DNA of 64,000 nucleotides from Hyalangium versicolor (GTDB taxonomy: Bacteria > Myxococcota > Myxococcia > Myxococcales > Myxococcaceae). The position numbers were made by a program, and so were the translations under genes. The stretch covers positions 62,001-126,000 of the forward strand of contig NZ_JAHXBF010000020.1 in NCBI RefSeq assembly GCF_020103695.1. Direction: 5' to 3'. Below the pieces are notes generated by a model that did not search any database, was not told the origin of the DNA, and saw nothing but the letters and a program-made list of their open reading frames with translations. Of this stretch, positions 1-64,000 are shown piece by piece (the first letter of the stretch is position 1; the number at the start of each line of letters is the position of its first letter).

Positions 1-233
1 TCGACGAGCACGCGCAGTACCTCGCCGGAGGCCTTGGACTTCACCTCCACCACGCGGATGGGCTCCAGCAGGCCGGAGGCATCCGCCGAGATGGCCAGGT
101 CCATGCGCTTGGCCGTGGTGGTGGGCAACTGCTTGTCAGTCGTCTTCGCGCTGGCGCGGTTGCGCAGGAAGACGACCCCGGCACCGATCAGGGCCAGCAC
201 AGCAACGACGATGATCACCTTTTTCAAGTTCAC
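1..233 (-). CDS. Membrane-fusion (MacA/HlyD-like) efflux adaptor, N-terminal part
   Basis: Partial gene running off the left edge; about 77 N-terminal residues are visible. It starts with GTG at 233 behind a GGAGGGAGAG ribosome binding site. A basic start (VNLKK) is followed by one hydrophobic segment (about residues 6-22) and then a segment containing VVEVKSKASGEV, typical of the first beta/lipoyl strand of periplasmic adaptors of ABC or RND exporters. It lies 46 bp downstream of the MacB-type ATPase and is co-directional with tolC and that ATPase, so it probably bridges an inner-membrane permease (expected beyond the edge) to the TolC-like channel. The body of the protein is not visible, so the exact family is inferred. 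Confidence 0.72.
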   Translation of the reverse strand, partial: MNLKKVIIVVAVLALIGAGVVFLRNRASAKTTDKQLPTTTAKRMDLAISADASGLLEPIRVVEVKSKASGEVLRVLV

Positions 234-279
234 GAGCGCCTCTCCCTCCGCGCCAACTCGCCATGTGGAACCGGCCGGA

Positions 280-1017
280 TCATGACTGCCTCCGATCGTC
301 CCGTTCGATCACGCCATCCTTGAGGAAGAGGATCCTCCGGGCGTGCTCGGCGATGTCCTGTTCGTGTGTCACGAGCATCAGGGTTTGTCCCTGGGAATGG
401 AGCTCGCCAAAGAGTGCCATGATCTCCTCGCCTGTCTTGCTGTCGAGCGCACCCGTGGGCTCGTCCGCCAGCAGGAGGGCCGGGCGTGTCACCAGGGCGC
501 GGGCGATGGCCACGCGCTGGCGCTGTCCGCCCGAGAGCTCATTGGGCCGGTGGTCCTTGCGAGACCCCAGGCCCACCTTGTCCAGGAGCACGGCGGCCCG
601 TTCGCGGCGCTCGCGCTTCTTCACGCCCGCGTAGACCAGGGGCATCGCCACGTTGTCCAGGGCGGAGGCGCGGGGCAACAGGTTGAAGCTCTGGAAGACG
701 AAGCCGATCTCCCGGTTGCGGATGCGCGCCAGTTGCTCCTCGCTCAAGCCCGCCACCGGCTGTCCGTTGAGCCAGTACTGCCCGGCGCTCGGGATGTCGA
801 GGCAGCCGATCAGGTTCATGAAGGTGGACTTGCCGGAGCCGGATGGGCCCATGACGGCCACGTACTCGTTGCGGCGGATCTCCAGGTTCACGCCGCGCAG
901 GGCGTGGACCGTCTCGGAGCCCAGCTTGTACGTCTTCGTCAGGCTCTCGACGCGGATGACGACGTCGGCGAACGAGCGTTCTCCCGAGGAGGCTCCGGGC
1001 GCTGCCGCGGCGCTCAC
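280..1017 (-). CDS. MacB/LolD-type ABC transporter ATP-binding protein
   Basis: 245-residue ABC ATPase. Walker [10 protein letters not shown] lies at about residues 57-65, the Q-loop at VFQSFNLLP, the signature LSGGQ is followed by QRVAIARAL, Walker B is [12 protein letters not shown] and the switch His is in LVTHE. The length and the [16 protein letters not shown] stretch fit the MacB/LolD/FtsE subclass, whose members power lipoprotein, peptide or drug export without transporting through the membrane themselves. The GTG start at 1017 overlaps the tolC stop by 4 bp (GTGA), which implies translational coupling and excludes longer upstream starts. The adaptor gene follows. The substrate is unknown. 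Confidence 0.93.
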
Positions 1018-2336
1018 AGCTCCCTCCCGAGGATGGATTGGAGCTCCGCGCGCGAGAGCAGGTAGTCGAAGCGCAGGCTCACGAGGCTGTTCTGGGCCTC
1101 CACGAGGGCGGCCTGGGAGGTGAGCAGCTCCAGGATGGTGGTGGCGCCCAGGCGGTAGCGCTCCTGCTGGACGCGGAGATCCTCCTGGGCCACGGCCACG
1201 GCCTGCCGGTTCAGCTCGAGCCGGTCTTCGATGAGCTGGAGCTGGCTCAGCACTCGCTCGGCCTCGGAGCGTACGGAGCGCCGGGTGTCGGTGAGCTGGG
1301 CCTGGGCGACCTCCGCCTGGGTCCGTGCGCGCACCATGCTCTCGTCGCGCTGGAAGCCATCGAAGATGTTGTAGGACAGGCCCAGGCGGATGGACCAACT
1401 GTTGCGGCTGCCGGTGATCTCGAAGTCCTCGTTGGACCAGTCGTAGCCGCCGGACAGGCGGATGGAGGGATAGTACTGGGAGCGCGCCGTGCCGATGCCC
1501 GCCTCGGCTGCGAGCACGGAGGCCTCGGCGGCCTTCACCGTGGGGGCCTGGGCCACGAGCTGGTTCACCACCTCCTCGCGCGACGCCTTGATGGGCGAGG
1601 GCTCGAGGGGACCCGAGGGGGCTGGATCCACGGGCCCCTCCACGCCGACGAGCCGGCCCAGGCTCAGGGCGGCGGTGAGGCGCTGGTTCTCCTGCTGGAG
1701 CAGGGACTCGCGCGCGGTGTTGAGCTCGAGCTGGGCCCGGAGCAGGTCCGAGCGCGTCGCCGAGCCCACGGAGAGCCGCTTCTCGGCGAAGCCCACACCC
1801 TCCTGGGCGCGCTCGATGCGGGCCTTGGCCACGGCCATGAGCTCCTCGGCGCGCAGTCCATCGAAGAAGGAGCGCTCGACGGACTGCTCGACGGAGAAAC
1901 GCTGGGCGACGAGCTGGGCCTGCGCGGACTGGGTATCGGCCTGGGTGCGCTGCCGCTCGGAGCGGCGGCGGAAGCCGGTGAACACGTCCCACGACGCGGA
2001 GAGGCCCGAGCTGTACGAGTCGTTGAAGCCACTGGAGTCGGGACGGTTGATGGTCGTCGAGTAGCCGCCGCCCGTGCTGGCGCTGGCGGAGAGGCTCGGC
2101 AGGTAGGCCCCGTAGGCGCTGCGCTCCGCGGCGGCTGTCGTCCGGATGGCGCCTTGCGCCTGGATGAGCTGGGGACTGGTCTTGGCGGCTCGGGAGAGCG
2201 CCTCTTCGAGCGTCATGCTCACCCAGGGAGTTTCCTGCTGGGCCTCACCGTCACGCGGAGTGAGTGCCATCGCCAGCAGCGTGGCGAGCAGGGCAGGGAG
2301 GTGAGCGCGCGGCCTTTTCCTGGAGGAGGTGGGCAT
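1014..2336 (-). CDS. TolC-family outer membrane efflux protein
   Basis: 440 residues from the ATG at 2336, chosen because it gives a clean signal peptide ([20 protein letters not shown], then an Ala-rich h-region ending near DGEAQ). Two internally repeated halves show the OEP pattern: long heptad-like helices rich in A, Q, E and R, with motifs such as [19 protein letters not shown] and [15 protein letters not shown], and a second [14 protein letters not shown] near the C-terminus. Family members form the trimeric outer membrane channel of tripartite exporters. First gene of the operon tolC, ABC ATPase, adaptor. Confidence 0.92.
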
Positions 2337-2423
2337 CTTCGGATGAACGTGCAGTTCCAGACGGAGAACCCCTAGACGATGCACAGGTTAAATTTCCCAA
2401 TTATTTCCGCCTAGAGTGCACAC
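2337..2423. promoter_or_regulatory. Divergent promoter region between tolC operon and ACAD-like gene
   Basis: 87 bp between two divergent starts. It contains the locally A/T-rich stretch GGTTAAATTTCCCAATTATT, unusual in this GC-rich window and the most plausible place for both promoters. No specific -35/-10 pair is asserted. Confidence 0.35.
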
Positions 2424-3347
2424 GTGGACGAAATCCTCCAGCACCTTCTTACGACTCCTCCCCAGCCGGGTGCGCTCACGCTCGAGGACTGGTGGCGCGA
2501 GCACCTGGGGCTCTCGTCGCGCTTCGCGGTGCCGGTGGACGTAGCGCTGGCGGGCGGGTTCCGGGCGGATCGGCTCGGGTTCGCGTTCGCCTCGGGGTAC
2601 CACGCGGCCTTGCGCAGTCTCTTCCCGCGAATGCCCGCGAACCACCGCGCCGCGCTCTGTGCCACCGAGGCGGGCGGAGGCCACCCGAGCGCCATGCAGA
2701 CCCGGCTCTCCGGCGGTGGCGAGGGCCCGCTGCGCTTGTCGGGGACGAAGGCCTTCGTCACCCTGGGCACGGCCGCCGAGACACTCTTCGTGGTGGCGAG
2801 TGAAGGGCAGGACGAGCAGGGCCGGAACCGGCTGCGGATGGTGATGATCGACGCGCGGCGTCAAGGCGTGCACCTCCACGCGCTGCCGCCCACGCCCTTC
2901 GTCCCGGAGGTTCCCCACGCCGAGCTGGAGCTGCGTGACGTGGCTGTGACTTCGGATGAGGTGCTGCCGGGGGATGGCTACACGCGCTACCTCAAGCCGT
3001 TCCGGACGGTGGAGGACTGCCACGTCCACGCGGCGTTCCTGGGCTGGTTGCTCCAGGTGGGGCGTCGCTCGGGTTGGCCGGAGCGCATCCTGGACGAGAC
3101 GCTCGCGCTGGTGGTGACGGTGCGGGGCCTGGCGCAGGCAGAGCCCTCCTCTCCCGCGGTGCATCTGGCGCTCGGAGGCGCGCTGGATCTCTGCCACCGG
3201 CTGGTGAGTGGGCTGGAGGAGTGGTGGCCTCGGGTGGACGCTTCCACGCGTGAGCTGTGGGAGCGGGACAAGGTGCTGCTCGGAGTGGCCGGCAAGGTCC
3301 GGGCGAAGCGGCGCGAGGTGGCTCGTGAGCGGCTCGCGGGCGGCTGA
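2424..3347 (+). CDS. Acyl-CoA dehydrogenase-like protein
   Basis: 307 residues from a GTG start. The middle has the flavin-binding beta-domain pattern of acyl-CoA dehydrogenases: CATEAGGGHPSAMQT, then LSGTKAFVTLGTAAETLFVVAS, and later VPHAELELRDVAVTSDEVLPGDGY. The protein is shorter than typical ACADs (about 380-400 residues): the C-terminal helical bundle is reduced and the usual catalytic-base region is not recognisable. It may therefore be a divergent, possibly non-dehydrogenating, family member. No fatty-acid genes lie nearby. Family-level call only. Confidence 0.65.
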   Translation: MDEILQHLLTTPPQPGALTLEDWWREHLGLSSRFAVPVDVALAGGFRADRLGFAFASGYHAALRSLFPRMPANHRAALCATEAGGGHPSAMQTRLSGGGEGPLRLSGTKAFVTLGTAAETLFVVASEGQDEQGRNRLRMVMIDARRQGVHLHALPPTPFVPEVPHAELELRDVAVTSDEVLPGDGYTRYLKPFRTVEDCHVHAAFLGWLLQVGRRSGWPERILDETLALVVTVRGLAQAEPSSPAVHLALGGALDLCHRLVSGLEEWWPRVDASTRELWERDKVLLGVAGKVRAKRREVARERLAGG

Positions 3348-3648
3348 GCTCCCAGCATCATGAGCCCTGGGGCATTCCCCTGGCTCGCGCGCTGCGTACC
3401 AGGATAGACCCACGGTGTCCTGGCAGATGGGCCCCTGTCGCCCGTTCCTCGGAGCGCTCGGCTTGTTCTGGCTGCGCGAACAGAGCGCCAGTGTGCGGAT
3501 TACGACGACATCGGCATCAGAGGAGCTCGTGACGCGAGGGCTGCCTCGGGGCGAGGCGCTGGCGGTGGTGGGGGTCTCCTTTCCGAGGGATTGAGCGGTT
3601 TCTGCACGAGGGCTGAAAGGTTTCTGGCCGAAGTGGGCTGAGCAGGCG
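3348..3648. other. Intergenic region, 301 bp, no convincing gene
   Basis: Separates the ACAD-like gene from the ECF sigma gene. A 59-codon GTG-initiated frame (3415-3594) crosses it but has no clear ribosome binding site or recognisable motif. The promoter for the sigma operon probably lies in the last 100 bp; I cannot place it. Confidence 0.5.
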
Positions 3649-4215
3649 TTGACGAGCGTGGCCAAGACCGCGGCGCAGGCCGAGCAGGCAGAGGTGCTGG
3701 GGGTGGCGGAGGTGTTCCGCCGCCATGGGGGAGATGTTGCGCGCTGGGCCTCGCGGCTGGGCGGGCCTGGGGTCGAGTTGGAGGACGTGGTGCAGGAGGT
3801 CTTCCTCAAGGTCCACCAGCTTCTGCCGGGCTGGAGCCCCGAGCGTGCGCAGGTCACCACCTGGCTGTACCGCATCACCGAGAACGTCGTGCGGCACCGG
3901 CGCCGCAAGGAGCGGATGCGCCGCTGGCTCGGCGGTTCGGCCGTGGACGTAGGACGGGACGTGCCCAGCCCGGCGCGGACCGCCGAGGAGCAATTGGTCG
4001 GCCACCAGACGCAGGCGCGCTTCTATCGTGCGCTCGAAGGGATGAACGAGCGCTACCGCGCCGCGTTGATCCTGTTCGAGCTCGAGGGCCTCTCGGGCGA
4101 GGAGATCGCCGCGCTGATGGATGCGAAGACGGCCACGGTCTGGGTATGGCTGCACCGCGCGCGGGCCGACTTCCTCAAGAGGCTCCAGCGCATCATGGAA
4201 GAGGAGGGCGGGTGA
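3649..4215 (+). CDS. ECF-type RNA polymerase sigma factor (module 1)
   Basis: 188 residues if translated from TTG 3649; GTG 3658 is an equally plausible start. Region 2 shows LEDVVQEVFLKVHQLLP followed by TTWLYRITENVVRHRRRK. Region 4 shows YRAALILFELEGLSGEEIAALM with the helix-turn-helix continuing through TATVWVWLHRARADFLKRL. This is the ECF (group 4) layout, with no region 3. The stop overlaps the start of the next gene by 1 bp (TGATG), pairing it with a membrane protein that is the likely anti-sigma factor. Its regulon probably includes the lipoprotein at 5238. Confidence 0.9.
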   Translation: MTSVAKTAAQAEQAEVLGVAEVFRRHGGDVARWASRLGGPGVELEDVVQEVFLKVHQLLPGWSPERAQVTTWLYRITENVVRHRRRKERMRRWLGGSAVDVGRDVPSPARTAEEQLVGHQTQARFYRALEGMNERYRAALILFELEGLSGEEIAALMDAKTATVWVWLHRARADFLKRLQRIMEEEGG

Positions 4216-5168
4216 TGTCCGACGCTCCGTTCCAGCGCTGGAGTGAACAGCCTCCTTCCTCGGATCCGGTGGAGGCCGAGGCTGCGCGGCTCGCCCGGAC
4301 GATGCCTCCCGCCGAGGCGCTCTCGCCGGAAGTCTCCGCTCGCGTCCTGTCGAAGATGGGCACGCTGCCGCCTCCTCTGCCTCTTGGGGGAGGACTGCTC
4401 AAGGTCCTGTCGTGGCTCGGAGTCGCCAGTGTGCTGGTGGCGGGTTCGGTGCTCTCCCTCCACCTGAAGGGACCGATGGAACCGCCGCCCTCGGCACGCG
4501 TGGAGCCCGACTCCAGCCCGGCCCTGGTGGCAGAATCCACGCCTCCCGCGCTCGAGGCTCCTCCCGTGCCAGCTTCACCGCCTCCTGCGCCACCGGCGAG
4601 TCCCGAGGTGGCGCCCGAGCCGGCCCCTGCGCCAGCGCCCGGGCCGCGAGAGCCGCGTCCGGCGAATGCGCTCCTGGAGGAGGCGAAGCTGCTCGGCAGG
4701 GCAGTGGAGCAACTCCGGCGCGAACAGGATCCGAAGGCCGCCCTCGAGACGCTGCGGCGCTACTTCAAGCGCTACCCCCGAGGAGAGCTCAGCGGAGAGG
4801 CGGAAGTCACCCGAGTTGAGGCACTGCTCCGGGATGGACGAAAGGCAGAGGCGCTGCGCCAGTTGGAGCGGCTCTACGGTTCGGGCTTCGAGGGACTCCC
4901 GCGTCCGGCCGAGCTTGCGCTCCAGCGTGCCGAACTCCTGGCGGATGCGCGGCGGCACGCGGAGGCCATGCAGGCCTTCTCCGAGGTGCTCTCCGGACAC
5001 CCGGCGCCAGCGCTCGAGGAGCGTGCGTTGTTCGGCCGCGCTGTGTGCCGTGCACGGGGAGGGGACGAGGCGGGGATGCGCGCGGATCTCGAGGCGTATC
5101 TCCAGCGCTTCCCGGACGGACGGTTCGCCCAGGAGGCGCGTGAGCGTCTTTCTGCGGGGGGCCCGTAA
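4215..5168 (+). CDS. Membrane-anchored TPR protein, probable anti-sigma partner
   Basis: 317 residues from ATG 4215. A cytoplasmic N-terminus of about 60 residues (rich in E/A/P, no zinc-finger Cys/His cluster) is followed by one transmembrane helix at about 62-84 (LLKVLSWLGVASVLVAGSVL). Next comes a long Pro/Ala/Glu-rich linker and a periplasmic C-terminal half of tetratricopeptide-like helical pairs, for example ALETLRRYFKRYPRGELSGE and LEAYLQRFPDGRFAQEA. The coupling to the ECF sigma gene and the single-pass topology make it the likely anti-sigma factor, although no canonical anti-sigma domain is visible; the TPR part would be the sensing or docking domain. Inference from context. Confidence 0.7.
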   Translation: MSDAPFQRWSEQPPSSDPVEAEAARLARTMPPAEALSPEVSARVLSKMGTLPPPLPLGGGLLKVLSWLGVASVLVAGSVLSLHLKGPMEPPPSARVEPDSSPALVAESTPPALEAPPVPASPPPAPPASPEVAPEPAPAPAPGPREPRPANALLEEAKLLGRAVEQLRREQDPKAALETLRRYFKRYPRGELSGEAEVTRVEALLRDGRKAEALRQLERLYGSGFEGLPRPAELALQRAELLADARRHAEAMQAFSEVLSGHPAPALEERALFGRAVCRARGGDEAGMRADLEAYLQRFPDGRFAQEARERLSAGGP

Positions 5169-5201
5169 GGTTTCAAGGCCATCCGTCCTGAGCGGGCCAG
5201 G

Positions 5202-5216
5202 AATGCGGTCCGCATT
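5202..5216. promoter_or_regulatory. Inverted repeat upstream of Cys-rich lipoprotein
   Basis: Perfect palindrome AATGCGGTCCGCATT (7-bp arms around one T), ending 6 bp before the AAAGGAGAG ribosome binding site of the gene at 5238. Could be an operator or a 5' leader hairpin. Confidence 0.35.
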
Positions 5217-5237
5217 TCACTCAAAGGAGAGACGATC

Positions 5238-5825
5238 ATGTCGAACAAGCTCATGGGGATGTGCCTGATGGCCTCGCTGGCCCTGGCGTGCGGTGCGACG
5301 CACGAGGTGGGCGAGCAACTTCGCGCGGAGTTCCTGGACGACGGAGGCGCTCAGGACGATGCCGGAAAGCCGAACAACGCAACTCCGCAGGACGCTGGCT
5401 CGCTGAAGTCGTGCACGGACTACTCGGACTGCGATCAGGCCACGGAGATCTGTGACACGGGGCTGTGCCGCCCAGGATGTGGCCCCAACTATCCCAACAA
5501 CGTCTGCGGACAAGGGACGACCTGCGACGACTATATCTGTCGTCCGACATGCGCGGCGGGATGCCCCAGCGGATGGTCGTGCGATTCCCAGAGCGGGATC
5601 TGCCGCCCCAGCACGACCTGCTCCGCGCAGAACCCGTGCCCGGCGAACTACGGCTGCGCCAACGGGACCTGTGTTCAGACCGGGACCGCGTGCACGACCC
5701 AGAGCCAGTGTCCGTCGACGGAGACCTGCTTCCAAGGCTTCTGCCGGCTGTGGTGCGGCCCGAACTACCCGGGCCACATCTGCCCCAGCGGCACGCAGTG
5801 CTGGTCCAACGCGACGTGCAGCTGA
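5238..5825 (+). CDS. Cys-rich secreted lipoprotein
   Basis: 195 residues behind a strong AAAGGAGAG site. The signal peptide ends in lipobox LALAC (Cys18), predicting lipidation. An acidic linker (EFLDDGGAQDD) is followed by about 24 cysteines in repeated units such as SCTDYSDCDQATEICD, CPANYGCANGTCVQ and QCPSTETCFQGFC, resembling the small disulfide-rich (dickkopf/EGF-like) modules common in myxobacterial surface proteins. The units CGPNYPNNVC and CGPNYPGHIC are near-duplicates, suggesting internal duplication. Same strand and immediately downstream of ECF module 1. Function unknown. Confidence 0.82.
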   Translation: MSNKLMGMCLMASLALACGATHEVGEQLRAEFLDDGGAQDDAGKPNNATPQDAGSLKSCTDYSDCDQATEICDTGLCRPGCGPNYPNNVCGQGTTCDDYICRPTCAAGCPSGWSCDSQSGICRPSTTCSAQNPCPANYGCANGTCVQTGTACTTQSQCPSTETCFQGFCRLWCGPNYPGHICPSGTQCWSNATCS

Positions 5826-5832
5826 GCTGAGG

Positions 5833-5854
5833 TGACGAGGGCGCTCCCTCGTCA
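5833..5854. terminator. Hairpin terminator between convergent genes
   Basis: 9-bp perfect stem TGACGAGGG / CCCTCGTCA with a CGCT tetraloop, 7 bp after the lipoprotein stop. No long U-run, as is usual in GC-rich myxobacteria. Likely ends the plus-strand transcript. Confidence 0.6.
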
Positions 5855-5864
5855 GGATGACCGA

Positions 5865-5893
5865 GGCTCGCCCCGAAGCGCATGGGGCGAGCC
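5865..5893. terminator. Second hairpin terminator between convergent genes
   Basis: 10-bp perfect stem GGCTCGCCCC / GGGGCGAGCC with a 9-nt loop, 28 bp beyond the stop of the minus-strand hydrolase gene. Likely ends that transcript; may act in both directions. Confidence 0.6.
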
Positions 5894-5921
5894 CGTTCCC
5901 TGGCGGAGTTCCGCTTCCAGC

Positions 5922-6769
5922 TCAGGCATTCAGTGCCTGGGCGTGGTGGCGCAGGTGGTCCTCCATGAAGGTGGAGACGAAGTAGTAGCCGTGGTTGTAG
6001 CCCTCCTGCTTGCGCAGGGTGAGGGGCTGGCCCGCGGCGGCGCACGCCTGCTGGAAGAGTTCCGGACGGAGCTGCTCGGTGAGGAACTTGTCCTGCGTGC
6101 CCTGGTCCACGAGCAGCGGGGGCAGGGGCTGGCGCAGCGTGCGCACCAGCTCGCTGGCATCCCACGCGCGCCACGCCTGCTGATCCGGCCCCAGGTAGCC
6201 GCCGAAGGCCTTCTGTCCCCAGGGCACCTGCATCGGCGCGCAGATGGGCGCGAACGCGGACACGGAGCGATAGCGTCCCGGCTGCTTCAGCGCGCAGATG
6301 AGCGCCCCATGGCCTCCCATGGAGTGGCCGAAGATGCCCTCCCGGTTCGTGAGTGCGGGCAGGTGCTCGGCCACCAGCGCGGGCAGCTCCCGGGTGACGT
6401 ACGAGTACATGCGGTAGTGCGAGGACCAGGGCGCCTGCGTCGCGTCCACGTAGAAGCCCGCCCCCACTCCGAAGTCCCAGGAAGCCGTCTCGCCGGGAAT
6501 GCCGGCGCCCCGAGGACTCGTGTCGGGGGCCACCAGCATCACCCCCAGCTCTGCTGCCACCCGCTGCGCGCCGCCCTTGATGAGGAAGGTCTCCTCGGTG
6601 CACTCGAGGCCGGCCAGGTAGTAGAGCACCGGCACCTTGCGCGTGGCCGCCTGGGGAGGAACGAAGACGCCGAAGCGCATCTCCCCCCCGCAGGCCTCCG
6701 AGGCATGGCGGTAGGTGGCCACCGAGCCCCCGAAGGATCGGTGCTCCGACACCCGGGTCAGCGCAGCTG

Positions 6770-6773
<4 letters not shown>
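5922..6773 (-). CDS. fghA: S-formylglutathione hydrolase
   Basis: 283-residue alpha/beta hydrolase of the usual family length. The nucleophile elbow GHSMGGHGA carries Ser151; the acid lies in DQGTQDKF and the His in [10 protein letters not shown] near the C-terminus. The N-terminal [21 protein letters not shown] block is diagnostic of the esterase D/S-formylglutathione hydrolase family. It hydrolyses S-formylglutathione to formate and glutathione, the second step of glutathione-dependent formaldehyde oxidation. The ATG overlaps the stop of the upstream dehydrogenase gene by 4 bp (ATGA), so both are one operon. Confidence 0.95.
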
Positions 6774-7882
<1,109 letters not shown>

Positions 7883-7951
7883 GTCCTCTCCCGTGACGAG
7901 GGCCCTCCCAGGAGGGGAGGTGCCGCGGGCGGACTATAGGGGAGCCGAGGC

Positions 7952-9028
7952 TCAGGCGGTGGTATCGAAGTACACGCCGCGCAACCAGCGGGCGCCGGTG
8001 AACGCCGTGCGGGCGTGGAGCATCCGCCAGTTGTCATAGATGAGGAAGTCGCCGGCCTGGAGCTGGAACCGGTACTGGTGGCGCTCGTCGCGCACCAGCC
8101 GGGCGAAGCGGTTGTAGGCGCGGTACCAGGCCTCCATCTCGGCGAAGGGGCGCTTGTGGGGCGCGAGCGTGAAGTAGCTGTAGCGGATGCGAAAGCCGCC
8201 CGGTGCGTCGAAGTCCAGGATGGGCGAGACGAGCACGCGCTCGAAGGACTTCTGCTTGCGGTGGAACGTCACCGGCACCGAGCGCAGCAGCTCGAAGGCA
8301 GGCCGGTCGAGATCGGCCAGGTAGTGGGCCGCTGCCAGCGCATCCACCACGGCGTTGGCGCCGCCTCCGTTCGCGGCGGGCTGCTGGCAGTGCAGGAGCT
8401 GGTAGCGCGGCGGCCGGTCCAGGAAGGGCTGGTCCGTGTGGAGCTGGATGGCGCTGTCCGTGTAACCGAGCTGATCGGTGTTCTGGTTGGTGGTGTTGTC
8501 GGTGCGCAGATCCTCGATGCGGCCGAAGTGGGTGCCGATGACGGACAGCCCCTCCTTGCCGATCAGATCGATGAGCGCCTCCGTGTCGAGCCCGAAGCCG
8601 CGAACGACGAGCAGTCCGGTCCGCGCCAGGGTCTTCACGACGGTGCGCCCGAGCGGCTCCTCGAGGCGGGCGGCGTCCACGGCGATGGTGCTGACATCCG
8701 AAGGAGGCGGAGGCGCATGGGCCCGGTCCGCCGCGTACGCGTGGGTGAGCAGCCAGTCCGAGGCGTAGCGGCTCACCTGCCCATCGGCGCGGTCGCCCCA
8801 GTCGATGTCGAGCGCCTGCGTGTCCTCGGCGATGCGCACGGTGCGCGGCTGGGGATCCAGGGGCAGCTCGGACGAACAGACGATGCGCTCACGGGTGAGC
8901 GGATGACGGTCGAGCTCCGAGTTGTGCCGCAGCCAGAACCAGTGAAAGTCAGCGTGGCGGGGGCTCTCACCGGGGGTGAAGTGGACGCGAAGAAAGTCGT
9001 CGTGCGGCTCGATACGGGCGATGGACAT
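7952..9028 (-). CDS. TauD/TfdA-family dioxygenase, gamma-butyrobetaine hydroxylase-like
   Basis: 358 residues. The C-terminal double-stranded beta-helix has the Fe(II) motif LHTDQPF (His197, Asp199), distal His338 in MLHARTAF and the 2-oxoglutarate-binding Arg350 in WLRGVYFD. The N-terminal about 100 residues resemble the N-terminal domain of gamma-butyrobetaine and trimethyllysine dioxygenases (FHWFWLRHNSELDRH; DWLLTHAY). However, the Cys residues that bind zinc there in the canonical enzymes are missing (WLRDNC replaced by WLRHNS). An Fe/2OG hydroxylase is likely; the substrate is uncertain, since no carnitine genes are near. It sits 69 bp upstream of frmA on the same strand. Confidence 0.85.
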   Translation of the reverse strand: MSIARIEPHDDFLRVHFTPGESPRHADFHWFWLRHNSELDRHPLTRERIVCSSELPLDPQPRTVRIAEDTQALDIDWGDRADGQVSRYASDWLLTHAYAADRAHAPPPPSDVSTIAVDAARLEEPLGRTVVKTLARTGLLVVRGFGLDTEALIDLIGKEGLSVIGTHFGRIEDLRTDNTTNQNTDQLGYTDSAIQLHTDQPFLDRPPRYQLLHCQQPAANGGGANAVVDALAAAHYLADLDRPAFELLRSVPVTFHRKQKSFERVLVSPILDFDAPGGFRIRYSYFTLAPHKRPFAEMEAWYRAYNRFARLVRDERHQYRFQLQAGDFLIYDNWRMLHARTAFTGARWLRGVYFDTTA

Positions 9029-9315
9029 GGATGCTCCGGGACGGGGTGTGGGGGAGCCGCGACGAGCACGACCGGACGCGCGAGGGACAGCGGTCAGGCG
9101 AAGGCAGCCTTCACGTGCTCAGCGCGGGACGACGAGGACAGTCTCTTCGCGCCAGCGCTAACAACAGACGCCGCGACAACAACAGCCGCGGGCGAAAGTC
9201 GTGGAGCGGGCACGGAAGGAGCGCATCGTTGGAACGGAACGGTAGAGAGACGCTCCGTGCGAGTCAAGCGCTCACTCTCGCAGTGGGGGGAACCCAGGAG
9301 TACGCTCCCTTCAGC

Positions 9316-9549
9316 GTGTCCGAGAACCCCCAGACCGACGTGGAGGCCGCGCTCACCCGGGCCAGCGAGGAGCTCGGGCTCCCCTCCTATTATCGCTCCC
9401 TGGTCCGCACGCTCCTGCGCGATCCCGAGGGGCGCTGGCCCCGATGCTGTGGTGGAGGCTGTGAACCCTGCGCGCAGACGCTCGTGCGCGTCGCCGCGCG
9501 AACCCTGGAGCTGTTGGGCACTCCGCGCCAGGCGCCGCTTCCGGACTGA
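9316..9549 (+). CDS. Small Cys-containing hypothetical protein
   Basis: 77 residues from GTG 9316 (an AGGAG lies 15 bp upstream, which is long spacing). The composition looks coding: an amphipathic N-terminus (DVEAALTRASEELGLPSYYR) and then a compact cluster CCGGGCEPC at about residues 44-52 that could bind a metal. No family recognised. Longer upstream frames from 9031 read through low-quality sequence and are rejected. Convergent with the histidine kinase gene. Confidence 0.5.
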   Translation: MSENPQTDVEAALTRASEELGLPSYYRSLVRTLLRDPEGRWPRCCGGGCEPCAQTLVRVAARTLELLGTPRQAPLPD

Positions 9550-9564
9550 GCAGGGCCAGGTTCC

Positions 9565-12243
9565 TCACGCCATCGCCGACTGCTCGGGCTGCGGGGCGGG
9601 GATGCGCGGCAGGCGGATGAAGAAGGTGGTGCCCTGGCCCTCGGCGGTCTCGAAGCGGATCTCTCCCCGCATGCGCTCCACGAGGATGCGCGTGAGGTAC
9701 AGGCCCAGGCCCGTGCCGCGCTGACGGCGGGTATCGGAGCTGTCCGCCTGGGAGAACTTGCGGAACAGCTGCGGCTGGAACTCCACAGGGATGCCGCTGC
9801 CATGGTCGCGCACGGACACCTCCAGCCAGTCCCGCTCCACCGTCATGCCCAGCTCGACGGCGCCGCCGGTGGGAGAGAACTTGATGGCGTTGGAGAGCAG
9901 GTTGTTCATCACCTGCGCGAAGCGATCCACGTCCACCTCGGCCCAGGTGCCGGCCGTCACGCTCGACAGCAGGGTGAGCGACACCTGGAAGCGCTCGGCA
10001 TAGCCGCGATTCTCCTCCTGGCTGCGGGCCAGCAGGGGCGCCAGCTCAGCCGGCCTGCACTGCAGGGCCAGGTGCCCGGCCTCCATCTTGTCCACATCGA
10101 GCAGATCGTTGATCAGCTGTAGCAGGCGCTGGGCGTTGTTCTCCGCGATGCTGAGCAGCTGTCCGAGCACCTCGGGTTGGGCCACCAGTCCACCTCGGGT
10201 GATGAGGCTGAGCGCTCCCAGGATGGAGGTGAGCGGGGTGCGCAGCTCGTGGCTGACGGTGGAGACGAACTCGTCCTTCATGCGGTTGACGCGGGTGCGC
10301 TCGGACAGATCGTGCAGCAGGCACACGTATGTCCGCACGCCGCTGGCGGAGGCATTGCTGAGCGCCAGTTCCACAGGTACCTCCGTGCCGTCCCGGCGGC
10401 GGGCGGAGCTCTCTCGCCGGAGGCCTGGAGATTCGGGAGGGAGCTGATCCAGCTCGGCGCGCAGCGTGGGCCAGTCCAGGGAGGGCAGTACCTGGGTGAG
10501 CGGCAGCCCCTCCCACTCGGCCGTGGTCAACCCCAGCAGCCGGCCCGAGGCCGGGTTGGCGCTGAGTACGCGGCCTCGTTCATCCAGGGTCAGCAGTCCG
10601 TCCAGCGCGGACTGCAGGACCGCGCTGAGGAACTGCTCGCGCTGGTGCAGCGTCTGGGTGCGTTCAGCCACCAGTGCCGCCACGCGCGCCTTCTCTCCGC
10701 TCTGGTCCAACAGCAGCACCGCCAGCAGCCCGGTGAAGAGCAGTCCGCCGGCCAGCACCGCCCAGGTCTGCCAGCGGCGGGTGGAGTTGGCGAAGCCCTC
10801 TTGCGTCTCGTGCACGCGGACGAACCAGGTGCGGTTGCCCACCTTGACCGGCAGCGAGAACATTCGCTCTTCGCCCCAGCTCTGGGGCGCGGCATCGCCG
10901 TACATGAGCTGAGGGGCCTGCGGCGCCGTCGCGTCCCAGATGGTGAAGCGGATCTCCGACGAGCGATCCGGGTCCAGGCTCTGCCGGACGATGTCCTCCA
11001 ACCGCAGCACCATCGTCACCACGCCTACGGTGTTCCCGCTGGGGGGATCCTGGACCGGCAGGATGGCGAGGACCGACCACTGCTCGGGCGTGTCCGAGAG
11101 CAGGTGGAGCCGCGCCGTGAGCGCCAGCTCATTCCTGGCCAGGGCAGAGCGCAGGGCCTCTCCGCGGATCGGCTCGGAGAGGATGTCTGCTCCCATGCCC
11201 TTGGCAGTGGACGAGCGCAGCTCGATGAAGGTGAGCGGGTAGTACTCCGCACGAGGCTCTACGGGATGGCGCAGGCCATCCTCGGGCCAATCGATGAGCC
11301 GGGCTTGTGGGCCGAGGCGGGCCTGCAGACGGGCCTCGTAGGCGGCCACCTCCGACGGAAGCACTCGGGGTGCCCAGCTCACGGCGTGCAGCGCTGGCTG
11401 GCGATCCATATCGCCCCTCACGAAGTGATGGAAGTTCTCCTCTCGGTTGCGATCCGTCACCTCCATGAAGCGGCGGGTGGCCTGGGCGGCCTGCAGGTTG
11501 CGCGTCAAGTTGGCTTCGACGCTGCGCGCGGCGCGCTCGGCATGGCGCTCGAACTCGGTCTGGGTGCGGTGCTGCTCGGACTGGCTGACCCTCACGAAGA
11601 GGAACACGGTGATGGTCAGACACACGAGCAGGGGCCACAGCACGGTGTGGCGGCGGCCCTTCCAGGTCTCCTCGGGCCAGTTGCACGCGGCGAGCGTCAT
11701 CGGCAGCACGACGAGAACACCCAGCCCATCTCCCACCCACCAGATCAGCCAGCTGAGCGGCCACTCGGCGCCCGAGATGGCGCCCACTCCGAGCAGCACG
11801 GAGGTGCCCACGGTGGCGCTGATCAGGCAGGCCACGGGCCCCCCGAGCAGCAGGATCCGGAGGATCTCGTCCAGCTTCTGGAGCAGGGGCCTGGGGCCGG
11901 ACACCGGGCGGACCAGGAAGAGACCGGCCGCGGCTTGCAGCGCGGCGCCCGTGCCAAGGCAGGCGGAGACCAGCAGGAGCTTGAGCGGGTCCTGGCTGCT
12001 TTGCCCCCAGGAGACCCAGAAGTTCATGGCGGTGGAGCCCAGCCAGATCGCGGGCACCATGCGATAGCCGCCCATGAGCAGGCCGGCCAGGGCGATGCCC
12101 GCGGAGGGGAAGATCGCCGTGGCGTAACCGGGAGGAATGGCGAGCAGCAGCCCCGCTCGGCCGGAGAGGACGTAGGCCAGTGCCAGCAGCAACGTCGAGA
12201 GCCAGTAGGGCAGGGGACGGCGTTGCAGCCAGGTTCTGAGCAC
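9565..12243 (-). CDS. MASE1-CHASE-PAS hybrid sensor histidine kinase
   Basis: 892 residues. An N-terminal MASE1 membrane sensor (about 10-210, many hydrophobic helices; motif IPPGYATAIFPSAGIALAGL) is followed by a CHASE-like extracytoplasmic domain (about 230-450) with VEANLTRNLQAAQATRRFME. A further helix (WAVLAGGLLFTGLLAVLLL) leads to a PAS domain (about 540-640; LQSALDGLLTLDERGRVLSANP). HisKA has the phosphoacceptor His665 in STVSHELRTPL. HATPase boxes are NNLLSNAIKFSP, VRDHGSGIP and RGTGLGLYL. No receiver domain. Likely membrane sensor kinase; ligand unknown. The NtrC-type regulator at 14351 is an orphan nearby and could be a partner, but there is no operon linkage. Confidence 0.93.
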   Translation of the reverse strand: MLRTWLQRRPLPYWLSTLLLALAYVLSGRAGLLLAIPPGYATAIFPSAGIALAGLLMGGYRMVPAIWLGSTAMNFWVSWGQSSQDPLKLLLVSACLGTGAALQAAAGLFLVRPVSGPRPLLQKLDEILRILLLGGPVACLISATVGTSVLLGVGAISGAEWPLSWLIWWVGDGLGVLVVLPMTLAACNWPEETWKGRRHTVLWPLLVCLTITVFLFVRVSQSEQHRTQTEFERHAERAARSVEANLTRNLQAAQATRRFMEVTDRNREENFHHFVRGDMDRQPALHAVSWAPRVLPSEVAAYEARLQARLGPQARLIDWPEDGLRHPVEPRAEYYPLTFIELRSSTAKGMGADILSEPIRGEALRSALARNELALTARLHLLSDTPEQWSVLAILPVQDPPSGNTVGVVTMVLRLEDIVRQSLDPDRSSEIRFTIWDATAPQAPQLMYGDAAPQSWGEERMFSLPVKVGNRTWFVRVHETQEGFANSTRRWQTWAVLAGGLLFTGLLAVLLLDQSGEKARVAALVAERTQTLHQREQFLSAVLQSALDGLLTLDERGRVLSANPASGRLLGLTTAEWEGLPLTQVLPSLDWPTLRAELDQLPPESPGLRRESSARRRDGTEVPVELALSNASASGVRTYVCLLHDLSERTRVNRMKDEFVSTVSHELRTPLTSILGALSLITRGGLVAQPEVLGQLLSIAENNAQRLLQLINDLLDVDKMEAGHLALQCRPAELAPLLARSQEENRGYAERFQVSLTLLSSVTAGTWAEVDVDRFAQVMNNLLSNAIKFSPTGGAVELGMTVERDWLEVSVRDHGSGIPVEFQPQLFRKFSQADSSDTRRQRGTGLGLYLTRILVERMRGEIRFETAEGQGTTFFIRLPRIPAPQPEQSAMA

Positions 12244-12369
12244 GCGCCGCAGCCCCTCAGAGGAAAAGGACTTCCTCCCTATATCACAGACGGCCGTCTG
12301 CTCTTTCGTCCCGGTCCCTGTGCTTTCCTCGAGGCGCCCCCACTCCAGGAGAGCGGGGGGAGTGCGAGG

Positions 12370-13272
12370 TCAGGGCGTCAGTCCGTGAACCCCAGGCCGG
12401 GACCACCGCGCCTCGCGATCGAGGCCAGGGCGGCTCAGGGCGAGCAGCCGGCGGACGCGGTCCTCGGTGCGAGGGTGCGTGGAGAACAGGGCGAGGATCC
12501 GCTCCGTGCCGGCAAAGGGGCTGACGATGAAGAGGCTCGCGGTGGCGGGCTGGGCGGCGGTGGGGTGCTGCTCCGCCCCGCGCTGGAGCTTGTCCAGGGC
12601 GCTGGCCAGCGCCTCGGGGTCTCCGGAGATCTGCGCTCCCGTCTTGTCCGCCAGGTACTCGCGGCTGCGCGAGATGCCCAGTTGGATGAGCGTCGCGGCG
12701 ATGGGCGCCACCAGGGCCAGGGCGAGCGTCTGGAGCGGAGAAGGGCCCTCCTCGTCGTCCTGCTGACCCCCAGCCATGGCGGACAGCCACCCGGCCGCAT
12801 GGGCCAGATACGTCACCGCGGCGGCCACGGTGGCGGCGATGGTGGACAGCAGGATGTCCCGGTTCTTGATGTGGGCCAGCTCGTGGGCGATCACGCCTCG
12901 CAGCTCGCGCGCATCCAGCAACTCCATGAGGCCTCGGGTGACGGCGACCACCCCCTTCTCGGGGTTGCGTCCGGTGGCGAAGGCGTTGGGCTGCGGATCC
13001 TCCATGAGGAAGACGCGCGGCTTGGGCAGGCCCGCGGCCTGGGAGAGCTCCTCCACCATCCGGTGCAGGGTGGGCTGTTCCTCACGGGACACCTCTCGCG
13101 CCCCGTGCATCTTGAGGACGAGCTTGTCCGAGAAGAAGTACGCGCCCACGTTGAGCAGCAGGGCGAGCGCGAGCGCGGCATAGGGGGCAATGCCACCCAA
13201 GGCGCTCCCGATGCCCACGAGCAGCGCGGACAGTATACCCAGCAACAAGACGGTCTTCAGTTGGTTCTTCAT
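12370..13272 (-). CDS. htpX: HtpX-type membrane zinc metalloprotease
   Basis: 300 residues from ATG 13272; upstream in-frame starts are rejected because they would put about 34 residues of unrelated sequence before the first membrane helix. Helices at about 5-25 and 27-48 precede the M48 active site HELAHIKNRD (His130, Glu131, His134), with a third zinc ligand expected in the later EYLADKTGAQ segment. Family members degrade misfolded inner-membrane proteins with FtsH. Diverges from the NhaR-like regulator across 88 bp. Confidence 0.93.
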   Translation of the reverse strand: MKNQLKTVLLLGILSALLVGIGSALGGIAPYAALALALLLNVGAYFFSDKLVLKMHGAREVSREEQPTLHRMVEELSQAAGLPKPRVFLMEDPQPNAFATGRNPEKGVVAVTRGLMELLDARELRGVIAHELAHIKNRDILLSTIAATVAAAVTYLAHAAGWLSAMAGGQQDDEEGPSPLQTLALALVAPIAATLIQLGISRSREYLADKTGAQISGDPEALASALDKLQRGAEQHPTAAQPATASLFIVSPFAGTERILALFSTHPRTEDRVRRLLALSRPGLDREARWSRPGVHGLTP

Positions 13273-13326
13273 GGCAGAGAAGATGTGCGCCCTGGGGCAT
13301 TCATCGGCAAATAGATAGTTCGAGCG

Positions 13327-13346
13327 GAAAACCGGCACGAAAACCG
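13327..13346. promoter_or_regulatory. Direct repeat in the htpX/nhaR-like divergent promoter
   Basis: Two copies of GAAAACCG (13327-13334 and 13339-13346) offset by 12 bp, just upstream of the LysR-type gene start at 13361. LysR regulators usually bind within divergent promoters, so this is a candidate operator; inference only. Confidence 0.35.
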
Positions 13347-13360
13347 ATAGGTACTCTGAG

Positions 13361-14269
13361 ATGGAATGGCTCAACTACCACCACCTGCTGTACTTCTGGA
13401 CCGTGGTCCGCGAAGGCGGAGTGATGCTGGCGAGCAAGAAGCTGCGGTTGCGCCAGCCCACGGTGACGGGGCAGATCCGGGAGCTCGAGCGTTCGCTGGG
13501 CGAGAAGCTGTTCGAGCGTGTGGGCCGCAAGCTGGTGCTCACGGAGGTAGGCGCCTATGTCTACCGCTATGCCGATGAGATCTTCACGCTGGGCCAGCAA
13601 CTGCAAGACGGTCTCAGGGGGCGTCCCTCGGTGGCGCCTCGCAAGCTGGTGGTGGGCGTGGCCGAGGTGATGCCCAAGCTGATTGCCCACAGGTTGCTGG
13701 AGCCAGCGCTCCGGTCGCGCGAGGACGTTCGGCTCATCTGCACCGAGGGGCCGGTGGAGCATCTGCTGGCGGAGCTCGCCCTGCACGAGGTGGATCTGGT
13801 GCTCGCGGACTCGCCGGTGCCTCCGGCCTCCAGCGTGCGGGCCTACAACCACCTGCTGGGCGAGTGTGGAATGACATTGTTTGCCGTTCCAAAGCTGGCG
13901 GCAGCCCTTCGCCGTGGCTTTCCGAAGTCGTTGGACGGCGCGCCCTTCCTCATGCCATCGGACGCCACCTCTGTGCGGCGGGCGCTCACGCAGTGGCTGG
14001 CGGAGGAGCAGGACGTGCGCCCTCGCATCCGGGGCGAGTTCCAGGACAGTGCCCTGATGATGGCCTTCGGGCAGGCGGGGGAGGGGGTGTTTCCGGGTCC
14101 CTCGGCCATCGAGGGCGAGATTCGCACCCAGTACGGGGTGGAGGTGGTGGGCCGGGTGGAGGCCGTGCGCGAGCACTTCTACGCCATCACCGCGGAGCGG
14201 AGGCTGCGGCACCCGGCGGTGGTGGCGATATCGGAGGCTGCGAGGACCCGGTTGTTCCAGCGCGCATGA
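13361..14269 (+). CDS. nhaR: LysR-family transcriptional regulator, NhaR-like
   Basis: 302 residues. The N-terminus (NYHHLLYFWTVVREGGVMLA, then QPTVTGQIRELERSLGEKLF and YRYADEIF) closely follows the NhaR pattern known from E. coli, where the protein activates the Na+/H+ antiporter nhaA. The winged HTH is at about 5-65 and the effector-binding domain at about 90-295. No nhaA gene is present in the window. The htpX gene is divergently transcribed across a short spacer, so htpX is a candidate target here. The symbol is by family resemblance, not proven orthology. Confidence 0.85.
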   Translation: MEWLNYHHLLYFWTVVREGGVMLASKKLRLRQPTVTGQIRELERSLGEKLFERVGRKLVLTEVGAYVYRYADEIFTLGQQLQDGLRGRPSVAPRKLVVGVAEVMPKLIAHRLLEPALRSREDVRLICTEGPVEHLLAELALHEVDLVLADSPVPPASSVRAYNHLLGECGMTLFAVPKLAAALRRGFPKSLDGAPFLMPSDATSVRRALTQWLAEEQDVRPRIRGEFQDSALMMAFGQAGEGVFPGPSAIEGEIRTQYGVEVVGRVEAVREHFYAITAERRLRHPAVVAISEAARTRLFQRA

Positions 14270-14350
14270 GCCCTGCTGGCGCTCCACTGATATGGTTCGC
14301 GCGCCGCCAGTCCGGGCTTCCGAGTGCTTCCAGTCCGGTGGGACACCCTC

Positions 14351-15727
14351 ATGAGTTCCTCACCTCTTCCGCTCCTCCTCGTCGACGACGATTCCGCCTT
14401 CCGCAAGATCTACGGAGGCCTGCTGCGGGACGCGGGCTATGAGGTCCTCGAGGCCGCGGATCGTTCCTCGGCTCGCGCGGCCGTGGAGGCCCGTGCCTTT
14501 CCGCTCGTGCTGCTCGATCTGATGCTTCCACCCGATGGGAGCGTGTCCGCGGGGCTGGAGCAGTTGGGGGCGTTGATCGCCGCGCGGCCGGGCACCAAGG
14601 TGATCGTCGTCTCCGGGGCGGGGGACACGCGCCACTCGCTGGAGGCCATCCGCCTGGGGGCCTACGACTTCCTCACCAAGCCCGTGGATCCGGATGTGCT
14701 CCTGGTGGTGGTTCAGCGTGCCATGGCCCGTGTGGCGCTGGAGCGCCAGGTGGAGGCCCTGCAGTCCTCGCTGGCCCACGCAGGCGGTGACACCGCCATG
14801 GTGGGGCAGAGCTCTCCGTTCCTCGCGGCCGTCTCGCTCGCCGAGCGCATCGCCGCCAGCGATCTGCCGGTGCTCGTTACCGGAGAGAACGGCACCGGCA
14901 AGGAGCTTCTCGCACGTTCCATTCACCTCAAGAGCCGCCGCCGCGCGGGCCCCTTCATCCCCGTGAACTGCGGGGCGCTGCCGGAGAACCTGCTGGAGAG
15001 CGCGCTCTTCGGTCATGTGAAGGGTGCCTTCACGGGAGCTACGCGCGACCACAAGGGCCTCTTCGCCGAGGCCGATGGCGGCACGCTCTTCCTGGATGAG
15101 ATTGGCGACATGACGCCTTCGCTCCAGGTGAAGGTGCTGCGCGCGCTGGAGACGGGGGACATCCTCCCGGTGGGAGCGGATCGGCCCTCGCATGTGGACG
15201 TGCGCTTCCTCTCCGCCACGAACAAGGATCTGGGCGCCATGCAGCAGGCTGGCACCTTCCGGGAGGATCTCTACTGGCGCATCAAGGGCGTCCAGGTGCA
15301 CCTGCCGCCTCTGCGCGAGCGCACCGCGGACCTGCCGCTGCTGGCCCGGCACTTCCTCAACCAGTGTGCCCACCTGTGTCCGGATGGCCGCGCGAAGCTG
15401 CTCTCGGACTCCGCCACCGAGGCGCTCCTCTCGCACGGCTGGCCCGGCAACCTGCGCGAGTTGCGCCACGAGATGCAGCGAGCCACGGTGCTCGCGGGAG
15501 ATCGGCGAGAGGTCCAACCCGAGGACCTCTCCTTCACCGGCAGCGAGCGCCCGCGAGCCCCCGCTCCCGGCGCCAGCACGCTCCAGCAGAAGGTGGAGGC
15601 GCTGGAGCGCCGAGAGATCGAAGAGGCCCTGCGCCGCTTCAATGGCAACCGCACGCACACCGCCGAGGCACTCGGCCTCTCACGCCAAGGTCTGCTCAAG
15701 AAGCTGGAGCGCTACGGGATGACGTGA
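14351..15727 (+). CDS. NtrC-type sigma-54-dependent response regulator
   Basis: 458 residues from ATG 14351. The receiver domain (1-120) has the acidic pocket VDDD, phosphoacceptor Asp56 (LVLLDLMLP) and Lys in FLTKPVD. The AAA+ domain carries Walker A GENGTGKE (about 177-184), the sigma-54-contacting GAFTGA loop (about 225), Walker B GGTLFLDEIGD and the arginine-finger region REDLYWRIKGVQV. A Fis-type HTH ends the protein (NRTHTAEALGLSRQGLLKKL). It activates sigma-54 promoters when phosphorylated. No kinase is adjacent, so this is an orphan regulator; the MASE1 kinase 2 kb away is one candidate. Confidence 0.95.
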   Translation: MSSSPLPLLLVDDDSAFRKIYGGLLRDAGYEVLEAADRSSARAAVEARAFPLVLLDLMLPPDGSVSAGLEQLGALIAARPGTKVIVVSGAGDTRHSLEAIRLGAYDFLTKPVDPDVLLVVVQRAMARVALERQVEALQSSLAHAGGDTAMVGQSSPFLAAVSLAERIAASDLPVLVTGENGTGKELLARSIHLKSRRRAGPFIPVNCGALPENLLESALFGHVKGAFTGATRDHKGLFAEADGGTLFLDEIGDMTPSLQVKVLRALETGDILPVGADRPSHVDVRFLSATNKDLGAMQQAGTFREDLYWRIKGVQVHLPPLRERTADLPLLARHFLNQCAHLCPDGRAKLLSDSATEALLSHGWPGNLRELRHEMQRATVLAGDRREVQPEDLSFTGSERPRAPAPGASTLQQKVEALERREIEEALRRFNGNRTHTAEALGLSRQGLLKKLERYGMT

Positions 15728-15741
15728 GCGTCTGGACGGGC

Positions 15742-16404
15742 TCAGAACAGCCGCGTGCCGATGCCCAACTGGATCTGGTAGCCCAGCCGCGTCACGGAGT
15801 CCTCGCGCGGGGCCTTGAAGGTCTCCACGCCCAGTTGCACCGCGGTCAGCAGCGAGATGCCCGAGCCCAGGTAGAGCTCCACGCCGCCGCCGGGGAGCGC
15901 CTGGAAGCGCCGCGCTCCCGTGGGGTCCAGTCCGAGATCGATCGGCAAGTCCAGCAACCCCACCACCGCCACTGTCTCCGCCACCTTCCACGTCGCGAGC
16001 AGTCCGGGGGTGATGCGCAGCAGCACGCCGCCGAAGTTGTCCGCATCCAGGTACGCACTGCCGGAGTTGAGCACCAATCCCAGCCCCAGCGTCGGCGCGA
16101 GTGTCATGGCGCCATCCTTCAGGATGATCCGGCGAGCCCTCGCCTCGAAGATCCCCGCCAGCCGCAGGTAGTCCAGGCGCGCGCGGCCCTCGATCTCGAA
16201 CTCGGAGAGGCCCTGGCGGTAGCCCATGCCCATCTCGGGCACGCCGATATATCCATATAAGGAGCTGGCTCCCTCGGGCAGGGCCGCTGGCGCCAGCACC
16301 GTCCCGAATGCCCCGTCCTGACGAGCCGAGGACGCGGCCCCCTGGGCAGCCACGGGGACCGGGAGCGCGAACACGAGGGTGAGCAGCAAGACGGGACGCG
16401 TCAT
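15742..16404 (-). CDS. Predicted outer membrane beta-barrel protein
   Basis: 220 residues with a cleavable signal peptide (MTRPVLLLTLVFALPVPVAAQ). The mature part alternates polar and hydrophobic residues in strand-like stretches (LDYLRLAGIFEARARRIIL; LLRITPGLLATWKVAETVAV) and ends in an aromatic residue (GIGTRLF), the usual beta-barrel C-terminal signature. No named family recognised. Convergent with the NtrC-type gene, separated by 14 bp; the promoter lies in the 214-bp gap before the gene at 16619. Confidence 0.6.
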   Translation of the reverse strand: MTRPVLLLTLVFALPVPVAAQGAASSARQDGAFGTVLAPAALPEGASSLYGYIGVPEMGMGYRQGLSEFEIEGRARLDYLRLAGIFEARARRIILKDGAMTLAPTLGLGLVLNSGSAYLDADNFGGVLLRITPGLLATWKVAETVAVVGLLDLPIDLGLDPTGARRFQALPGGGVELYLGSGISLLTAVQLGVETFKAPREDSVTRLGYQIQLGIGTRLF

Positions 16405-16618
16405 GCGGCCACCTTACGCGTCTCCTACATGTCGTCGATCTTTCCGCCCCGGTTCGCCAGATTCCAGACATCCCCGTGTTTCTTCTAAAAAAAGCGACCC
16501 GAGGACTTTCTTAAAAGGTGAGCCTGAGGCAGGATGTGAAGCAAGTTCTACTATTCCGGATTATTACCGCTTGAGCTGACAGTCGACCCCCAGTCCTCCT
16601 GCCTGGAGCCCCCGCCCC

Positions 16619-18157
16619 ATGGTTGCTCGCTCTCCTCGCGCGACCATTATCGAGCCAGTCTGCACCGCCACCGGGCTGAGTCCCCGGGCCCGGCGTGGCA
16701 AGCGCCTGCGCGTGCTGCTGGTGGAGCCGGACGAGCGGTACCGGAGCTCGCTGGGGACGAAGCTGGCCGAGGCGGGCTTCGAGGTGGTGGTGGTGCCCAC
16801 GGCGGAGGATGCGCGGGAGGAACTCGCCGCGTCGCCGACTTTGCCGCACCTCGTCGTAGCGGAGACGGAGCTGGCGGGCATGGACGGCTTCTCGCTCTGC
16901 AATCAGCTGCGGGCGGAGCTGCGCACGGCGGAATTGCCGGTGTTCCTGATCTCGAGTCGCCGGGAGAAGTTCCACCCCGAGCTGGCGGCGAGTGTGGGTG
17001 CGGACGACTACCTGGCCAAGCCGGTGATGGCGGAGGACGTGGTGGCGCTGGCGCGGCTCAAGGCGGGCCGGCGCTCCACGGAGCCGGAGTACGAGGCGCA
17101 CTCGGCGCGGCTGCCGCTGACGGACATGGTCCGGGCGTTGTTGGCTGGGACGCGGTCGGGGCGGGTGGTGCTCAAGGAGGGGGATGGGTTCTTCGCCTTC
17201 CGGGACGGGCGCGTGGTGGATGCGGGCTACCTGGGCGAGCGCGGGGTGCTGGCGTTCCGGCGGCTGCTGAGCTTTGGCAGTGGGGTGTACGGGGTGACGT
17301 TCGGCCCCGAGTTGCACCGCGGCACGCTGCTGATGGATCTGGCGTTCCTGCGCCACCAGGTGCTGCCGGGCCTGGAGCGCTTCGCGCGGCTGCGTGAGGT
17401 GGGAGTTCCGCTGGCGGCGCGACTGACGGTGGACTTCCAGCGGTTGGCGGAGCAGTTGGCGAAGCTGCCGGATGAGGTCATCTCTCTGGTGCGCCTGTTC
17501 GATGGGCGGCGCACGGTGCGCATGGTGCTGCTGGAGTGCCGGCTCACGGAGGTGGTGGCGCTCGAGACGGTGATGCACCTGTTCGTGCTGGGGGTGCTGG
17601 GGCCGGCCTGCCACGTGGAGGAGCGCGAGCGGGTGCAGACTGCGCCGCGCTTCTTCGAGCCGGAGACCGAGGCCCTGAGGGTGGCACGTGCACAGGAGGC
17701 GCATGACGCCGAGCAGCGTGCGGCCGACGAGCACGAGGCTCGTTTGAACCCGGTTGAGGAGACTGCGGCCCAGGCGCCCGAGGAAGAGCCGACCGAGCTC
17801 GAGGTCAGCCTGGCGGACGCGGCGGAGGCTCAGGCTCCGGTGGAGGCCGAGGCGCCGAAGGCAGAGGCCCAGGCTCCAGTAGAGGCCGAGGCGCCGAAGG
17901 CAGAGGCTCAGGCTCCGGCAGAGGTTCAGGCTCCAGTGGAGGCCCAGGCTTCGGCTCCAGTGGAAGCTCCTGCTCAGCCCCAGGGTGATACGGCGCAGGC
18001 CGCCGCCGAGGCCGATCTGGAGGACGTGGAGATCGTCGTGGAGCCGGAGCCGAGCGCCGAGGAGTTGATCTCCCGGATGCCGATCCCGGTCATCCTGTTC
18101 CACCCGAAGCAGAAGGCCCGTCGCCGGGACGACGAGAAGGCAGCGCGGGCGCACTGA
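16619..18157 (+). CDS. Degenerate receiver plus DUF4388 protein
   Basis: 512 residues. Residues about 28-145 form a CheY-like receiver (RVLLVEPDERYRSSL; LISSRREKFHP; YLAKPVMAED with Lys134). The phosphoacceptor Asp is replaced by Glu82 (VVAETELAGMDGF), and the acidic pair reads E-P-D. Residues about 150-340 match the DUF4388 pattern (LPLTDMVRALLAGTRSGRVV; FFAFRDGRVVDAGY). The tail (about 380-480) is a Pro/Ala/Glu repeat. The receiver probably works as a phosphorylation-independent interaction domain. DUF4388 proteins are numerous in myxobacteria, often near signalling and gliding genes; role here unknown. Confidence 0.85.
   Translation: MVARSPRATIIEPVCTATGLSPRARRGKRLRVLLVEPDERYRSSLGTKLAEAGFEVVVVPTAEDAREELAASPTLPHLVVAETELAGMDGFSLCNQLRAELRTAELPVFLISSRREKFHPELAASVGADDYLAKPVMAEDVVALARLKAGRRSTEPEYEAHSARLPLTDMVRALLAGTRSGRVVLKEGDGFFAFRDGRVVDAGYLGERGVLAFRRLLSFGSGVYGVTFGPELHRGTLLMDLAFLRHQVLPGLERFARLREVGVPLAARLTVDFQRLAEQLAKLPDEVISLVRLFDGRRTVRMVLLECRLTEVVALETVMHLFVLGVLGPACHVEERERVQTAPRFFEPETEALRVARAQEAHDAEQRAADEHEARLNPVEETAAQAPEEEPTELEVSLADAAEAQAPVEAEAPKAEAQAPVEAEAPKAEAQAPAEVQAPVEAQASAPVEAPAQPQGDTAQAAAEADLEDVEIVVEPEPSAEELISRMPIPVILFHPKQKARRRDDEKAARAH
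17825..17960 (+). repeat. 39-bp tandem coding repeat (EAQAPVEAEAPKA)
   Basis: Two nearly identical 39-bp units (17825-17863, 17864-17902) followed by degenerate partial units encode a 13-residue Ala/Pro/Glu repeat in the tail of the receiver-DUF4388 protein. Likely a flexible linker prone to length change. Confidence 0.85.
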
Positions 18158-18213
18158 GCGCGGACAGTGTTTGACTCGGCGGGTCCGGTTAAGGGACAAG
18201 GCGCGGCACTGCC

Positions 18214-18960
18214 ATGTCCGGTCACAACCGTTGGTCGAAGATCAAGCGGCAGAAAGCCGCGATGGGCGCCTCCAAGGGCAAGCTCTACACGAAGGTCATC
18301 AAGGAGATCACCGTCGCGGCTCGGCTGGGCGGTGGGGATCCCGCCGGCAACGCCCGTCTCCGCGCCGCCATCACCGCGGCCCGTGAGGCGAACATGCCCA
18401 ACGACACCATCCAGCGGGCGGTGAAGAAGGGCACGGGAGAGCTGGAGGGCGAGAGCTACGAAGAGGTGATGTACGAGGGCTACGGCCCGGGCGGCGTGGC
18501 GGTGCTGGTCGAGTGCCTCACGGACAACCGCAATCGCACCTCGAGCGAAGTGCGCATCAGCTTCAGCAAGGGCGGTGGCAACCTGGGAGCAGAAGGCGCG
18601 GTCGGCTGGATGTTCCACAAGAAGGGCGTCATCGCGGTGAAGCCGGGTCCCACGGAGGACCAGGTGATGGAGAAGGCCATCGAGGCGGGCGCCGAGGACG
18701 TCATCAACCACGGTGACGAGGGCTTCGAAGTGCGCACCTCGCCGGCCGACCTGCACACCGTGGCCGCGAGTCTGGAAACGGCGGGGCTGAAGCTGGGGGA
18801 GCAGAAGTGGAGCTTCTTCCCGCAGACGACCGTGAAGCTCGAGGGCGAGAACGCGAAGAAGATGCTCAAGCTGATGGACGCGTTGGAAGAGAACGACGAC
18901 GTGCAGAACGTCCACGCGAACTTCGAGATCGACGAAGCGCTGATGGAGTCCTTGCAGTAG
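18214..18960 (+). CDS. yebC: YebC/PmpR-family transcriptional or translational regulator
   Basis: 248 residues, the usual family length. The diagnostic N-terminus is SGHNRWSKIKRQKAAMGASK with KLYTKVIKEITVAARLGGGD, and the conserved core continues through GGVAVLVECLTDNRNRT and FSKGGGNLG. It lies immediately upstream of ruvC-ruvA, the arrangement typical of many bacteria. Family members bind DNA or assist ribosomes at polyproline stretches; which applies here cannot be told from sequence. Confidence 0.97.
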   Translation: MSGHNRWSKIKRQKAAMGASKGKLYTKVIKEITVAARLGGGDPAGNARLRAAITAAREANMPNDTIQRAVKKGTGELEGESYEEVMYEGYGPGGVAVLVECLTDNRNRTSSEVRISFSKGGGNLGAEGAVGWMFHKKGVIAVKPGPTEDQVMEKAIEAGAEDVINHGDEGFEVRTSPADLHTVAASLETAGLKLGEQKWSFFPQTTVKLEGENAKKMLKLMDALEENDDVQNVHANFEIDEALMESLQ

Positions 18961-19059
18961 CTCGGCCGCTCGGCGGGGGATCGACAGGGGCGGGCTCGCG
19001 CGTTACAAGGCTGAACACCCGTCCCGGTGTCGGGGACGGCGTCGGAGTGGGAGAGGCAC

Positions 19060-19637
19060 GTGCGCGTCCTTGGAGTCGATCCTGGCAGCCGCTTCATGGG
19101 GTATGGCGTGGTGGAGGAGCGGCGTGGCCGGCTGGCGCACATAGCGCACGGGGTCATCAAGGTGGATCCGGATGCGCCGCTGCACCACCGGTTGATGGTG
19201 CTGCACGCGGAGCTGACGGGTCGGCTGAAGCAGTACCGGCCGGAGGCCGTGTCGGTGGAGGGCGTGTTCACCTTTCGCAACGCGCGCAGCGCCCTGGTGC
19301 TGGGGCACGCGCGAGGGGTGGCCCTGCTGGCGGCGGCCCAGGCGAACCTGCCCGTGTTCGAGTACCCCCCTGCGAAGGTGAAGCGCTCGGTGGGAGCGGG
19401 CGGAGGGGACGGCAAGGATGCGGTGGGCCGGATGGTGTGCTCACTCCTGCAACTCGAAGAGATTGAACGCGCGGACGCGAGCGATGCCCTCGCGGTGGCG
19501 CTCTGTCACCTCAACCAGGGACGGGCCGCGGCGCTGGGGGTGGGGAGCTCCCGAGGCGCTCGGGCCAAGCGAAGCAAGGGTGCGGCTGCGCTGCTCGCGG
19601 ATCGGCTGAGCCCGTCCTATCGGCGCCCGGAGGCGCG

Positions 19638-19641
<4 letters not shown>
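19060..19641 (+). CDS. ruvC: Holliday junction resolvase RuvC
   Basis: 193 residues from GTG 19060, chosen because it yields the canonical N-terminus VRVLGVDPGS behind GGAGAGG; an upstream GTG at 19027 would add 11 atypical residues. Acidic catalytic residues are Asp in GVDPGS, Glu in VSVEGVF and the paired Asp in ADASDALAVALCH. It cleaves Holliday junctions symmetrically at the RuvAB-bound crossover. The C-terminus extends past the fold with a basic, Ser/Ala-rich tail. The stop overlaps ruvA by 4 bp. Confidence 0.97.
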
Positions 19642-20249
<608 letters not shown>

Positions 20250-20258
20250 GTCACCGGT

Positions 20259-21998
20259 TCAGCGGATCTCCCAGCGGGAGGAATCCTCCGAGCCTCGGGA
20301 GTAGACGCCCCCGTTGGGCAGGGCGGTGTAGAAGAGGACGTCTAGCGCGCCTGTTACGGAGACTCCGTCGAACAGCCCCAACTCGCCGTCCTGTGGAATC
20401 GTAAAGCCGAGCTCCTTGGGAGCGAGGCGGACCGTGCCGTGAGGCGGCACCACATGCTCGGTCAGCACGGTGCTGGTGCTGGGATCGCGCAGAGAGGAAA
20501 TCGTCCGCCGCAGGTCCACCGTGAGGACGAGCCCGGCCGTGGAGAGCGCCTGGTCAGTCGGGTTGCGCAGCTCCACCCAGCCCTCGCGAGGGCTGACGGC
20601 GTTGAGCTGCAGGGTGGTCGGAGCGGTCCGGAATCGACCCAGTTCCCCGCGCACGAAGGAGGTCCGGCCGCGAGCGTAGGCCTTGAGGAAGGGGACTCCC
20701 TCGTGGAACTTGGCCATTCCGTCCGGGTCCGACGGCATGGACTCATCGGGGCCGAGCAGCAGGTACGGGTCGGCGTCCATGTGCGGAGCAATCAGCGCGT
20801 ACATCGCATCCACCCGAGCGTCGAAGACCTCGGGAGCGAGCAGGTCTTCCAGGCCCTTCTCGACGAGAGCGAACAGGCGCTCGCGCAGCTCGGGGTTGTA
20901 GATGATGCGGGTGTTGAGGTTGGAGAAGGCGGGGAGGAAGCCAGGGCGGGTGGCCCGCTTGGCGTACATCTTCGCCACCCAGCCGTCCGAGAGGCTGTAG
21001 CCAAACAGCGGGTGATCAACGACGGGCTTCATCCCCAGTCCATAGGTGGGCCACCAGCGCGCATCATTGTTGTTGAGATCCCAGGGCACGTAGGTCCACT
21101 TACCGGTGGTCGCGTCGTGGACGAGGTAGCTCTGCGAGTCCTCATGGATGTCATTGGAGATGAGCACGTCGGCCACCATGGCTCGCAGGTAGTGCTCCAG
21201 CTCCAGGTTGGCGTCGAGCATGGCAGGCAGGTTCGGCTCGGGGGCGCGGTTGATGACGTACATCAGCGTCATGACGTCGTCCTTGCTCTTCACGCTCTCG
21301 TTGGTCTCCTTCTGCCAGTCCTGCTGGTAGTCGGTGCGCCACAGCTTCATTTCGCAGTCCTTGGCACCGCAGCGGTAGATGGTGGGATCCGGATCAGCGA
21401 AGCCATGGGCCTCGGCGAAGTCCTTGTCCACGCGCTCGATGTCGAGGAAGACGCCCTGATACTGGCCGTTGATGGAGATGCGCACGAAGCGGGTGCGCGG
21501 GGCCGGTAGCCCCATGGCGAGCATCATGTCGAAGGCGAGCTTCTCGGTCATCATCGTCCGGTCCTGGAACTCGGCGATGAGGTTGTGCTTGCGCCGGCCG
21601 TCGAACTCGACGCCCTTGGGGAACTCGATGCGCCAGCTCTTCTTCGGGAAGAAGCGCGAGCTGGAGCCGCGCAGCCGCACCATCACTGGCTGGGCCTGGC
21701 CCTCGAAGACGAAGGTGGCCGGCTGCTCCTCCGCGTAGGGATCCTGGTCGAACAGCGCCAGCGTCTGCTCGGGGATCTGCAACTCGTAGAGCGGCACTTC
21801 CGTCTGCAGCGCCGGATACTCGAAGCGATCTCCCGACTGCTCCTGCTGCTGCGCTTTCTCCTGGCCGCAGCCATTGAGCAGCATCAACAGCATCGTTCCC
21901 ACCACCGCGATCCAGAGAATGGACCGCCCGTTCTCGTCCTGCCCGCCACCCACCATCGCCGCCACTGCTCTCATCACCGCACCCTCCGTCTCTTTCAC
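20259..21998 (-). CDS. CotH-family kinase-like lipoprotein with C-terminal beta domain
   Basis: 579 residues from ATG 21998; an internal ATG at 21974 is also possible. A long basic N-region, hydrophobic segment and lipobox LLNGC predict a lipoprotein. The body follows the CotH secreted-kinase pattern: VMVRLRGSSSRFFPKKSWRIEF, KHNLIAEFQDRTMMTEKLAFD, and the metal-binding/catalytic GKWTYVPWDLNNND at about 300-311. The C-terminal about 110 residues (LNAVSPREGWVELRNPT; GTVRLAPKELGF) look like a lamin-tail-like beta-sandwich. In Bacillus CotH phosphorylates spore-coat proteins; a surface protein kinase role here is inferred. Divergent from ECF module 2. Confidence 0.82.
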   Translation of the reverse strand: MKETEGAVMRAVAAMVGGGQDENGRSILWIAVVGTMLLMLLNGCGQEKAQQQEQSGDRFEYPALQTEVPLYELQIPEQTLALFDQDPYAEEQPATFVFEGQAQPVMVRLRGSSSRFFPKKSWRIEFPKGVEFDGRRKHNLIAEFQDRTMMTEKLAFDMMLAMGLPAPRTRFVRISINGQYQGVFLDIERVDKDFAEAHGFADPDPTIYRCGAKDCEMKLWRTDYQQDWQKETNESVKSKDDVMTLMYVINRAPEPNLPAMLDANLELEHYLRAMVADVLISNDIHEDSQSYLVHDATTGKWTYVPWDLNNNDARWWPTYGLGMKPVVDHPLFGYSLSDGWVAKMYAKRATRPGFLPAFSNLNTRIIYNPELRERLFALVEKGLEDLLAPEVFDARVDAMYALIAPHMDADPYLLLGPDESMPSDPDGMAKFHEGVPFLKAYARGRTSFVRGELGRFRTAPTTLQLNAVSPREGWVELRNPTDQALSTAGLVLTVDLRRTISSLRDPSTSTVLTEHVVPPHGTVRLAPKELGFTIPQDGELGLFDGVSVTGALDVLFYTALPNGGVYSRGSEDSSRWEIR

Positions 21999-22192
21999 AT
22001 CTCTTGGCTCTCACCCTGGGAAATGAATGAGGGGCCGCTCATGGACGAATCCTGTTTTTGTGGGGGATTTTCCTCCATCTGCCCGTTGTGGCTTGAACAC
22101 GCTCCTGCTTCCTCCAGAGGTGCCGGGTTGCCTTCCGAAAGAGAGCACCTAGATCCACGTCTGGGGCAGGCCGTTGACGGGGAGGGGCAGGC

Positions 22193-22789
22193 GTGCAGGT
22201 GAACATCGAGGACGCGCTCTGCTCGGGACTCGGCGAGGACGCCGCGGATCGTTGGCTCCTGGACTTTCATGCCGGGCGGCGCTCCGTCCTGGAGCAGTGC
22301 TACCGCGAGCTCTATCCCACCGTGCAGCGGGCAGTGGGGCGCGTGCTCACCGGGGCGGACCAGGAGACCGTCATCCACGAGGTCTTCTATCGATTGATCT
22401 CCCGCGAGGAGCTGCGCCGCAGTTTCCGGGGCGGATCGTTGAAGGCCTGGATCGCCACGGTGGCCTATCACCAGGCGCTCGAGTACGTGCGCCGCCTGCA
22501 GCGCGAGCGGGGAGCGCTGGAGCAGGCGAGGGATCTCGGAGTCGTCGAGGCGGATGCGGTGGAGGCCTCTGATTCCGAGTGCGAGGCCCGCATCCTTATA
22601 GAGCGATTCCGGCGCGAGTGCCTGCCGGAGAAATGGCACGCCGTTTTCGAGGCTCGCTTCCTGAAGCAATTGCCGCAGCGGGAGGCGGCTCGGGAGCTGG
22701 GCATGCACCGAACCACGCTGGCGTACCAGGAGTTGCGCATCCGCGCGCTGCTGCGCCGGTTCCTGTTGCGCGAAGGGAGTACACCATGA
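22193..22789 (+). CDS. ECF-type RNA polymerase sigma factor (module 2)
   Basis: 198 residues from GTG 22193 behind a GGAGGGG site. Region 2 is recognisable in LEQCYRELYPTVQRAVGRVL with VIHEVFYRLI and SLKAWIATVAYHQALEYVRR. Region 4 is in RFLKQLPQREAARELGMHRTTLAYQELRIRALL. Divergent from classical ECF groups. It is translationally coupled (4-bp overlap) to a zinc-finger membrane anti-sigma gene, then to a caspase-like protease and a propeller lipoprotein: four genes joined by ATGA/TTGA-type overlaps, so clearly one operon. Confidence 0.85.
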   Translation: MQVNIEDALCSGLGEDAADRWLLDFHAGRRSVLEQCYRELYPTVQRAVGRVLTGADQETVIHEVFYRLISREELRRSFRGGSLKAWIATVAYHQALEYVRRLQRERGALEQARDLGVVEADAVEASDSECEARILIERFRRECLPEKWHAVFEARFLKQLPQREAARELGMHRTTLAYQELRIRALLRRFLLREGSTP

Positions 22790-23556
22790 ACCCAAGGGTC
22801 TGCCCCATGCGCGGCCGTGTCGATGAGCACTTCGCGCGGAAGTTGAAGCCGGCGAGCGAGCACGCGCTGCGAGAGCACCTGCCGGCATGTACCTCCTGCA
22901 AGTCTCTGTATGAGCGGCACCTGCTGTTGCGGCGCTTGGACCCGAAGGCGAACGCGGATGCGCAGAGGCGGCTGGGGCAGGGGCTGGGATTGGTGAGGCC
23001 GCCGGTGCCGGTGACGCAGGGGGTGGCGGCGCTCGCGGTGGTGGCGTTGCTCGTGGTGGGAGTGGTGGCGACGAGGCCCACTCCGTTCTCGACGGAGGCG
23101 GAGGGTTTCACGGCGCGCGGGAATCCCGCGGCGGCCCAGCCGGACAACCTGCGCGTCTTCCGGGTGCGTCCGGGGCAGACGGCGGAGCCTGTCGAGGGTG
23201 AATTGCGAGCCGGGGACGAGCTGGCCTTCGCCTACGAGAACCCGCATGGGCGCAAGTGGCTGATGATCTATGCGGTGGATGAGCACCAGCACGTGTACTG
23301 GTTCCATCCGAGCTGGTCCGATCCGGATTCGAATCCCGCTGCGGTGCAGGCCTTCGGAGGCGTGGCGCTGCACGAGCTGCCCGAGGCCATCTCGCACGAC
23401 TTCGATGGAGAGCGGCTGGTGCTGCACGGAGTCCTGGCGGACGAGCGGCTCACGGTGAAGCAGGTCGAGGCGCTGATGCGAGGGCACACACCGGAACAGC
23501 CGCTGTCGCTCCGTGGAGCGGAGGAGACGTCGTTCACGGTGAAGGTGAAGCGATGA
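22786..23556 (+). CDS. Zinc-finger membrane anti-sigma factor with periplasmic sensor domain (module 2)
   Basis: 256 residues from ATG 22786. The N-terminal cytoplasmic domain contains a zf-HC2-type motif HLPACTSC (His31, Cys35, Cys38). A single transmembrane helix lies at about 78-96 (GVAALAVVALLVVGVVAT). The extracytoplasmic part (about 110-256) includes LRAGDELAFAYENPHGRKWL followed by MIYAVDEHQHVYWFHPSW, a beta-rich pattern resembling DUF4384-type domains. The expected job is to hold the coupled sigma factor at the membrane until the outer domain senses a signal. The release mechanism is unknown; the adjacent caspase-like protease is an attractive but unproven candidate. Confidence 0.85.
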   Translation: MNPRVCPMRGRVDEHFARKLKPASEHALREHLPACTSCKSLYERHLLLRRLDPKANADAQRRLGQGLGLVRPPVPVTQGVAALAVVALLVVGVVATRPTPFSTEAEGFTARGNPAAAQPDNLRVFRVRPGQTAEPVEGELRAGDELAFAYENPHGRKWLMIYAVDEHQHVYWFHPSWSDPDSNPAAVQAFGGVALHELPEAISHDFDGERLVLHGVLADERLTVKQVEALMRGHTPEQPLSLRGAEETSFTVKVKR

Positions 23557-25082
23557 GGGGAGCGGCCCGGGCGTTGGCGTTCGTCCTCGCCCTGGCGGCG
23601 CTGCCGGCCGTAGCGGAGGAACGGCCGCGAGCCGCCTTCGCGTTCATTGTCGGAGTCAACCACAGCGTGGATCCGAACGAGCCACCGCTCCGCTACGCGG
23701 ATGACGATGCGGCGCGCTACCTGGATCTCTTCCGGCTCCTGGGCGCACGGACGTACTTGCTGGCCCGGCTGGATGAGAACACGGAGCGGTTGCACCCGCA
23801 GGCCGCGGCGGAGGCAAGTGTTCCCCGTCAGGCCGAGTGGAACCGGTTGGTGGAGCAACTCGCGCACGACGTGGCGCAGGCGAAGGAGCGCCACCTGGGG
23901 ACGGTGCTCTATTTCGTCTATGCGGGCCACGGCAGCGTGCGCAACGGCCAGGGGTACGTGACGCTCGAGGATCGGAAGCTCACCGGGAAGGATCTGGCGG
24001 ATGAGCTGATCACCCGGGTGGATGCGGAGCAGGTGCACCTCATCGTGGACGCGTGCTCCTCGTACTTTCTGGCCTATGGGCGAGGGCCTGGAGGCCAGCG
24101 CCGGCCCCTGAGTGGCTTCAGCGAGGTGACCCGCCTGGCGGAGGACGGGCGAGTGGGGTTGCTGCTCTCCACGTCCAGCGTTCGCGAGAGCCATGAGTGG
24201 GAGGCCTTCCAGTCCGGCGTGTTCAGCCACGAGGTGCGCTCCGGTCTCTACGGGGCGGCGGACGCGGATGGAGACGGAAGGGTGAGCTACAAGGAGATCG
24301 CGGCGTTCGTGCAGCGGGCGAACGCGGCCATTCCCAACGAGCGCTTCCGGCCGGAGGTGCACGCCCGTCCGCCGAAGGATGGACAGTGGCTGGTGGAGCT
24401 GGGCAAGGCGCTCGAGCACCGGATCGAGGTGGACGGGAGCGAGTCCGTGCACCTGGAGCTGGAGGACAGCAGGGGCGTGAGGCTGGCGGACTTCCACAAC
24501 GCCTCGGGTCAGCGGCTCTGGGTGGCGAGGCCCGTGGGCACAGGCCCGCTGTTCGTGCGGCGTGTGATGGATGGGAGCGAATACCGCATCGACGCGATGC
24601 CCGAGGTGGTGAAGCTCGCCGCGCTCACGCCGCAGGCGCCTCGGACCGTGGCGCGAGGCGCGGAGCACGAGGCGTTCAGCCTGATCTTCTCGCTGCCGTA
24701 CGACCAGAAGACCGTCGAATCCTATGACTTCACGATGCCCGTTCCGCTCAAGCTCCTGGAGCCGGGGCGCCCGGCGTGGAGGAGCATCGCGGGCTGGAGC
24801 GTGCTCGGAGTAGCGGGGGCTACCCTGGGCGGAGGCGCGTGGACGACGCTGTCGGCGCGGGGACTGCGCTCGGAGAGCACGAGCGGCCTGTCCAATGCAG
24901 ATGCGCTGCACCGCAACGCTCGTATCCAGAGCCTCAATCGACGCTCTACAGCTCTGTACGCGGCCGGAGCGGCTGCGGGGGTGGTGGGGCTCGGGTTGCT
25001 GCTGTGGCCTGGGGCTTCAGCGGAGGCCTATCCGACGGTCTCGCCGAGTGCTGCGGGCCTGCACCTGGAGGGACGGTTTTGA
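23553..25082 (+). CDS. Secreted caspase-like (C14) protease with EF-hand loop (module 2)
   Basis: 509 residues. A signal peptide (to about 21) is followed by a caspase/metacaspase fold: RAAFAFIVGVNHS strand, catalytic His126 in YFVYAGHGS and catalytic Cys168 in HLIVDACSS. An EF-hand-like loop DADGDGRVSYKE at 237-248 follows, suggesting calcium dependence as in metacaspases. A beta-rich middle leads to two hydrophobic segments near the C-terminus (WSVLGVAGATLGGGAW; LYAAGAAAGVVGLGLLLW), so the protein is probably membrane-anchored with the protease outside the cytoplasm. Overlaps both neighbours by 4 bp. Same position in the operon as the caspase-like gene at 55716. Confidence 0.87.
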   Translation: MRGAARALAFVLALAALPAVAEERPRAAFAFIVGVNHSVDPNEPPLRYADDDAARYLDLFRLLGARTYLLARLDENTERLHPQAAAEASVPRQAEWNRLVEQLAHDVAQAKERHLGTVLYFVYAGHGSVRNGQGYVTLEDRKLTGKDLADELITRVDAEQVHLIVDACSSYFLAYGRGPGGQRRPLSGFSEVTRLAEDGRVGLLLSTSSVRESHEWEAFQSGVFSHEVRSGLYGAADADGDGRVSYKEIAAFVQRANAAIPNERFRPEVHARPPKDGQWLVELGKALEHRIEVDGSESVHLELEDSRGVRLADFHNASGQRLWVARPVGTGPLFVRRVMDGSEYRIDAMPEVVKLAALTPQAPRTVARGAEHEAFSLIFSLPYDQKTVESYDFTMPVPLKLLEPGRPAWRSIAGWSVLGVAGATLGGGAWTTLSARGLRSESTSGLSNADALHRNARIQSLNRRSTALYAAGAAAGVVGLGLLLWPGASAEAYPTVSPSAAGLHLEGRF

Positions 25083-27064
25083 AGGCGTGGCTGCCGGTGC
25101 TCGGGTTGCTGCTCGGGGCCTGCGTGGCGCCCGTGTCGCTGGACGAGCGTCCGTGTCCGTGCGGCGAAGGGTGGACCTGCTGCGCGGCGACGCAGATGTG
25201 CGTGCGGGAGGCGAACTCCTGCTCCATGCAGCAGCAGCCCTCGACGCCGCCGGATGGAGGGACGGACGGCGGGACGGATGGCGGTCACGACGCCGGGCCG
25301 GATGGCGGCTCCGACGGTGGAGTGGACGGAGGGACCGACGGCGGCCCGGACGAGGGGGACGGAGGGGATCCGGATCTCATCCTCCGTTGCTTCGACGAGC
25401 ACTGGTGTTGGGAGAACCCCTCGCCGCACGCGCGCTACTACGAGGCGGTGTGGGCGGGCGGGCCGGATGATGTCTGGGCGGTGGGCGCACCCGGCATCGC
25501 GACTCACTGGGATGGAAAGGGCTGGAAGGTGTACCGCTCGGCCACGCAGCAGACGCTACTGGCCATCTGGGGAACGAGCTCGGATGAGGTGTGGGCCGTG
25601 GGCCGCCAGGGCGCGGTGGTGAGGTGGAACGGGAAGGCCTGGCAGCCTGTGGGCACGGGGCTCAAACAGCACCTGGTCGCGGTGTGGGGCAGCGGCCCGA
25701 ACGACATCTGGGTCGGAGGCTTCGATGGCGCACTGCTGCACTGGAACGGAGCGGAGTGGACTCGGCCCGAGAGCACGCCGCCGCACTACTTCACGGGGCT
25801 TTGGGGCACGGGGCCGAACGACGCGTGGGTCATCACCGCGGAGGGAGCGCTGCTGCACTGGGACGGGCAGGCCTGGACACAGCAGCCGAGGTTCCAGAGT
25901 GAGCTCGTCCTGAGCCTGAGCGGCGCGGACGGAGTGCTATGGGCGCTGGACCAGACACTCACCACGGGGACGTGGCGTGTGCGTCGCTACGAGGGCGGAG
26001 CGTGGACCGTGGTCTACGAGGGGACGGAGCCGCTGAACAGCCTCGTGGCACTGAGCGCGAGGGATGCCTGGGCGGTGGGAGCACACGGCTCGGTCCTGCA
26101 CCTCGACGCTGAGGGAGCCTGGTGGAGCTCCATGGGCATCTCCGAGGATCTCGAGCACGTCTGGGGCACTGCGAGCATGGGGCTCTGGGCAGTAGGGAGC
26201 CGGGGCCAGGCGATGCGGTGGACGGGCGACGAGTGGGTCTCGCTGCGAGAAGGCGCTGACACGGCGATGCTGGGAGGCCGGGCGCTGAGCGCGACGGAGG
26301 CCTGGGCCACGGGCGATCGCGGCACGCTGCTGCGCTGGAGCGAGGGCCGGTGGTTGACCCTGACGACCGGCACGCAGGCCGCGTTGAACTCGGTCTGGGG
26401 CGCAAGCTCCAACGAGGTCTGGGCCGTGGGAGCGGGTGGGACCCTCGTGCGCTCCGATGGCATGACGGCCGCGCTGTGGCCGGAGTCCGTGGCCATGGAG
26501 ACGTTGCGAAGCGTATGGGGCTCCAGTGCTTCGGATGTGTGGGCGGTAGGCGATGCGGGCCGCCTCCTCCACTACGACGGACAGAGCTGGGATGTTCGTT
26601 CGAGCCCCACCACCGCCACGCTGTACCGGCTCTGGGGCACGGGCGTGGAGAACGTGTGGGCGGTAGGCGAAGCCGGGACACTCCTGCGCCGGAGCAGCGC
26701 GGGGTGGAAGGCCGTGACGCTGGATCCGCCCACCTCGCAGACCTTCTATGGCCTGTGGGGTTCGAGCGCGAATGACCTCTGGGCCGTGGGCGCGAAGGGC
26801 GTGGTGCGCCACTACGACGGCCAGCGCTGGTCACCCGTGCTCCCGTTCGCGGAGGGAGATCTCCTCGACATCTGGGGCACGGGGCCTGCGGACATCTACG
26901 CGCTCGAGCGGAGGGCCGATGGAATGACCCTCTTCCACTACGACGGAACCACATGGCTACCGTCACCCATCCCCTACGGAGGGGACTTCAACTCCCTCTG
27001 GGGGATGGGGACGGTGCCGCGGATAGGAGGCTTCGGCGGTTCGATCCTTCGCTACAAGCCCTGA
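25079..27064 (+). CDS. 14-repeat beta-propeller surface lipoprotein (module 2)
   Basis: 661 residues from TTG 25079, supported by GGAGGG 6 bp upstream and by the immediate lipoprotein signal (KAWLPVLGLLLGAC, Cys15). A Cys-rich knot (CPCGEGWTCCAATQMC) precedes a low-complexity PDGGTDGG-type spacer (about residues 58-100). About 14 repeats of 39-42 residues follow, of the form WGSSANDLWAVGAKGVVRHY plus D-G-x-x-W, a pattern that folds as beta-propeller blades (two seven-bladed propellers would fit). Last gene of the operon. Probably displayed on the surface by the long Asp/Gly spacer; ligand unknown. Confidence 0.85.
   Translation: MKAWLPVLGLLLGACVAPVSLDERPCPCGEGWTCCAATQMCVREANSCSMQQQPSTPPDGGTDGGTDGGHDAGPDGGSDGGVDGGTDGGPDEGDGGDPDLILRCFDEHWCWENPSPHARYYEAVWAGGPDDVWAVGAPGIATHWDGKGWKVYRSATQQTLLAIWGTSSDEVWAVGRQGAVVRWNGKAWQPVGTGLKQHLVAVWGSGPNDIWVGGFDGALLHWNGAEWTRPESTPPHYFTGLWGTGPNDAWVITAEGALLHWDGQAWTQQPRFQSELVLSLSGADGVLWALDQTLTTGTWRVRRYEGGAWTVVYEGTEPLNSLVALSARDAWAVGAHGSVLHLDAEGAWWSSMGISEDLEHVWGTASMGLWAVGSRGQAMRWTGDEWVSLREGADTAMLGGRALSATEAWATGDRGTLLRWSEGRWLTLTTGTQAALNSVWGASSNEVWAVGAGGTLVRSDGMTAALWPESVAMETLRSVWGSSASDVWAVGDAGRLLHYDGQSWDVRSSPTTATLYRLWGTGVENVWAVGEAGTLLRRSSAGWKAVTLDPPTSQTFYGLWGSSANDLWAVGAKGVVRHYDGQRWSPVLPFAEGDLLDIWGTGPADIYALERRADGMTLFHYDGTTWLPSPIPYGGDFNSLWGMGTVPRIGGFGGSILRYKP
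25250..25378 (+). repeat. GGACGG-type low-complexity repeat encoding Asp/Gly spacer
   Basis: Irregular GAY-GGN-GGN triplet repeats encode a DGG(T/S/V/P) spacer between the Cys knot and the propeller of the lipoprotein. Such tracts are common linkers in myxobacterial lipoproteins. Confidence 0.8.
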
Positions 27065-27082
27065 GCGGACCTGAGCGAGAAC

Positions 27083-30000
27083 TCAGGCCTTCTCCACGCG
27101 GATGCGCGTGGGCAGGCCGTTGAGGTTGAACTCCTCCTCCTTACCGGTGAGGCCCTGGGGGCCGACGTTGAGTTCGGAAGCGAGCGTCTCGCGGGAGATG
27201 AGTTCCTTCGACTCCTGCGCGACGCGGAGCACGCGGGCATCGCCATCCACCCAGACGCGGATGCGGTCGGTGTAGCCGAGCGCCATGTCCTTGCGCGCCG
27301 CCTGCACCCGGGCGAGCAGCTCGCGCACAAGGCCCTCGTCCACGAGCGCCTCGGTGAGCTCGGTATGGAGCACGACGACGCCCACGCCCGCACCGGCGGC
27401 GGCATAGCCAGGATTGGCCTCGACGAGCACCTCCAGGTCCTCGGTGGGGAAGGCCATGCGCTCACCATCGACGGTGATGGCGACCATTCCCTTGAGCGCG
27501 AGCTCGCGCTGGAGGATGCGGCCATCGGCGGAGTCGAACGCCTTGCGCACGGGAGCAAGCTTGGGCCCGAGCCGGCTGCCCACGGCGCGCAGGTTGGGGC
27601 GGACCTTGTAGCGGACGACATCGGTCTCCTGGCCAGCCTCCATGAAATTCACCTCATGGACGTTGAGCTCATCGGTGATGAGGTCCTTGTAGACGGCGAC
27701 GCGGTCCTTGAGCTCCTGGCGCGCGAGGATGACATCCACGCGAGACAGGGGCTGGCGGACCTTGAGGCGGTTGTCGGTGCGGACCTTGAGGCCGAGGGAG
27801 ACGAGCTCGCGCACGGCGCCCATCTCGGCGGCGAGGCCCTCGTCGATGAGGCGCTCATCGGCGTCGGGGAAGCGGCCCAGGTGGACGCTCTCGGGCTGGG
27901 AAACGGGCCAGGGGCGGCGCACGAGGTTGATCCACATCTCGTCAGCGAAGAACGGGATGAAGGGGGCCGAGACAGCGGAGATGGTGGTGAGGGCCTCGTA
28001 GAGGGTGAAGTAGGCGTCGAGCTTGTCCTGCTCGAGGCCGGGAGCCCAGAAGCGGTCGCGGCTGCGGCGCAGGTACCAGTTGGACAGCGCATCCACGAGG
28101 GCGACCAGACGCTGAGCGGCCTCATAGACCTGGTAGGTGTCGAGCGAGCGGGCGACATCGCGCAGGGAGAGTTGGACCTCGGAGAGGATCCACCGGTCGA
28201 GCACGGTGCGGGACTTGGGATCGCGCCAGCCCTGGCTCTTGCGGATGGCGATCCAGGGAGCCTCGGAGGACTCGGCGTTGCTGGTGGCGGGCGAGAAGCC
28301 GTCGATGTTCGCGTAGATGGTGAAGAACGAGTAGACGTTGCGCAGCTTGACCTGGAAGTCCTTCTGCAGGAGCCGCACGTTGCTGAGGGAGTGGCGGGTG
28401 TTGGACCAGGTGGGGCTGGACGCGTAGAAGAACCAGCGGAACGCGTCGGAGCCGGGAGCCTTGCTGGAGGGGTCCTTGACCGACACGCGCTCGGAGGGAG
28501 CGAGTCGAGGCACCTCCACGGGCATCACGTCCACGCCCTTGGCGGACGGGGCCACGCCGAGGGCATCGAGGTCCTTCTTCGCGAGGAGCACGACGCGGCG
28601 CTTGAGCTTCTTGTGGACCTTGATGGTGAGGGTGAGGGCGGTGCCGGGCTGGTCGGGACGGAAGACCTGGACCTTGGCGCCCTCCTGGATGTCGAGGCCC
28701 TCGAGGTCCTCGCGAGCGATGAGCGCCTCACCGGCGACACCGGGGAGGCCTGCGGCCTTGTCATCGAGCACGGCGAAGTCCATGCGGACTTCATCAAGGA
28801 TGATCTCGGGAGGGGTGTAGTTGCCCTTGGACTTGGACTCCTTCTTGCCTTCCTTGTCACCGACGTGGCCGAGGACGATGCAGCTCTTGTAGGGGTGGGG
28901 CCAGCCGCGAGGCGGCGCGATGTTGAGGCGGCGCTGGGTCTCCTCATCGAAGACGAGCGTGCTGATCATCAGGAGGGAGTAGAACCAGCCACGGGTCTGG
29001 TCGATGGCCTCGGAGATGAAGTCAGCGGGGAAGGCCTGGGTGAACTTCTCGTGAGAGCCCGGGGCATGGGGGTAGCCCCACTGCGCGAAGGGCATGCACC
29101 CTGAGTCGAACCACACATCGATGACTTCGGGGACGCGGGTGAAGCGGCCGGGGGTACCGGGCTTCTCGAAGGTGATCTTGTCGACCCAGGGTTTGTGGAC
29201 GATGAGGTGCTCGGCGCTGGTGGCACCGGGCTTCTGGGCGAGGAAGGCCTGGAGCTCGGCCTCGATGGCGGCGACGTTGTTGCCGGGCTTCTCGCGCAGG
29301 GCCTGGAGGGAGGAGATGGCCTCGACCTCGCCGGTCTCCGAGTGGACCCAGAGGGGGAGGGGAGTGCCCCAGTAGCGCTCGCGGGAGAGGGCCCAGTCGA
29401 CGTTGTTGGCGAGGAAGTCGCCGAAGCGACCTTCCTTGATGTGTTCGGGGACCCAGTTGACGGCGCGGTTGTTGGCGATGGCCTGGTCCTTCACGGAGGT
29501 GGTGCGGATGTACCAGGCGGGGCGAGCGAACTGGATGAGGGGGTCATCATCGGCGCGCCAGCAGAAGGGGTATTCGTGGCGGTACTGCTCGACGAGGACG
29601 AGGGTGCCGCGCTCCTTGAGGGTGCGAGTGATGTCCTTGTCGGCATCCTTGACGAACTTGCCGGTGAGGGAGGGGAAGTCCTCGGAGAAGGTGCCATCGG
29701 TGCGGATGGCGCAGAACATCTCGAGGGTTTCGGGCTTGGTGAAGCGGGTGCGTTCGCGGCGGAAGGCCTCGTAGTCGTCTTCGCCGAAGGCGGGAGCGAC
29801 GTGAACGATACCGGTGCCGCTGGAGAGGGTGACGAAGTCCGCGCCGATGACGCGCCAGGCGGGCGAATCGGAACCGCCGTCCTTGAGGGGCAGCTCGGTG
29901 GAGCCGGCGCGCTGGAAGTAGACATCGAAGGGAGGGAAGTAGCGGCGGCCGACGAGGGCGCTGCCCTTCTGAGTCTCGAGGATGGGCAGTTCCTTCTTGA

Positions 30001-30814
30001 GCTTCTTGGCGAGCTCATCGCGAAGGGCGGCGGCGATGATGAGCTTGCGTTCGCCGGCATCGACGGTGACGTAGTCGACGTTGGGATTGACGGCGGCGAA
30101 CATGTTGGACGGGAGGGTCCAGGGAGTCGTCGTCCAGATGAGGAGGGCGGTATCGGGCGAGCCTCTCAGGGGGAAGGCGACATAGGCGCTGGGATCATCG
30201 ACGGTGCGATAGCCCATGCCGACTTCGCCGGAGCTGAGTGCGGTGCCACCCTGGGGCCACCACCAGACGATCTTGTGTCCCTGATAGAGGAGACCCTTGC
30301 GGAAGAGTTCGGAGAGGGCCCACCAGACGCTCTGGACGTAGCTCTGGTGATAGGTGACGTAGGCGTCCTTGAGGTCGACCCAGAAGCCGATGCGCTCGGT
30401 GAGACGCTCCCACTCATTGGTGTAGCGGAAGACGGACTGGATGCAGCGTTGGGTGAAGGGCTCGACGCCGTAGCGCTCGATTTCAGCCTTGCCGTGGATG
30501 CGGAGTTCCTTCTCGACCTCGACTTCGACGGGGAGGCCGTGGGTGTCCCAGCCGGCTTTGCGAGGGACGCGGAAGCCTCGCATGGTCTTGTAGCGAGGGA
30601 AGAGGTCCTTGATGACGCGAGTGAGGACGTGGCCGTTGTGGGGGAGGCCGTTGGCGGTGGGAGGGCCCTCGTAGAAGACGAAGACGGGGGCGGAGTCCCG
30701 GCCCTGGAGCGTCTGCTCGAAGACTTTGCGTTCCTTCCAGAAGGCAAGGATGCGGCGCTCGTCGGCGGGGAAGTCGATCTCGTTGGGGACCGTGGCGAAA
30801 AGGTTCTGAGCCAT
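27083..30814 (-). CDS. ileS: Isoleucyl-tRNA synthetase
   Basis: 1243 residues from ATG 30814. The HIGH-type motif is HNGH at 59-62, followed by the Ile-specific GWDTHGLPVEVEVEKEL; the editing domain spans roughly 230-450; ARPAWYIRTTSVKDQ and DVWFDSGCMPFAQWGYPH follow; the KMSKS-type motif is KESKSKGNY at about 655-663; the C-terminal anticodon-binding region ends near RVEKA. It charges tRNA-Ile and edits valine. The layout is the longer, eukaryote-like (IleS2-type) form. About 105-115 extra residues lie between the KSKGNY loop and the expected DAFRWFFYASSP helix, discussed as a finding. Convergent with the propeller gene (18-bp gap). Confidence 0.97.
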   Translation of the reverse strand: MAQNLFATVPNEIDFPADERRILAFWKERKVFEQTLQGRDSAPVFVFYEGPPTANGLPHNGHVLTRVIKDLFPRYKTMRGFRVPRKAGWDTHGLPVEVEVEKELRIHGKAEIERYGVEPFTQRCIQSVFRYTNEWERLTERIGFWVDLKDAYVTYHQSYVQSVWWALSELFRKGLLYQGHKIVWWWPQGGTALSSGEVGMGYRTVDDPSAYVAFPLRGSPDTALLIWTTTPWTLPSNMFAAVNPNVDYVTVDAGERKLIIAAALRDELAKKLKKELPILETQKGSALVGRRYFPPFDVYFQRAGSTELPLKDGGSDSPAWRVIGADFVTLSSGTGIVHVAPAFGEDDYEAFRRERTRFTKPETLEMFCAIRTDGTFSEDFPSLTGKFVKDADKDITRTLKERGTLVLVEQYRHEYPFCWRADDDPLIQFARPAWYIRTTSVKDQAIANNRAVNWVPEHIKEGRFGDFLANNVDWALSRERYWGTPLPLWVHSETGEVEAISSLQALREKPGNNVAAIEAELQAFLAQKPGATSAEHLIVHKPWVDKITFEKPGTPGRFTRVPEVIDVWFDSGCMPFAQWGYPHAPGSHEKFTQAFPADFISEAIDQTRGWFYSLLMISTLVFDEETQRRLNIAPPRGWPHPYKSCIVLGHVGDKEGKKESKSKGNYTPPEIILDEVRMDFAVLDDKAAGLPGVAGEALIAREDLEGLDIQEGAKVQVFRPDQPGTALTLTIKVHKKLKRRVVLLAKKDLDALGVAPSAKGVDVMPVEVPRLAPSERVSVKDPSSKAPGSDAFRWFFYASSPTWSNTRHSLSNVRLLQKDFQVKLRNVYSFFTIYANIDGFSPATSNAESSEAPWIAIRKSQGWRDPKSRTVLDRWILSEVQLSLRDVARSLDTYQVYEAAQRLVALVDALSNWYLRRSRDRFWAPGLEQDKLDAYFTLYEALTTISAVSAPFIPFFADEMWINLVRRPWPVSQPESVHLGRFPDADERLIDEGLAAEMGAVRELVSLGLKVRTDNRLKVRQPLSRVDVILARQELKDRVAVYKDLITDELNVHEVNFMEAGQETDVVRYKVRPNLRAVGSRLGPKLAPVRKAFDSADGRILQRELALKGMVAITVDGERMAFPTEDLEVLVEANPGYAAAGAGVGVVVLHTELTEALVDEGLVRELLARVQAARKDMALGYTDRIRVWVDGDARVLRVAQESKELISRETLASELNVGPQGLTGKEEEFNLNGLPTRIRVEKA

Positions 30815-31018
30815 GACCCTGGACAGATAGCACCCGGCGGGCCCGGATGGGGGGCTTGTGTGAGCTTCTGGAATCAGTTCGGCCACCAGAGGACTCCCGC
30901 CTGGGACAGAGGTCCCCGGGACGGGGGAGAGGAACTTCACCCGTCCGGGGCTGGGAGGGGCGAGTAGGCTGTGGATGCCACGCCCGCCCGAGCAGAGGGC
31001 GCTCGAGGAAGGAACGGC

Positions 31019-32686
31019 ATGCGCCGGGGATTTGGGGAGATAGCGCTGACCTGGGGGCTGGTGGCGCTGGTGCTCCTGAACGCTTGTGCGACGGTACCGC
31101 AGGCCGGAACAGGAGGTAGCGGGCGGTTCGAGCCAGAAGGCACCTACCAGGGTAGCGAGGAGCCATCGGAGGAAGCGCGCGAGGCCGAGTTGGAATCGGC
31201 ACTGACAGCACTGTGGGGAGTGGCCAGCGAAGTGCGAGAAGTCGGGGCCGAGTTGGAGTTCACCTTCTGGACGGAGCGAGGGGCCTTCACGCTGTTGTCC
31301 CTGAAGAGGCGGCAGGGCGGAGCCCCGGGGAAAGCAGCAGCCAGGGAATCCTTCGCGAGCGAGGTGAGGGATCTCCTATCTGCCTGTGCTGAAGGTGCGC
31401 CGGGGGCGGTACACCTGATCCTCCGGAGAGACGAGACGCGCTGGCGTGCAGACTTCAAGAAGGACGAGGCCGTGGCCTTCCCTCCGGAGGCCAAGACTTG
31501 GCCTGTCCAGCGAGTCGGAACTCGCTCTGAGGAACTGCAAGGTCTGGTGGGGGCAGGGCGGGAGGTGGCTTCGAGGATCTGGGTGCCAACGGGAGCAAGG
31601 GTGCGCTGGCAGGTCGAGATCGCACTGGATGACGAGAGAGTAACGGGGCTGGAAACTCGGCCGCCTCGCTCCCTGCCGGGAGGCACGTCGGTGCGAGCGG
31701 ACCCCGGGCTGATGGGTCCATGGGTGAATGTGCTGGTGCCCTTCACACAGGGCCTGGGGCCTCGGAAGGTCCGGATGGACTGGGAGGGCGAGCACCTCCC
31801 GGGCACCCAGCAGTCGCGCTGGAGGATCGTCGCAGCCGAAGTGGTGCGTCCACCACCTCCCGAGCCACGGAACGCGGAGGTAGCGCTCGAATACCGGGCG
31901 ATGCACGAGCAGATTTTGCGCCAGTGGCGCGAGGAGACGCGAGAGAGCTTCCAGGCGATGGCCGTCATCGGCCTGGAACAACTGGCGCTCTATGTGGTGG
32001 GCGGGTGGTTGGCGCGAGGCACAGGTGTGGCGCTGGAAGCGGCTGCGCCGACGATCTCCCGTGTGTTGGCAAGAGGAGGTATGGAGGCGGTGGGGTGGTT
32101 TCGTTCCCTGCTTGCCAGAGCTCCCACCGCTGAACGCCAAGCGTTCGCACGATTGGTTGCCAGAATGGAGGCAGAGGGGTTTGAGGCGCTCACCGCTGCT
32201 GAGCGCAGCGAACTCAGAGCGTTGTTGCTCCGATTTGAGCGCCTCACGACCACTCCTTTGAAGGAACTTGATGGGGCGAAGGACCTGTTGCGTGACGAGG
32301 CAAAGACGCTTTTCTATGGAAAGCGCCATCCCAAACTCGATGCGCTGTTACGAGACATCCACGGTGTGCGCTATGATATCCATCATTGCATTCCATTGGA
32401 ATATGCTCATCTCTTCCCGCTGAGAGATGTCAACGCGGAGTTGAATCTGGTGGCAGCGGCCAAGCCGATTCATTCGAGTGTCGGTAGCGTGTGGACACGC
32501 CTCAGGAAGGCTCCGCGACCACCGACAGCGGAGGAAGTTTTGAGAGTGGAGGAGATCGTCAGAGCCCGCTTCGGACGCTGGTTCAACAAGATTTATGATG
32601 AGAGCGCCGGAGCACTTGAAGAGCTCTCACAGGCCAAGAGGCTTGCCACGAATGAAGTCGACGCGCTTGTTGCAGGGATGCGCTGA
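31019..32686 (+). CDS. SitA-like lipoprotein toxin with C-terminal HNH-type nuclease
   Basis: 555 residues from ATG 31019 behind GGAAGGAAC. The signal peptide ends in lipobox LLNAC (Cys23). Residues about 30-300 are a variable escort-like region; two hydrophobic segments occur at about 315-355 (LEQLALYVVGGWLARGTGV). The C-terminus carries a nuclease-like cluster RYDIHHCIPLEYAHLFP with DVNAELNL and a following His (His455, His456, Asp470, Asn472, Asn476, His485), the layout of HNH/His-Me finger domains in polymorphic toxins. A small gene follows 12 bp downstream. Base composition turns A/T-richer from about 32.1 kb. In Myxococcus, SitA lipoproteins with swappable toxic C-termini are handed between kin cells by TraA; assignment here is by architecture. 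Confidence 0.7.
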   Translation: MRRGFGEIALTWGLVALVLLNACATVPQAGTGGSGRFEPEGTYQGSEEPSEEAREAELESALTALWGVASEVREVGAELEFTFWTERGAFTLLSLKRRQGGAPGKAAARESFASEVRDLLSACAEGAPGAVHLILRRDETRWRADFKKDEAVAFPPEAKTWPVQRVGTRSEELQGLVGAGREVASRIWVPTGARVRWQVEIALDDERVTGLETRPPRSLPGGTSVRADPGLMGPWVNVLVPFTQGLGPRKVRMDWEGEHLPGTQQSRWRIVAAEVVRPPPPEPRNAEVALEYRAMHEQILRQWREETRESFQAMAVIGLEQLALYVVGGWLARGTGVALEAAAPTISRVLARGGMEAVGWFRSLLARAPTAERQAFARLVARMEAEGFEALTAAERSELRALLLRFERLTTTPLKELDGAKDLLRDEAKTLFYGKRHPKLDALLRDIHGVRYDIHHCIPLEYAHLFPLRDVNAELNLVAAAKPIHSSVGSVWTRLRKAPRPPTAEEVLRVEEIVRARFGRWFNKIYDESAGALEELSQAKRLATNEVDALVAGMR

Positions 32687-32698
32687 AGAGTCGAGACC

Positions 32699-33391
32699 AT
32701 GTCAACCCACCGTTTACCAGGACTGAATAGGTTGCTAGAGGTTGTGGGCAAGAATGGTCTTCGGGTCGAGACGCTGCCTCCTCGGAGTACTCCGCCTCAT
32801 GCCGGTGAGCACCTGTATGGAATGCCTGTTGATCCACTGCTGGCCACCGCATTCTCCAGTTGCGGAAAACTGCTGATTGAGGGCAGAGGAGCTGAGAGAC
32901 TCCTGTTGGTACGTCGCGATGATGAAGTAGATGGGTTTCTCTCGGAGAATCGGGAGTGGCAAAGCTACTTCCCGCACGAGTTCTGGCCGGAGCACTTCCG
33001 CACGTTGCTGCTGTTCGGGGGGGAGATGCTCTATCGCTATGCCACGGTGCCTGAACTTGCGAACTCTGAAGGGAGACAGCCCGTGGTTCGCGTGGACCCG
33101 TACGAAGAAATTCATGCGCTACCAGTGGCTTCGGGCGTCGACCGTTTTTTTGATACGTATTCGCGCTACATCGAACTCATGGTTAATGACCAGGGATATC
33201 AATCGGACGGAATCTCGTGGGTGCGTTTCCCCTATGATGTTCCGGAGCTGATTGCCGAGGACGAAGCGCTGATCGATATGATCAAAGAGGGCCGATTTGA
33301 TCGCTTGATGTATGAAAGAGACAAGACCGGTTGGCGGGATGAAAGCGTCGTGGCAAGCACCCGAGACTGGGTGGGCAGGCTCATCCGGTGA
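32699..33391 (+). CDS. Probable immunity protein for the upstream toxin
   Basis: 230 residues from ATG 32699. No signal peptide and no known domain that I recognise: acidic overall, aromatic-rich segments (WQSYFPHEFWPEHFRTLLLF), C-terminal DVPELIAEDEALIDMIKEGR then FDRLMYERDK. Cytoplasmic localisation, direct adjacency 3' of the toxin gene and lower GC than flanking genes are all as expected for a cognate immunity (SitI-like) protein. The C-terminal motif is repeated in the overlapping small gene downstream. Confidence 0.65.
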   Translation: MSTHRLPGLNRLLEVVGKNGLRVETLPPRSTPPHAGEHLYGMPVDPLLATAFSSCGKLLIEGRGAERLLLVRRDDEVDGFLSENREWQSYFPHEFWPEHFRTLLLFGGEMLYRYATVPELANSEGRQPVVRVDPYEEIHALPVASGVDRFFDTYSRYIELMVNDQGYQSDGISWVRFPYDVPELIAEDEALIDMIKEGRFDRLMYERDKTGWRDESVVASTRDWVGRLIR

Positions 33392-33564
33392 ATATGCCAC
33401 TCAGAGGCTTCCAGAATCTCGTGGAGGTCTGCCAAGTGCCTGATTTGGTTACCCGGGATAGGCTCTTGATTGATGCATTGCGCGCTGGGCGCTTCAGCAA
33501 ACTCTTGGGAGATAATGAAGAGAGTCGTGCATGGGTTGATCGAGTCGCTGGAGCGGCGCAGTGA
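33388..33564 (+). CDS. Short paralogue of the immunity protein C-terminus
   Basis: 58 codons from GTG 33388, which overlaps the preceding stop by 4 bp (GTGA); ATG 33394 is an alternative start. The translation contains VPDLVTRDRLLIDALRAGRF then SKLLGDNEESRAWVDRV, which aligns with VPELIAEDEALIDMIKEGRF then DRLMYERDK and STRDWVGRL at the end of the full-length immunity protein. It is therefore a truncated tandem paralogue: a remnant of another immunity gene captured during cassette exchange, or a functional mini-immunity protein. Codon use is A/T-rich like its neighbour. Confidence 0.6.
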   Translation: MNMPLRGFQNLVEVCQVPDLVTRDRLLIDALRAGRFSKLLGDNEESRAWVDRVAGAAQ

Positions 33565-33590
33565 GTTTAGATTCCGCTAGGGCGACGATG

Positions 33591-34664
33591 TCATGCCGCC
33601 CGCCTTGATGCGGTAGACGGCCGTACGTCTCCGAAGTTCGGCGCAGGCAGAACCACCGTGGGTGACAAGCCCGGCGCCAGAATCGATGTCGCCAGCAACG
33701 AGGATGGGTGAAAGTTCACATACGCCCCCTCCACCAGCGACGGACCCGCGAACAGTTTCTCCACCACCATCGACGAGTACTGGTCCAGCGAGTGCTCGCG
33801 CGTGTTGCCGTTGAGCACCACCTCCAACCCCATGTGCTCGGCGAAGTTACGCAGTCCCGGGATGCCTGACTGCAGCGGCGTGTAGCTCTCCGTCGCCACC
33901 CCGTTCTCGCTCACCACGAACACCTCGCGGTCCGTCGCCACCGCCAGCGACATGTTCCCCAAGGTGTGCCCCGGCGTGTACAGGATCGCCGCTCCCGGCC
34001 CCAGCCACACGTCTCCATCCAGCAGGATGACCCGATCCTCAGGCACGCCCGCCGTGCCGTTCGGCACGTACCAGACCGTCTGCATCGGATGCAGGTTCTT
34101 CGCTCCCTCCCACTCCGTTCGCTGCACCAGCAGCTTCGCCCTCGGGAAGTACGCCGAGGCCCCCTCGCCCCCGAGCCATCCCCGCACGTCCTGGACGTGC
34201 AGGTGGTCGAACGCGATGTAGTCCACGTCCTCCGGAGTCAGCCCCAGCGCCGCCAGATGGCTCTGCACCGAGCCGTGCCGGGTCGACATCACCTTGTCGG
34301 AGACGAAGTTGCCGTAGCGCTCGCGCAGGCTCCGGAAGAACGGAGCCGCCTGCCCGCGCTCGTAGTCACTCGGGTTGAACAGCAGCGTGCGCCGCTCTCC
34401 GCCATCCAGGAACTGCACCACCTGCATCCGGTTCGTCATCATCACGTACGGTGCCGGAGACAGCGCCGCCCCGCTGAACGCGAACTGCGCCGGATACGGG
34501 AACGTGATCAGATCGCACGTGGCCACCGCGGCCACCGGTCCTCCCGCCGTGAAGGCCTCTCGGGCCTCCAGGGCCGCGCGGCGGAGGTGCTGCAATCGGA
34601 GGCCAGGAACCCGCTCGGTACGGGCCTCGGCGAGGGAGGGGAGGGAACGAAAGATCGAAATCAT
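33591..34664 (-). CDS. MBL-fold metallo-hydrolase
   Basis: 357 residues. Metallo-beta-lactamase-fold pattern: DYIAFDHLHVQDVRGWLG gives the H-x-H-x-x-D metal motif without the final His, ILYTPGHTLGNMSL supplies the next His, and a later His lies in the LNGNTREHSLDQY segment. The N-terminal about 90 residues are unusual, with an apparent substrate-pocket region (ITFPYPAQFAFSGAALSP). The ATG overlaps the upstream alcohol-dehydrogenase stop by 4 bp, so the two probably act in one pathway. Substrate unknown. Confidence 0.8.
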   Translation of the reverse strand: MISIFRSLPSLAEARTERVPGLRLQHLRRAALEAREAFTAGGPVAAVATCDLITFPYPAQFAFSGAALSPAPYVMMTNRMQVVQFLDGGERRTLLFNPSDYERGQAAPFFRSLRERYGNFVSDKVMSTRHGSVQSHLAALGLTPEDVDYIAFDHLHVQDVRGWLGGEGASAYFPRAKLLVQRTEWEGAKNLHPMQTVWYVPNGTAGVPEDRVILLDGDVWLGPGAAILYTPGHTLGNMSLAVATDREVFVVSENGVATESYTPLQSGIPGLRNFAEHMGLEVVLNGNTREHSLDQYSSMVVEKLFAGPSLVEGAYVNFHPSSLLATSILAPGLSPTVVLPAPNFGDVRPSTASRRAA

Positions 34665-35899
34665 GCGGTCACCGTCAGGTCGAAAGCCGTCTTCACGGAC
34701 TGGTAGCGCCCTCGCGCCAGATTTGCCTCGATGGCCTCTCGATACCGAGAGAGCGGGAAGGTATGCGTCACGAGCACGGATGGATCGGGGCCTTCCCGCC
34801 GAGCCAGCAGATCCAGTACCAGATCGAACGTGTGCTTGCGCTCTCCGCGGAAGCTCTCTGGCCCGTACACGTAGGAACCGAGCAGCGTCAGTTCATTACG
34901 CCACACCGTGGTCCAATCCACCCGCTCCAGCACCCCCGCCGCCCCCACCAGCACCACCCGGCCCAGCGCCCGCGTGTACCGCAGCGAATCCTGCACCGAA
35001 GCCGCGCTCCCGATGCAGTCAATCGTCACCTCGAAGCCCCCCGTCAGCGCTGGAGGCCCGATGACCGGCTTGTACACCTTCGCCCCCGTCAGCCGAGCCA
35101 CCTCCTGGGCCTCCGCCGCGTCATCCCGCACCCGGAACGCCTCCTCCGCCCCGAGCTGCCGAGCGAGCTTCAGCTGGTACTCCTCTGTCGCCAGCAGCGT
35201 CACGTGGCTGCGGTGCCCCAGCGCTCGGATGGCCCACAGCGCAGCGAACGCCACCGGACCTCCGCCAATCACCAACACCCGCTCCTCGTCCCTCAGCCCC
35301 GCCTTGAGCACGGCATGCAGGCTCACCGCCAGGGGCTCCACCAGCACTCCGGCCTTGTTCGATACCGCGTGCGGCACCTCGTGGAGCTGCGAGGGATGGG
35401 CCAGCATCTCCGTCCCCATGCCTCCCGGTAGATCCCTCTGGTAGCCGAGCATCTGCCCGGCTGCCAGGCACCCATCCGCCGTCCGCTCGCACCCGTTCTC
35501 CTGCCCCACCGCGCATGGCTTGCACGGAGGCTGGATACCTCGCAGGCGGCAGGGCAGCAGCGGGTTCACCGCCACCCGTTGCCCTACCTCCACGCCTCGG
35601 GTCTCGGGGCCCAGCGCCGTCACCTCCGCGAGGATCTCGTGCCCCAGCACTGCTGGAAAGCTATTGAAAGGCTCCAACTGGGGACTGGCCTTGAAGAAGA
35701 AGGTCGCCATGTCCGAGCCGCACAGCCCTGTCAGCAGCGGTCTCAGCCGCACCCACTCGGGGCCTGGCGCGGTGGGCGAGGGCAGCTCTCGCAGCGACAG
35801 GCAGCTCCCCGGGCCATAGTGGATCTTCGGGTACAGCCTCCCGATTCCCTTGGCCAGCACGTACTTGGGGATGGACAGATCGAAGACGAGGCCCTTCAC
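34661..35899 (-). CDS. Zinc-dependent medium-chain alcohol dehydrogenase
   Basis: 412 residues. GroES-like domain with catalytic-zinc ligands in [10 protein letters not shown] and GHEILAEV. A structural-zinc-like Cys group is present but irregular ([22 protein letters not shown]). The Rossmann loop is [14 protein letters not shown] and a [15 protein letters not shown] segment precedes it. MDR family; longer than average because of an N-terminal extension. Operon with the MBL hydrolase; 100 bp upstream of it, ruvB is divergent. Could be a sorbitol/threonine-type dehydrogenase; substrate not determinable. Confidence 0.85.
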
Positions 35900-35999
35900 G
35901 TCGCGCGCTCCCTGGCCAACCAGCCTGTGTGGCGCGCGAGTCTATCGTCGGGAGATGGGCGGCGACACACGTGCCGTTCTTGGTAGGGTGGGCACCGCA

Positions 36000-37034
36000 A
36001 TGGCTACGAAGCGCAAGTCCGAGACATTGTCCGGAGAGGCCCTGGGGGACGATGTCCGCCTGGAGGCCTCGCTCCGCCCCCGTACCTTCGAGGAGTACGT
36101 GGGCCAGGACGCCGTCGTCGAGAAGCTCAAGGTCTACGTACGCGCCGCCGGCCACCGCAAGGACGCCCTCGATCACTGCCTCTTCTCCGGCCCCCCGGGT
36201 CTCGGCAAGACGTCGCTGGCCCACATCATCGCCTCCGAGCTGGGCGTGGGCATCCACGTCACCAGCGGCCCCGCGCTCGAGCGCAAGGGAGACCTGGCGG
36301 GCCTGCTCACCAATCTCAACGAGCGCGACGTCCTCTTCATCGACGAGATCCACCGCCTCAACGCCTCCGTCGAGGAGTACCTCTATCCCGCCATGGAGGA
36401 CTTCCGGCTGGACATCACCATCGACACGGGTCCCGCCGCCCGAGCGATGAAGATCGACCTGCCGCCCTTCACCCTCATTGGTGCCACCACCCGCACGGGC
36501 CTGCTCACCTCACCGCTCCGGGACCGGTTCCAGATCCAGGAACGCCTCGAGTACTACGAGCCCAAGCACCTGGAGCTCATCCTCAACCGCTCGGCGCGCA
36601 TCCTCGGCATCCCCCTGGACCGCGACGCCAGCAAGGAGATCTCCACCCGCTCGCGAGGCACACCCCGCATCGCCAACCGGTTGCTGCGCCGCCTGCGCGA
36701 CTTCGCCCAGGTCGAGGGCGAGGGCCGCATCACCCTGGAGCTGGCGCGTGGCTCGTTGGACCGGCTCGGGGTGGACGCCAGCGGCCTGGACGCCATGGAT
36801 CGAAAGATCCTGCTCACCATCATCGACAAGTTCGGAGGCGGCCCGGTAGGGGTGGAGACCATCGCCGCCAGCGTGGGCGAGCAGCGAGACACCATCGAGG
36901 ACGTATACGAACCCTTCCTCCTCCAAGAAGGATTCCTCCAACGGACCCCCCGGGGGCGTATGGCCACACACCGCGCATACGGGTATTTCAAGAAGGCGCC
37001 ACCTCCCGCCTCACCCCAGGGCAGCCTCTTCTGA
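36000..37034 (+). CDS. ruvB: Holliday junction branch migration ATPase RuvB
   Basis: 344 residues from ATG 36000 (an in-frame ATG at 35850 would add 50 atypical residues). Hallmarks: [13 protein letters not shown], Walker [15 protein letters not shown], Walker [11 protein letters not shown], sensor 1/arginine-finger [17 protein letters not shown], and the C-terminal winged helix with [16 protein letters not shown] and [13 protein letters not shown]. Forms hexameric motors on RuvA-bound junctions. Unlinked from ruvCA at 19 kb; followed 15 bp later by an unknown gene probably in the same transcript. Confidence 0.98.
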
Positions 37035-37049
37035 TAGGAGTCCCTCCCG

Positions 37050-38540
37050 ATGAGCCAGGTACGCGCCAAGGAGCCAGCCAAGACGACGCCCCGCGTCGCG
37101 CGCGACTTCTACGCGGATCTGATGCGCACCTCCCAGTCCTCGCGCACCGGCCTGCTCGCCGAGCGCGAGCGCTGGCTGCGCGGCGTCAACATCGAGGGCC
37201 GCGAGGAGCAGCTCTTCGAGTTCGAGATGCTCCTGCGAGGCGTGGAGCGCTACTTCAACCTCCACAACGTGGTGGTGGACGCCCAGGAGCGCCCCCTCGT
37301 CACCCGGGACTTCCACGAGGAGCTCGAGGACGTCCGCGACGCCATCCACCGCGCCATCCGCATCGGTCGCCGCCTGCTGGACCCAGATTCGGACTCCAAG
37401 CGCGTCTTCCGCAAGTACGTGGAGACGCAGCTGGCCGATGATCGCGTCCGTCGCGCCTTCATCGAGGAGGAACTCCACCAGGAGACGCCCCAGGAGAGCC
37501 TCTTCGTCCTGCGCGAGGCCTTCGACTCCCTGCGCAACCTGATCGATCACCTGCTCAAGCTGCCCGTGTGCAACCTCGCCCTCTTCAGCGATGTGGGCAA
37601 CCTGGCGCTGCGGGAGATCGTCCTCAACCGCTACTTCCGCCCTTTCCGGCCGCTCGAGTTCCGCATCGAGTACGACCGCATCCGCTCGGCGCGCATCCTC
37701 GATCTGCTCGCCAGCCAGCCGCAGGATGTCCGCGCTCCCTTCACCACCGGGGTCCTCGCGCTCTTCCGGTTGCTGCACTACCTCTCCTATGTGGGCCGCG
37801 AGAGCGATGACTCCATCCCCCGGCGCGCGCGCGTCGTGCTCGCCCTGGTGCGCAGCGAGGCCGTGAGCCTGGTCGGCTTCTTCCGCAATGAGCTGGCCAC
37901 CCAGGTAGGGCCCAAGCGGCTCAAGGCCGCGAGCCTGCGCGCCGCCCGGGACATCGCCAAGGAGACCAACCGCATCGCCCGAGAGGTGCTCGTCGATCTG
38001 GAGGGCACGCCGGACGCTCCCGCGGATGCCGCTACCGCCTTCATCGCGCTCTTCCGGGCCCAGGTGGTGGCGCTCGTGGAGGCGATCGACCCGGGGGCCA
38101 TCTCCGGCGAGGATGCCTTCCAGCAGCTCGTGTCCCAGGAGGCCATGGCCGGGCGCCTGCGCAAGGATCTCTGGGTCTTCGGCCAGCTGTGCCGCGCCAC
38201 CGAACTGGCGTTGCGCACGGAGGACGTGCCCGCCGCGGAGAGCGCGCTCACGTCCTTCAAGTCCTTCCTCAGCTACTTCCAGGACGTGAGCTACCAACTC
38301 CTGCGCTACTCCGACTACGAGCCCTTCGATCGCTTCTCCGCGCTGCTCGTGGAACTCCCCTGGCCGCCCGAAGGCCCCAGCATCCGCCAGCGGCTCGCGG
38401 AGGATCTGCGTCAGTTCGTCCCGACGCTGGAGCACGCCTTCACCTCGGTCAGCCGCCGTGTGGCCCTCCAGGGACGCACCTTCGATCGCAAGGAAGCCGA
38501 GGCCCTCCGGGACCGCTTCCTGGCGCCCGCCAATCGCTGA
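37050..38540 (+). CDS. Conserved hypothetical protein, alpha-helical
   Basis: 496 residues, no signal peptide, no recognisable domain. Almost entirely amphipathic helix, rich in Leu, Arg, Glu and Phe, with segments such as ELEDVRDAIHRAIRIGRRLL, LFRLLHYLSYVGRESDD and DLWVFGQLCRATELALR. Only 15 bp after ruvB and with good coding composition, so probably co-transcribed. May be a cytoplasmic scaffold or a myxobacteria-restricted family; no function proposed. Confidence 0.8.
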   Translation: MSQVRAKEPAKTTPRVARDFYADLMRTSQSSRTGLLAERERWLRGVNIEGREEQLFEFEMLLRGVERYFNLHNVVVDAQERPLVTRDFHEELEDVRDAIHRAIRIGRRLLDPDSDSKRVFRKYVETQLADDRVRRAFIEEELHQETPQESLFVLREAFDSLRNLIDHLLKLPVCNLALFSDVGNLALREIVLNRYFRPFRPLEFRIEYDRIRSARILDLLASQPQDVRAPFTTGVLALFRLLHYLSYVGRESDDSIPRRARVVLALVRSEAVSLVGFFRNELATQVGPKRLKAASLRAARDIAKETNRIAREVLVDLEGTPDAPADAATAFIALFRAQVVALVEAIDPGAISGEDAFQQLVSQEAMAGRLRKDLWVFGQLCRATELALRTEDVPAAESALTSFKSFLSYFQDVSYQLLRYSDYEPFDRFSALLVELPWPPEGPSIRQRLAEDLRQFVPTLEHAFTSVSRRVALQGRTFDRKEAEALRDRFLAPANR

Positions 38541-38924
38541 AGCTCCAACTTTCTCGGCGCCTTCAGCGCGGGGCTGCCTTCGGGAGGCGCGATTGCCTCG
38601 GGGCGACTCTTTGCGCTATGGACCCGCCGCATTGCATCATGACCAGGTGTCGACCAGGCCACAAAACCCGGGAGCCTCTGTGAGGAATCCCGGACACTGA
38701 TGTCACGGTCGACGAGATGGGACCCAGTGAGTTGAGGGGCGGGGGGCTCGGGCAGGGCGTAAGACTCGCAGTGACACCCCAAAAAGGCCTGCAATTCCAA
38801 GGGCCTACGATAGACTTCGCCCACCCTCGGGATGGGGTGGAAATCCGGGAGGATGGTATGTTTTTTGCTCTCCTCAGGACGCCGTACCGGATCCAGCAGT
38901 GAACGTTCGAGAGGCGACACCGCA
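38541..38924. other. Intergenic region, 384 bp, upstream of lpxC
   Basis: No convincing gene. The half nearest lpxC is locally A/T-richer (for example GGTATGTTTTTTGCTCTCC at about 38856-38874) and probably holds the lpxC promoter and leader. Short frames here on both strands lack ribosome sites. Confidence 0.5.
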
Positions 38925-39869
38925 ATGCCTTTGTTTCCCGACAACCAGCGCACCATCTCCGAGCCCGTTTCCTGCCAGGGCGTTGGACTCCATTCGGGCG
39001 TTTCGGTGAACCTCAGGTTGTGGCCGGCTCCGGCCGATCACGGCATTGTCTTCGTGCGCACGGACACTCCTCGCCAGGTCTCCATCCCCGCGCTCTCCGA
39101 GTACGTCGTGGACACGTCGCTGGCCACCACCCTGGGCAAGGATGGGGTGAAGATCGGCACGGTGGAGCACCTGCTGTCGGCGCTGGCGGGCCTGGGCATC
39201 GACAACGTGCGCGTGGAGCTGGATGGTCCCGAGGTGCCCGTCATGGACGGCAGCGCCGACCACTTCGTGCAGATGGTGACGGGCGCGGGAGTGCGCGAGC
39301 TGGAGAAGCGGCGCAGCTACCTGGTCATCAAGAAGCCCGTCACCGTGACGGAGGGCGATAAGGAGGCCACGATCTCGCCGGCCCGTCGCTTCCGCATCAG
39401 CTGCACCATCGACTTCAAGCATCCCCTCATCTCCAGCCAGTCCTTCGAGCTCGAGATGAGCGAGCGGTGCTTCTCCGGTGAGATCGCCCGGGCGCGCACG
39501 TTCGGCTTCCTGCGCGACGTGGAGCGGATGAAGAAGCTGGGCCTGGGCCGCGGCGGCTCGCTGGACAACGCCATCGTCGTGGACGAGTCCTCCATCCTCA
39601 ACCCGGACGGGCTGCGCTTCCCGGACGAGTTCGTCCGCCACAAGATCCTCGATGCCGTGGGCGATGTGTCCCTCTTCGGGCGGCCGGTGATTGGCCACCT
39701 GAACGCCTTCAAGACGGGGCACGCGCTCAACCACAAGCTGGTGCAGAAGGTGCTCTCGGATCCCAGCTCCTACGAGTTGGTGCAGGGGCGGCCCTCGGAG
39801 ATGGAGCGGGCAGAGGTGCGGTTGCCTGAGTTGCCGGGCGGACGGGATCTGGAGCCGCTGGTCGCCTGA
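38925..39869 (+). CDS. lpxC: UDP-3-O-acyl-N-acetylglucosamine deacetylase LpxC
   Basis: 314 residues from ATG 38925. Begins NQRTISEPVSCQGVGLHSG, the classic LpxC start. Zinc ligands are His82 (GTVEHLLSAL) and the HKILDAVGD pair; the catalytic-base His is in TGHALNHKL; DGSADHF is also conserved. It performs the committed step of lipid A synthesis, so the organism makes lipopolysaccharide. Other lpx genes are absent from the window. A DsbA-like lipoprotein follows after 52 bp. Confidence 0.97.
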   Translation: MPLFPDNQRTISEPVSCQGVGLHSGVSVNLRLWPAPADHGIVFVRTDTPRQVSIPALSEYVVDTSLATTLGKDGVKIGTVEHLLSALAGLGIDNVRVELDGPEVPVMDGSADHFVQMVTGAGVRELEKRRSYLVIKKPVTVTEGDKEATISPARRFRISCTIDFKHPLISSQSFELEMSERCFSGEIARARTFGFLRDVERMKKLGLGRGGSLDNAIVVDESSILNPDGLRFPDEFVRHKILDAVGDVSLFGRPVIGHLNAFKTGHALNHKLVQKVLSDPSSYELVQGRPSEMERAEVRLPELPGGRDLEPLVA

Positions 39870-39921
39870 ACCGAAGTTTCTTTTGCGAGGTACCGGACAC
39901 CTCGATTAAGACGCCGGACTC

Positions 39922-41013
39922 ATGTCCATGCGTCCCTCCCGTATTGTCCTCGCCGCGGTGCTCGCGGCCTCTTTTGCCGCCGGCTGCAACAAGCAGACGA
40001 CGCCCGCGGCCTCTCCCACCACCGCTGCTGCCGCCTCCAGCGCCCAGTGTGATCTGCCGCCCGAGCAGGTCATCGCCACCTATAAGGTGGACGGCGCCGA
40101 ACAGAAGGTCACCTACGGGGATCTTTCCAGCCGCATCGCGCCGCAGCTGAACGATCTCGAGAAGCGCAAGCAGGAGACGCTCAAGCGGGGCCTCGAGGGC
40201 TTCGTGATCGAGAAGCTGGTGCAGGCCGAGGCCAAGAAGCGCGGCCTGGCCAACGAGGACGCGCTGCTCAAGTCCGAGGTGGAGGACAAGGTTGCCCAGC
40301 CGAGCGATGACGAGATCAAGAAGGTCTTCGATCAGGCCAAGGCCGGTGGCCAGCTGCCCGCCGAGGTGACGATCGAGCAGGTGAAGCCCGAGATCGTCAA
40401 GATGCTCACCGAGCAGACCAAGCGCGAGAAGGCGCAGGCCCTGTTCGCCGACCTGAAGTCCAAGGCGGACATGCAGGTGATGCTGCCCGAGAAGCGCGTG
40501 CAGGTGGAGGCGACCGGCCCCTCGAAGGGCCCGGACAGCGCTCCGATCACCATCGTGGAGTTCAGCGACTTCCAGTGCCCGTTCTGCGGCCGCGCCAAGA
40601 ACACGGTGGACGAGGTGGTGAAGAACTACGGCGACAAGGTGCGCCTGGTGTTCCGCCACTTCCCGCTGAGCTTCCACGAGAACGCGCCCAAGGCCGCCGA
40701 GGCCGCCGCGTGCGCCCAGGACCAGGGCAAGTTCTGGGAGTACCACGACAAGCTGTTCGCCAATCAGCAGGCGCTCAAGGTGGACGATCTCAAGAAGCAC
40801 GCCGCGGACCTGGGCCTGGATGCCGCTCGCTTCAACGAGTGCCTGGACTCCGGCAAGAAGGCCGAGATCGTGAAGAAGGACCAGTCTGCGGGTGAAAAGG
40901 CCGGGGTCAGCGGGACCCCAGCCTTCTTCATCAATGGCATTGTCCTCTCGGGCGCGGTGCCGGCGGATGAATTCAAGACCATCATCGACTCCGAGCTGAA
41001 GAAGACGAAGTAG
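39922..41013 (+). CDS. DsbA-family thioredoxin-like lipoprotein with SurA-like N-domain
   Basis: 363 residues. Lipobox FAAGC (Cys22). Residues about 45-170 resemble the SurA/PrsA chaperone N-domain (TYGDLSSRIAPQLNDLEKRK; FVIEKLVQAEAKKRGL) without a rotamase domain. A DsbA-type thioredoxin fold follows, with redox motif CPFC (219-222) in EFSDFQCPFCGRAK and cis-Pro loop SGTPAFFING. Probably a periplasmic disulfide oxidase or isomerase tethered to a membrane, combining holdase and redox functions; such fusions are typical of Myxococcota. It would suit the many Cys-rich lipoproteins encoded nearby. Confidence 0.9.
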   Translation: MSMRPSRIVLAAVLAASFAAGCNKQTTPAASPTTAAAASSAQCDLPPEQVIATYKVDGAEQKVTYGDLSSRIAPQLNDLEKRKQETLKRGLEGFVIEKLVQAEAKKRGLANEDALLKSEVEDKVAQPSDDEIKKVFDQAKAGGQLPAEVTIEQVKPEIVKMLTEQTKREKAQALFADLKSKADMQVMLPEKRVQVEATGPSKGPDSAPITIVEFSDFQCPFCGRAKNTVDEVVKNYGDKVRLVFRHFPLSFHENAPKAAEAAACAQDQGKFWEYHDKLFANQQALKVDDLKKHAADLGLDAARFNECLDSGKKAEIVKKDQSAGEKAGVSGTPAFFINGIVLSGAVPADEFKTIIDSELKKTK

Positions 41014-41022
41014 AGTGGAAGC

Positions 41023-42267
41023 GTGGCACCTCCACGCCCCAAAGCCACTCCTCGCATCACCGGTGAGACGGCCGCTCTCGAGCTCGAGCGGCCGCTCACT
41101 GTCGGCATATCGCCGACGCGTCCCTTCTCGGCGCATTTCCATTCGCCCGAGGGGATGATCCTCCTGAGAGAGCCGCCCGATCTGATCGGCTTCTTCGCCG
41201 GCAATCTGGGCTCGCTCTTCATGGAGGATGTCTTCTCCTACGTCCTGTCTGGAATTCGCAGCGGGCAGCTCATCGTCCAGCATGGGGCGATGCGCCGCAC
41301 CGTGACGTTCCGGGACGGACAGGTGGTGTTCGCCACCTCCACCGAGCGCTATGAGCGGTTGGGTACGGCGCTGGTGCAGTTGGGGTTGCTCACCTCGGAT
41401 CAGCTCACCCTCGCGGTGAGCCTGGTGACGCCCACGCGGCGCATCGGCCAGGTGCTCACCTCCGAGGGCATCGTCTCCGAGGCCAACCTCTACAACGCCA
41501 TGACGTTCCTGGTGCGCGAGGTGGTGCTGAACCTCTTCGAGATGATGGAGGGGAGCTTCCTCTTCCTCGAGGCCCAAGCGCCCGTGAGTGACGTCGTCAA
41601 GCTGCCCGAGCGCACGAAGGATCTCGTCATCCAAGGCATCAAGCGCGGCGAGGCGACCAACCGGCTGCGCCGCCAGTTCCCCGATGATCTGCGGGTGCGC
41701 GTGGGCAAGGGCGGGTTCCCCCCGGGCGAAGAGGCCCTGGCCGCCAAGGCTCGGCCGGGCGTGGCGTTGAAGGAGCTGCGCGCCGCGTACGAGGGCAGCC
41801 TCCATGCCTTCTTCACCTGGGTGGAGGAGCGCGTGCGGGGGCAGTCGCTCGTTGTCGAGCCCGAGGCTCCACCTCCCAGGCCGAAGCCCCCGACTCCGGA
41901 GGAGTTGATGGCCTCGGAGCGGCTCAACCCCGAGGAGCGCTACAACCTGCTGCTCTCGCTGGTGTACCGGGCCGTCGAGGAGATGGGGAAGGACGTGGGA
42001 ATGTTCCAGGGCTTCCTCAAGTCGCCTCCCGCGGGGCTCGAGGATGCGTACGCCAGCGTGCTGCTCGACAAGGAGGGCCGCGTGGACGTGGAGCAGATCC
42101 GCCGCAACGTGGCCTGTGGAGACGAGGCGCTGTCTCGCGCGCTCACGCTCGAGGCGCTCGATGCGTTCGTCTCGTATGCGCTCTTCTCCGCCCAGAATGT
42201 GCTGCCGAAGGATCTGGCGGACCAGCTCGCTTTGACCTACCGCGCCCTCCAGGAGGGACTGACGTGA
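41023..42267 (+). CDS. DUF4388 domain protein
   Basis: 414 residues from GTG 41023. The N-terminal part holds a DUF4388-type domain ([51 protein letters not shown]) and then a PatA-like helical stretch with [13 protein letters not shown]. After a Pro-rich hinge ([14 protein letters not shown]) a C-terminal helical domain follows (about 300-414). No signal peptide. The stop overlaps pyrF by 4 bp. Function unknown; related to the domain in the protein at 16619. Confidence 0.8.
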
Positions 42268-42989
42268 GCACTTCTCCCGCCGCGCGCGAGCGGCTCGCCC
42301 TCGCCGCGGATCTTCCGCTGGAGCAGGGGCTTGCCCTGTACTCCCGCGTGGCTCCGCACATGGGCTACGCCAAGGTGGGGCTCTCGCTCTTCGTCGAGCA
42401 CGGCCCCGCCGCCGTCCAGGCCTTCCAGAAGCTCGGCGCCAAGGTGTTCCTCGATCTCAAGCTTCACGACATCCCCAACACCGTGGAATTGGCGGCCGCT
42501 CGCGCTGGGGGACTCGGTGTGGCGCTGCTCACCGTCCACGCCGCTGGCGGCGAGGCCATGCTGAAGGCCGCGGTGCGTGGCGCTCGCGAGGGAGCCAAGG
42601 CCCTGGGGCATGCACCGCCTCGGATTCTCGCGGTGACGGTGCTCACCTCGCTGTCCGCGGAGGATGTGGCGGCGGTGGGCTTCAACGGCACTCCGGAGGC
42701 CTCGGCCCAGCGGCTGGCTCGGCTCGCTGTCGACGCGGGAGTGGATGGGCTGGTGTGCTCGCCTCGCGAGGCCGAGGGGCTGCGACGCTTGCTTGGTCCC
42801 TCGCCCTTCCTGTGCACGCCAGGCATCCGGCCCGCGGGCGCGGAGAAGGGGGATCAGGCCCGTGCCGAGACTCCGGCCTTCGCCATTCGGGCCGGCGCGG
42901 ATCTGCTCGTGGTGGGTCGCCCTGTGCACACGGCGGCTGATCCGGTGGTAGCTGCCCGGTCCATCGCAGAGGAAGTTTCCTCCGCCTGA
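42264..42989 (+). CDS. pyrF: Orotidine 5'-phosphate decarboxylase
   Basis: 241 residues. Active-site signature [12 protein letters not shown] supplies the charged Asp64-Lys66-Asp69 array, with a further Asp near the N-terminus (LALAADLP). The phosphate-gripper loop is near TPGIRPAG and [10 protein letters not shown]. It makes UMP from OMP, the last step of de novo pyrimidine synthesis. GTG start overlapping the DUF4388 stop (GTGA). No other pyr genes here. Confidence 0.96.
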
Positions 42990-43079
42990 CAGCCGGATTG
43001 ACTCCGGTTGCAGCCCCACTGGCCGCACACACGGCCCGTGCTCACTTTCGCGATCAGGCTTCTGGTCGGGGGTGGGGAC

Positions 43080-43679
43080 ATGGGACGGTGGGGTTGGCTG
43101 GGGTGTGGCGTGGTGTTGCTGTGCACGGCGTGCGGCGCCTCGCGCGCTTCGGTGGTGAAGCAGCCGCAGGCCCTCCAGGAGGCCCAGGTCTCTCAGGCCG
43201 TGGTGGCCTCGGACGGGCCTCACTCCTCGGCGCGCCGCTATGTGGATGAGGATCTGGGCTTCGAGATCGTCCGGCCCACCGCCGAGTGGCAGCTCGACGA
43301 GACCGAGGACCAGAACTCTCCCGAAGGGCTCGCCATCCCCGTGGTGCTCAAGCACCGCACGAGCGGCGCCCAGGTGGTGTTGCAGGTGGCTCCCGCTGTG
43401 GCCACTCCCACCCAGTTCGCCGAGCGGCTCAACGCGGGCCTTCGCGAGCAGCCGGGCTTCGTCGCCTCGGATCCCGAGCCCCTTCCGCTGTCCGACAGCG
43501 CCGTGGGCTTCAACTTCCAGGTGGGGGACGGCGTACGAGGCCGCGTGGCGGTGACGGAGGGAAGCCCCGGGCGCGTCTTCATGATGCTCGCGACGTGGCC
43601 GGCGGAGTCTCCCGAGGACGTCTCCCAGAGCGTCGAGGCCCTCTTCGGCGCCGTGCGTCCGCTCCCCGAGCGCGGGTAG
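43080..43679 (+). CDS. Hypothetical lipoprotein
   Basis: 199 residues from ATG 43080 (site GGTGGGGA). Signal peptide ends at lipobox LCTAC (about Cys18). The mature part has a single alpha/beta domain (DEDLGFEIVRPTAEWQLDET; VVLQVAPAVATPTQFAERLN; SVEALFGAVRPLP) reminiscent of PsbP/DcrB-like lipoproteins, but without decisive motifs. A strong terminator follows. Confidence 0.7.
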   Translation: MGRWGWLGCGVVLLCTACGASRASVVKQPQALQEAQVSQAVVASDGPHSSARRYVDEDLGFEIVRPTAEWQLDETEDQNSPEGLAIPVVLKHRTSGAQVVLQVAPAVATPTQFAERLNAGLREQPGFVASDPEPLPLSDSAVGFNFQVGDGVRGRVAVTEGSPGRVFMMLATWPAESPEDVSQSVEALFGAVRPLPERG

Positions 43680-43692
43680 CTCGAAACAAAAA

Positions 43693-43720
43693 CGGGGTGG
43701 GGCGCATGGCCCTCACCCCG
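43693..43720. terminator. Bidirectional hairpin terminator
   Basis: Stem CGGGGTG-GGGC / GCCC-T-CACCCCG (11 pairs with one bulged T) and a 5-nt loop, 13 bp after the lipoprotein stop and 29 bp past the pepA stop. An A-rich tract (AAACAAAAA) lies on its left, giving a U-run for the minus-strand pepA transcript. Confidence 0.75.
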
Positions 43721-43749
43721 CTCAGCTCACGGAGCAGCGATGGGCTCGC

Positions 43750-45351
<1,602 letters not shown>

Positions 45352-45477
45352 GGTGAGGATGTACTCCTGGGGGGTAGGAAAAACGGCGCGGACTGTAGCT
45401 CCGCCGTTGTTGGTCTCAAAGCTTCGGCTGCACGCGAACGTTGCAATGACACGGCGCGCTGGGTAGCTGTAACGGGT

Positions 45478-46371
45478 ATGCCCACGCTGCTGTTGCACCT
45501 CACTGCCATCGAGCAGCTCGCCTCCCACCCGGGCAACCTGCCCGCCGACATCTCCCGGGCCCTGTCCGAGGATCTTCCGTATGCGCGATTCGGAGCGGCG
45601 CTGCCGGATCTCCCCCTCTGCGAGGGTCTGCGGGGAGGTCTGACGGCGCTGCTGCCCGAGCGGGAGCTGCCGGCCTTCGCGCGGCTGTATCACGAGCGCG
45701 CCCCGGTGGGGCTGGGGCTGAAGATGGGGGAGCTGGTGGCCACGGGCGCCCTGGTGGGCACCGAGCCCGGGCTGGCATTGCTGGCCGGCTACTTCACGCA
45801 CCTGTGCCTGGATCGGCGGCTGCATCCGGAGGTGGATCGGCTGGTGGCTCGCCATCGCCGCAAGGATGAGAGCGCGCTGGATGCGCACCGGCAGATCGAG
45901 TGGGCGCAGACGCTCTTCTATCTGCGCGAGCTGCACGGCATGGAGACGCTGGGCACGCCGCGGCTGCGCGAGCGGTTCCAGGTGACCAAGAGCACGGGAT
46001 TCCCCTATCGGGGCATTGGCCGAGGCATCTACGAGCTTGTGCGGCTGTCCTCGCAGGAGCGGGTGGGGCAGTCCCCCACCAAGCGGCAGGTGGATGGGTG
46101 GGTGAGGGGGCTCTATTTGATGGGGATGGTGCTCTCCAGCCCGCTGGGACGGACGCGATCGCTGCCGGCGTACTCGCAGCTGAGCTTCCACGAGCTGTAC
46201 CGGCACGACGGCTTCGACTTCGCCGCGGAGGTGGACGCCGCGCTGGAGCAGACGCGCGGCATCCTCCGGCGGCTGCTGGTGTACATGTCGCGAGGCACGT
46301 TCACGCCGCGTACGCGTGCACGCTTCCTGGAAGAGTTCCCCGAGGGCACCATCGGCGCCTACGCGGCGTGA
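45478..46371 (+). CDS. Predicted zinc-dependent phospholipase C-like protein
   Basis: 297 residues, no signal peptide. Spaced His/Asp residues recall the zinc-dependent PLC fold: LLLHLTAIEQLA, RFGAALPDLP, LAGYFTHLCLDRRLHPEVD and ESALDAHRQIEW. All helical otherwise. Family call is tentative because not every zinc ligand can be matched by eye. Alternative: an unrelated metal-dependent helical protein. Divergently transcribed from pepA (126-bp gap). Confidence 0.5.
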   Translation: MPTLLLHLTAIEQLASHPGNLPADISRALSEDLPYARFGAALPDLPLCEGLRGGLTALLPERELPAFARLYHERAPVGLGLKMGELVATGALVGTEPGLALLAGYFTHLCLDRRLHPEVDRLVARHRRKDESALDAHRQIEWAQTLFYLRELHGMETLGTPRLRERFQVTKSTGFPYRGIGRGIYELVRLSSQERVGQSPTKRQVDGWVRGLYLMGMVLSSPLGRTRSLPAYSQLSFHELYRHDGFDFAAEVDAALEQTRGILRRLLVYMSRGTFTPRTRARFLEEFPEGTIGAYAA

Positions 46372-46520
46372 GCTTGCAATGGCGCTGACGGGTTTCCAAC
46401 GTGTGCCCTGTGCGTGCGTCGTACTCCTGAAGTCGAGCAAGGCAGTCGACCAGGCGAGCCCCGGAGCCGAGGGGGAATGCCGCTATCCGAAGCGGGATCG
46501 CGCCCCTATCCTCGTGGGCA

Positions 46521-47300
46521 ATGACGGTCCTTCTCCTCATCGCCGCGGGCAGCCTCGCGGGCCTCACGGGCGCATTGCTCGGCATTGGCGGTGGGGTGGT
46601 GTTGGTGCCGTTGTTGGTGATGGCCTTCCACCTCCCGTTGGAGGAGGCGGTGCCCGCGAGCCTCATGTGCGTGGTGGCCAGCTCGTGTGCGTCCGCTGCC
46701 AGCTATGTGGACAACCGCCTGAGTGACATCCGGCTCGGGCTTACGTTGGAGCTGGCCACGGTGCTGGGGGCCATCGTCGGAGGCCTGACGGCGGCCTACC
46801 TGGCTCCGGCCATGGTGGCGGTGGTGTTCGGGTTCTTCACCCTCTATGTCGCCCTGCAGATCCTCCTGGTGCGCTCGCGTGGCCAGGAGCAGGTGAGCAC
46901 GCAGTACACGCCGGTGAACTACCCGCTGGGCATCTCGGGCTCGTTCATGGCGGGCGGGCTGTCCGCGCTGCTCGGTGTGGGCGGCGGGCCGCTGAAGGTG
47001 CCGCTGATGAGCTACGGGATGCGGGTTCCCTTCAAGGTGGCCAGCGCCACCAGCAATCTGATGATCGGCGTGACGGGCGCCGCGAGCGTGGCCTCCTACG
47101 CGTGGCGTGGGCACGTGAAGCTGGCGCTGGTGTCGCCGCTGATCGTGGGCGTGCTGGGAGGCGCGTACCTGGGCAGCCGGCTGATGCCGCGTGTGCCCAC
47201 GGCGGTGCTCAAGAAGCTCTTTGCGATCGTGCTGCTGGTGGTGGCGACGCAGATGTTCTGGAAGGGAGGGGAGGGACTGTGGCCGAGCGTGTGGAAGTGA
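46521..47300 (+). CDS. TauE/SafE-family membrane transporter
   Basis: 259 residues with about 8 transmembrane helices. Two inverted halves share the glycine motif: LTGALLGIGGGVVLVPLLV and LSALLGVGGGPLKVPLM, the hallmark of TauE/SafE (DUF81) proteins, which export sulfite, sulfoacetate or other organic anions. Its 3' end overlaps the next gene by 22 bp, which encodes the DUF1634 protein frequently paired with this family. Confidence 0.92.
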   Translation: MTVLLLIAAGSLAGLTGALLGIGGGVVLVPLLVMAFHLPLEEAVPASLMCVVASSCASAASYVDNRLSDIRLGLTLELATVLGAIVGGLTAAYLAPAMVAVVFGFFTLYVALQILLVRSRGQEQVSTQYTPVNYPLGISGSFMAGGLSALLGVGGGPLKVPLMSYGMRVPFKVASATSNLMIGVTGAASVASYAWRGHVKLALVSPLIVGVLGGAYLGSRLMPRVPTAVLKKLFAIVLLVVATQMFWKGGEGLWPSVWK

Positions 47301-47713
47301 GCAAGGTCGCGGCACCGACGCCTCCGCCCATTGAGGCGGTGGCCAAGGCGAACGCGGTGGTGGCGGAGACGGAAACCCCAGTGGAAGTGCCCGCACGAGC
47401 CCCAGCGCGGATCGGGCGTGCGGTGGCGGGGGAGCGGTGGATCGCCCGCATCCTGCGAGGTGGGGCGCTGATCAGTGGTGGGTTGTTCTTGGCATCGCTG
47501 GGCATGGAGGTGCTGCCCCAGTCCGAGACGGTGCAGGTGGCCATCGACACCTTGCGCAAGGGCGCGGCGTCGCTGCTACTGGTAACGCCAGTGGCGCGGT
47601 TGGTGGTGGCCGGCACCATGCTCGGGCTGCGCGGCGAGTGGCGCTACACGCTCTACGCCGCCGGAGTGCTCGGGCTGCTCGCGATCGCGGTAGGGGCCGG
47701 CATCAGCGCCTGA
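47279..47713 (+). CDS. DUF1634 membrane protein
   Basis: 144 residues from GTG 47279 (purine-rich GGAGGGGAGGG upstream). After a disordered N-terminal 40 residues come three hydrophobic helices: ILRGGALISGGLFLASLGME, ASLLLVTPVARLVVAGTML and YAAGVLGLLAIAVGAG. Matches the DUF1634 pattern of an accessory subunit encoded beside TauE/SafE transporters. Overlap implies coupled translation. Confidence 0.8.
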   Translation: MAERVEVSKVAAPTPPPIEAVAKANAVVAETETPVEVPARAPARIGRAVAGERWIARILRGGALISGGLFLASLGMEVLPQSETVQVAIDTLRKGAASLLLVTPVARLVVAGTMLGLRGEWRYTLYAAGVLGLLAIAVGAGISA

Positions 47714-47714
47714 G

Positions 47715-48584
47715 TCACGCGCCTTGCGAGGTGAAGTGCGCGAGCACCTTGCGCACCTTCTCTGCCTCTTCGGCGCGGCCCTGCTCCTGGTAGAGCGGGA
47801 GCACCGCCTCGAACTGCTCCTTCGCCGCAGCCAGGTCCTTCGACTGGAAGCAGGCGATCCCCAGGTCCCAGCGGGCCCGGGCCTCGAAGACGTGATCGTG
47901 GATCTGCTCGTACAACTCCACCGCCTCCAGCAGGTGCGGCCGCGCGGCCTCGTGGTTTCCGAGCAACCCCTCCGCCTCGCCCAGCAGCAACTGGCAGAGC
48001 GCCAGCGGCTCCGGCTCCTGGCTCTTCTCCAGGATCGTCAGCGCCTCGAGGAAGCGCTCACGGGCGCGCTTGTAGTCCCCGGTCTCCATGCGGATGTCGC
48101 CGATGTCCATCAGCAGCGCCGCCACCCGATCCGTGTTCCGCGTCTGCCGGAAGAGGATGAGCGCCTCCTGGTACTTCTCCTCGGCGCCGTCTCGGTGCCC
48201 CAGCGCTCGCAGGCTCTCGCCGATGCACGCCCGGCAGAGCGCCTCGCCCTCCTTGTCCTTCACCTCGTTGAAGAGGGCCGCGGACTGAGCCATCCACTCG
48301 ATGGCGCCCTTGTGGTCCTCGAACTGCGCGCGCGCCACGCCCAGCCCGTACAGCGCCTGCGCCTGCCCCTTCTTGTGGTGCGCCGTCTTGAAGACGCTCA
48401 GGGCCTCCTCGTAATGCTTGCGGCTCGCGGCGTGGTCCTCGAGCATCCCGTGCAGCTCCGCGAGCTGGAGCAGGCCCTGGCCCACGTCCGCCGGGCTCCC
48501 GGTGAAGCGCAGGGCGGCCAGCGAGTCCCGCTGCTTCTGGAGGGCGGCTTCGATGTGGGCGCGTTCAGTGTCCGACAGGCTCAT
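47715..48584 (-). CDS. Tetratricopeptide repeat protein
   Basis: 289 residues with about six TPR units: LLQLAELHGMLEDHAASRKH, ALYGLGVARAQFEDHKGAIE, ESLRALGHRDGAEEKYQEAL, DIGDIRMETGDYKRARERFL, LLGEAEGLLGNHEAARPHLL and DLGIACFQSKDLAAAKEQFE. No signal peptide or catalytic motif. The start overlaps the stop of the upstream regulator by 4 bp, so it is a likely partner or adaptor of that regulator. Confidence 0.88.
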   Translation of the reverse strand: MSLSDTERAHIEAALQKQRDSLAALRFTGSPADVGQGLLQLAELHGMLEDHAASRKHYEEALSVFKTAHHKKGQAQALYGLGVARAQFEDHKGAIEWMAQSAALFNEVKDKEGEALCRACIGESLRALGHRDGAEEKYQEALILFRQTRNTDRVAALLMDIGDIRMETGDYKRARERFLEALTILEKSQEPEPLALCQLLLGEAEGLLGNHEAARPHLLEAVELYEQIHDHVFEARARWDLGIACFQSKDLAAAKEQFEAVLPLYQEQGRAEEAEKVRKVLAHFTSQGA

Positions 48585-50164
48585 GACTCGCTCTTGTTAC
48601 GGCGTCGGGCCTGCTTGTCCAGCAGATCCTGCCGGCCGTTCTTATCGGCCCCATTCCTTTCACCGTTCTCCCCGCGCTCGCCCTTGTCCCCCTTCTCGTG
48701 CACCAGCAGCGGCGAGAAGAAGCAGTCCTTCTTCGTGTACTCGTCGAACGCGAACGCGAAGCGGTAGCTGGCCGCCGCGCGCTGGTTGCAGTCCGTCCGC
48801 TCGCAGAAGCGGCAGGTGATACCCGTGGACACCGCGTCCTTGCGCAGATCGTTCGTCGGCAGCCCGTACGCCAGATACTTCGCGTTCTCCGCGTGGGTAC
48901 CCAGGCCGATCGAGTACGCCGTGCCCTTCACGATCGAGCCCTCGATGGGCTGCAATTGCACCTTCGCGAAGCAGAAGTACGTGGCCCCGTCCGGCATCAT
49001 CGAGTACTGCCGAGTCAGCTGCCCCGGGTTCAGGAACGCCAGGTGCACCGCCCACTTGCCGCACGAGCCGCCGCCACTGGCGAACTTCAACCCCGTGCCG
49101 CTGTAGCGCTTGGAGATGTTCCCCGCGATGTCCGCTCGCAGGAAGTGGAACGGCAATCCCATCCGCTTCGGGTCCGACAGGTTGCACAGGCGGTGCGCCA
49201 CCGTCTCGTACGTGGTGCCGAAGATGCTCTTCAGCAGCTCCACGTCGTAGCGCGTGCGCTCCACCTCCTTGAAGAAGTCCCCATACGGCAGCATCATCGC
49301 GCCGGCGAAGTAGTTGGACAGGTTCACCTTGATGAGCCGCAGCGTCTCCGCATGCCGCGTGCGCCCCGCGCCGACGATGCGCTCCACCATCTTCGTCCGG
49401 TCCAGCAGCAGCAGCCCGATCGACGTGGCCACCTGGAACTTCAGCGGCTGCTCCGTCAGATCCGGCGACAGCGTCAGGGTCTTCTCCTCCAGATCCAGCC
49501 GCCGCACCACCGACGAGCCGCTCTGCGCCCGCTCGAACCCCACGCGGAACCCGAACTGTTCTTCCAGCACGCGGATGAGCTGGTTGCTGGTCAGCACGCG
49601 CTCCAGCTTGAAATCCCGCCGCAGCGAGTCGGCCTGCTCCTCCAACTCGGGGAAGTAGTTGCGGTGGGACTCCAGGAAGTCACTCACCTCGTCGAATGGC
49701 GAATAGTCGTACCGCACACCCGAGCCGGGGTTGGACTGCGTGCGCGTGCGCTCCTCGTTGGACAGCTGCGCCAGAACGTTCTCCAGCTGCGTGCGCGTGT
49801 TCTTGTACAGGTTGAACAGCGCCGCCACCGTGCCCGCCAGCTTCGGCTCCGCCGACAGGCTCTGCAGCGACTCCGAGTCGATATCCAGGCTCTTGAGCAG
49901 CGGCTCATCCAGCAGCTTCGCCAGCGCCTCGTCCACCCGGCCCTCGCCCAGCGAGGACATGAACTGCTCCGGATCCTGATCGAAGTAGCGCAGCGCCTTC
50001 CACAGCAGCGGGAAGGGCATCACCCGTTTGCCCTTCTCGATCAGGTTCAGGTACGCCGGGGAGACCCCCAGCTCCTTCGCTGCGTCCGTCTGCTTGATGT
50101 TGCGCGCCAACCGCAGGCCTCGCAGCTTCAGGCCCACGTTCGCGTTCAGAGCATTTTCGTTCAT
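48581..50164 (-). CDS. RamB/ScfR-type XRE transcriptional regulator
   Basis: 527 residues from ATG 50164. An N-terminal XRE HTH (about 10-65; KQTDAAKELGVSPAYLNLIE) is followed by an IrrE/ImmA-like middle domain and a C-terminal DUF2083-type domain with GGGSCGKWAVHLAF and a TCRFCERTDC cluster. This is the architecture of the short-chain-fatty-acyl/acetate regulators RamB, ScfR and MccR. The IrrE-like segment reads FQVATSIGLLLLDR where active peptidases have HExxH, so it is catalytically dead. The last 35 residues are a charged tail (KGDKGERGENGERN). Two palindromes lie upstream. Confidence 0.88.
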   Translation of the reverse strand: MNENALNANVGLKLRGLRLARNIKQTDAAKELGVSPAYLNLIEKGKRVMPFPLLWKALRYFDQDPEQFMSSLGEGRVDEALAKLLDEPLLKSLDIDSESLQSLSAEPKLAGTVAALFNLYKNTRTQLENVLAQLSNEERTRTQSNPGSGVRYDYSPFDEVSDFLESHRNYFPELEEQADSLRRDFKLERVLTSNQLIRVLEEQFGFRVGFERAQSGSSVVRRLDLEEKTLTLSPDLTEQPLKFQVATSIGLLLLDRTKMVERIVGAGRTRHAETLRLIKVNLSNYFAGAMMLPYGDFFKEVERTRYDVELLKSIFGTTYETVAHRLCNLSDPKRMGLPFHFLRADIAGNISKRYSGTGLKFASGGGSCGKWAVHLAFLNPGQLTRQYSMMPDGATYFCFAKVQLQPIEGSIVKGTAYSIGLGTHAENAKYLAYGLPTNDLRKDAVSTGITCRFCERTDCNQRAAASYRFAFAFDEYTKKDCFFSPLLVHEKGDKGERGENGERNGADKNGRQDLLDKQARRRNKSES

Positions 50165-50222
50165 TCGCCTTGTCCTGCGTGGTAGCGCTTTCAAGAAGCG
50201 CACACCCGGCCCGGCCGCACTC

Positions 50223-50246
50223 TGCAAATCCTTTTACCGATTTGCA
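50223..50246. promoter_or_regulatory. Palindromic operator candidate TGCAAATC-N8-GATTTGCA
   Basis: Perfect 8-bp inverted repeat with an 8-bp A/T-rich spacer, 59-82 bp upstream of the RamB-like start. From memory, RamB sites in actinobacteria contain TTTGCAAA-like half sites; the half site here (TGCAAA/TTTGCA) is similar, suggesting autoregulation. Confidence 0.55.
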
Positions 50247-50388
50247 ATCAGCGTTTCGAGAGGGGCTCGCCCCTGTCAGAGGGGCAACGGACGAACCAGC
50301 CCCGGACAGTCCCGGAACGTTCAATTCTTGGAAAGAAACAGTATTTATAGGGGCTTACATGCACTCAGGGAGTGCGTGCCAAGGCGGC

Positions 50389-50408
50389 CGTTGACACAGC
50401 TGTCAACG
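50389..50408. promoter_or_regulatory. Palindromic operator candidate CGTTGACA-N4-TGTCAACG
   Basis: Perfect 8-bp arms around CAGC, followed by a further TGACAC half-site-like element. Lies 125 bp before the metallopeptidase gene. The binding protein is unknown. The TTGACA inside could also be a -35 element. Confidence 0.5.
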
Positions 50409-50532
50409 GTTTACTGACACGCTGCGCCATGAAAAGCCGGAGGGCTGTCGAGCGTGCGGCAGGCAGGGCAGATGAAGCTCGCATCGAGCGGGCCTTTGGG
50501 CCAGCCTCAACTCCGGACACCTACCTGTTCTG

Positions 50533-51993
50533 ATGCCTCTACTCGCCTGGCAGCCGAAGAGTGGGGGAGGGCACCTCGGGCCCTCCCTCCGTCATCTGTG
50601 TCTTGTGTTCCTGGTGGGCTTGAGCGCCTGCCGGACGGCGGCGGTGAAGCCGACCTCTTCCGCGGAAGAGCCCGGCACCCTGCGCTACAACGTCACCTTC
50701 GTGCGTGATCCCGGACCCGGGCTCGATGTGGAGGTGGTGCTCGGGCGCTATGCGCCGCGCGAGTTCCTCTTCACCATGCCGGGCAGAGTGGACACCGTTC
50801 GCGCCTATAGCGCCTCGGGCCAGGTGCGTGAACTCCCCGTGCAGGAGAAGGGCGTGAGTCTGCCCGCGGACACACGCTTCCTGCGCTACCACTATGCGCT
50901 GGGGGCCTCGCGCCGCGGGCGTTGGTGGAGCTTCTCCGGCGGTCTCGGTCAGGGAGAGGACTGGCTCCTGGCCGGACGCTCGTGGCTGATCCGTCCACGC
51001 GTGGCACGCCCGGACATCCAGGTGGAGTTCTCGCTCCAGGGAGTGGACGCGCAGCTGCCGTGGGAGCGCGGGCCCGGAGGGATCTACCGAATCACGGCCG
51101 AGGATCTCGTGGACTCGGGTGTCCATGGCCTCGGAGGCCGGCGCTGCCAGGCCCAGCTTACGGACGCGGTGTTGGATGTGGCCATCGTCGGGAAGCTGTC
51201 GCACGTGGATGATGCGCAGGTCTGCGAGTGGCTCCGCCAGACGGCCGAGGAGGTGAAGAAGGTCCGCCGCAACTTCCCTCATCCGCGCGTCACCATCGTC
51301 GTCTACCCCGTTCCCCACACCGACGATGCCAACGTCTTCGGCACCGTCATGTGGAGCTCGCCGCCGAGCGTCGCCCTGCTCGTGGGCCAGGACACCACGC
51401 TGCCCGCACTTTCCGCGGACTGGGTGGCGCTCCACGAGATGCTGCACCTGACCCATCCCGCGATCCTTCCGCGCACGGCGTGGATCTCCGAGGGACTGGC
51501 CACCTATCTCACGGAGGTGGCGCGCGCCCGCTCGGGCAAGCAGTCCCCTGAGCGCTCCTGGCATGAGCTCCTCAGGGGCTTCCAGCTCGGCCGCCGGCAG
51601 GCCCAAGGGCGCACCACGCAGGAAATGATCGACGAGGATGCTCCCCCCGGCATCTACTGGGTGGGCGCATACCTCGCGCTGCGCATCGATGTGGAGCTAC
51701 GGCGCGCTACCGGCAATGCGCGCGGACTCGAGGACGTGCTCGAACTGCTGGCCACACAAGGATCCACTGCCACTGTAGACAGCTACGGCGCCGCGGTGGA
51801 TGCCGTGGCCGGACGCCCCGTGTTTCGAACCTTGCTCCAAGAGGAACTGCGTCGGCCTGCTTTTGCAGGGCTGGAAGGTTTGCTAGAAGAACTCGGTGTG
51901 ACGCCCTCCCCGAGCGGCGTCAAGCTTCACCCGGCTCGGGACAGCCTGTTGCGTGATGCATTGGACGGACAGAACGCCGGCAGCGCGCAGTAG
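50533..51993 (+). CDS. Metallopeptidase-like lipoprotein (M61-related gluzincin)
   Basis: 486 residues from ATG 50533. Lipobox LSAC (Cys33). The N-terminal half is beta-rich (about 48-190), as in M61 glycyl aminopeptidases. The zinc motif HEMLH (His301, Glu302, His305) and gluzincin third ligand Glu320 in WISEGLATYLTE are both present, so the enzyme should be active. The C-terminal helical region includes GAYLALRIDVELRR and an EDVLELLA segment. Probably an envelope-anchored aminopeptidase. The exact family is uncertain. Confidence 0.82.
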   Translation: MPLLAWQPKSGGGHLGPSLRHLCLVFLVGLSACRTAAVKPTSSAEEPGTLRYNVTFVRDPGPGLDVEVVLGRYAPREFLFTMPGRVDTVRAYSASGQVRELPVQEKGVSLPADTRFLRYHYALGASRRGRWWSFSGGLGQGEDWLLAGRSWLIRPRVARPDIQVEFSLQGVDAQLPWERGPGGIYRITAEDLVDSGVHGLGGRRCQAQLTDAVLDVAIVGKLSHVDDAQVCEWLRQTAEEVKKVRRNFPHPRVTIVVYPVPHTDDANVFGTVMWSSPPSVALLVGQDTTLPALSADWVALHEMLHLTHPAILPRTAWISEGLATYLTEVARARSGKQSPERSWHELLRGFQLGRRQAQGRTTQEMIDEDAPPGIYWVGAYLALRIDVELRRATGNARGLEDVLELLATQGSTATVDSYGAAVDAVAGRPVFRTLLQEELRRPAFAGLEGLLEELGVTPSPSGVKLHPARDSLLRDALDGQNAGSAQ

Positions 51994-52090
51994 TGGACCC
52001 GGTGGAATTTTCCGGCGTGTAACCGCCGAAGAGGTCCCTGCGTAGACCATGCATCCACAGTGCGTCCTCAACCGTAGAAGAGAGGCTCTC

Positions 52091-52726
52091 ATGTTCGTTC
52101 GTTCCGCCCTGCTGATGCTCGCCACCCTGGTGCCGCTGGCCGCCCCCGCGCAGACCGCGCCTGCTCCCGCCGCCGCCCAGACATTCGTCTACAACGATGA
52201 CAACCACCGCGACACCGTCACCTTCATGCTCGATGCGCCGCTGGAGGTCATCAACGGCCTGTCCAATGTCGTGAAGGGCTCGGTGGTGGTGCAGAACGGC
52301 AAGGCCTCTGGGAAGTTCTCCGTGCCGGTCAATACCCTGAAGACGGGCAACGAGACGCGGGACGGCCACCTGCAGAACGATCGCTGGCTGGACGCGGCGA
52401 AGTACCCGGAGATCTCCTTCGAGTTCAAAGATGTGGCGCTGCCCGCCCCGCTCGAGAACGGCAAGCCCCTGAAGGTGCAGACGAAGGGGAAGTTCACCGT
52501 TCACGGCGTGACGCGCGAGGAGCCGGTAGAGGTCACCGCCATCTACTTCAAGGAGAGCGCCGAGACGAAGAATCGCGCCCCGGGCGATCTGCTCCGCGTG
52601 CGTGCCAAGTTCCGCATTCCGCTGGAGGCCTATGGCATCAAGCGGACGGAGGCGTTGATCCTCAAGGTTGGCGAGATCGCGGAGGTCTCCGTCGACGCCT
52701 GGGGCTCCACGCAGTTCAAGCTGTAG
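52091..52726 (+). CDS. YceI-family periplasmic lipocalin-like protein
   Basis: 211 residues from ATG 52091 (AGAGG site). Cleavable signal peptide (ALLMLATLVPLAAPAQT). The mature protein has the YceI beta-barrel pattern: VTFMLDAPLEVINGLSNVVK, NTLKTGNETRDGHLQNDRWL (the conserved D/R-H-L motif), YPEISFEFKDV and GKFTVHGVTRE. Family members bind polyisoprenoid chains in the periplasm. It lies 45 bp upstream of the bufferin-like precursor on the same strand and may share its transcript. Confidence 0.92.
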   Translation: MFVRSALLMLATLVPLAAPAQTAPAPAAAQTFVYNDDNHRDTVTFMLDAPLEVINGLSNVVKGSVVVQNGKASGKFSVPVNTLKTGNETRDGHLQNDRWLDAAKYPEISFEFKDVALPAPLENGKPLKVQTKGKFTVHGVTREEPVEVTAIYFKESAETKNRAPGDLLRVRAKFRIPLEAYGIKRTEALILKVGEIAEVSVDAWGSTQFKL

Positions 52727-52771
52727 TCAGTCTGAAGGCAGTACCCCCAACGCAGTGCGAAAGGAATCACC

Positions 52772-53008
52772 ATGAACGTCAAGGCTCTGGCTGCCATCGT
52801 CGGTACCCTCTCTCTCGGCGCGCTGGCCACCGGCTGTGCCTCGAACAAGGCCTCCGAGGGCGCGGCCACGACCGAGGCGAAGGGCACCGACTCCAACTGC
52901 AGCCAGAAGGCGGCCGACGGCGCGTCGGGCGACACCAACGCCACCTCCACCCCTGAGAAGGGCAGCGAGGGCAAGTGTGGCGCCAACGGCTGCAAGGGCA
53001 CCAAGTAG
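52772..53008 (+). CDS. Bufferin-like RiPP precursor with EGKCG motif
   Basis: 78 residues behind an AAAGGAA site. Signal peptide (MNVKALAAIVGTLSLGALAT) ends at a possible lipobox A-T-G-C22. The mature peptide is Gly/Ala/Thr-rich with only three further cysteines: Cys43 (DSNCSQK), Cys69 and Cys74 in GSEGKCGANGCKGTK. EGKCG is the motif modified by MNIO enzymes in bufferins, where Cys residues become 5-thiooxazoles that bind copper. Adjacent MNIO (DUF692) and DUF2063 genes support this. The Cys22 lipobox and the small number of core cysteines are unusual. Confidence 0.78.
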   Translation: MNVKALAAIVGTLSLGALATGCASNKASEGAATTEAKGTDSNCSQKAADGASGDTNATSTPEKGSEGKCGANGCKGTK

Positions 53009-53059
53009 TCTCTGTCGGTAGTTGAATCCGGGCGGCGGGGAGGAGACTTCCTGCCGCCC

Positions 53060-53932
53060 GTGTTGTTTCCTGTCGAGGATCTCCCCGTGTCCGAGAGCTA
53101 CGCGCAGCGGTATGGACTCAACCCCCTGGGGTCCGGCATCGGGCTCCGGCGCGACTTCTACGAGACGCTGCCGCTCACCGAGCGGACGGTCGACTGGTTG
53201 GAGATCATCCCCGAGAACTTCCTCAGCCTGGGAGGCCGCTCGCAGCGGGCCCTGGATGCGTGCACCGAGCGCTGGAAGGTGCTGCCGCACGGCGTGGGGC
53301 TGAACATCGGCGGGCCGGATCCGCTGGACGAGGACTATGTCACCCGGCTCGAGGCGCTCGTGCGGCGGGTGGATGCGCCCTTCTTCTCGGATCACCTGTG
53401 CTACTCGCGGCTGGGTGGGGTGTACCTCCACGATCTGCTCCCGCTGCCCTTCAACGAGGAGGCGGTCGAGTACGTGGTGCCCCGCGTGCGCGAGGTGGTG
53501 GCGCGGGTGGGCCGTCCCTTCCTGCTGGAGAATCCCAGCTACTACGCCCGCATGCCCGGAGGCACGCTGGCCGAGGCCACCTTCCTGCGCCACGTGGCCG
53601 AGCAGGCCGACTGTGGCCTCCTGCTGGACGTGAACAACGTCTACGTCAACTCGCAGAACCACGGGTATGACCCGCGCGCCTTCGTGGATGCGCTGCCGCT
53701 GGAGCGCGTGGTGCAGATCCACCTGGCCGGGCACGATCGGTACCCGGAGGTAATCATCGACACGCACGGCGGGCCCGTCTGCAACGACGTCTGGTCCCTC
53801 TACCGCTACGTGCTGGAGCGCACCGGGCCGGTGTCCACGCTGATCGAGTGGGATCAGGACATCCCCTCCCTGGAGGCGGTGCTGGATCAGGCGGATCAAG
53901 CCCGCGCTCTGCTGAGCGAGGTGAAGCGATGA
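53060..53932 (+). CDS. bufB: MNIO family (DUF692) iron oxygenase, BufB-like
   Basis: 290 residues from GTG 53060; GTG 53087 is an alternative start nine codons later. TIM-barrel MNIO motifs: LEIIPENF (Glu52), LPHGVGLNIG (His77), FFSDHLCYS (Asp111, His112), LLENPSYY (Glu157, Asn158), LLLDVNNVYVNSQNH (Asp190, Asn193, His201), QIHLAGH (His221, His225), DTHGGPV (Asp234, His236) and LIEWDQDIP (Glu263, Asp265). These residues build the multinuclear iron centre that converts Cys to thiooxazole or related groups. It probably acts on the precursor at 52772 together with the overlapping partner gene. The symbol is by family. Confidence 0.93.
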   Translation: MLFPVEDLPVSESYAQRYGLNPLGSGIGLRRDFYETLPLTERTVDWLEIIPENFLSLGGRSQRALDACTERWKVLPHGVGLNIGGPDPLDEDYVTRLEALVRRVDAPFFSDHLCYSRLGGVYLHDLLPLPFNEEAVEYVVPRVREVVARVGRPFLLENPSYYARMPGGTLAEATFLRHVAEQADCGLLLDVNNVYVNSQNHGYDPRAFVDALPLERVVQIHLAGHDRYPEVIIDTHGGPVCNDVWSLYRYVLERTGPVSTLIEWDQDIPSLEAVLDQADQARALLSEVKR

Positions 53933-54642
53933 AGCCCGGCCTGCGGCACTTCTTCGACTCGATGGCGGACTACTTCGGGGGTTCCTCCGGGGTGGATCAG
54001 CTGCGCGCGGCGCACCCGGGCTGGGACGCGCCTGTCGCGCGGGTGGCCGTCTACGGCCGGTTCGTGCGGGGCCACGTGCGGAGCACGCTCGAAAAGCTCT
54101 TCCCGCTCACCCGGAACAGCGTTGGCGCTGAGCGCTGGACGCAGCTGGTGGAGGGCTACACCGCCACGCGCCCCGGCCGGCACTTCGAGATGAACCGCAT
54201 GGGTGAGGGCTTCCCCACCTTCGTGGCGGATGTGGCCCAGGCCCAGGGCCTGCCGGCCTTCGCCCCCGCGCTCGCGCGCTTCGAGTGGGCGGACTGGGCG
54301 GTGTATGCCTCGGAGGAGCGGGTACCGGAGCAGGTGGAGCAGCTCACGGTGAACCCCACGCTCACGGTGCTCCAGCACCCGTTCCAGCTCTGCGCCTATG
54401 TCCGCACTCAGGGCTCGGCGCAGGCGCCTGCCGACGGGGAGGAGATGGCTCTCCTGTGGAGGCACCCGCGTCAGCTCAACACGTGGTTCGTCGCCGCCCA
54501 GGAGCGCACCCTGCTCGTGCTGAAGATGGCGGTGGAGGGGCTATCGCCGGGGGCCGTGGCGGCGGCGACAGGGGTGGCGGAGGCCGAGGTTCGCAACGCC
54601 GTGGAGGAGTGCTCCCGCCAGGGGATCGTCCTCACCCCGTAG
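53929..54642 (+). CDS. bufC: DUF2063 RiPP recognition partner, BufC-like
   Basis: 237 residues from ATG 53929, overlapping bufB by 4 bp. The N-terminal DUF2063 helical domain (about 1-110) shows VYGRFVRGHVRSTLEKLFPL and FEMNRMGEGFPTFVADVAQ. The C-terminus (about 120-237) includes RHPRQLNTWFVAAQERTLLV and a winged-helix-like end. In bufferin and methanobactin-type systems this protein delivers the precursor to the MNIO enzyme. Convergent with the Cys-rich lipoprotein gene, 12-bp gap. Confidence 0.92.
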   Translation: MKPGLRHFFDSMADYFGGSSGVDQLRAAHPGWDAPVARVAVYGRFVRGHVRSTLEKLFPLTRNSVGAERWTQLVEGYTATRPGRHFEMNRMGEGFPTFVADVAQAQGLPAFAPALARFEWADWAVYASEERVPEQVEQLTVNPTLTVLQHPFQLCAYVRTQGSAQAPADGEEMALLWRHPRQLNTWFVAAQERTLLVLKMAVEGLSPGAVAAATGVAEAEVRNAVEECSRQGIVLTP

Positions 54643-54654
54643 CGGCTCCCGCGA

Positions 54655-55716
54655 TCATTTCCCCGGCTGGCAGAAGTTGCCGTCGCCGAGGGCCTTGCAC
54701 ACGAACTTGTCCGGGCATTCCTCATTCGTGGTGCACGCGAAGGTGCAGCTCTGCTCGCGGCAGATCCCGTTGATGATTCCCAGGGCCACGCAGGCGTTAT
54801 CGCTCGTGCAGGTGGCTCCCACGGACTCATAGGCGCCGCAGCCGGCGAAGTGCGTCGGGTTGGGCGTGCACCGGCTCTCCTGGCAGACAAAGCCACTTCC
54901 GCATTGCTTGTCCTTGTTGCACTTCTCCAGGCACGCGCTCCCTCCGCCGGGGAGCGCCTGGCAGATCGCGTTCCCGTGGCACTTCGTGCCTCCGTCGCAC
55001 GGAACGCAGACGGCGGTCGCTTCGCACTGGGAACCCAGGCAGACAAACCCCGCGCCGCAGTGGACGTCTTCGAGGCACTCGACGCAGTGGCCGGTCTGCG
55101 CGCACTGGTAGTCGTCCGAGCACCCCGTCATGGCGCACCCGCTATGCGGAGGAGGCAGATGAACCTCCACCTCCTTCTGCTCACCGGCGCTCACGCAGGT
55201 GTCCGAGTCCACCGCCGGGAAACCGGGCGCGGAGATGTTCAGCGAGAAGCAGCCGTCTGGCAGCGGGCCGACCTTCAGCCAGCCGTCCTCACTCACAGGC
55301 AGCTCCTGCACGGGCGTGCCCTTCACGGTGACCTGGGCCTCGCTCACATCCTGGTGCTCGGGAGACTTCAGCCACACTGACAGGTAGCTGGCCTCCTTCG
55401 GAACGAGCGCCCCGAGCGTGACGGACTGTCCACCCTGGACGATCAAGGGCTCGCGCAGGGCTCGGGTCGCCGAGGCGACGATGAACAGCTCGGCCTGCCC
55501 CGCGGGCACCTTCTCCAGCGTGAAGGAGCCGTCCACCGCCAGGCGGCTGTTCAACTCGGGCTCGCCCATCACCGACACATAACCCACGGAGGGATCACAG
55601 TCGGAGATCTGGCCATGCACCGTGCCGAAGAGAAAAGGCGCGTTGGCCAGCTCACCACAGCTGCTCGTGCCCACGGCGAGGAGGAAAACAATCGCGATGT
55701 GAAGTCTCTGGCGCAT
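54655..55716 (-). CDS. Cys-rich surface lipoprotein (module 3)
   Basis: 353 residues from ATG 55716. Lipobox GTSSC (Cys20). The N-terminal half has carboxypeptidase-regulatory/SdrG-like beta domains (VDGSFTLEKVPAGQAELFIV; DGWLKVGPLPDGCFSLNIS). The C-terminal half is a series of disulfide modules (CVECLEDVHCGAGFVCLGSQ; CNKDKQCGSGFVCQESRC; CTTNEECPDKFVC) like those at 5238 and in the propeller lipoprotein at 25079. Last gene of an operon (1-bp overlap, TGATG) with caspase-like, anti-sigma and sigma genes. Probably surface-exposed; function unknown. Confidence 0.83.
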   Translation of the reverse strand: MRQRLHIAIVFLLAVGTSSCGELANAPFLFGTVHGQISDCDPSVGYVSVMGEPELNSRLAVDGSFTLEKVPAGQAELFIVASATRALREPLIVQGGQSVTLGALVPKEASYLSVWLKSPEHQDVSEAQVTVKGTPVQELPVSEDGWLKVGPLPDGCFSLNISAPGFPAVDSDTCVSAGEQKEVEVHLPPPHSGCAMTGCSDDYQCAQTGHCVECLEDVHCGAGFVCLGSQCEATAVCVPCDGGTKCHGNAICQALPGGGSACLEKCNKDKQCGSGFVCQESRCTPNPTHFAGCGAYESVGATCTSDNACVALGIINGICREQSCTFACTTNEECPDKFVCKALGDGNFCQPGK

Positions 55717-57356
55717 CAGAAGCGATACCCCACTCCGGCGAGGCCGCCGGCGAACCCCACTGCCTGCCCCTTCCCATCCACCACCACGTACGTGAGCATC
55801 CACTGCATCTGCGAGATCAGCTCCAGCCTCTCGCTCAGGCGCCACACGGCGCCACCCATGAGCCCGGGGCTGAAGGTGAAATACTCTTGTCCTCCCACGA
55901 AGGTATCCACGGCAAAGGACCGCCGCAGATAGAGAGCGGCCACGCGCGGACCTGCGAAGAGCGACAGTCGATCCCATCGCCACAGGTACGGCATGCCCAC
56001 ACCTAGGGAAAGCCGAGTGTAGGCGAAGGGAACCTGCGAGCCGGGCACGAGCTCGAGCTGATGCCGCCCATGGCTTCCCCCCAAGTCCAGCATGAGGGCG
56101 AAGTCCTGCAGTGGCCGATCCTCCAGGCGCAACGCCACGCCCACATCGGGAGAGGCGGGCAGCAACTCGGTGCGGCTGCGGCGGTCCACGAACGAGAACA
56201 TCCCGCCCACCAGCGAGAGGGAACGATGGGGGAAGGCATCCGCCAGCAGTTGCTCCAACGGCAGCCGCTGGCCCTCGGCCACCTCCACCTCACGGCGCAC
56301 CAGCACCGCATCGCCCTTGGTCAGCTCCACGATGCGGTTCCCTGGCATCACCGCGGTGCCTCCGGGCAGATCCGTGCGCGGCTCGCCATCTACCTTGAGT
56401 GTGAAGCCGTCCAGCCGCGGGTTGTACGAGAACAGCTCCGGGCGCCCCAGCCTGTCGATGCTGCCCGAGAGCACCACCGGATCAGCGCCCACCTCGAGGA
56501 TCTCCGCGGACGGACGTTGGCGCCCCTGGGTGAAGGCGAAGGTGCGGCGGCGCGCGTAGTCGTGCGCCTCGGTGGCGGTGACGGCGCCGTCCGCGTTGCG
56601 ATCCGCCGAGCCGTTGAGGCCCTCGATGAGGAAGTATGTGTAGATGTCGTTGCGCAGCCCCTCGTCCTCGCGGGCGGTCTCGCCCCAGTCACAGGCGGCG
56701 AAGACCATGGAGGCGCGGCTCGACTCCTCCAACGGGCGCGCGTAGAAGCCGGACTTGATGCCGGCCAGCTCCTGCTCCAACTCCTTGGGCAGCAACGACT
56801 TGCCGTTGCCGCTGTGACAGGTGGCCAGCACCAGCAGCCGGCGTCGGCTGGGCAGCTTGTCGAACTCCGCCTTCAGCACGTCCATGGGCAGCGCGGTCTG
56901 CGCGATGGAGTGGTACGAGGCGTCGTGGGTGACGAGGTAGCGCTTCAGCTCCCCCTGCCCATCCCGAGACAGCGTGCCGTGCGCGGAGAAGTACACCACC
57001 ACGACGTCATCCGGCCGGGTGGCCTCCTGCTGCAGCTCCCGGAGAGCCGCGAGGATGGACGCGCGCGTCGTCTGCTCGGGGGTCGTGAGCAGCCGCACCT
57101 GATCGAAGTGCCCGCGCGCGGGGTCCTGCAGCGCGGCGGCCAGATCCTGCGCGTCCTTCTCCGAGTAGCGCAGGTTGCGCCACTGCGGATCCTGGAACTC
57201 GGCGATGCCTACCAGCAGGGCAATGCGCCGCGGGGCGTAGGCGGTCGATAATGTAGCCTCGTCGAGCTTGAGCGGCACCAGGCCGCCCTTCTCGTAGGCA
57301 GCCGGGCCGGTACAAGCCACAAGGGCTCCCAGCATCATGAGGACGAGGCGCTTCAC
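55716..57356 (-). CDS. Caspase-like (C14) lipoprotein with C-terminal beta-barrel (module 3)
   Basis: 546 residues. Lipobox LVAC (Cys15). Caspase fold: RRIALLVGIAEFQ strand, catalytic His126 in VVYFSAHGTLS and catalytic Cys180 in LLVLATCHSGNGKS. An EF-hand-like loop DRNADGAVTATE lies at 252-263. A middle beta region (about 280-380) is followed by a C-terminal stretch of alternating strands (LSLFAGPRVAALYLRRSFAV; LISQMQWMLTYVVVDGKGQA) ending in GVGYRF, typical of an outer membrane barrel. The protease domain would thus face the periplasm or surface. Occupies the same operon position as the caspase-like gene at 23553. Confidence 0.85.
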   Translation of the reverse strand: MKRLVLMMLGALVACTGPAAYEKGGLVPLKLDEATLSTAYAPRRIALLVGIAEFQDPQWRNLRYSEKDAQDLAAALQDPARGHFDQVRLLTTPEQTTRASILAALRELQQEATRPDDVVVVYFSAHGTLSRDGQGELKRYLVTHDASYHSIAQTALPMDVLKAEFDKLPSRRRLLVLATCHSGNGKSLLPKELEQELAGIKSGFYARPLEESSRASMVFAACDWGETAREDEGLRNDIYTYFLIEGLNGSADRNADGAVTATEAHDYARRRTFAFTQGRQRPSAEILEVGADPVVLSGSIDRLGRPELFSYNPRLDGFTLKVDGEPRTDLPGGTAVMPGNRIVELTKGDAVLVRREVEVAEGQRLPLEQLLADAFPHRSLSLVGGMFSFVDRRSRTELLPASPDVGVALRLEDRPLQDFALMLDLGGSHGRHQLELVPGSQVPFAYTRLSLGVGMPYLWRWDRLSLFAGPRVAALYLRRSFAVDTFVGGQEYFTFSPGLMGGAVWRLSERLELISQMQWMLTYVVVDGKGQAVGFAGGLAGVGYRF

Positions 57357-57359
57357 GGG

Positions 57360-58142
57360 TCAGCGCTGATTCTCGCTGTTCTTCACGAAGACGTCGAACC
57401 GGGCGGTGGACAAGGGGTTGTCCACGCGGGCTGTCCCTCCCTTCAGGGTGGCTTTGACTCCTTCCTCCGACAGCTCCTCACCTGCTGGTGAGGCGACCAG
57501 CCAGAGCGACACCGGGCCCTTTTCCCCGGTGAGGCTCACGCCGGTGAGCCCCTGGGGGCCCTCGAGATCGTGCGTCCCGGCCTCGAGCAGGAAGTTGCCC
57601 AGCAGCTCGGGCGCTGCGCTGCCCACCTGCTGGAAGAGCAAGGCGCTGCCGGCCTCGGTGGAGTGGTAGCGCAGCAGCAGCACGTCCTCCGGGCTTACCG
57701 CCTCCCCGGGATCCAACCGCCGCAGCCGGCCGTCCGCGCCCCGAGCCGCCGCCACCAGCTCCAGGGTGATCCGGCTGGAGCCCTTGACCCCGGTCCACTG
57801 CGGGTTTCCGGGCGGTGCCAGCATCCGGGGGACGAGCACCGCGCCCAGCACGCAAGCAGCCAGCGCGGTCGCCACCCCCACCCAGCGTCCCACGGGGTTG
57901 GAGGTGCGCAGGCGCTTCTTGAGGCGCATCCAGCCTACGTCATCTCGAACCACCTCCCGTGCTGGGGCGAGGCTGAGCAGGAACAGGTCCACCTGCCCAT
58001 CGAGCAGGTCCGTGTCGGGGTGCTGGGCGAGGAACTCCTCACAGGTGTCACATGGGGAGGCGAGGTGCTCGCGGAAGTGCGTCACCGCTTCGGGCTCCCG
58101 AGCGGCCAGTGCGCGCAGCGTGTGGGCATCCAGGTGCTTCAT
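57360..58142 (-). CDS. Zinc-finger membrane anti-sigma factor (module 3)
   Basis: 260 residues. A cytoplasmic zinc-finger-like motif HLASPCDTC (His26, Cys31, Cys34; one residue longer than HxxxCxxC) precedes the membrane helix at about 87-105 (VGVATALAACVLGAVLVP). The periplasmic domain (about 112-260) is beta-rich with EDVLLLRYHSTEAGSALLFQ and GVSLTGEKGPVSLWLVASPA; its general layout mirrors the anti-sigma protein at 22786. Gap of 4 bp to the sigma gene and 3 bp to the caspase-like gene. Confidence 0.82.
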   Translation of the reverse strand: MKHLDAHTLRALAAREPEAVTHFREHLASPCDTCEEFLAQHPDTDLLDGQVDLFLLSLAPAREVVRDDVGWMRLKKRLRTSNPVGRWVGVATALAACVLGAVLVPRMLAPPGNPQWTGVKGSSRITLELVAAARGADGRLRRLDPGEAVSPEDVLLLRYHSTEAGSALLFQQVGSAAPELLGNFLLEAGTHDLEGPQGLTGVSLTGEKGPVSLWLVASPAGEELSEEGVKATLKGGTARVDNPLSTARFDVFVKNSENQR

Positions 58143-58146
58143 GCCA

Positions 58147-58722
58147 TCACTCCCACCGTCCAGCGAGGACGCGCCGCAGCAGCTCCCGCTTGATCCGGGC
58201 TCGGAACCGCTCGAGCCGCATGGTCACCGCGCTCTTGCCCACGCCGAGCTGCTCGGCGATCTCGCGCGCGGACAGCGAGCCCTCCAGGTAGAAGAGCTGC
58301 ACGGTCTTCTTCTCGTCGCCCTCGGGCAGCTCGGTGATGAGCTGCCGTACCACTGCAATGTCACGCTCTACCTGGAGCGCCTCGGGCAGGGCGGGCACCG
58401 TTTCGGGCTGAGGATCCTGGGTCTCCTCCTCCATGCGGCGCACGTGCGTCTTGCGCTCCAGCCGGGTGCGCGCCCGGTTGCGGGCGATGGACAGGAGCCA
58501 CGCCTCGAAGGCGGAGGGTTCCTTGAGCCGGGGCAGCGCCTTGAACGCGCGGACGTATGTCTCCTGAATCACGTCTTCCACCTCGTCCGCGTCCAGCGTG
58601 GCGAACCCCGCTGTCAGCCGAGCCACCAAGGGTCTCGTACGCCGGTACAACTCACCAAAGGCGGACTCCTCCCCACGGGCGGCCCGCCGCACACACTGGA
58701 TCAGTTCCTCAGAGGAACCCAC
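58147..58722 (-). CDS. ECF-type RNA polymerase sigma factor (module 3)
   Basis: 191 residues from GTG 58722 behind GGAGGAC. Region 2: AFGELYRRTRPLVARLTAGF with VEDVIQETYVRAFKALPRL and FEAWLLSIARNRARTRLERK. Region 4: VQLFYLEGSLSAREIAEQLG with VGKSAVTMRLERFRARIK. First gene of the module 3 operon; divergent from serC across 131 bp. Held by the next-encoded anti-sigma factor; likely autoregulated, but no -35/-10 is asserted. Confidence 0.92.
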   Translation of the reverse strand: MGSSEELIQCVRRAARGEESAFGELYRRTRPLVARLTAGFATLDADEVEDVIQETYVRAFKALPRLKEPSAFEAWLLSIARNRARTRLERKTHVRRMEEETQDPQPETVPALPEALQVERDIAVVRQLITELPEGDEKKTVQLFYLEGSLSAREIAEQLGVGKSAVTMRLERFRARIKRELLRRVLAGRWE

Positions 58723-58853
58723 CTGTCCTCCTGACCTCCGGTTTCAACGGTCGGCCACTGCCCCGCGTGAGACCCTGTCTGCTCTTCCTGCTGGCCCCCG
58801 AATGCCCGTCGGAGAGAATGGCGGCGCCATTCCCTTCCTAGAGGACACCTGCC

Positions 58854-59942
58854 ATGCGCGTCATCAACTTCAATGCCGGTCCCGCTGGGCTGCCCCTGCC
58901 AGCGTTGGAGCGGGCCCGGGAGGAATTACTGGATTTCCAGAATTCCGGGATGTCTATCATGGAACACAGTCACCGGGGCAAGGAGTACGAGGCCGTCCAC
59001 AACGAGGCCATCTCCCTGTTGACGGAGCTGCTGGGCATCCCGGCGACGCACCAGGTGCTGTTCCTTCAGGGAGGCGCCTCGCAGCAGTTCGCGCAGGTGC
59101 CGATGAACTTCCTGAAGCCGGAGGCCTCGGCGGACTACCTGATGACGGGGGTGTGGAGCGAGAAGGCCTTCGACGAGGCGAAGTACTACGGCAAGCCGCG
59201 CATTGCCGGCACGACGATCAACTCGGAGAACCGCTACACGCGCGTGCCTCGGCAGGCCGAGATGATGCTGGATCCGGAGGCTGCCTACGTCCACATGACG
59301 AGCAACAACACCATCTACGGGACTCAGTGGCACGCGTTCCCGGAGACGGGGAACGTGCCGCTGGTGGCGGACATGAGTTCGGATCTGCTGTGGAAGCCGA
59401 TCGACGTGAGCCGCTTCGCGTTCCTCTACGCGGGGGCCCAGAAGAACGTGGGGCCATCGGGGATCGTGCTCATCGTTCTCCACAAGGACTTCATGGCGAA
59501 GGGGAGCACGGAGATCCCGAAGATCTTCCGCTACAGCACCTACGCGGAGAACAACTCGCTGTACAACACGCCGCCCACCTTCGCGATCTACCTGTGCCGC
59601 AACGTGCTGGCGTGGATCAAGGACGTGGGAGGCCTGAAGCAGTTGGAGAAGTGGAACCGGGAGAAGGGCGAGCTGCTCTACGCGGCCATCGATCGGCACC
59701 CGGACTTCTACCGGGCGCCGGTGGAGAAGGAGTCCCGCTCGTACATGAACGCGGTGTTCCGGTTGCCCACCGAGGCGCTGGACACGACGTTCGTGGCCGA
59801 GGCGAAGAAGGCGGGCATGGTGGGGCTCAAGGGGCACCGTCTCTCAGGAGGCATTCGCGTGTCGATGTACAACGCGGTGACGGTGGACAACGTGAAGGCG
59901 CTGGTATCCTTCATGGATCAATTCGCCCAGAAGCACGGATAG
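58854..59942 (+). CDS. serC: Phosphoserine aminotransferase
   Basis: 362 residues, normal family length. Class V PLP fold: [11 protein letters not shown] start, [20 protein letters not shown] Lys197 in [12 protein letters not shown], and C-terminal [19 protein letters not shown]. Transfers the amino group of glutamate to 3-phosphohydroxypyruvate in serine synthesis; also used in pyridoxal phosphate synthesis. Site AGAGGAC. The next gene follows after 9 bp. Confidence 0.97.
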
Positions 59943-59951
59943 GGAGAAACC

Positions 59952-60518
59952 ATGAAAATGACATTGTCCGCCGTGGTGCTGTCCCTCGCGCTCGCGCTGC
60001 CCGCCCTGGCCCAGGAGAAGGAAGTGGCGGGAGTGAAGTTTCCCGCGACCCTCTCGGTCGACGGCAAGGAGCTGAAGCTCAACGGCGCGGGGCTGCGCAA
60101 GAAGGTCTTCTTCAAGGTCTACGCCGTGGGGTTCTACCTGGAGAACACGACCCAGGATGGGGCTCAGGCGATCAGCTCGGACCAGACGAAGGTGGTCCGC
60201 ATGTCGATGCTGAGGGATCTGGAGAAGGAGAAGATCACCGAGGCCATCTCCGAGGGCGTGGAGAAGAACAACAAGGCGCAGATGCCGGCGCTGAAGGATC
60301 GGCTGGAGACCTTCAACAAGGCCATTCCGGATCTCAAGAAGGGGGACGAGCTGACGCTGACGTACGTTCCCGGCAAGGGCACGCGAGTGCAGAGCAAGGG
60401 CGGCCAGGAGATCTCGGTGGAGGGCAAGGACTTCGCGGATGCCCTCTTCGGGGTGTGGCTGGGCAGCAACCCGGTGGATGACGGGTTGAAGAAGGGGATG
60501 CTCGGCAAGAACGACTGA
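59952..60518 (+). CDS. Periplasmic chalcone isomerase-like protein
   Basis: 188 residues with signal peptide (VVLSLALALPALAQ). The mature part matches the chalcone-isomerase-like family: LNGAGLRKKVFFKVYAVGFY, KVVRMSMLRDLEKEKITEAI and LTLTYVPGKGTRVQSKGGQ, ending ALFGVWLGSNPVDDGLKKGM. Bacterial members are not flavonoid enzymes; some bind lipids or fatty acids in the periplasm. Probably co-transcribed with serC without a functional link. Confidence 0.9.
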   Translation: MKMTLSAVVLSLALALPALAQEKEVAGVKFPATLSVDGKELKLNGAGLRKKVFFKVYAVGFYLENTTQDGAQAISSDQTKVVRMSMLRDLEKEKITEAISEGVEKNNKAQMPALKDRLETFNKAIPDLKKGDELTLTYVPGKGTRVQSKGGQEISVEGKDFADALFGVWLGSNPVDDGLKKGMLGKND

Positions 60519-60544
60519 GCCGAGCGCGGGGCGCCAGGCTCGGC
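60519..60544. terminator. Hairpin terminator between convergent genes
   Basis: 7-bp stem GCCGAGC / GCTCGGC with a 12-nt GC-rich loop, immediately at the chalcone isomerase-like stop and 4 bp before the radical SAM stop. Likely bidirectional. Confidence 0.5.
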
Positions 60545-60547
60545 CTC

Positions 60548-61576
60548 TCAGAAGAGGCTGAGCTGGGCCGAGGGCCGCGTCGGCCGCTGGAAGGTGGTGG
60601 GCGCGCTCTCGGTGGGGGAGGACATCCTCATGCCGACCTTGCGCGCCGTGGTGTCGAAGAGGCGGGTGATGGTCTCCGCGTAGAGGCCCTCGCCGCGCAT
60701 GCGGTGCTTGAAGCGGGCGTCGGAGAGCTCCCCGTTGCGAGTCTCCCGGATGCGGTGGAGGACGCGCTCGGCGCGCAGGGGCAGCTTCTCGCGCAGGCGC
60801 TCCTCGAAGACTTCCTTCACGGGACCGGGCAGGCGCAGCAGTGTGTAATGGGCCCGGGTGGCTCCGGCCTCGCGCGCGGAGGTGAGCACCTTGGCGATGT
60901 CCTCGTCATTGAGGCCGGGGATGATGGGGGCCACGGACACCGCCACGTCGATGCCCGCCGCCGCGAGCTTCTCGATGGCCTGCAGGCGCCGCCGGGGCGT
61001 GGCCACGTAGGGCTCCATGGCGCGAGCCAGCTCCGGGTTGTGGAAGGGAAGGCTGATGCTGACCCACAGGCGGGCCTCGCGGGCCAGGGTCTGGAGCACA
61101 TCCACATCGCGTTCGATGAGGACGCCCTTGGTGACGATTCCCACGGGGTTGCGGAACTCGGCGCAGACCTCCAGGCAGCGGCGGGTGAGGCGGAGCGAGG
61201 CCTCGAGGGGCTGGTAGCAGTCCGTGACGCCGCTGAAGACGACCGTCTCTCCCTGCCAGCGCGGGCGCTCGAAGGCCTCTCGGAGCAGTTCGGGGGCGTG
61301 GGGTTTGACGACGATGCGCGTCTCGAAGTCGGTGCCGGCGCCCAGGCTGAGGTACTCGTGGGTGGGGCGTGCGTAGCAGTAGCCGCAGGCGTGCATGCAG
61401 CCGCGGTACGGGTTGACGCTCCAGGTGAAGCAGACGTCCGGGCTGTTGTTGCGAGCGAGCACCTCTCGGCTGTGATCCTCGAGGACCTCGAGCCGCGCGG
61501 GGGGGATCTCGTCGAGGTACTCCACCTCGGTGCTCGCCCAGGGGTTGGGCGGATTGGAGACGGGACGCGGCTTCAC
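60548..61576 (-). CDS. PA0069/SplB-like radical SAM protein
   Basis: 342 residues. Radical SAM iron-sulfur motif Cys60-x3-Cys64-x2-Cys67 within NPYRGCMHACGYCYAR, followed by SPL-like features (VVKPHAPELLREAF; SGVTDCYQPLEASLRLTRR). The core is close to the PA0069 subfamily, related to spore photoproduct lyase. The actual reaction is unknown. No spore-photoproduct context nearby. Confidence 0.9.
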   Translation of the reverse strand: MKPRPVSNPPNPWASTEVEYLDEIPPARLEVLEDHSREVLARNNSPDVCFTWSVNPYRGCMHACGYCYARPTHEYLSLGAGTDFETRIVVKPHAPELLREAFERPRWQGETVVFSGVTDCYQPLEASLRLTRRCLEVCAEFRNPVGIVTKGVLIERDVDVLQTLAREARLWVSISLPFHNPELARAMEPYVATPRRRLQAIEKLAAAGIDVAVSVAPIIPGLNDEDIAKVLTSAREAGATRAHYTLLRLPGPVKEVFEERLREKLPLRAERVLHRIRETRNGELSDARFKHRMRGEGLYAETITRLFDTTARKVGMRMSSPTESAPTTFQRPTRPSAQLSLF

Positions 61577-61633
61577 CTGATCAAGGTGGACCTGAAACTG
61601 CGTTCAGTCAAGCCCTCTCGTCTCCCGAACCGC

Positions 61634-62776
61634 TCACGGCACGGCCAGGCCCGTGTGGCTCCTCCAGAGAGCCAGATCATTCCCGTTGTTGTAGTAGACG
61701 AAGATCTCGCTCTGGCCCTGTGTGTACTCCGGATCCGCGGGCTGGCGAGGCTGGCTCGGAGTGCCGCCGTCCACCCGGATCGACGTGCCATTCATCCCCA
61801 GCACCCAGACCTCGCCATGATCCTGCGGGCCCGGTGCCGTGGCGCTGGTGCGCATGACGACCACGAACCATGTCCGCAATGCACCCTGGCTGTCACGGGC
61901 CTGGAACGTCTCGGGCGAGAACATGTACGGGAGGTCCGAAGGAGGCCTCAGGTCCACGCGCTCGCTGGCGCTCCCTCCCCAGCGGCCGTCCCCGTTCACA
62001 TCCAGGTAGACGCGCAGCGTGCCGCCGTTCACCACCGCGGCGTAGCGCAGGGCCTGGTTGGCCTCCGCGGCCTGGAACGCGAAGGAATCCTCCTTCTCGT
62101 CCAGATCCGAGGTGAGCGTGGTCAGCGTGTCCGTCGCCGTCGACAGCCGCACGAGCTGGTTGACCGCTGGCTGCCCTTGCTTCTGGCAGTACACGAGATC
62201 CTCCGAGCCCGGGATCCAGCTCACGGGTGCGACGCCCAGGTTCGCGCCGGGCAGCAGGTGCTCGACGGTGGGCGCGGAGGTGTCCAGCCAGTACACGCCC
62301 TTCGCCACTTCACCGGACGACAGCGTCTCCTCGCGCCGGTAGGTCACCTTCGTGGAGAGCTGGGAGGTGAGGATCCCCGTGAGCAGGTAGCGCTTCGCCG
62401 GCGGCTGAGTGAGCTGCACGGGTGGCAGGTTGGGACGCTTGAGCCACAGGTTGGGCGTGGCGTCTGTCGTCTTCGTATAGAGGATGCGGTCGCTGCCGCG
62501 CACCCACTCCGGTCCTTGGAAGGACTCGATCAGGGGTGTGGCCTGGTTGTCGATGAGCCGGCGCTGCAACTCGTCGATCACTCCCGTCACCGGATCCACC
62601 GGTGCCTGCCACACCATGCGGTTGTCGTCCTGGTAGACCGCAGCGGCTCCCTTGAACTCGGGATCCAGGAACTGCCGCGCTCCCCCAATCTGCTCGTCCA
62701 CTGATTGGGCGGAGGCCGCCAATCCCAGACCCATTGCTCCCACGAACAGCGCCTTCTTCCACGTTCCTTGGCTCAC
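61634..62776 (-). CDS. Secreted beta-propeller (TolB/WD-like) protein
   Basis: 380 residues from GTG 62776 (GAGAGGAT site). Signal peptide KKALFVGAMGLGLAASAQS. The mature part has blade-like strands: GSDRILYTKTTDATPNLWLK, GSEDLVYCQKQGQPAVNQLV and TLRVYLDVNGDGRWGGSASE, then QSEIFVYYNNGNDLALWR, as in TolB-type propellers. No catalytic residues. Divergent from the FG-GAP lipoprotein. Confidence 0.72.
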   Translation of the reverse strand: MSQGTWKKALFVGAMGLGLAASAQSVDEQIGGARQFLDPEFKGAAAVYQDDNRMVWQAPVDPVTGVIDELQRRLIDNQATPLIESFQGPEWVRGSDRILYTKTTDATPNLWLKRPNLPPVQLTQPPAKRYLLTGILTSQLSTKVTYRREETLSSGEVAKGVYWLDTSAPTVEHLLPGANLGVAPVSWIPGSEDLVYCQKQGQPAVNQLVRLSTATDTLTTLTSDLDEKEDSFAFQAAEANQALRYAAVVNGGTLRVYLDVNGDGRWGGSASERVDLRPPSDLPYMFSPETFQARDSQGALRTWFVVVMRTSATAPGPQDHGEVWVLGMNGTSIRVDGGTPSQPRQPADPEYTQGQSEIFVYYNNGNDLALWRSHTGLAVP

Positions 62777-62862
62777 CGGAGATCCTCTCGGAGGTTGGTT
62801 TTCCGGGATGAACACGGGGGGCATGAGGAAGTTGCGGGGCGATCGCGTCGGGAGCATCGACG

Positions 62863-62909
62863 TGTCAGCGCTGACATGGGCGTGTCAAATCCGCTGTGTC
62901 AAAGCGGAT
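62863..62909. promoter_or_regulatory. Cluster of palindromes in a divergent promoter region
   Basis: TGTCAGCGCTGACA (62863-62876) is a perfect 14-bp palindrome. It is followed by ATCCGCT-N7-AGCGGAT (62889-62895 / 62903-62909) and two direct copies of GTGTCAAA (62882, 62896). It lies between divergent genes starting at 62776 and 63066. Probably a binding site for a dimeric regulator. Confidence 0.5.
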
Positions 62910-63065
62910 CGAGACAGCATGTGGAGCATGGGGCCACTGGTGCTTCGACTGAGCGAGGTTGCGGCACAGCCCTTGCTCACTGCGCGGACGCTCGCTGTCC
63001 GGAACGAGAGATCGTCTCGAGGGGCTCCGGCTGGCGGGACAGACCCAGCAGATCTGGAGGGACTC

Positions 63066-64000
63066 ATGAAGAAGAGCAATCGAAGTGTCGGGACGCGCAG
63101 CCTCAAGCGGATCAGCGGAAGGTTGGCGGCGGTGTTGGTAGCGATGGGAGGTGCGGCCTGCGCCGTGGAGCCGGGCCAAGAAGGCTTGGAGCAGCAGCAG
63201 CAGGCCGAGGTGAGCGCGGAGCGTTGCGAGGTGAAACCTCCCTTCAACCCCAGCTTCGATCCCGAGCTGGAGTGGGCATGGACGGGCAACCCGAGCGTCC
63301 TGCCCGACCACAAGCAGGTGATGATGACGCCGGTCGTCGTGGAGCTGAACGGCGACGGCATCCCGGACGTGGTCTTCAACGCCTACGTGAACGACGCCAA
63401 CGGTTGGAACTACAACGGGGTCGTCCGGGCCATCAGCGGCGCGGATGGCAGTGAGCTGTGGACGGTGACGAATGCCGCCTGGCGCGTCCGCGGCGCCGCC
63501 ACCCTGGCCGCCGGTGACATCGATCACGACGGCAAGCCGGAGCTGTGCACCATTCCGGAGGACGGCAACGGCATCATCTGCTTCGAGCATGACGGCGCGT
63601 TCAAGTTCCGCACCTCGGTGCCCGCAAACAACTGGGGCGGAGTCTCCTTCGCGGATCTCGATCACGACGGCAACGTGGAGATCATCGACGGCAACCACGT
63701 CTTCGATAACACGGGCACCCTGAAGTGGGTGGGCTCGGATGGCATGGGGGGAGTGACTCAGTCCAATACCGGTCCCATCTCCTTCGCGGCGGACATCGAT
63801 GGTGACGGCTTCCAGGAGGTCATCAACGACCGGGCCGTATACCGCGCGGACGGGACGTTGAAGTGCATCAACACCCAGATCGGTCATGGCCTGGCGGGCG
63901 TGGGCAACTTCGACGCGGACGACCGGGGCGAGATCATCGTGGTCTGGTCGGGCAACGTCTCTCTGCTGGATGACGACTGCTCGCTCGTGTGGACGACTCC
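63066..64000 (+). CDS. FG-GAP/VCBS repeat lipoprotein, N-terminal part
   Basis: Open to the right edge; at least 311 residues from ATG 63066 (GGAGGG site). Basic start (KKSNRSVGTRSLKR), then lipobox GGAAC (Cys32). Repeats with calcium-binding D-x-N/D-x-D-G motifs are visible: VELNGDGIPDVVFN, AAGDIDHDGKPELCTI, FADLDHDGNVEIIDG and AADIDGDGFQEVIND, an integrin-alpha-like propeller (FG-GAP). Such proteins are surface or secreted adhesins in myxobacteria. The C-terminal part is outside the window. Confidence 0.88.
   Translation, partial: MKKSNRSVGTRSLKRISGRLAAVLVAMGGAACAVEPGQEGLEQQQQAEVSAERCEVKPPFNPSFDPELEWAWTGNPSVLPDHKQVMMTPVVVELNGDGIPDVVFNAYVNDANGWNYNGVVRAISGADGSELWTVTNAAWRVRGAATLAAGDIDHDGKPELCTIPEDGNGIICFEHDGAFKFRTSVPANNWGGVSFADLDHDGNVEIIDGNHVFDNTGTLKWVGSDGMGGVTQSNTGPISFAADIDGDGFQEVINDRAVYRADGTLKCINTQIGHGLAGVGNFDADDRGEIIVVWSGNVSLLDDDCSLVWTT

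Follow-up and report, generated by a model that had tools for sequence, protein, structure and literature searches.

Caspase-like proteases as candidate site-1 proteases of the membrane anti-sigma factors encoded beside them in Hyalangium versicolor and other Myxococcota

Introduction

Operons that join metacaspase genes to sigma-70 factors have been known since 2012, when they were described in Myxococcus xanthus DK 1622 and in Anaeromyxobacter, Haliangium, Sorangium, Ralstonia and Fibrobacter (PMC3501461). Four of the five metacaspases of M. xanthus are associated with sigma factors in that report, which discusses the caspase relatives of myxobacteria in the context of cell death and raises autolysis as one function they might have. 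The operons described here are similar in that C14 proteases are associated with sigma factors. However, the term 'anti-sigma' has no occurrence in the main text of the 2012 report, and its account of the operons does not propose that the protease controls the sigma factor. What is new here is the comparative case for a mechanism that connects the caspase with the anti-sigma factor.

A caspase-like protease that cuts a protein bound to a nearby-encoded RpoE-type sigma factor is already known from Craspase, wherein the type III-E CRISPR protein gRAMP acts with TPR-CHAT to cut RpoE-bound Csx30 (PMC9729208). Craspase is a cytoplasmic, CRISPR RNA-guided CHAT protease that cuts after Leu407, whereas the proteases considered here carry an export signal, the anti-sigma factor is in the membrane and the predicted cut follows Arg or Lys. 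PADLOC found no CRISPR effector, CHAT protein or Csx30 among the eight proteins of our two operons, and gave only a weak Csa3 match and a generic caspase match.

In the RseA/DegS/RseP pathway, an inner-membrane anti-sigma factor is cut by a periplasmic site-1 protease, and then by site-2 and cytoplasmic proteases (PMC8103513). The anti-sigma factors studied here share with RseA a single membrane pass and a predicted periplasmic domain, as judged from the operon 1 model and the family. However, the RseA pathway uses an HtrA-type serine protease (PMC8103513), whereas here site 1 would be cut by a caspase from the same operon that is matched to its own anti-sigma factor; the candidate in our operons is a C14 protease and not a DegS-type PDZ serine protease. 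Similarly, caspase-fold proteases near ECF sigma genes are described for ECF54, which has CHAT, subtilase or carboxypeptidase neighbours (PMC8999054). Our literature search found no periplasmic case of a caspase that cuts an anti-sigma factor or sigma partner.

Two operons of the same gene order

The window analysed is a stretch of 64,000 nucleotides from H. versicolor. There is a four-gene unit at 22193-27064 on the + strand (operon 1), which encodes an ECF sigma factor, an anti-sigma factor, a caspase-like protease and a lipoprotein (Table 1). The original prediction that these genes overlap by 4 bp is correct at all three junctions, which read ATGA, ATGA and TTGA. It also held that the gene order recurs at 58722-54655, and the same four kinds of gene are indeed found there in this order on the - strand (operon 2). 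At its first two junctions the genes are 4 and 3 nt apart, and at the third they overlap by 1 nt. The caspase domains of the two operons are 22% identical.

Table 1. Features of operons 1 and 2, with positions in the window and the basis of each assignment
Feature	Position	Strand	Basis
Operon 1 ECF sigma factor, 198 aa, GTG start	22193..22789	+	Sigma70_r2 25.9 bits (cut-off 24); TIGR02937 50.5 bits (cut-off 42.9)
Operon 1 membrane anti-sigma factor, 256 aa, ATG start	22786..23556	+	AF2 model, family alignments
Predicted cleavage site in operon 1 anti-sigma linker, Arg111-Gly112	23116..23121	+	family column R/K
Operon 1 exported caspase-like (C14) protease, 509 aa, ATG start	23553..25082	+	PF00656 22.6 bits (cut-off 21.4)
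Catalytic His126, operon 1 caspase	23928..23930	+	family alignment
Catalytic Cys168 in D-x-C context, operon 1 caspase	24054..24056	+	family alignment
Predicted activation-loop processing site Arg177-Gly178, nine residues past Cys168	24081..24086	+	family motif position
EF-hand-like calcium loop DADGDGRVSYKE, D237-E248, operon 1 caspase	24261..24296	+	family alignment
Possible tether-release site Arg368-Gly369, ahead of C-terminal anchor, operon 1 caspase	24654..24659	+	family motif
Operon 1 lipoprotein, 661 aa, TTG start	25079..27064	+	lipobox, Cys-rich module, repeats
Operon 2 ECF sigma factor, 191 aa	58147..58722	-	Sigma70_r2 55.5 bits; TIGR02937 85.4 bits (cut-off 42.9)
Operon 2 anti-sigma factor, 260 aa	57360..58142	-	family (A4) profile 84 bits, the protein being itself a row of that profile
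Predicted linker site in operon 2 anti-sigma factor, Lys120-Gly121	57785-57780	-	family alignment
Operon 2 caspase-like protease, 546 aa, putative lipoprotein (by eye)	55716..57356	-	PF00656 61.8 bits (cut-off 21.4)
Operon 2 lipoprotein, 353 aa, carboxypeptidase-regulatory-like domain and Cys-rich repeats	54655..55716	-	PF13620 30.2 bits (cut-off 32.3) and TIGR04201 22 bits (cut-off 25), both below

Both sigma factors match Pfam region 2 above the cut-off, and region 4 below its cut-off. In the AF2 model, the operon 1 anti-sigma factor has zinc-finger-like helices, one transmembrane helix (77-94), a linker (about 95-116) and a beta-sandwich (122-255) that is predicted to be periplasmic. Its match to zf-HC2 reaches 12.7 bits (cut-off 22.2), with H31, C35 and C38 at the conserved columns, and its linker is modelled as disordered, wherein the segment around Arg111-Gly112 has a pLDDT below 50. 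The operon 2 anti-sigma factor has no Pfam match, zf-HC2 included.

The model of the operon 1 caspase consists of a core (about 26-258), a beta-sandwich (268-354) and a hydrophobic helix hairpin (408-484), behind a signal peptide that was recognized by eye. Its counterpart in operon 2 has A-x-C in place of D-x-C, Lys186-Ser187 in the loop and a C-terminus that appears barrel-like by eye.

Gene association in the genome and across the phylum

There are nine caspase-like genes found in the H. versicolor genome, and seven of these adjoin a sigma/anti-sigma pair. The seven best family anti-sigma factors of the genome are exactly those beside the seven adjoining caspases, although all seven are themselves rows of the query profile. 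In a count over 23 genomes of Myxococcota, a listed caspase match was no more than 3.5 kb away from 114 of the 126 full-length anti-sigma factors that have the periplasmic domain, where about 1.3 are expected and 150 of the 182 caspase matches were listed. Anti-sigma matches confined to the cytoplasmic part give 0 of 17 in the same genomes. Moreover, two of the 12 anti-sigma factors counted as unlinked (L097 and L100) in fact adjoin a caspase, and a third (G052) is some 3.9 kb from a listed one.

A scan of all genomes with a caspase pattern gave 70 loci, which are labelled nearly all as Myxococcota or Deltaproteobacteria. A sigma factor is located within 4.5 kb in 60 of these and at 5.0 kb in one; the rest have too little upstream DNA (seven) or no clear caspase (two). 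The exceptions to these labels include a Saprospirales locus (L090), which has no sigma factor. There is likewise no sigma factor near six of 19 inspected caspases, drawn from 36 that were listed without an anti-sigma match. All four proteins are matched together in the four stretches fetched for operon 1 and in the two fetched for operon 2. Myxococcus xanthus also has a related operon (L081).

A neighbourhood search of this kind had been put forward as a check in the original prediction, and it finds the association of sigma factor, anti-sigma factor and caspase kept in many relatives, often with a lipoprotein present. There is strong support for the related claim that the architecture itself appears to be under selection, both from this coupling above chance and from the R/K co-variation described below.

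One possibility is that the caspase is an output, wherein the sigma factor drives its own operon, the periplasmic protease and the lipoprotein are effector proteins whose task might be lysis, predation or envelope repair, and the linker motif has some other use. ECF operons often contain target genes of their sigma factor. In addition, two genomes (L093 and L095) hold a sigma factor, an anti-sigma factor and an exported, barrel-like protein that resembles the C-terminal part of the caspase but has no protease domain, which also counts against control of the anti-sigma factor by the caspase. However, such an arrangement does not predict the tight linkage between the periplasmic domain and the caspase, and we consider it unlikely.

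The anti-sigma family and its linker motif

Anti-sigma candidates were filtered by length, hydrophobicity and coding score, with 54 retained. Most family members have one hydrophobic segment near residues 80-110. There are 21 of 41 members that match zf-HC2 at E<=0.1, and the H, C and C columns are conserved at 0.74, 0.72 and 0.71. The periplasmic domain had been called DUF4384-like, which is not borne out, as PF14326 is matched by only one of 41 members (E=0.012) and by neither operon 1 nor operon 2. This domain is a beta-sandwich in the operon 1 model, and a Foldseek search with its fold gave no match at E<=0.001.

The linker was compared in a set of 85 members, from which L045_1813 had been removed as lying outside the family and to which L105 had been added by hand; for the second batch, anti-sigma factors outside 190-330 aa or with 25 bits or fewer were excluded. 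One linker column outside the membrane holds R or K in 84 of 85 members, usually followed by G or S (weighted frequencies: R 0.50 and K 0.49, then G 0.84 and S 0.13). This residue is R or K in 78 of 78 members labelled as caspase-linked and in six of seven labelled unlinked, where 'linked' means that a caspase is in the same fetched locus and the first 60 rows are so labelled because a caspase brought them in. An [RK][GS] pair within 32 aa of the membrane helix is present in 83 of 85 family members versus 5 of 18 other membrane anti-sigma factors (18 usable of 20 fetched), a control that lacks the periplasmic domain and is thus unmatched for it.

We had considered the motif as specific to caspase-linked anti-sigma factors. 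This idea was dropped, because six of the seven unlinked ones retain the motif; the unlinked control therefore does not discriminate, and the motif could have another role, as the output model would have it. The genomes of these unlinked anti-sigma factors carry other caspases. A structural role for the motif is disfavoured, at least by the operon 1 model, which places it at pLDDT below 50 and outside any strand.

The caspase-like protease family

The catalytic dyad is intact in nearly all of the 110 aligned rows, with Cys in 107 of 107 and His in 107 of 108 rows that have a letter at the position. The first Asp and the last Glu of the EF-hand-like loop are each kept in 105 of 110 rows; the calcium gating put forward in the original prediction would be a putative function of this loop. 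PF00656 is matched at E<=0.01 by 25 of 29 full-length members. The family profile also aligns to metacaspases in the PDB, and the acidic residues that align with the metacaspase LRGCxND motif and with the Asp of DSC are conserved (operon 1 D52 and D166; 106 of 108 and, for the latter D-x-C Asp, 103 of 107 family rows with a letter). We take these residues to form the S1 pocket that gives metacaspases their specificity for a basic P1 residue, and their conservation suggests a like specificity here. The operon 2 caspase lacks the second of them.

The best Foldseek matches of the operon 1 caspase model are the MALT1 paracaspase (caspase-Ig3, E of 1e-6) and caspases, although the TM-scores are low (0.3-0.4 for the best MALT1 matches and 0.26-0.45 among the MALT1 rows listed). 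MALT1 similarly has a caspase core followed by an Ig-like domain, and its specificity is for Arg. However, it is a human protein with no sigma factor, and sequence identity is 11-13%.

The catalytic Cys could be placed in 102 caspases, and 94 of these have an [RK][GS] pair at exactly nine residues beyond it. From its position, this loop is a putative site of autoprocessing. At least four caspases with no sigma factor nearby also retain the loop motif, and thus it is not specific to those with anti-sigma partners. There is also an [RK]G pair 85-150 aa past the EF-hand in 68 of 73 anchorable caspases of sufficient length, from 110 after removal of duplicates. Caspases of the operon 2 type have lost both the D-x-C Asp and this tether [RK]G (the region has R-S in operon 2), yet their anti-sigma factors retain K-G, which counts against cutting by these caspases.

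Co-variation of the linker and the caspase loop

In 73 of 75 operons, the basic residue of the anti-sigma linker matches that of the caspase loop (both R or both K), and the match is kept in 43 of 45 when one row is taken per cluster at 50% identity. In a validation set with criteria written beforehand, the two agree in 49 of 52 usable pairs of 60 fetched (p=5e-10). The eight unusable pairs comprise one without an anti-sigma factor, six whose Cys was missed by the regular expression (one of which also has a misaligned anti-sigma column) and one that was misaligned. This last pair (L155), in which only the anti-sigma column is misaligned, reads K and K by eye. Where the residue at +9 was not R or K, a fallback rule supplied the loop residue in eight cases (four discovery pairs of the operon 2 type and four validation pairs); once these are set aside, 69 of 71 discovery pairs and 45 of 48 validation pairs agree.

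When independent evolution was simulated on a tree from which the loop columns had been left out, the observed association was reached in one of 3000 runs. As a control, two other caspase columns that vary between R and K show no association (p 0.36 and 0.39). Both R/R and K/K operons are present in the H. versicolor genome, and therefore genome composition is not the cause of the agreement. By parsimony there are only 7 and 5 changes between R and K, and 5 of 127 pairs disagree; thus, the co-variation rests on few independent events.

The tether site was also tried as a partner of the anti-sigma site. Its co-variation is weaker (p=0.0012 over 45 clusters), and the observed association was reached in 18 of 2000 tree simulations by phi and in 49 of 2000 by log odds. 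Operon 2, L103 and L104 were scored as R in this test though they have no [RK]G there, and these rows count against association.

Agreement between linker and loop is not predicted if the caspase is an output. It would be produced equally by a pseudosubstrate, wherein the linker sits uncut in the caspase active site and holds an inhibitory complex that is parted by the signal; the disorder of the operon 1 linker in its model is compatible with this arrangement. Scissile sites are usually a basic residue followed by Gly or Ser in a flexible linker, unlike inhibitor loops, and this is what the family has. Moreover, binding without cutting offers no obvious path to release of the sigma factor, and we judge a pseudosubstrate very improbable. 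It is scarcely credible that a third, shared trypsin-like protease activates the caspase loop and cuts the anti-sigma factor, for although both sites would suit a general basic-P1 protease and one operon (L092) has two exported proteins with a metalloprotease motif in place of the caspase after its sigma and anti-sigma genes, such an enzyme would not yield R and K types that coexist in one genome and are matched per operon.

A proposed one-way switch

Cleavage of the anti-sigma factor by the caspase is the reading we favour, because the dyads are intact, a basic-P1-like motif lies in the disordered operon 1 linker and this motif co-varies with the caspase loop. Judged from sequence comparison, the periplasmic caspase is probably the site-1 protease of its own anti-sigma factor. 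The original prediction had the caspase cut the anti-sigma factor and free the sigma factor, and the comparative evidence supports this part; the cut had been placed in the periplasmic domain, and is now predicted to be in the linker, outside the folded part.

What was observed is the gene coupling, the motifs, the conserved catalytic residues, the R/K co-variation and, as a prediction for operon 1, the disorder of the linker; cleavage and the sequence of cuts, a role of calcium, anchoring, a ligand and the site-2 cut are inferred. Each operon would form a one-way switch, wherein a single-pass anti-sigma factor with a periplasmic C-terminal beta-sandwich holds back the sigma factor. The exported caspase would be activated on a periplasmic or outer-membrane signal; its putative anchor is a lipid, a hairpin of helices or a tail that looks like a barrel, and in many cases its gene is followed by one for a sensor-like lipoprotein. 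The caspase would then process its own activation loop (Arg177|Gly178 in operon 1), and perhaps release itself from its anchor (Arg368|Gly369 in operon 1). The active caspase would cut the juxtamembrane linker of the anti-sigma factor after the basic residue (Arg111|Gly112 in operon 1 and Lys120|Gly121 in operon 2). A general site-2 protease and cytoplasmic proteases would finish the membrane stub and set the sigma factor free; there are M50 (site-2 protease) matches in 12 stretches of the genome. We regard this whole switch, from signal-activated caspase to release of the sigma factor after further proteolysis, as likely.

A broader reading is that such modules of sigma factor, anti-sigma factor and caspase work in parallel throughout the phylum, several to a cell and insulated from each other, with co-evolved Arg- or Lys-type cuts made by each caspase in its own sequence and in its cognate anti-sigma factor, and with swappable lipoprotein heads that pass different signals to one kind of protease. 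We find the case for and against this evenly balanced.

If the switch operates as proposed, the caspase relatives of myxobacteria would act in signalling as proteases for which both the substrate and the bond to be cut are specified, a role that can be tested. A caspase-type site-1 protease would be added to the control of anti-sigma factors, and the logic of Craspase, in which a caspase relative cuts a sigma partner, would exist in the periplasm free of CRISPR. In addition, one cell would hold paralogous pairs of protease and substrate that are useful for studying how pairs are insulated.

Lipoproteins and upstream DNA

The operon 1 lipoprotein consists of a lipobox, a Cys-rich RPCPC..GWTCC module, a low-complexity linker and about 14 repeats of about 39 aa, the number being counted by eye on a regular-expression split; several of the lipoboxes were likewise called by eye. 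Searches with its sequence gave nothing at E<=1 in Pfam and nothing at E<=0.1 in the PDB, and the propeller fold of the original prediction is putative. Lipoproteins of related operons have the N-terminal module in common and differ in their heads, and the operon 1 head is not conserved in more distant relatives. The idea that the lipoprotein senses a ligand gains only indirect support from this shared module with its differing heads. A search upstream of the operon 1 relatives for a conserved promoter found no clear pair of boxes. There is a TGAACA-like block upstream of most of these relatives.

Two operons with one gene order

The original prediction of four genes overlapping by 4 bp at every junction (operon 1) is borne out by the gene coordinates (see table). 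The same gene order was predicted to recur at 58722-54655, and it does so on the minus strand (operon 2), where the junctions are gaps of 4 and 3 nt followed by a 1-nt overlap. The matches that identify the sigma factor and the caspase-like (C14) protease exceed curated cut-offs in both operons, and the operon 2 anti-sigma has no Pfam match. A CotH-kinase protein gene (20259-21998) is divergent from operon 1, and CotH-kinase-like genes, judged by their start sequences, occupy the corresponding place in loci L212, L213 and L215.

Genes of operon 1 and their matches to curated models
Gene	Position	Strand	Match
Sigma factor	22193-22789	+	curated models, over cut-off
Anti-sigma	22786-23556	+	score under zf-HC2 cut-off
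Caspase	23553-25082	+	curated model, over cut-off
Lipoprotein	25079-27064	+	

Coupling of anti-sigmas to caspases

C14-profile and protein searches found nine caspase-like genes in the 13.56-Mb source assembly, whose relatives belong to Myxococcota judging by the named loci. By our own gene calls, a sigma/anti-sigma pair adjoins seven of them (operons 1 and 2, L008, L009, L010, L021 and the divergent L020) and neither of the other two (L007, L011). The top matches of a 41-row anti-sigma profile in this genome are exactly those seven anti-sigmas (251 to 73 bits), a rank that is partly built in because they are themselves rows of the profile. The informative part of this search is the score gap between the seven and the remainder, 31 weaker matches nearly all limited to the cytoplasmic zinc finger and membrane part.

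The caspase profile has matches in 155 of 179 genomes, and coupling was counted in 23 of these, hand-picked for spread. They contain 143 anti-sigma matches, 126 of which extend into the periplasmic part. Among the 150 of 182 caspase matches listed, a caspase lies within 3.5 kb of at least 114 of these 126, versus about 1.3 expected under uniform placement, and of none of the other 17. Within those 114 pairs, likewise among the 150 listed, 107 share a strand and the anti-sigma is upstream in 105. Another 36 listed caspases have no such anti-sigma match; 19 were fetched, and a sigma gene lies within 4.5 kb in 13. In a named set of 70 loci, which is not an unbiased caspase sample because sigma-linked caspases were the query, a sigma gene lies within 4.5 kb in 60 and at 5.0 kb in one, the rest being too short (seven) or lacking a clear caspase (two). 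The sigma, anti-sigma and caspase families are kept together elsewhere in Myxococcota. The finding as a whole is real and widespread, and it goes beyond gene order.

Variant arrangements also occur. L112 (G001:C9, 2-3958) carries caspase, lipoprotein-like gene, sigma and anti-sigma, in that order on one strand. The sigma/anti-sigma genes are divergent from the caspase in L020 and several of L028-L049 (Corallococcus, Pyxidicoccus, Archangium and others), and in many of these an exported protein of about 250 amino acids comes next, which in L020 ends in a helix hairpin resembling the operon 1 caspase C-terminus. L083 (BNCN01000017.1), titled Comamonas sp. KCTC 72670, is a Myxococcus-like operon, and the record is possibly mislabelled or contaminated.

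Candidate cleavage sites

At the column of operon 1 Arg111, 84 of 85 family anti-sigmas have R or K (78/78 labelled linked, meaning a caspase in the same fetched locus, and 6/7 labelled unlinked), and this is the best-conserved column of the periplasmic half. The next residue is mostly G (0.84) or S (0.13). In the operon 1 model, pLDDT is below 50 at 95-109 and 111-116, and the first strand begins at 122. An [RK][GS] no more than 32 residues from the membrane is found in 83/85 family members versus 5/18 other zinc-finger membrane anti-sigmas (20 fetched, 18 usable).

Among aligned caspase rows with a letter, the catalytic Cys (107/107), His (107/108) and Asp of D-x-C (103/107) are retained. 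Two conserved Asp align with the LRGCxND and DSC of PDB metacaspases and presumably line the S1 pocket. An [RK][GS] lies precisely nine residues past the catalytic Cys in 94/102 caspases, in the loop at which the subunits of mammalian caspases are separated; block pLDDT in this loop of the operon 1 model is 53-55. An additional [RK]G, a possible tether-release site, is located 85-150 residues past the EF-hand in 68/73 caspases, in the stretch that links the folded part to the C-terminal anchor, and is absent from that interval in the four A-x-C caspases among the 73.

Co-variation of linker and loop

The choice of R or K at the anti-sigma site agrees with that in the caspase loop in 73 of 75 operons (49 R/R, 24 K/K, 2 K/R), and in 43/45 when each 50%-identity cluster is given one row. 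Two further R/K-variable caspase columns have no association with the anti-sigma site. This agreement was written down as a prediction before validation pairs were fetched, and it holds in 49 of the 52 usable among 60 further pairs (44/47 for those less than 60% identical to the first set). Simulations of independent change reached the observed correlation in 1 of 5000 runs on the first-set tree. On the combined tree of 127 tips, from which the loop columns were left out, 1 of 3000 runs did so, and 7 and 5 changes were inferred. Genome composition cannot explain the agreement, since three R/R operons (operon 1, L020, L021) coexist with four K/K operons (operon 2, L008, L009, L010) in this one genome. 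The plain reading is that one active site would read both peptides. The original prediction that the caspase cuts the anti-sigma and releases the sigma factor gains comparative support and a named bond, Arg111-Gly112 in operon 1, and we consider this mechanism probable.

Several observations speak against caspase cleavage. R and K have switched independently only a few times, and 5 of the 127 pairs are discordant. Anti-sigmas without a linked caspase mostly retain the site (6/7), and the loop motif is also present in caspases without a sigma neighbour. Operon 2-type caspases deviate both at the presumed S1 Asp and at the tether site. In L093 and L095 (G107, G110), sigma and anti-sigma are accompanied by no more of the caspase than its barrel-like part: their exported protein of about 200 amino acids has no caspase domain and by eye resembles the barrel-like C-terminus of the L010 caspase. 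In L092 (G144:C47, 4391-8164), sigma and a family anti-sigma are followed, in the caspase's place, by a pair of exported proteins that bear metalloprotease motifs of the HExGHxxGxxH type and are separated by a third gene. This single case could be evidence of a protease slot in the operon.

Relation to known systems

Parts of this logic are known already. A survey of caspase homologs in prokaryotes, published in 2012, reports that four of the five metacaspases of M. xanthus share their operons with sigma-70 genes, as do metacaspases in five other genera; the word anti-sigma is absent from its main text (PMC3501461). Craspase, a CRISPR-bound caspase-like protease, is described as cutting a sigma-bound protein (PMC9729208), and the model for anti-sigma proteolysis is DegS/RseP (PMC8103513). 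Among the open-licence papers listed, some judged by title and the opening of the abstract, none on a periplasmic caspase cutting an anti-sigma was found, and relevant work may exist.

The fourth gene

In the 98 loci that leave room for a further gene, the gene after the caspase is a lipoprotein by a lipobox regex in 40, versus a background of 82/944 called genes; the regex misses some lipoproteins and over-calls others, and related loci are counted separately. A different gene follows in 35 loci, several lipoprotein-like by eye, and in 23 the caspase's strand carries no gene within the next 160 bp; seven further loci end too early to be counted. Operon 1 orthologs retain the lipoprotein over its length, with lipoprotein and caspase identities of 79% and 89% (L212), 71% and 83% (L213), 54% and 75% (L215) and 45% and 66% (L214). 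The more distant L023 and L025 operons have about 50 residues past the lipobox in common with operon 1 and different heads. The L024 lipoprotein has this module in common with L025 and gave no match to operon 1. The L111 lipoprotein has about 110 aligned residues in common with operon 1, low-complexity sequence included. A shared N-terminal module with differing heads is consistent with interchangeable putative sensor heads.

L111 (G166:C21) is a caspase with a lipoprotein bearing the operon 1 Cys-rich module and a head that is RCC1-like by eye, with no sigma or anti-sigma found nearby. In L009 (G000:C14, 3806-8748), the sigma, anti-sigma and caspase genes are flanked on either side by lipoproteins with similar N-termini.
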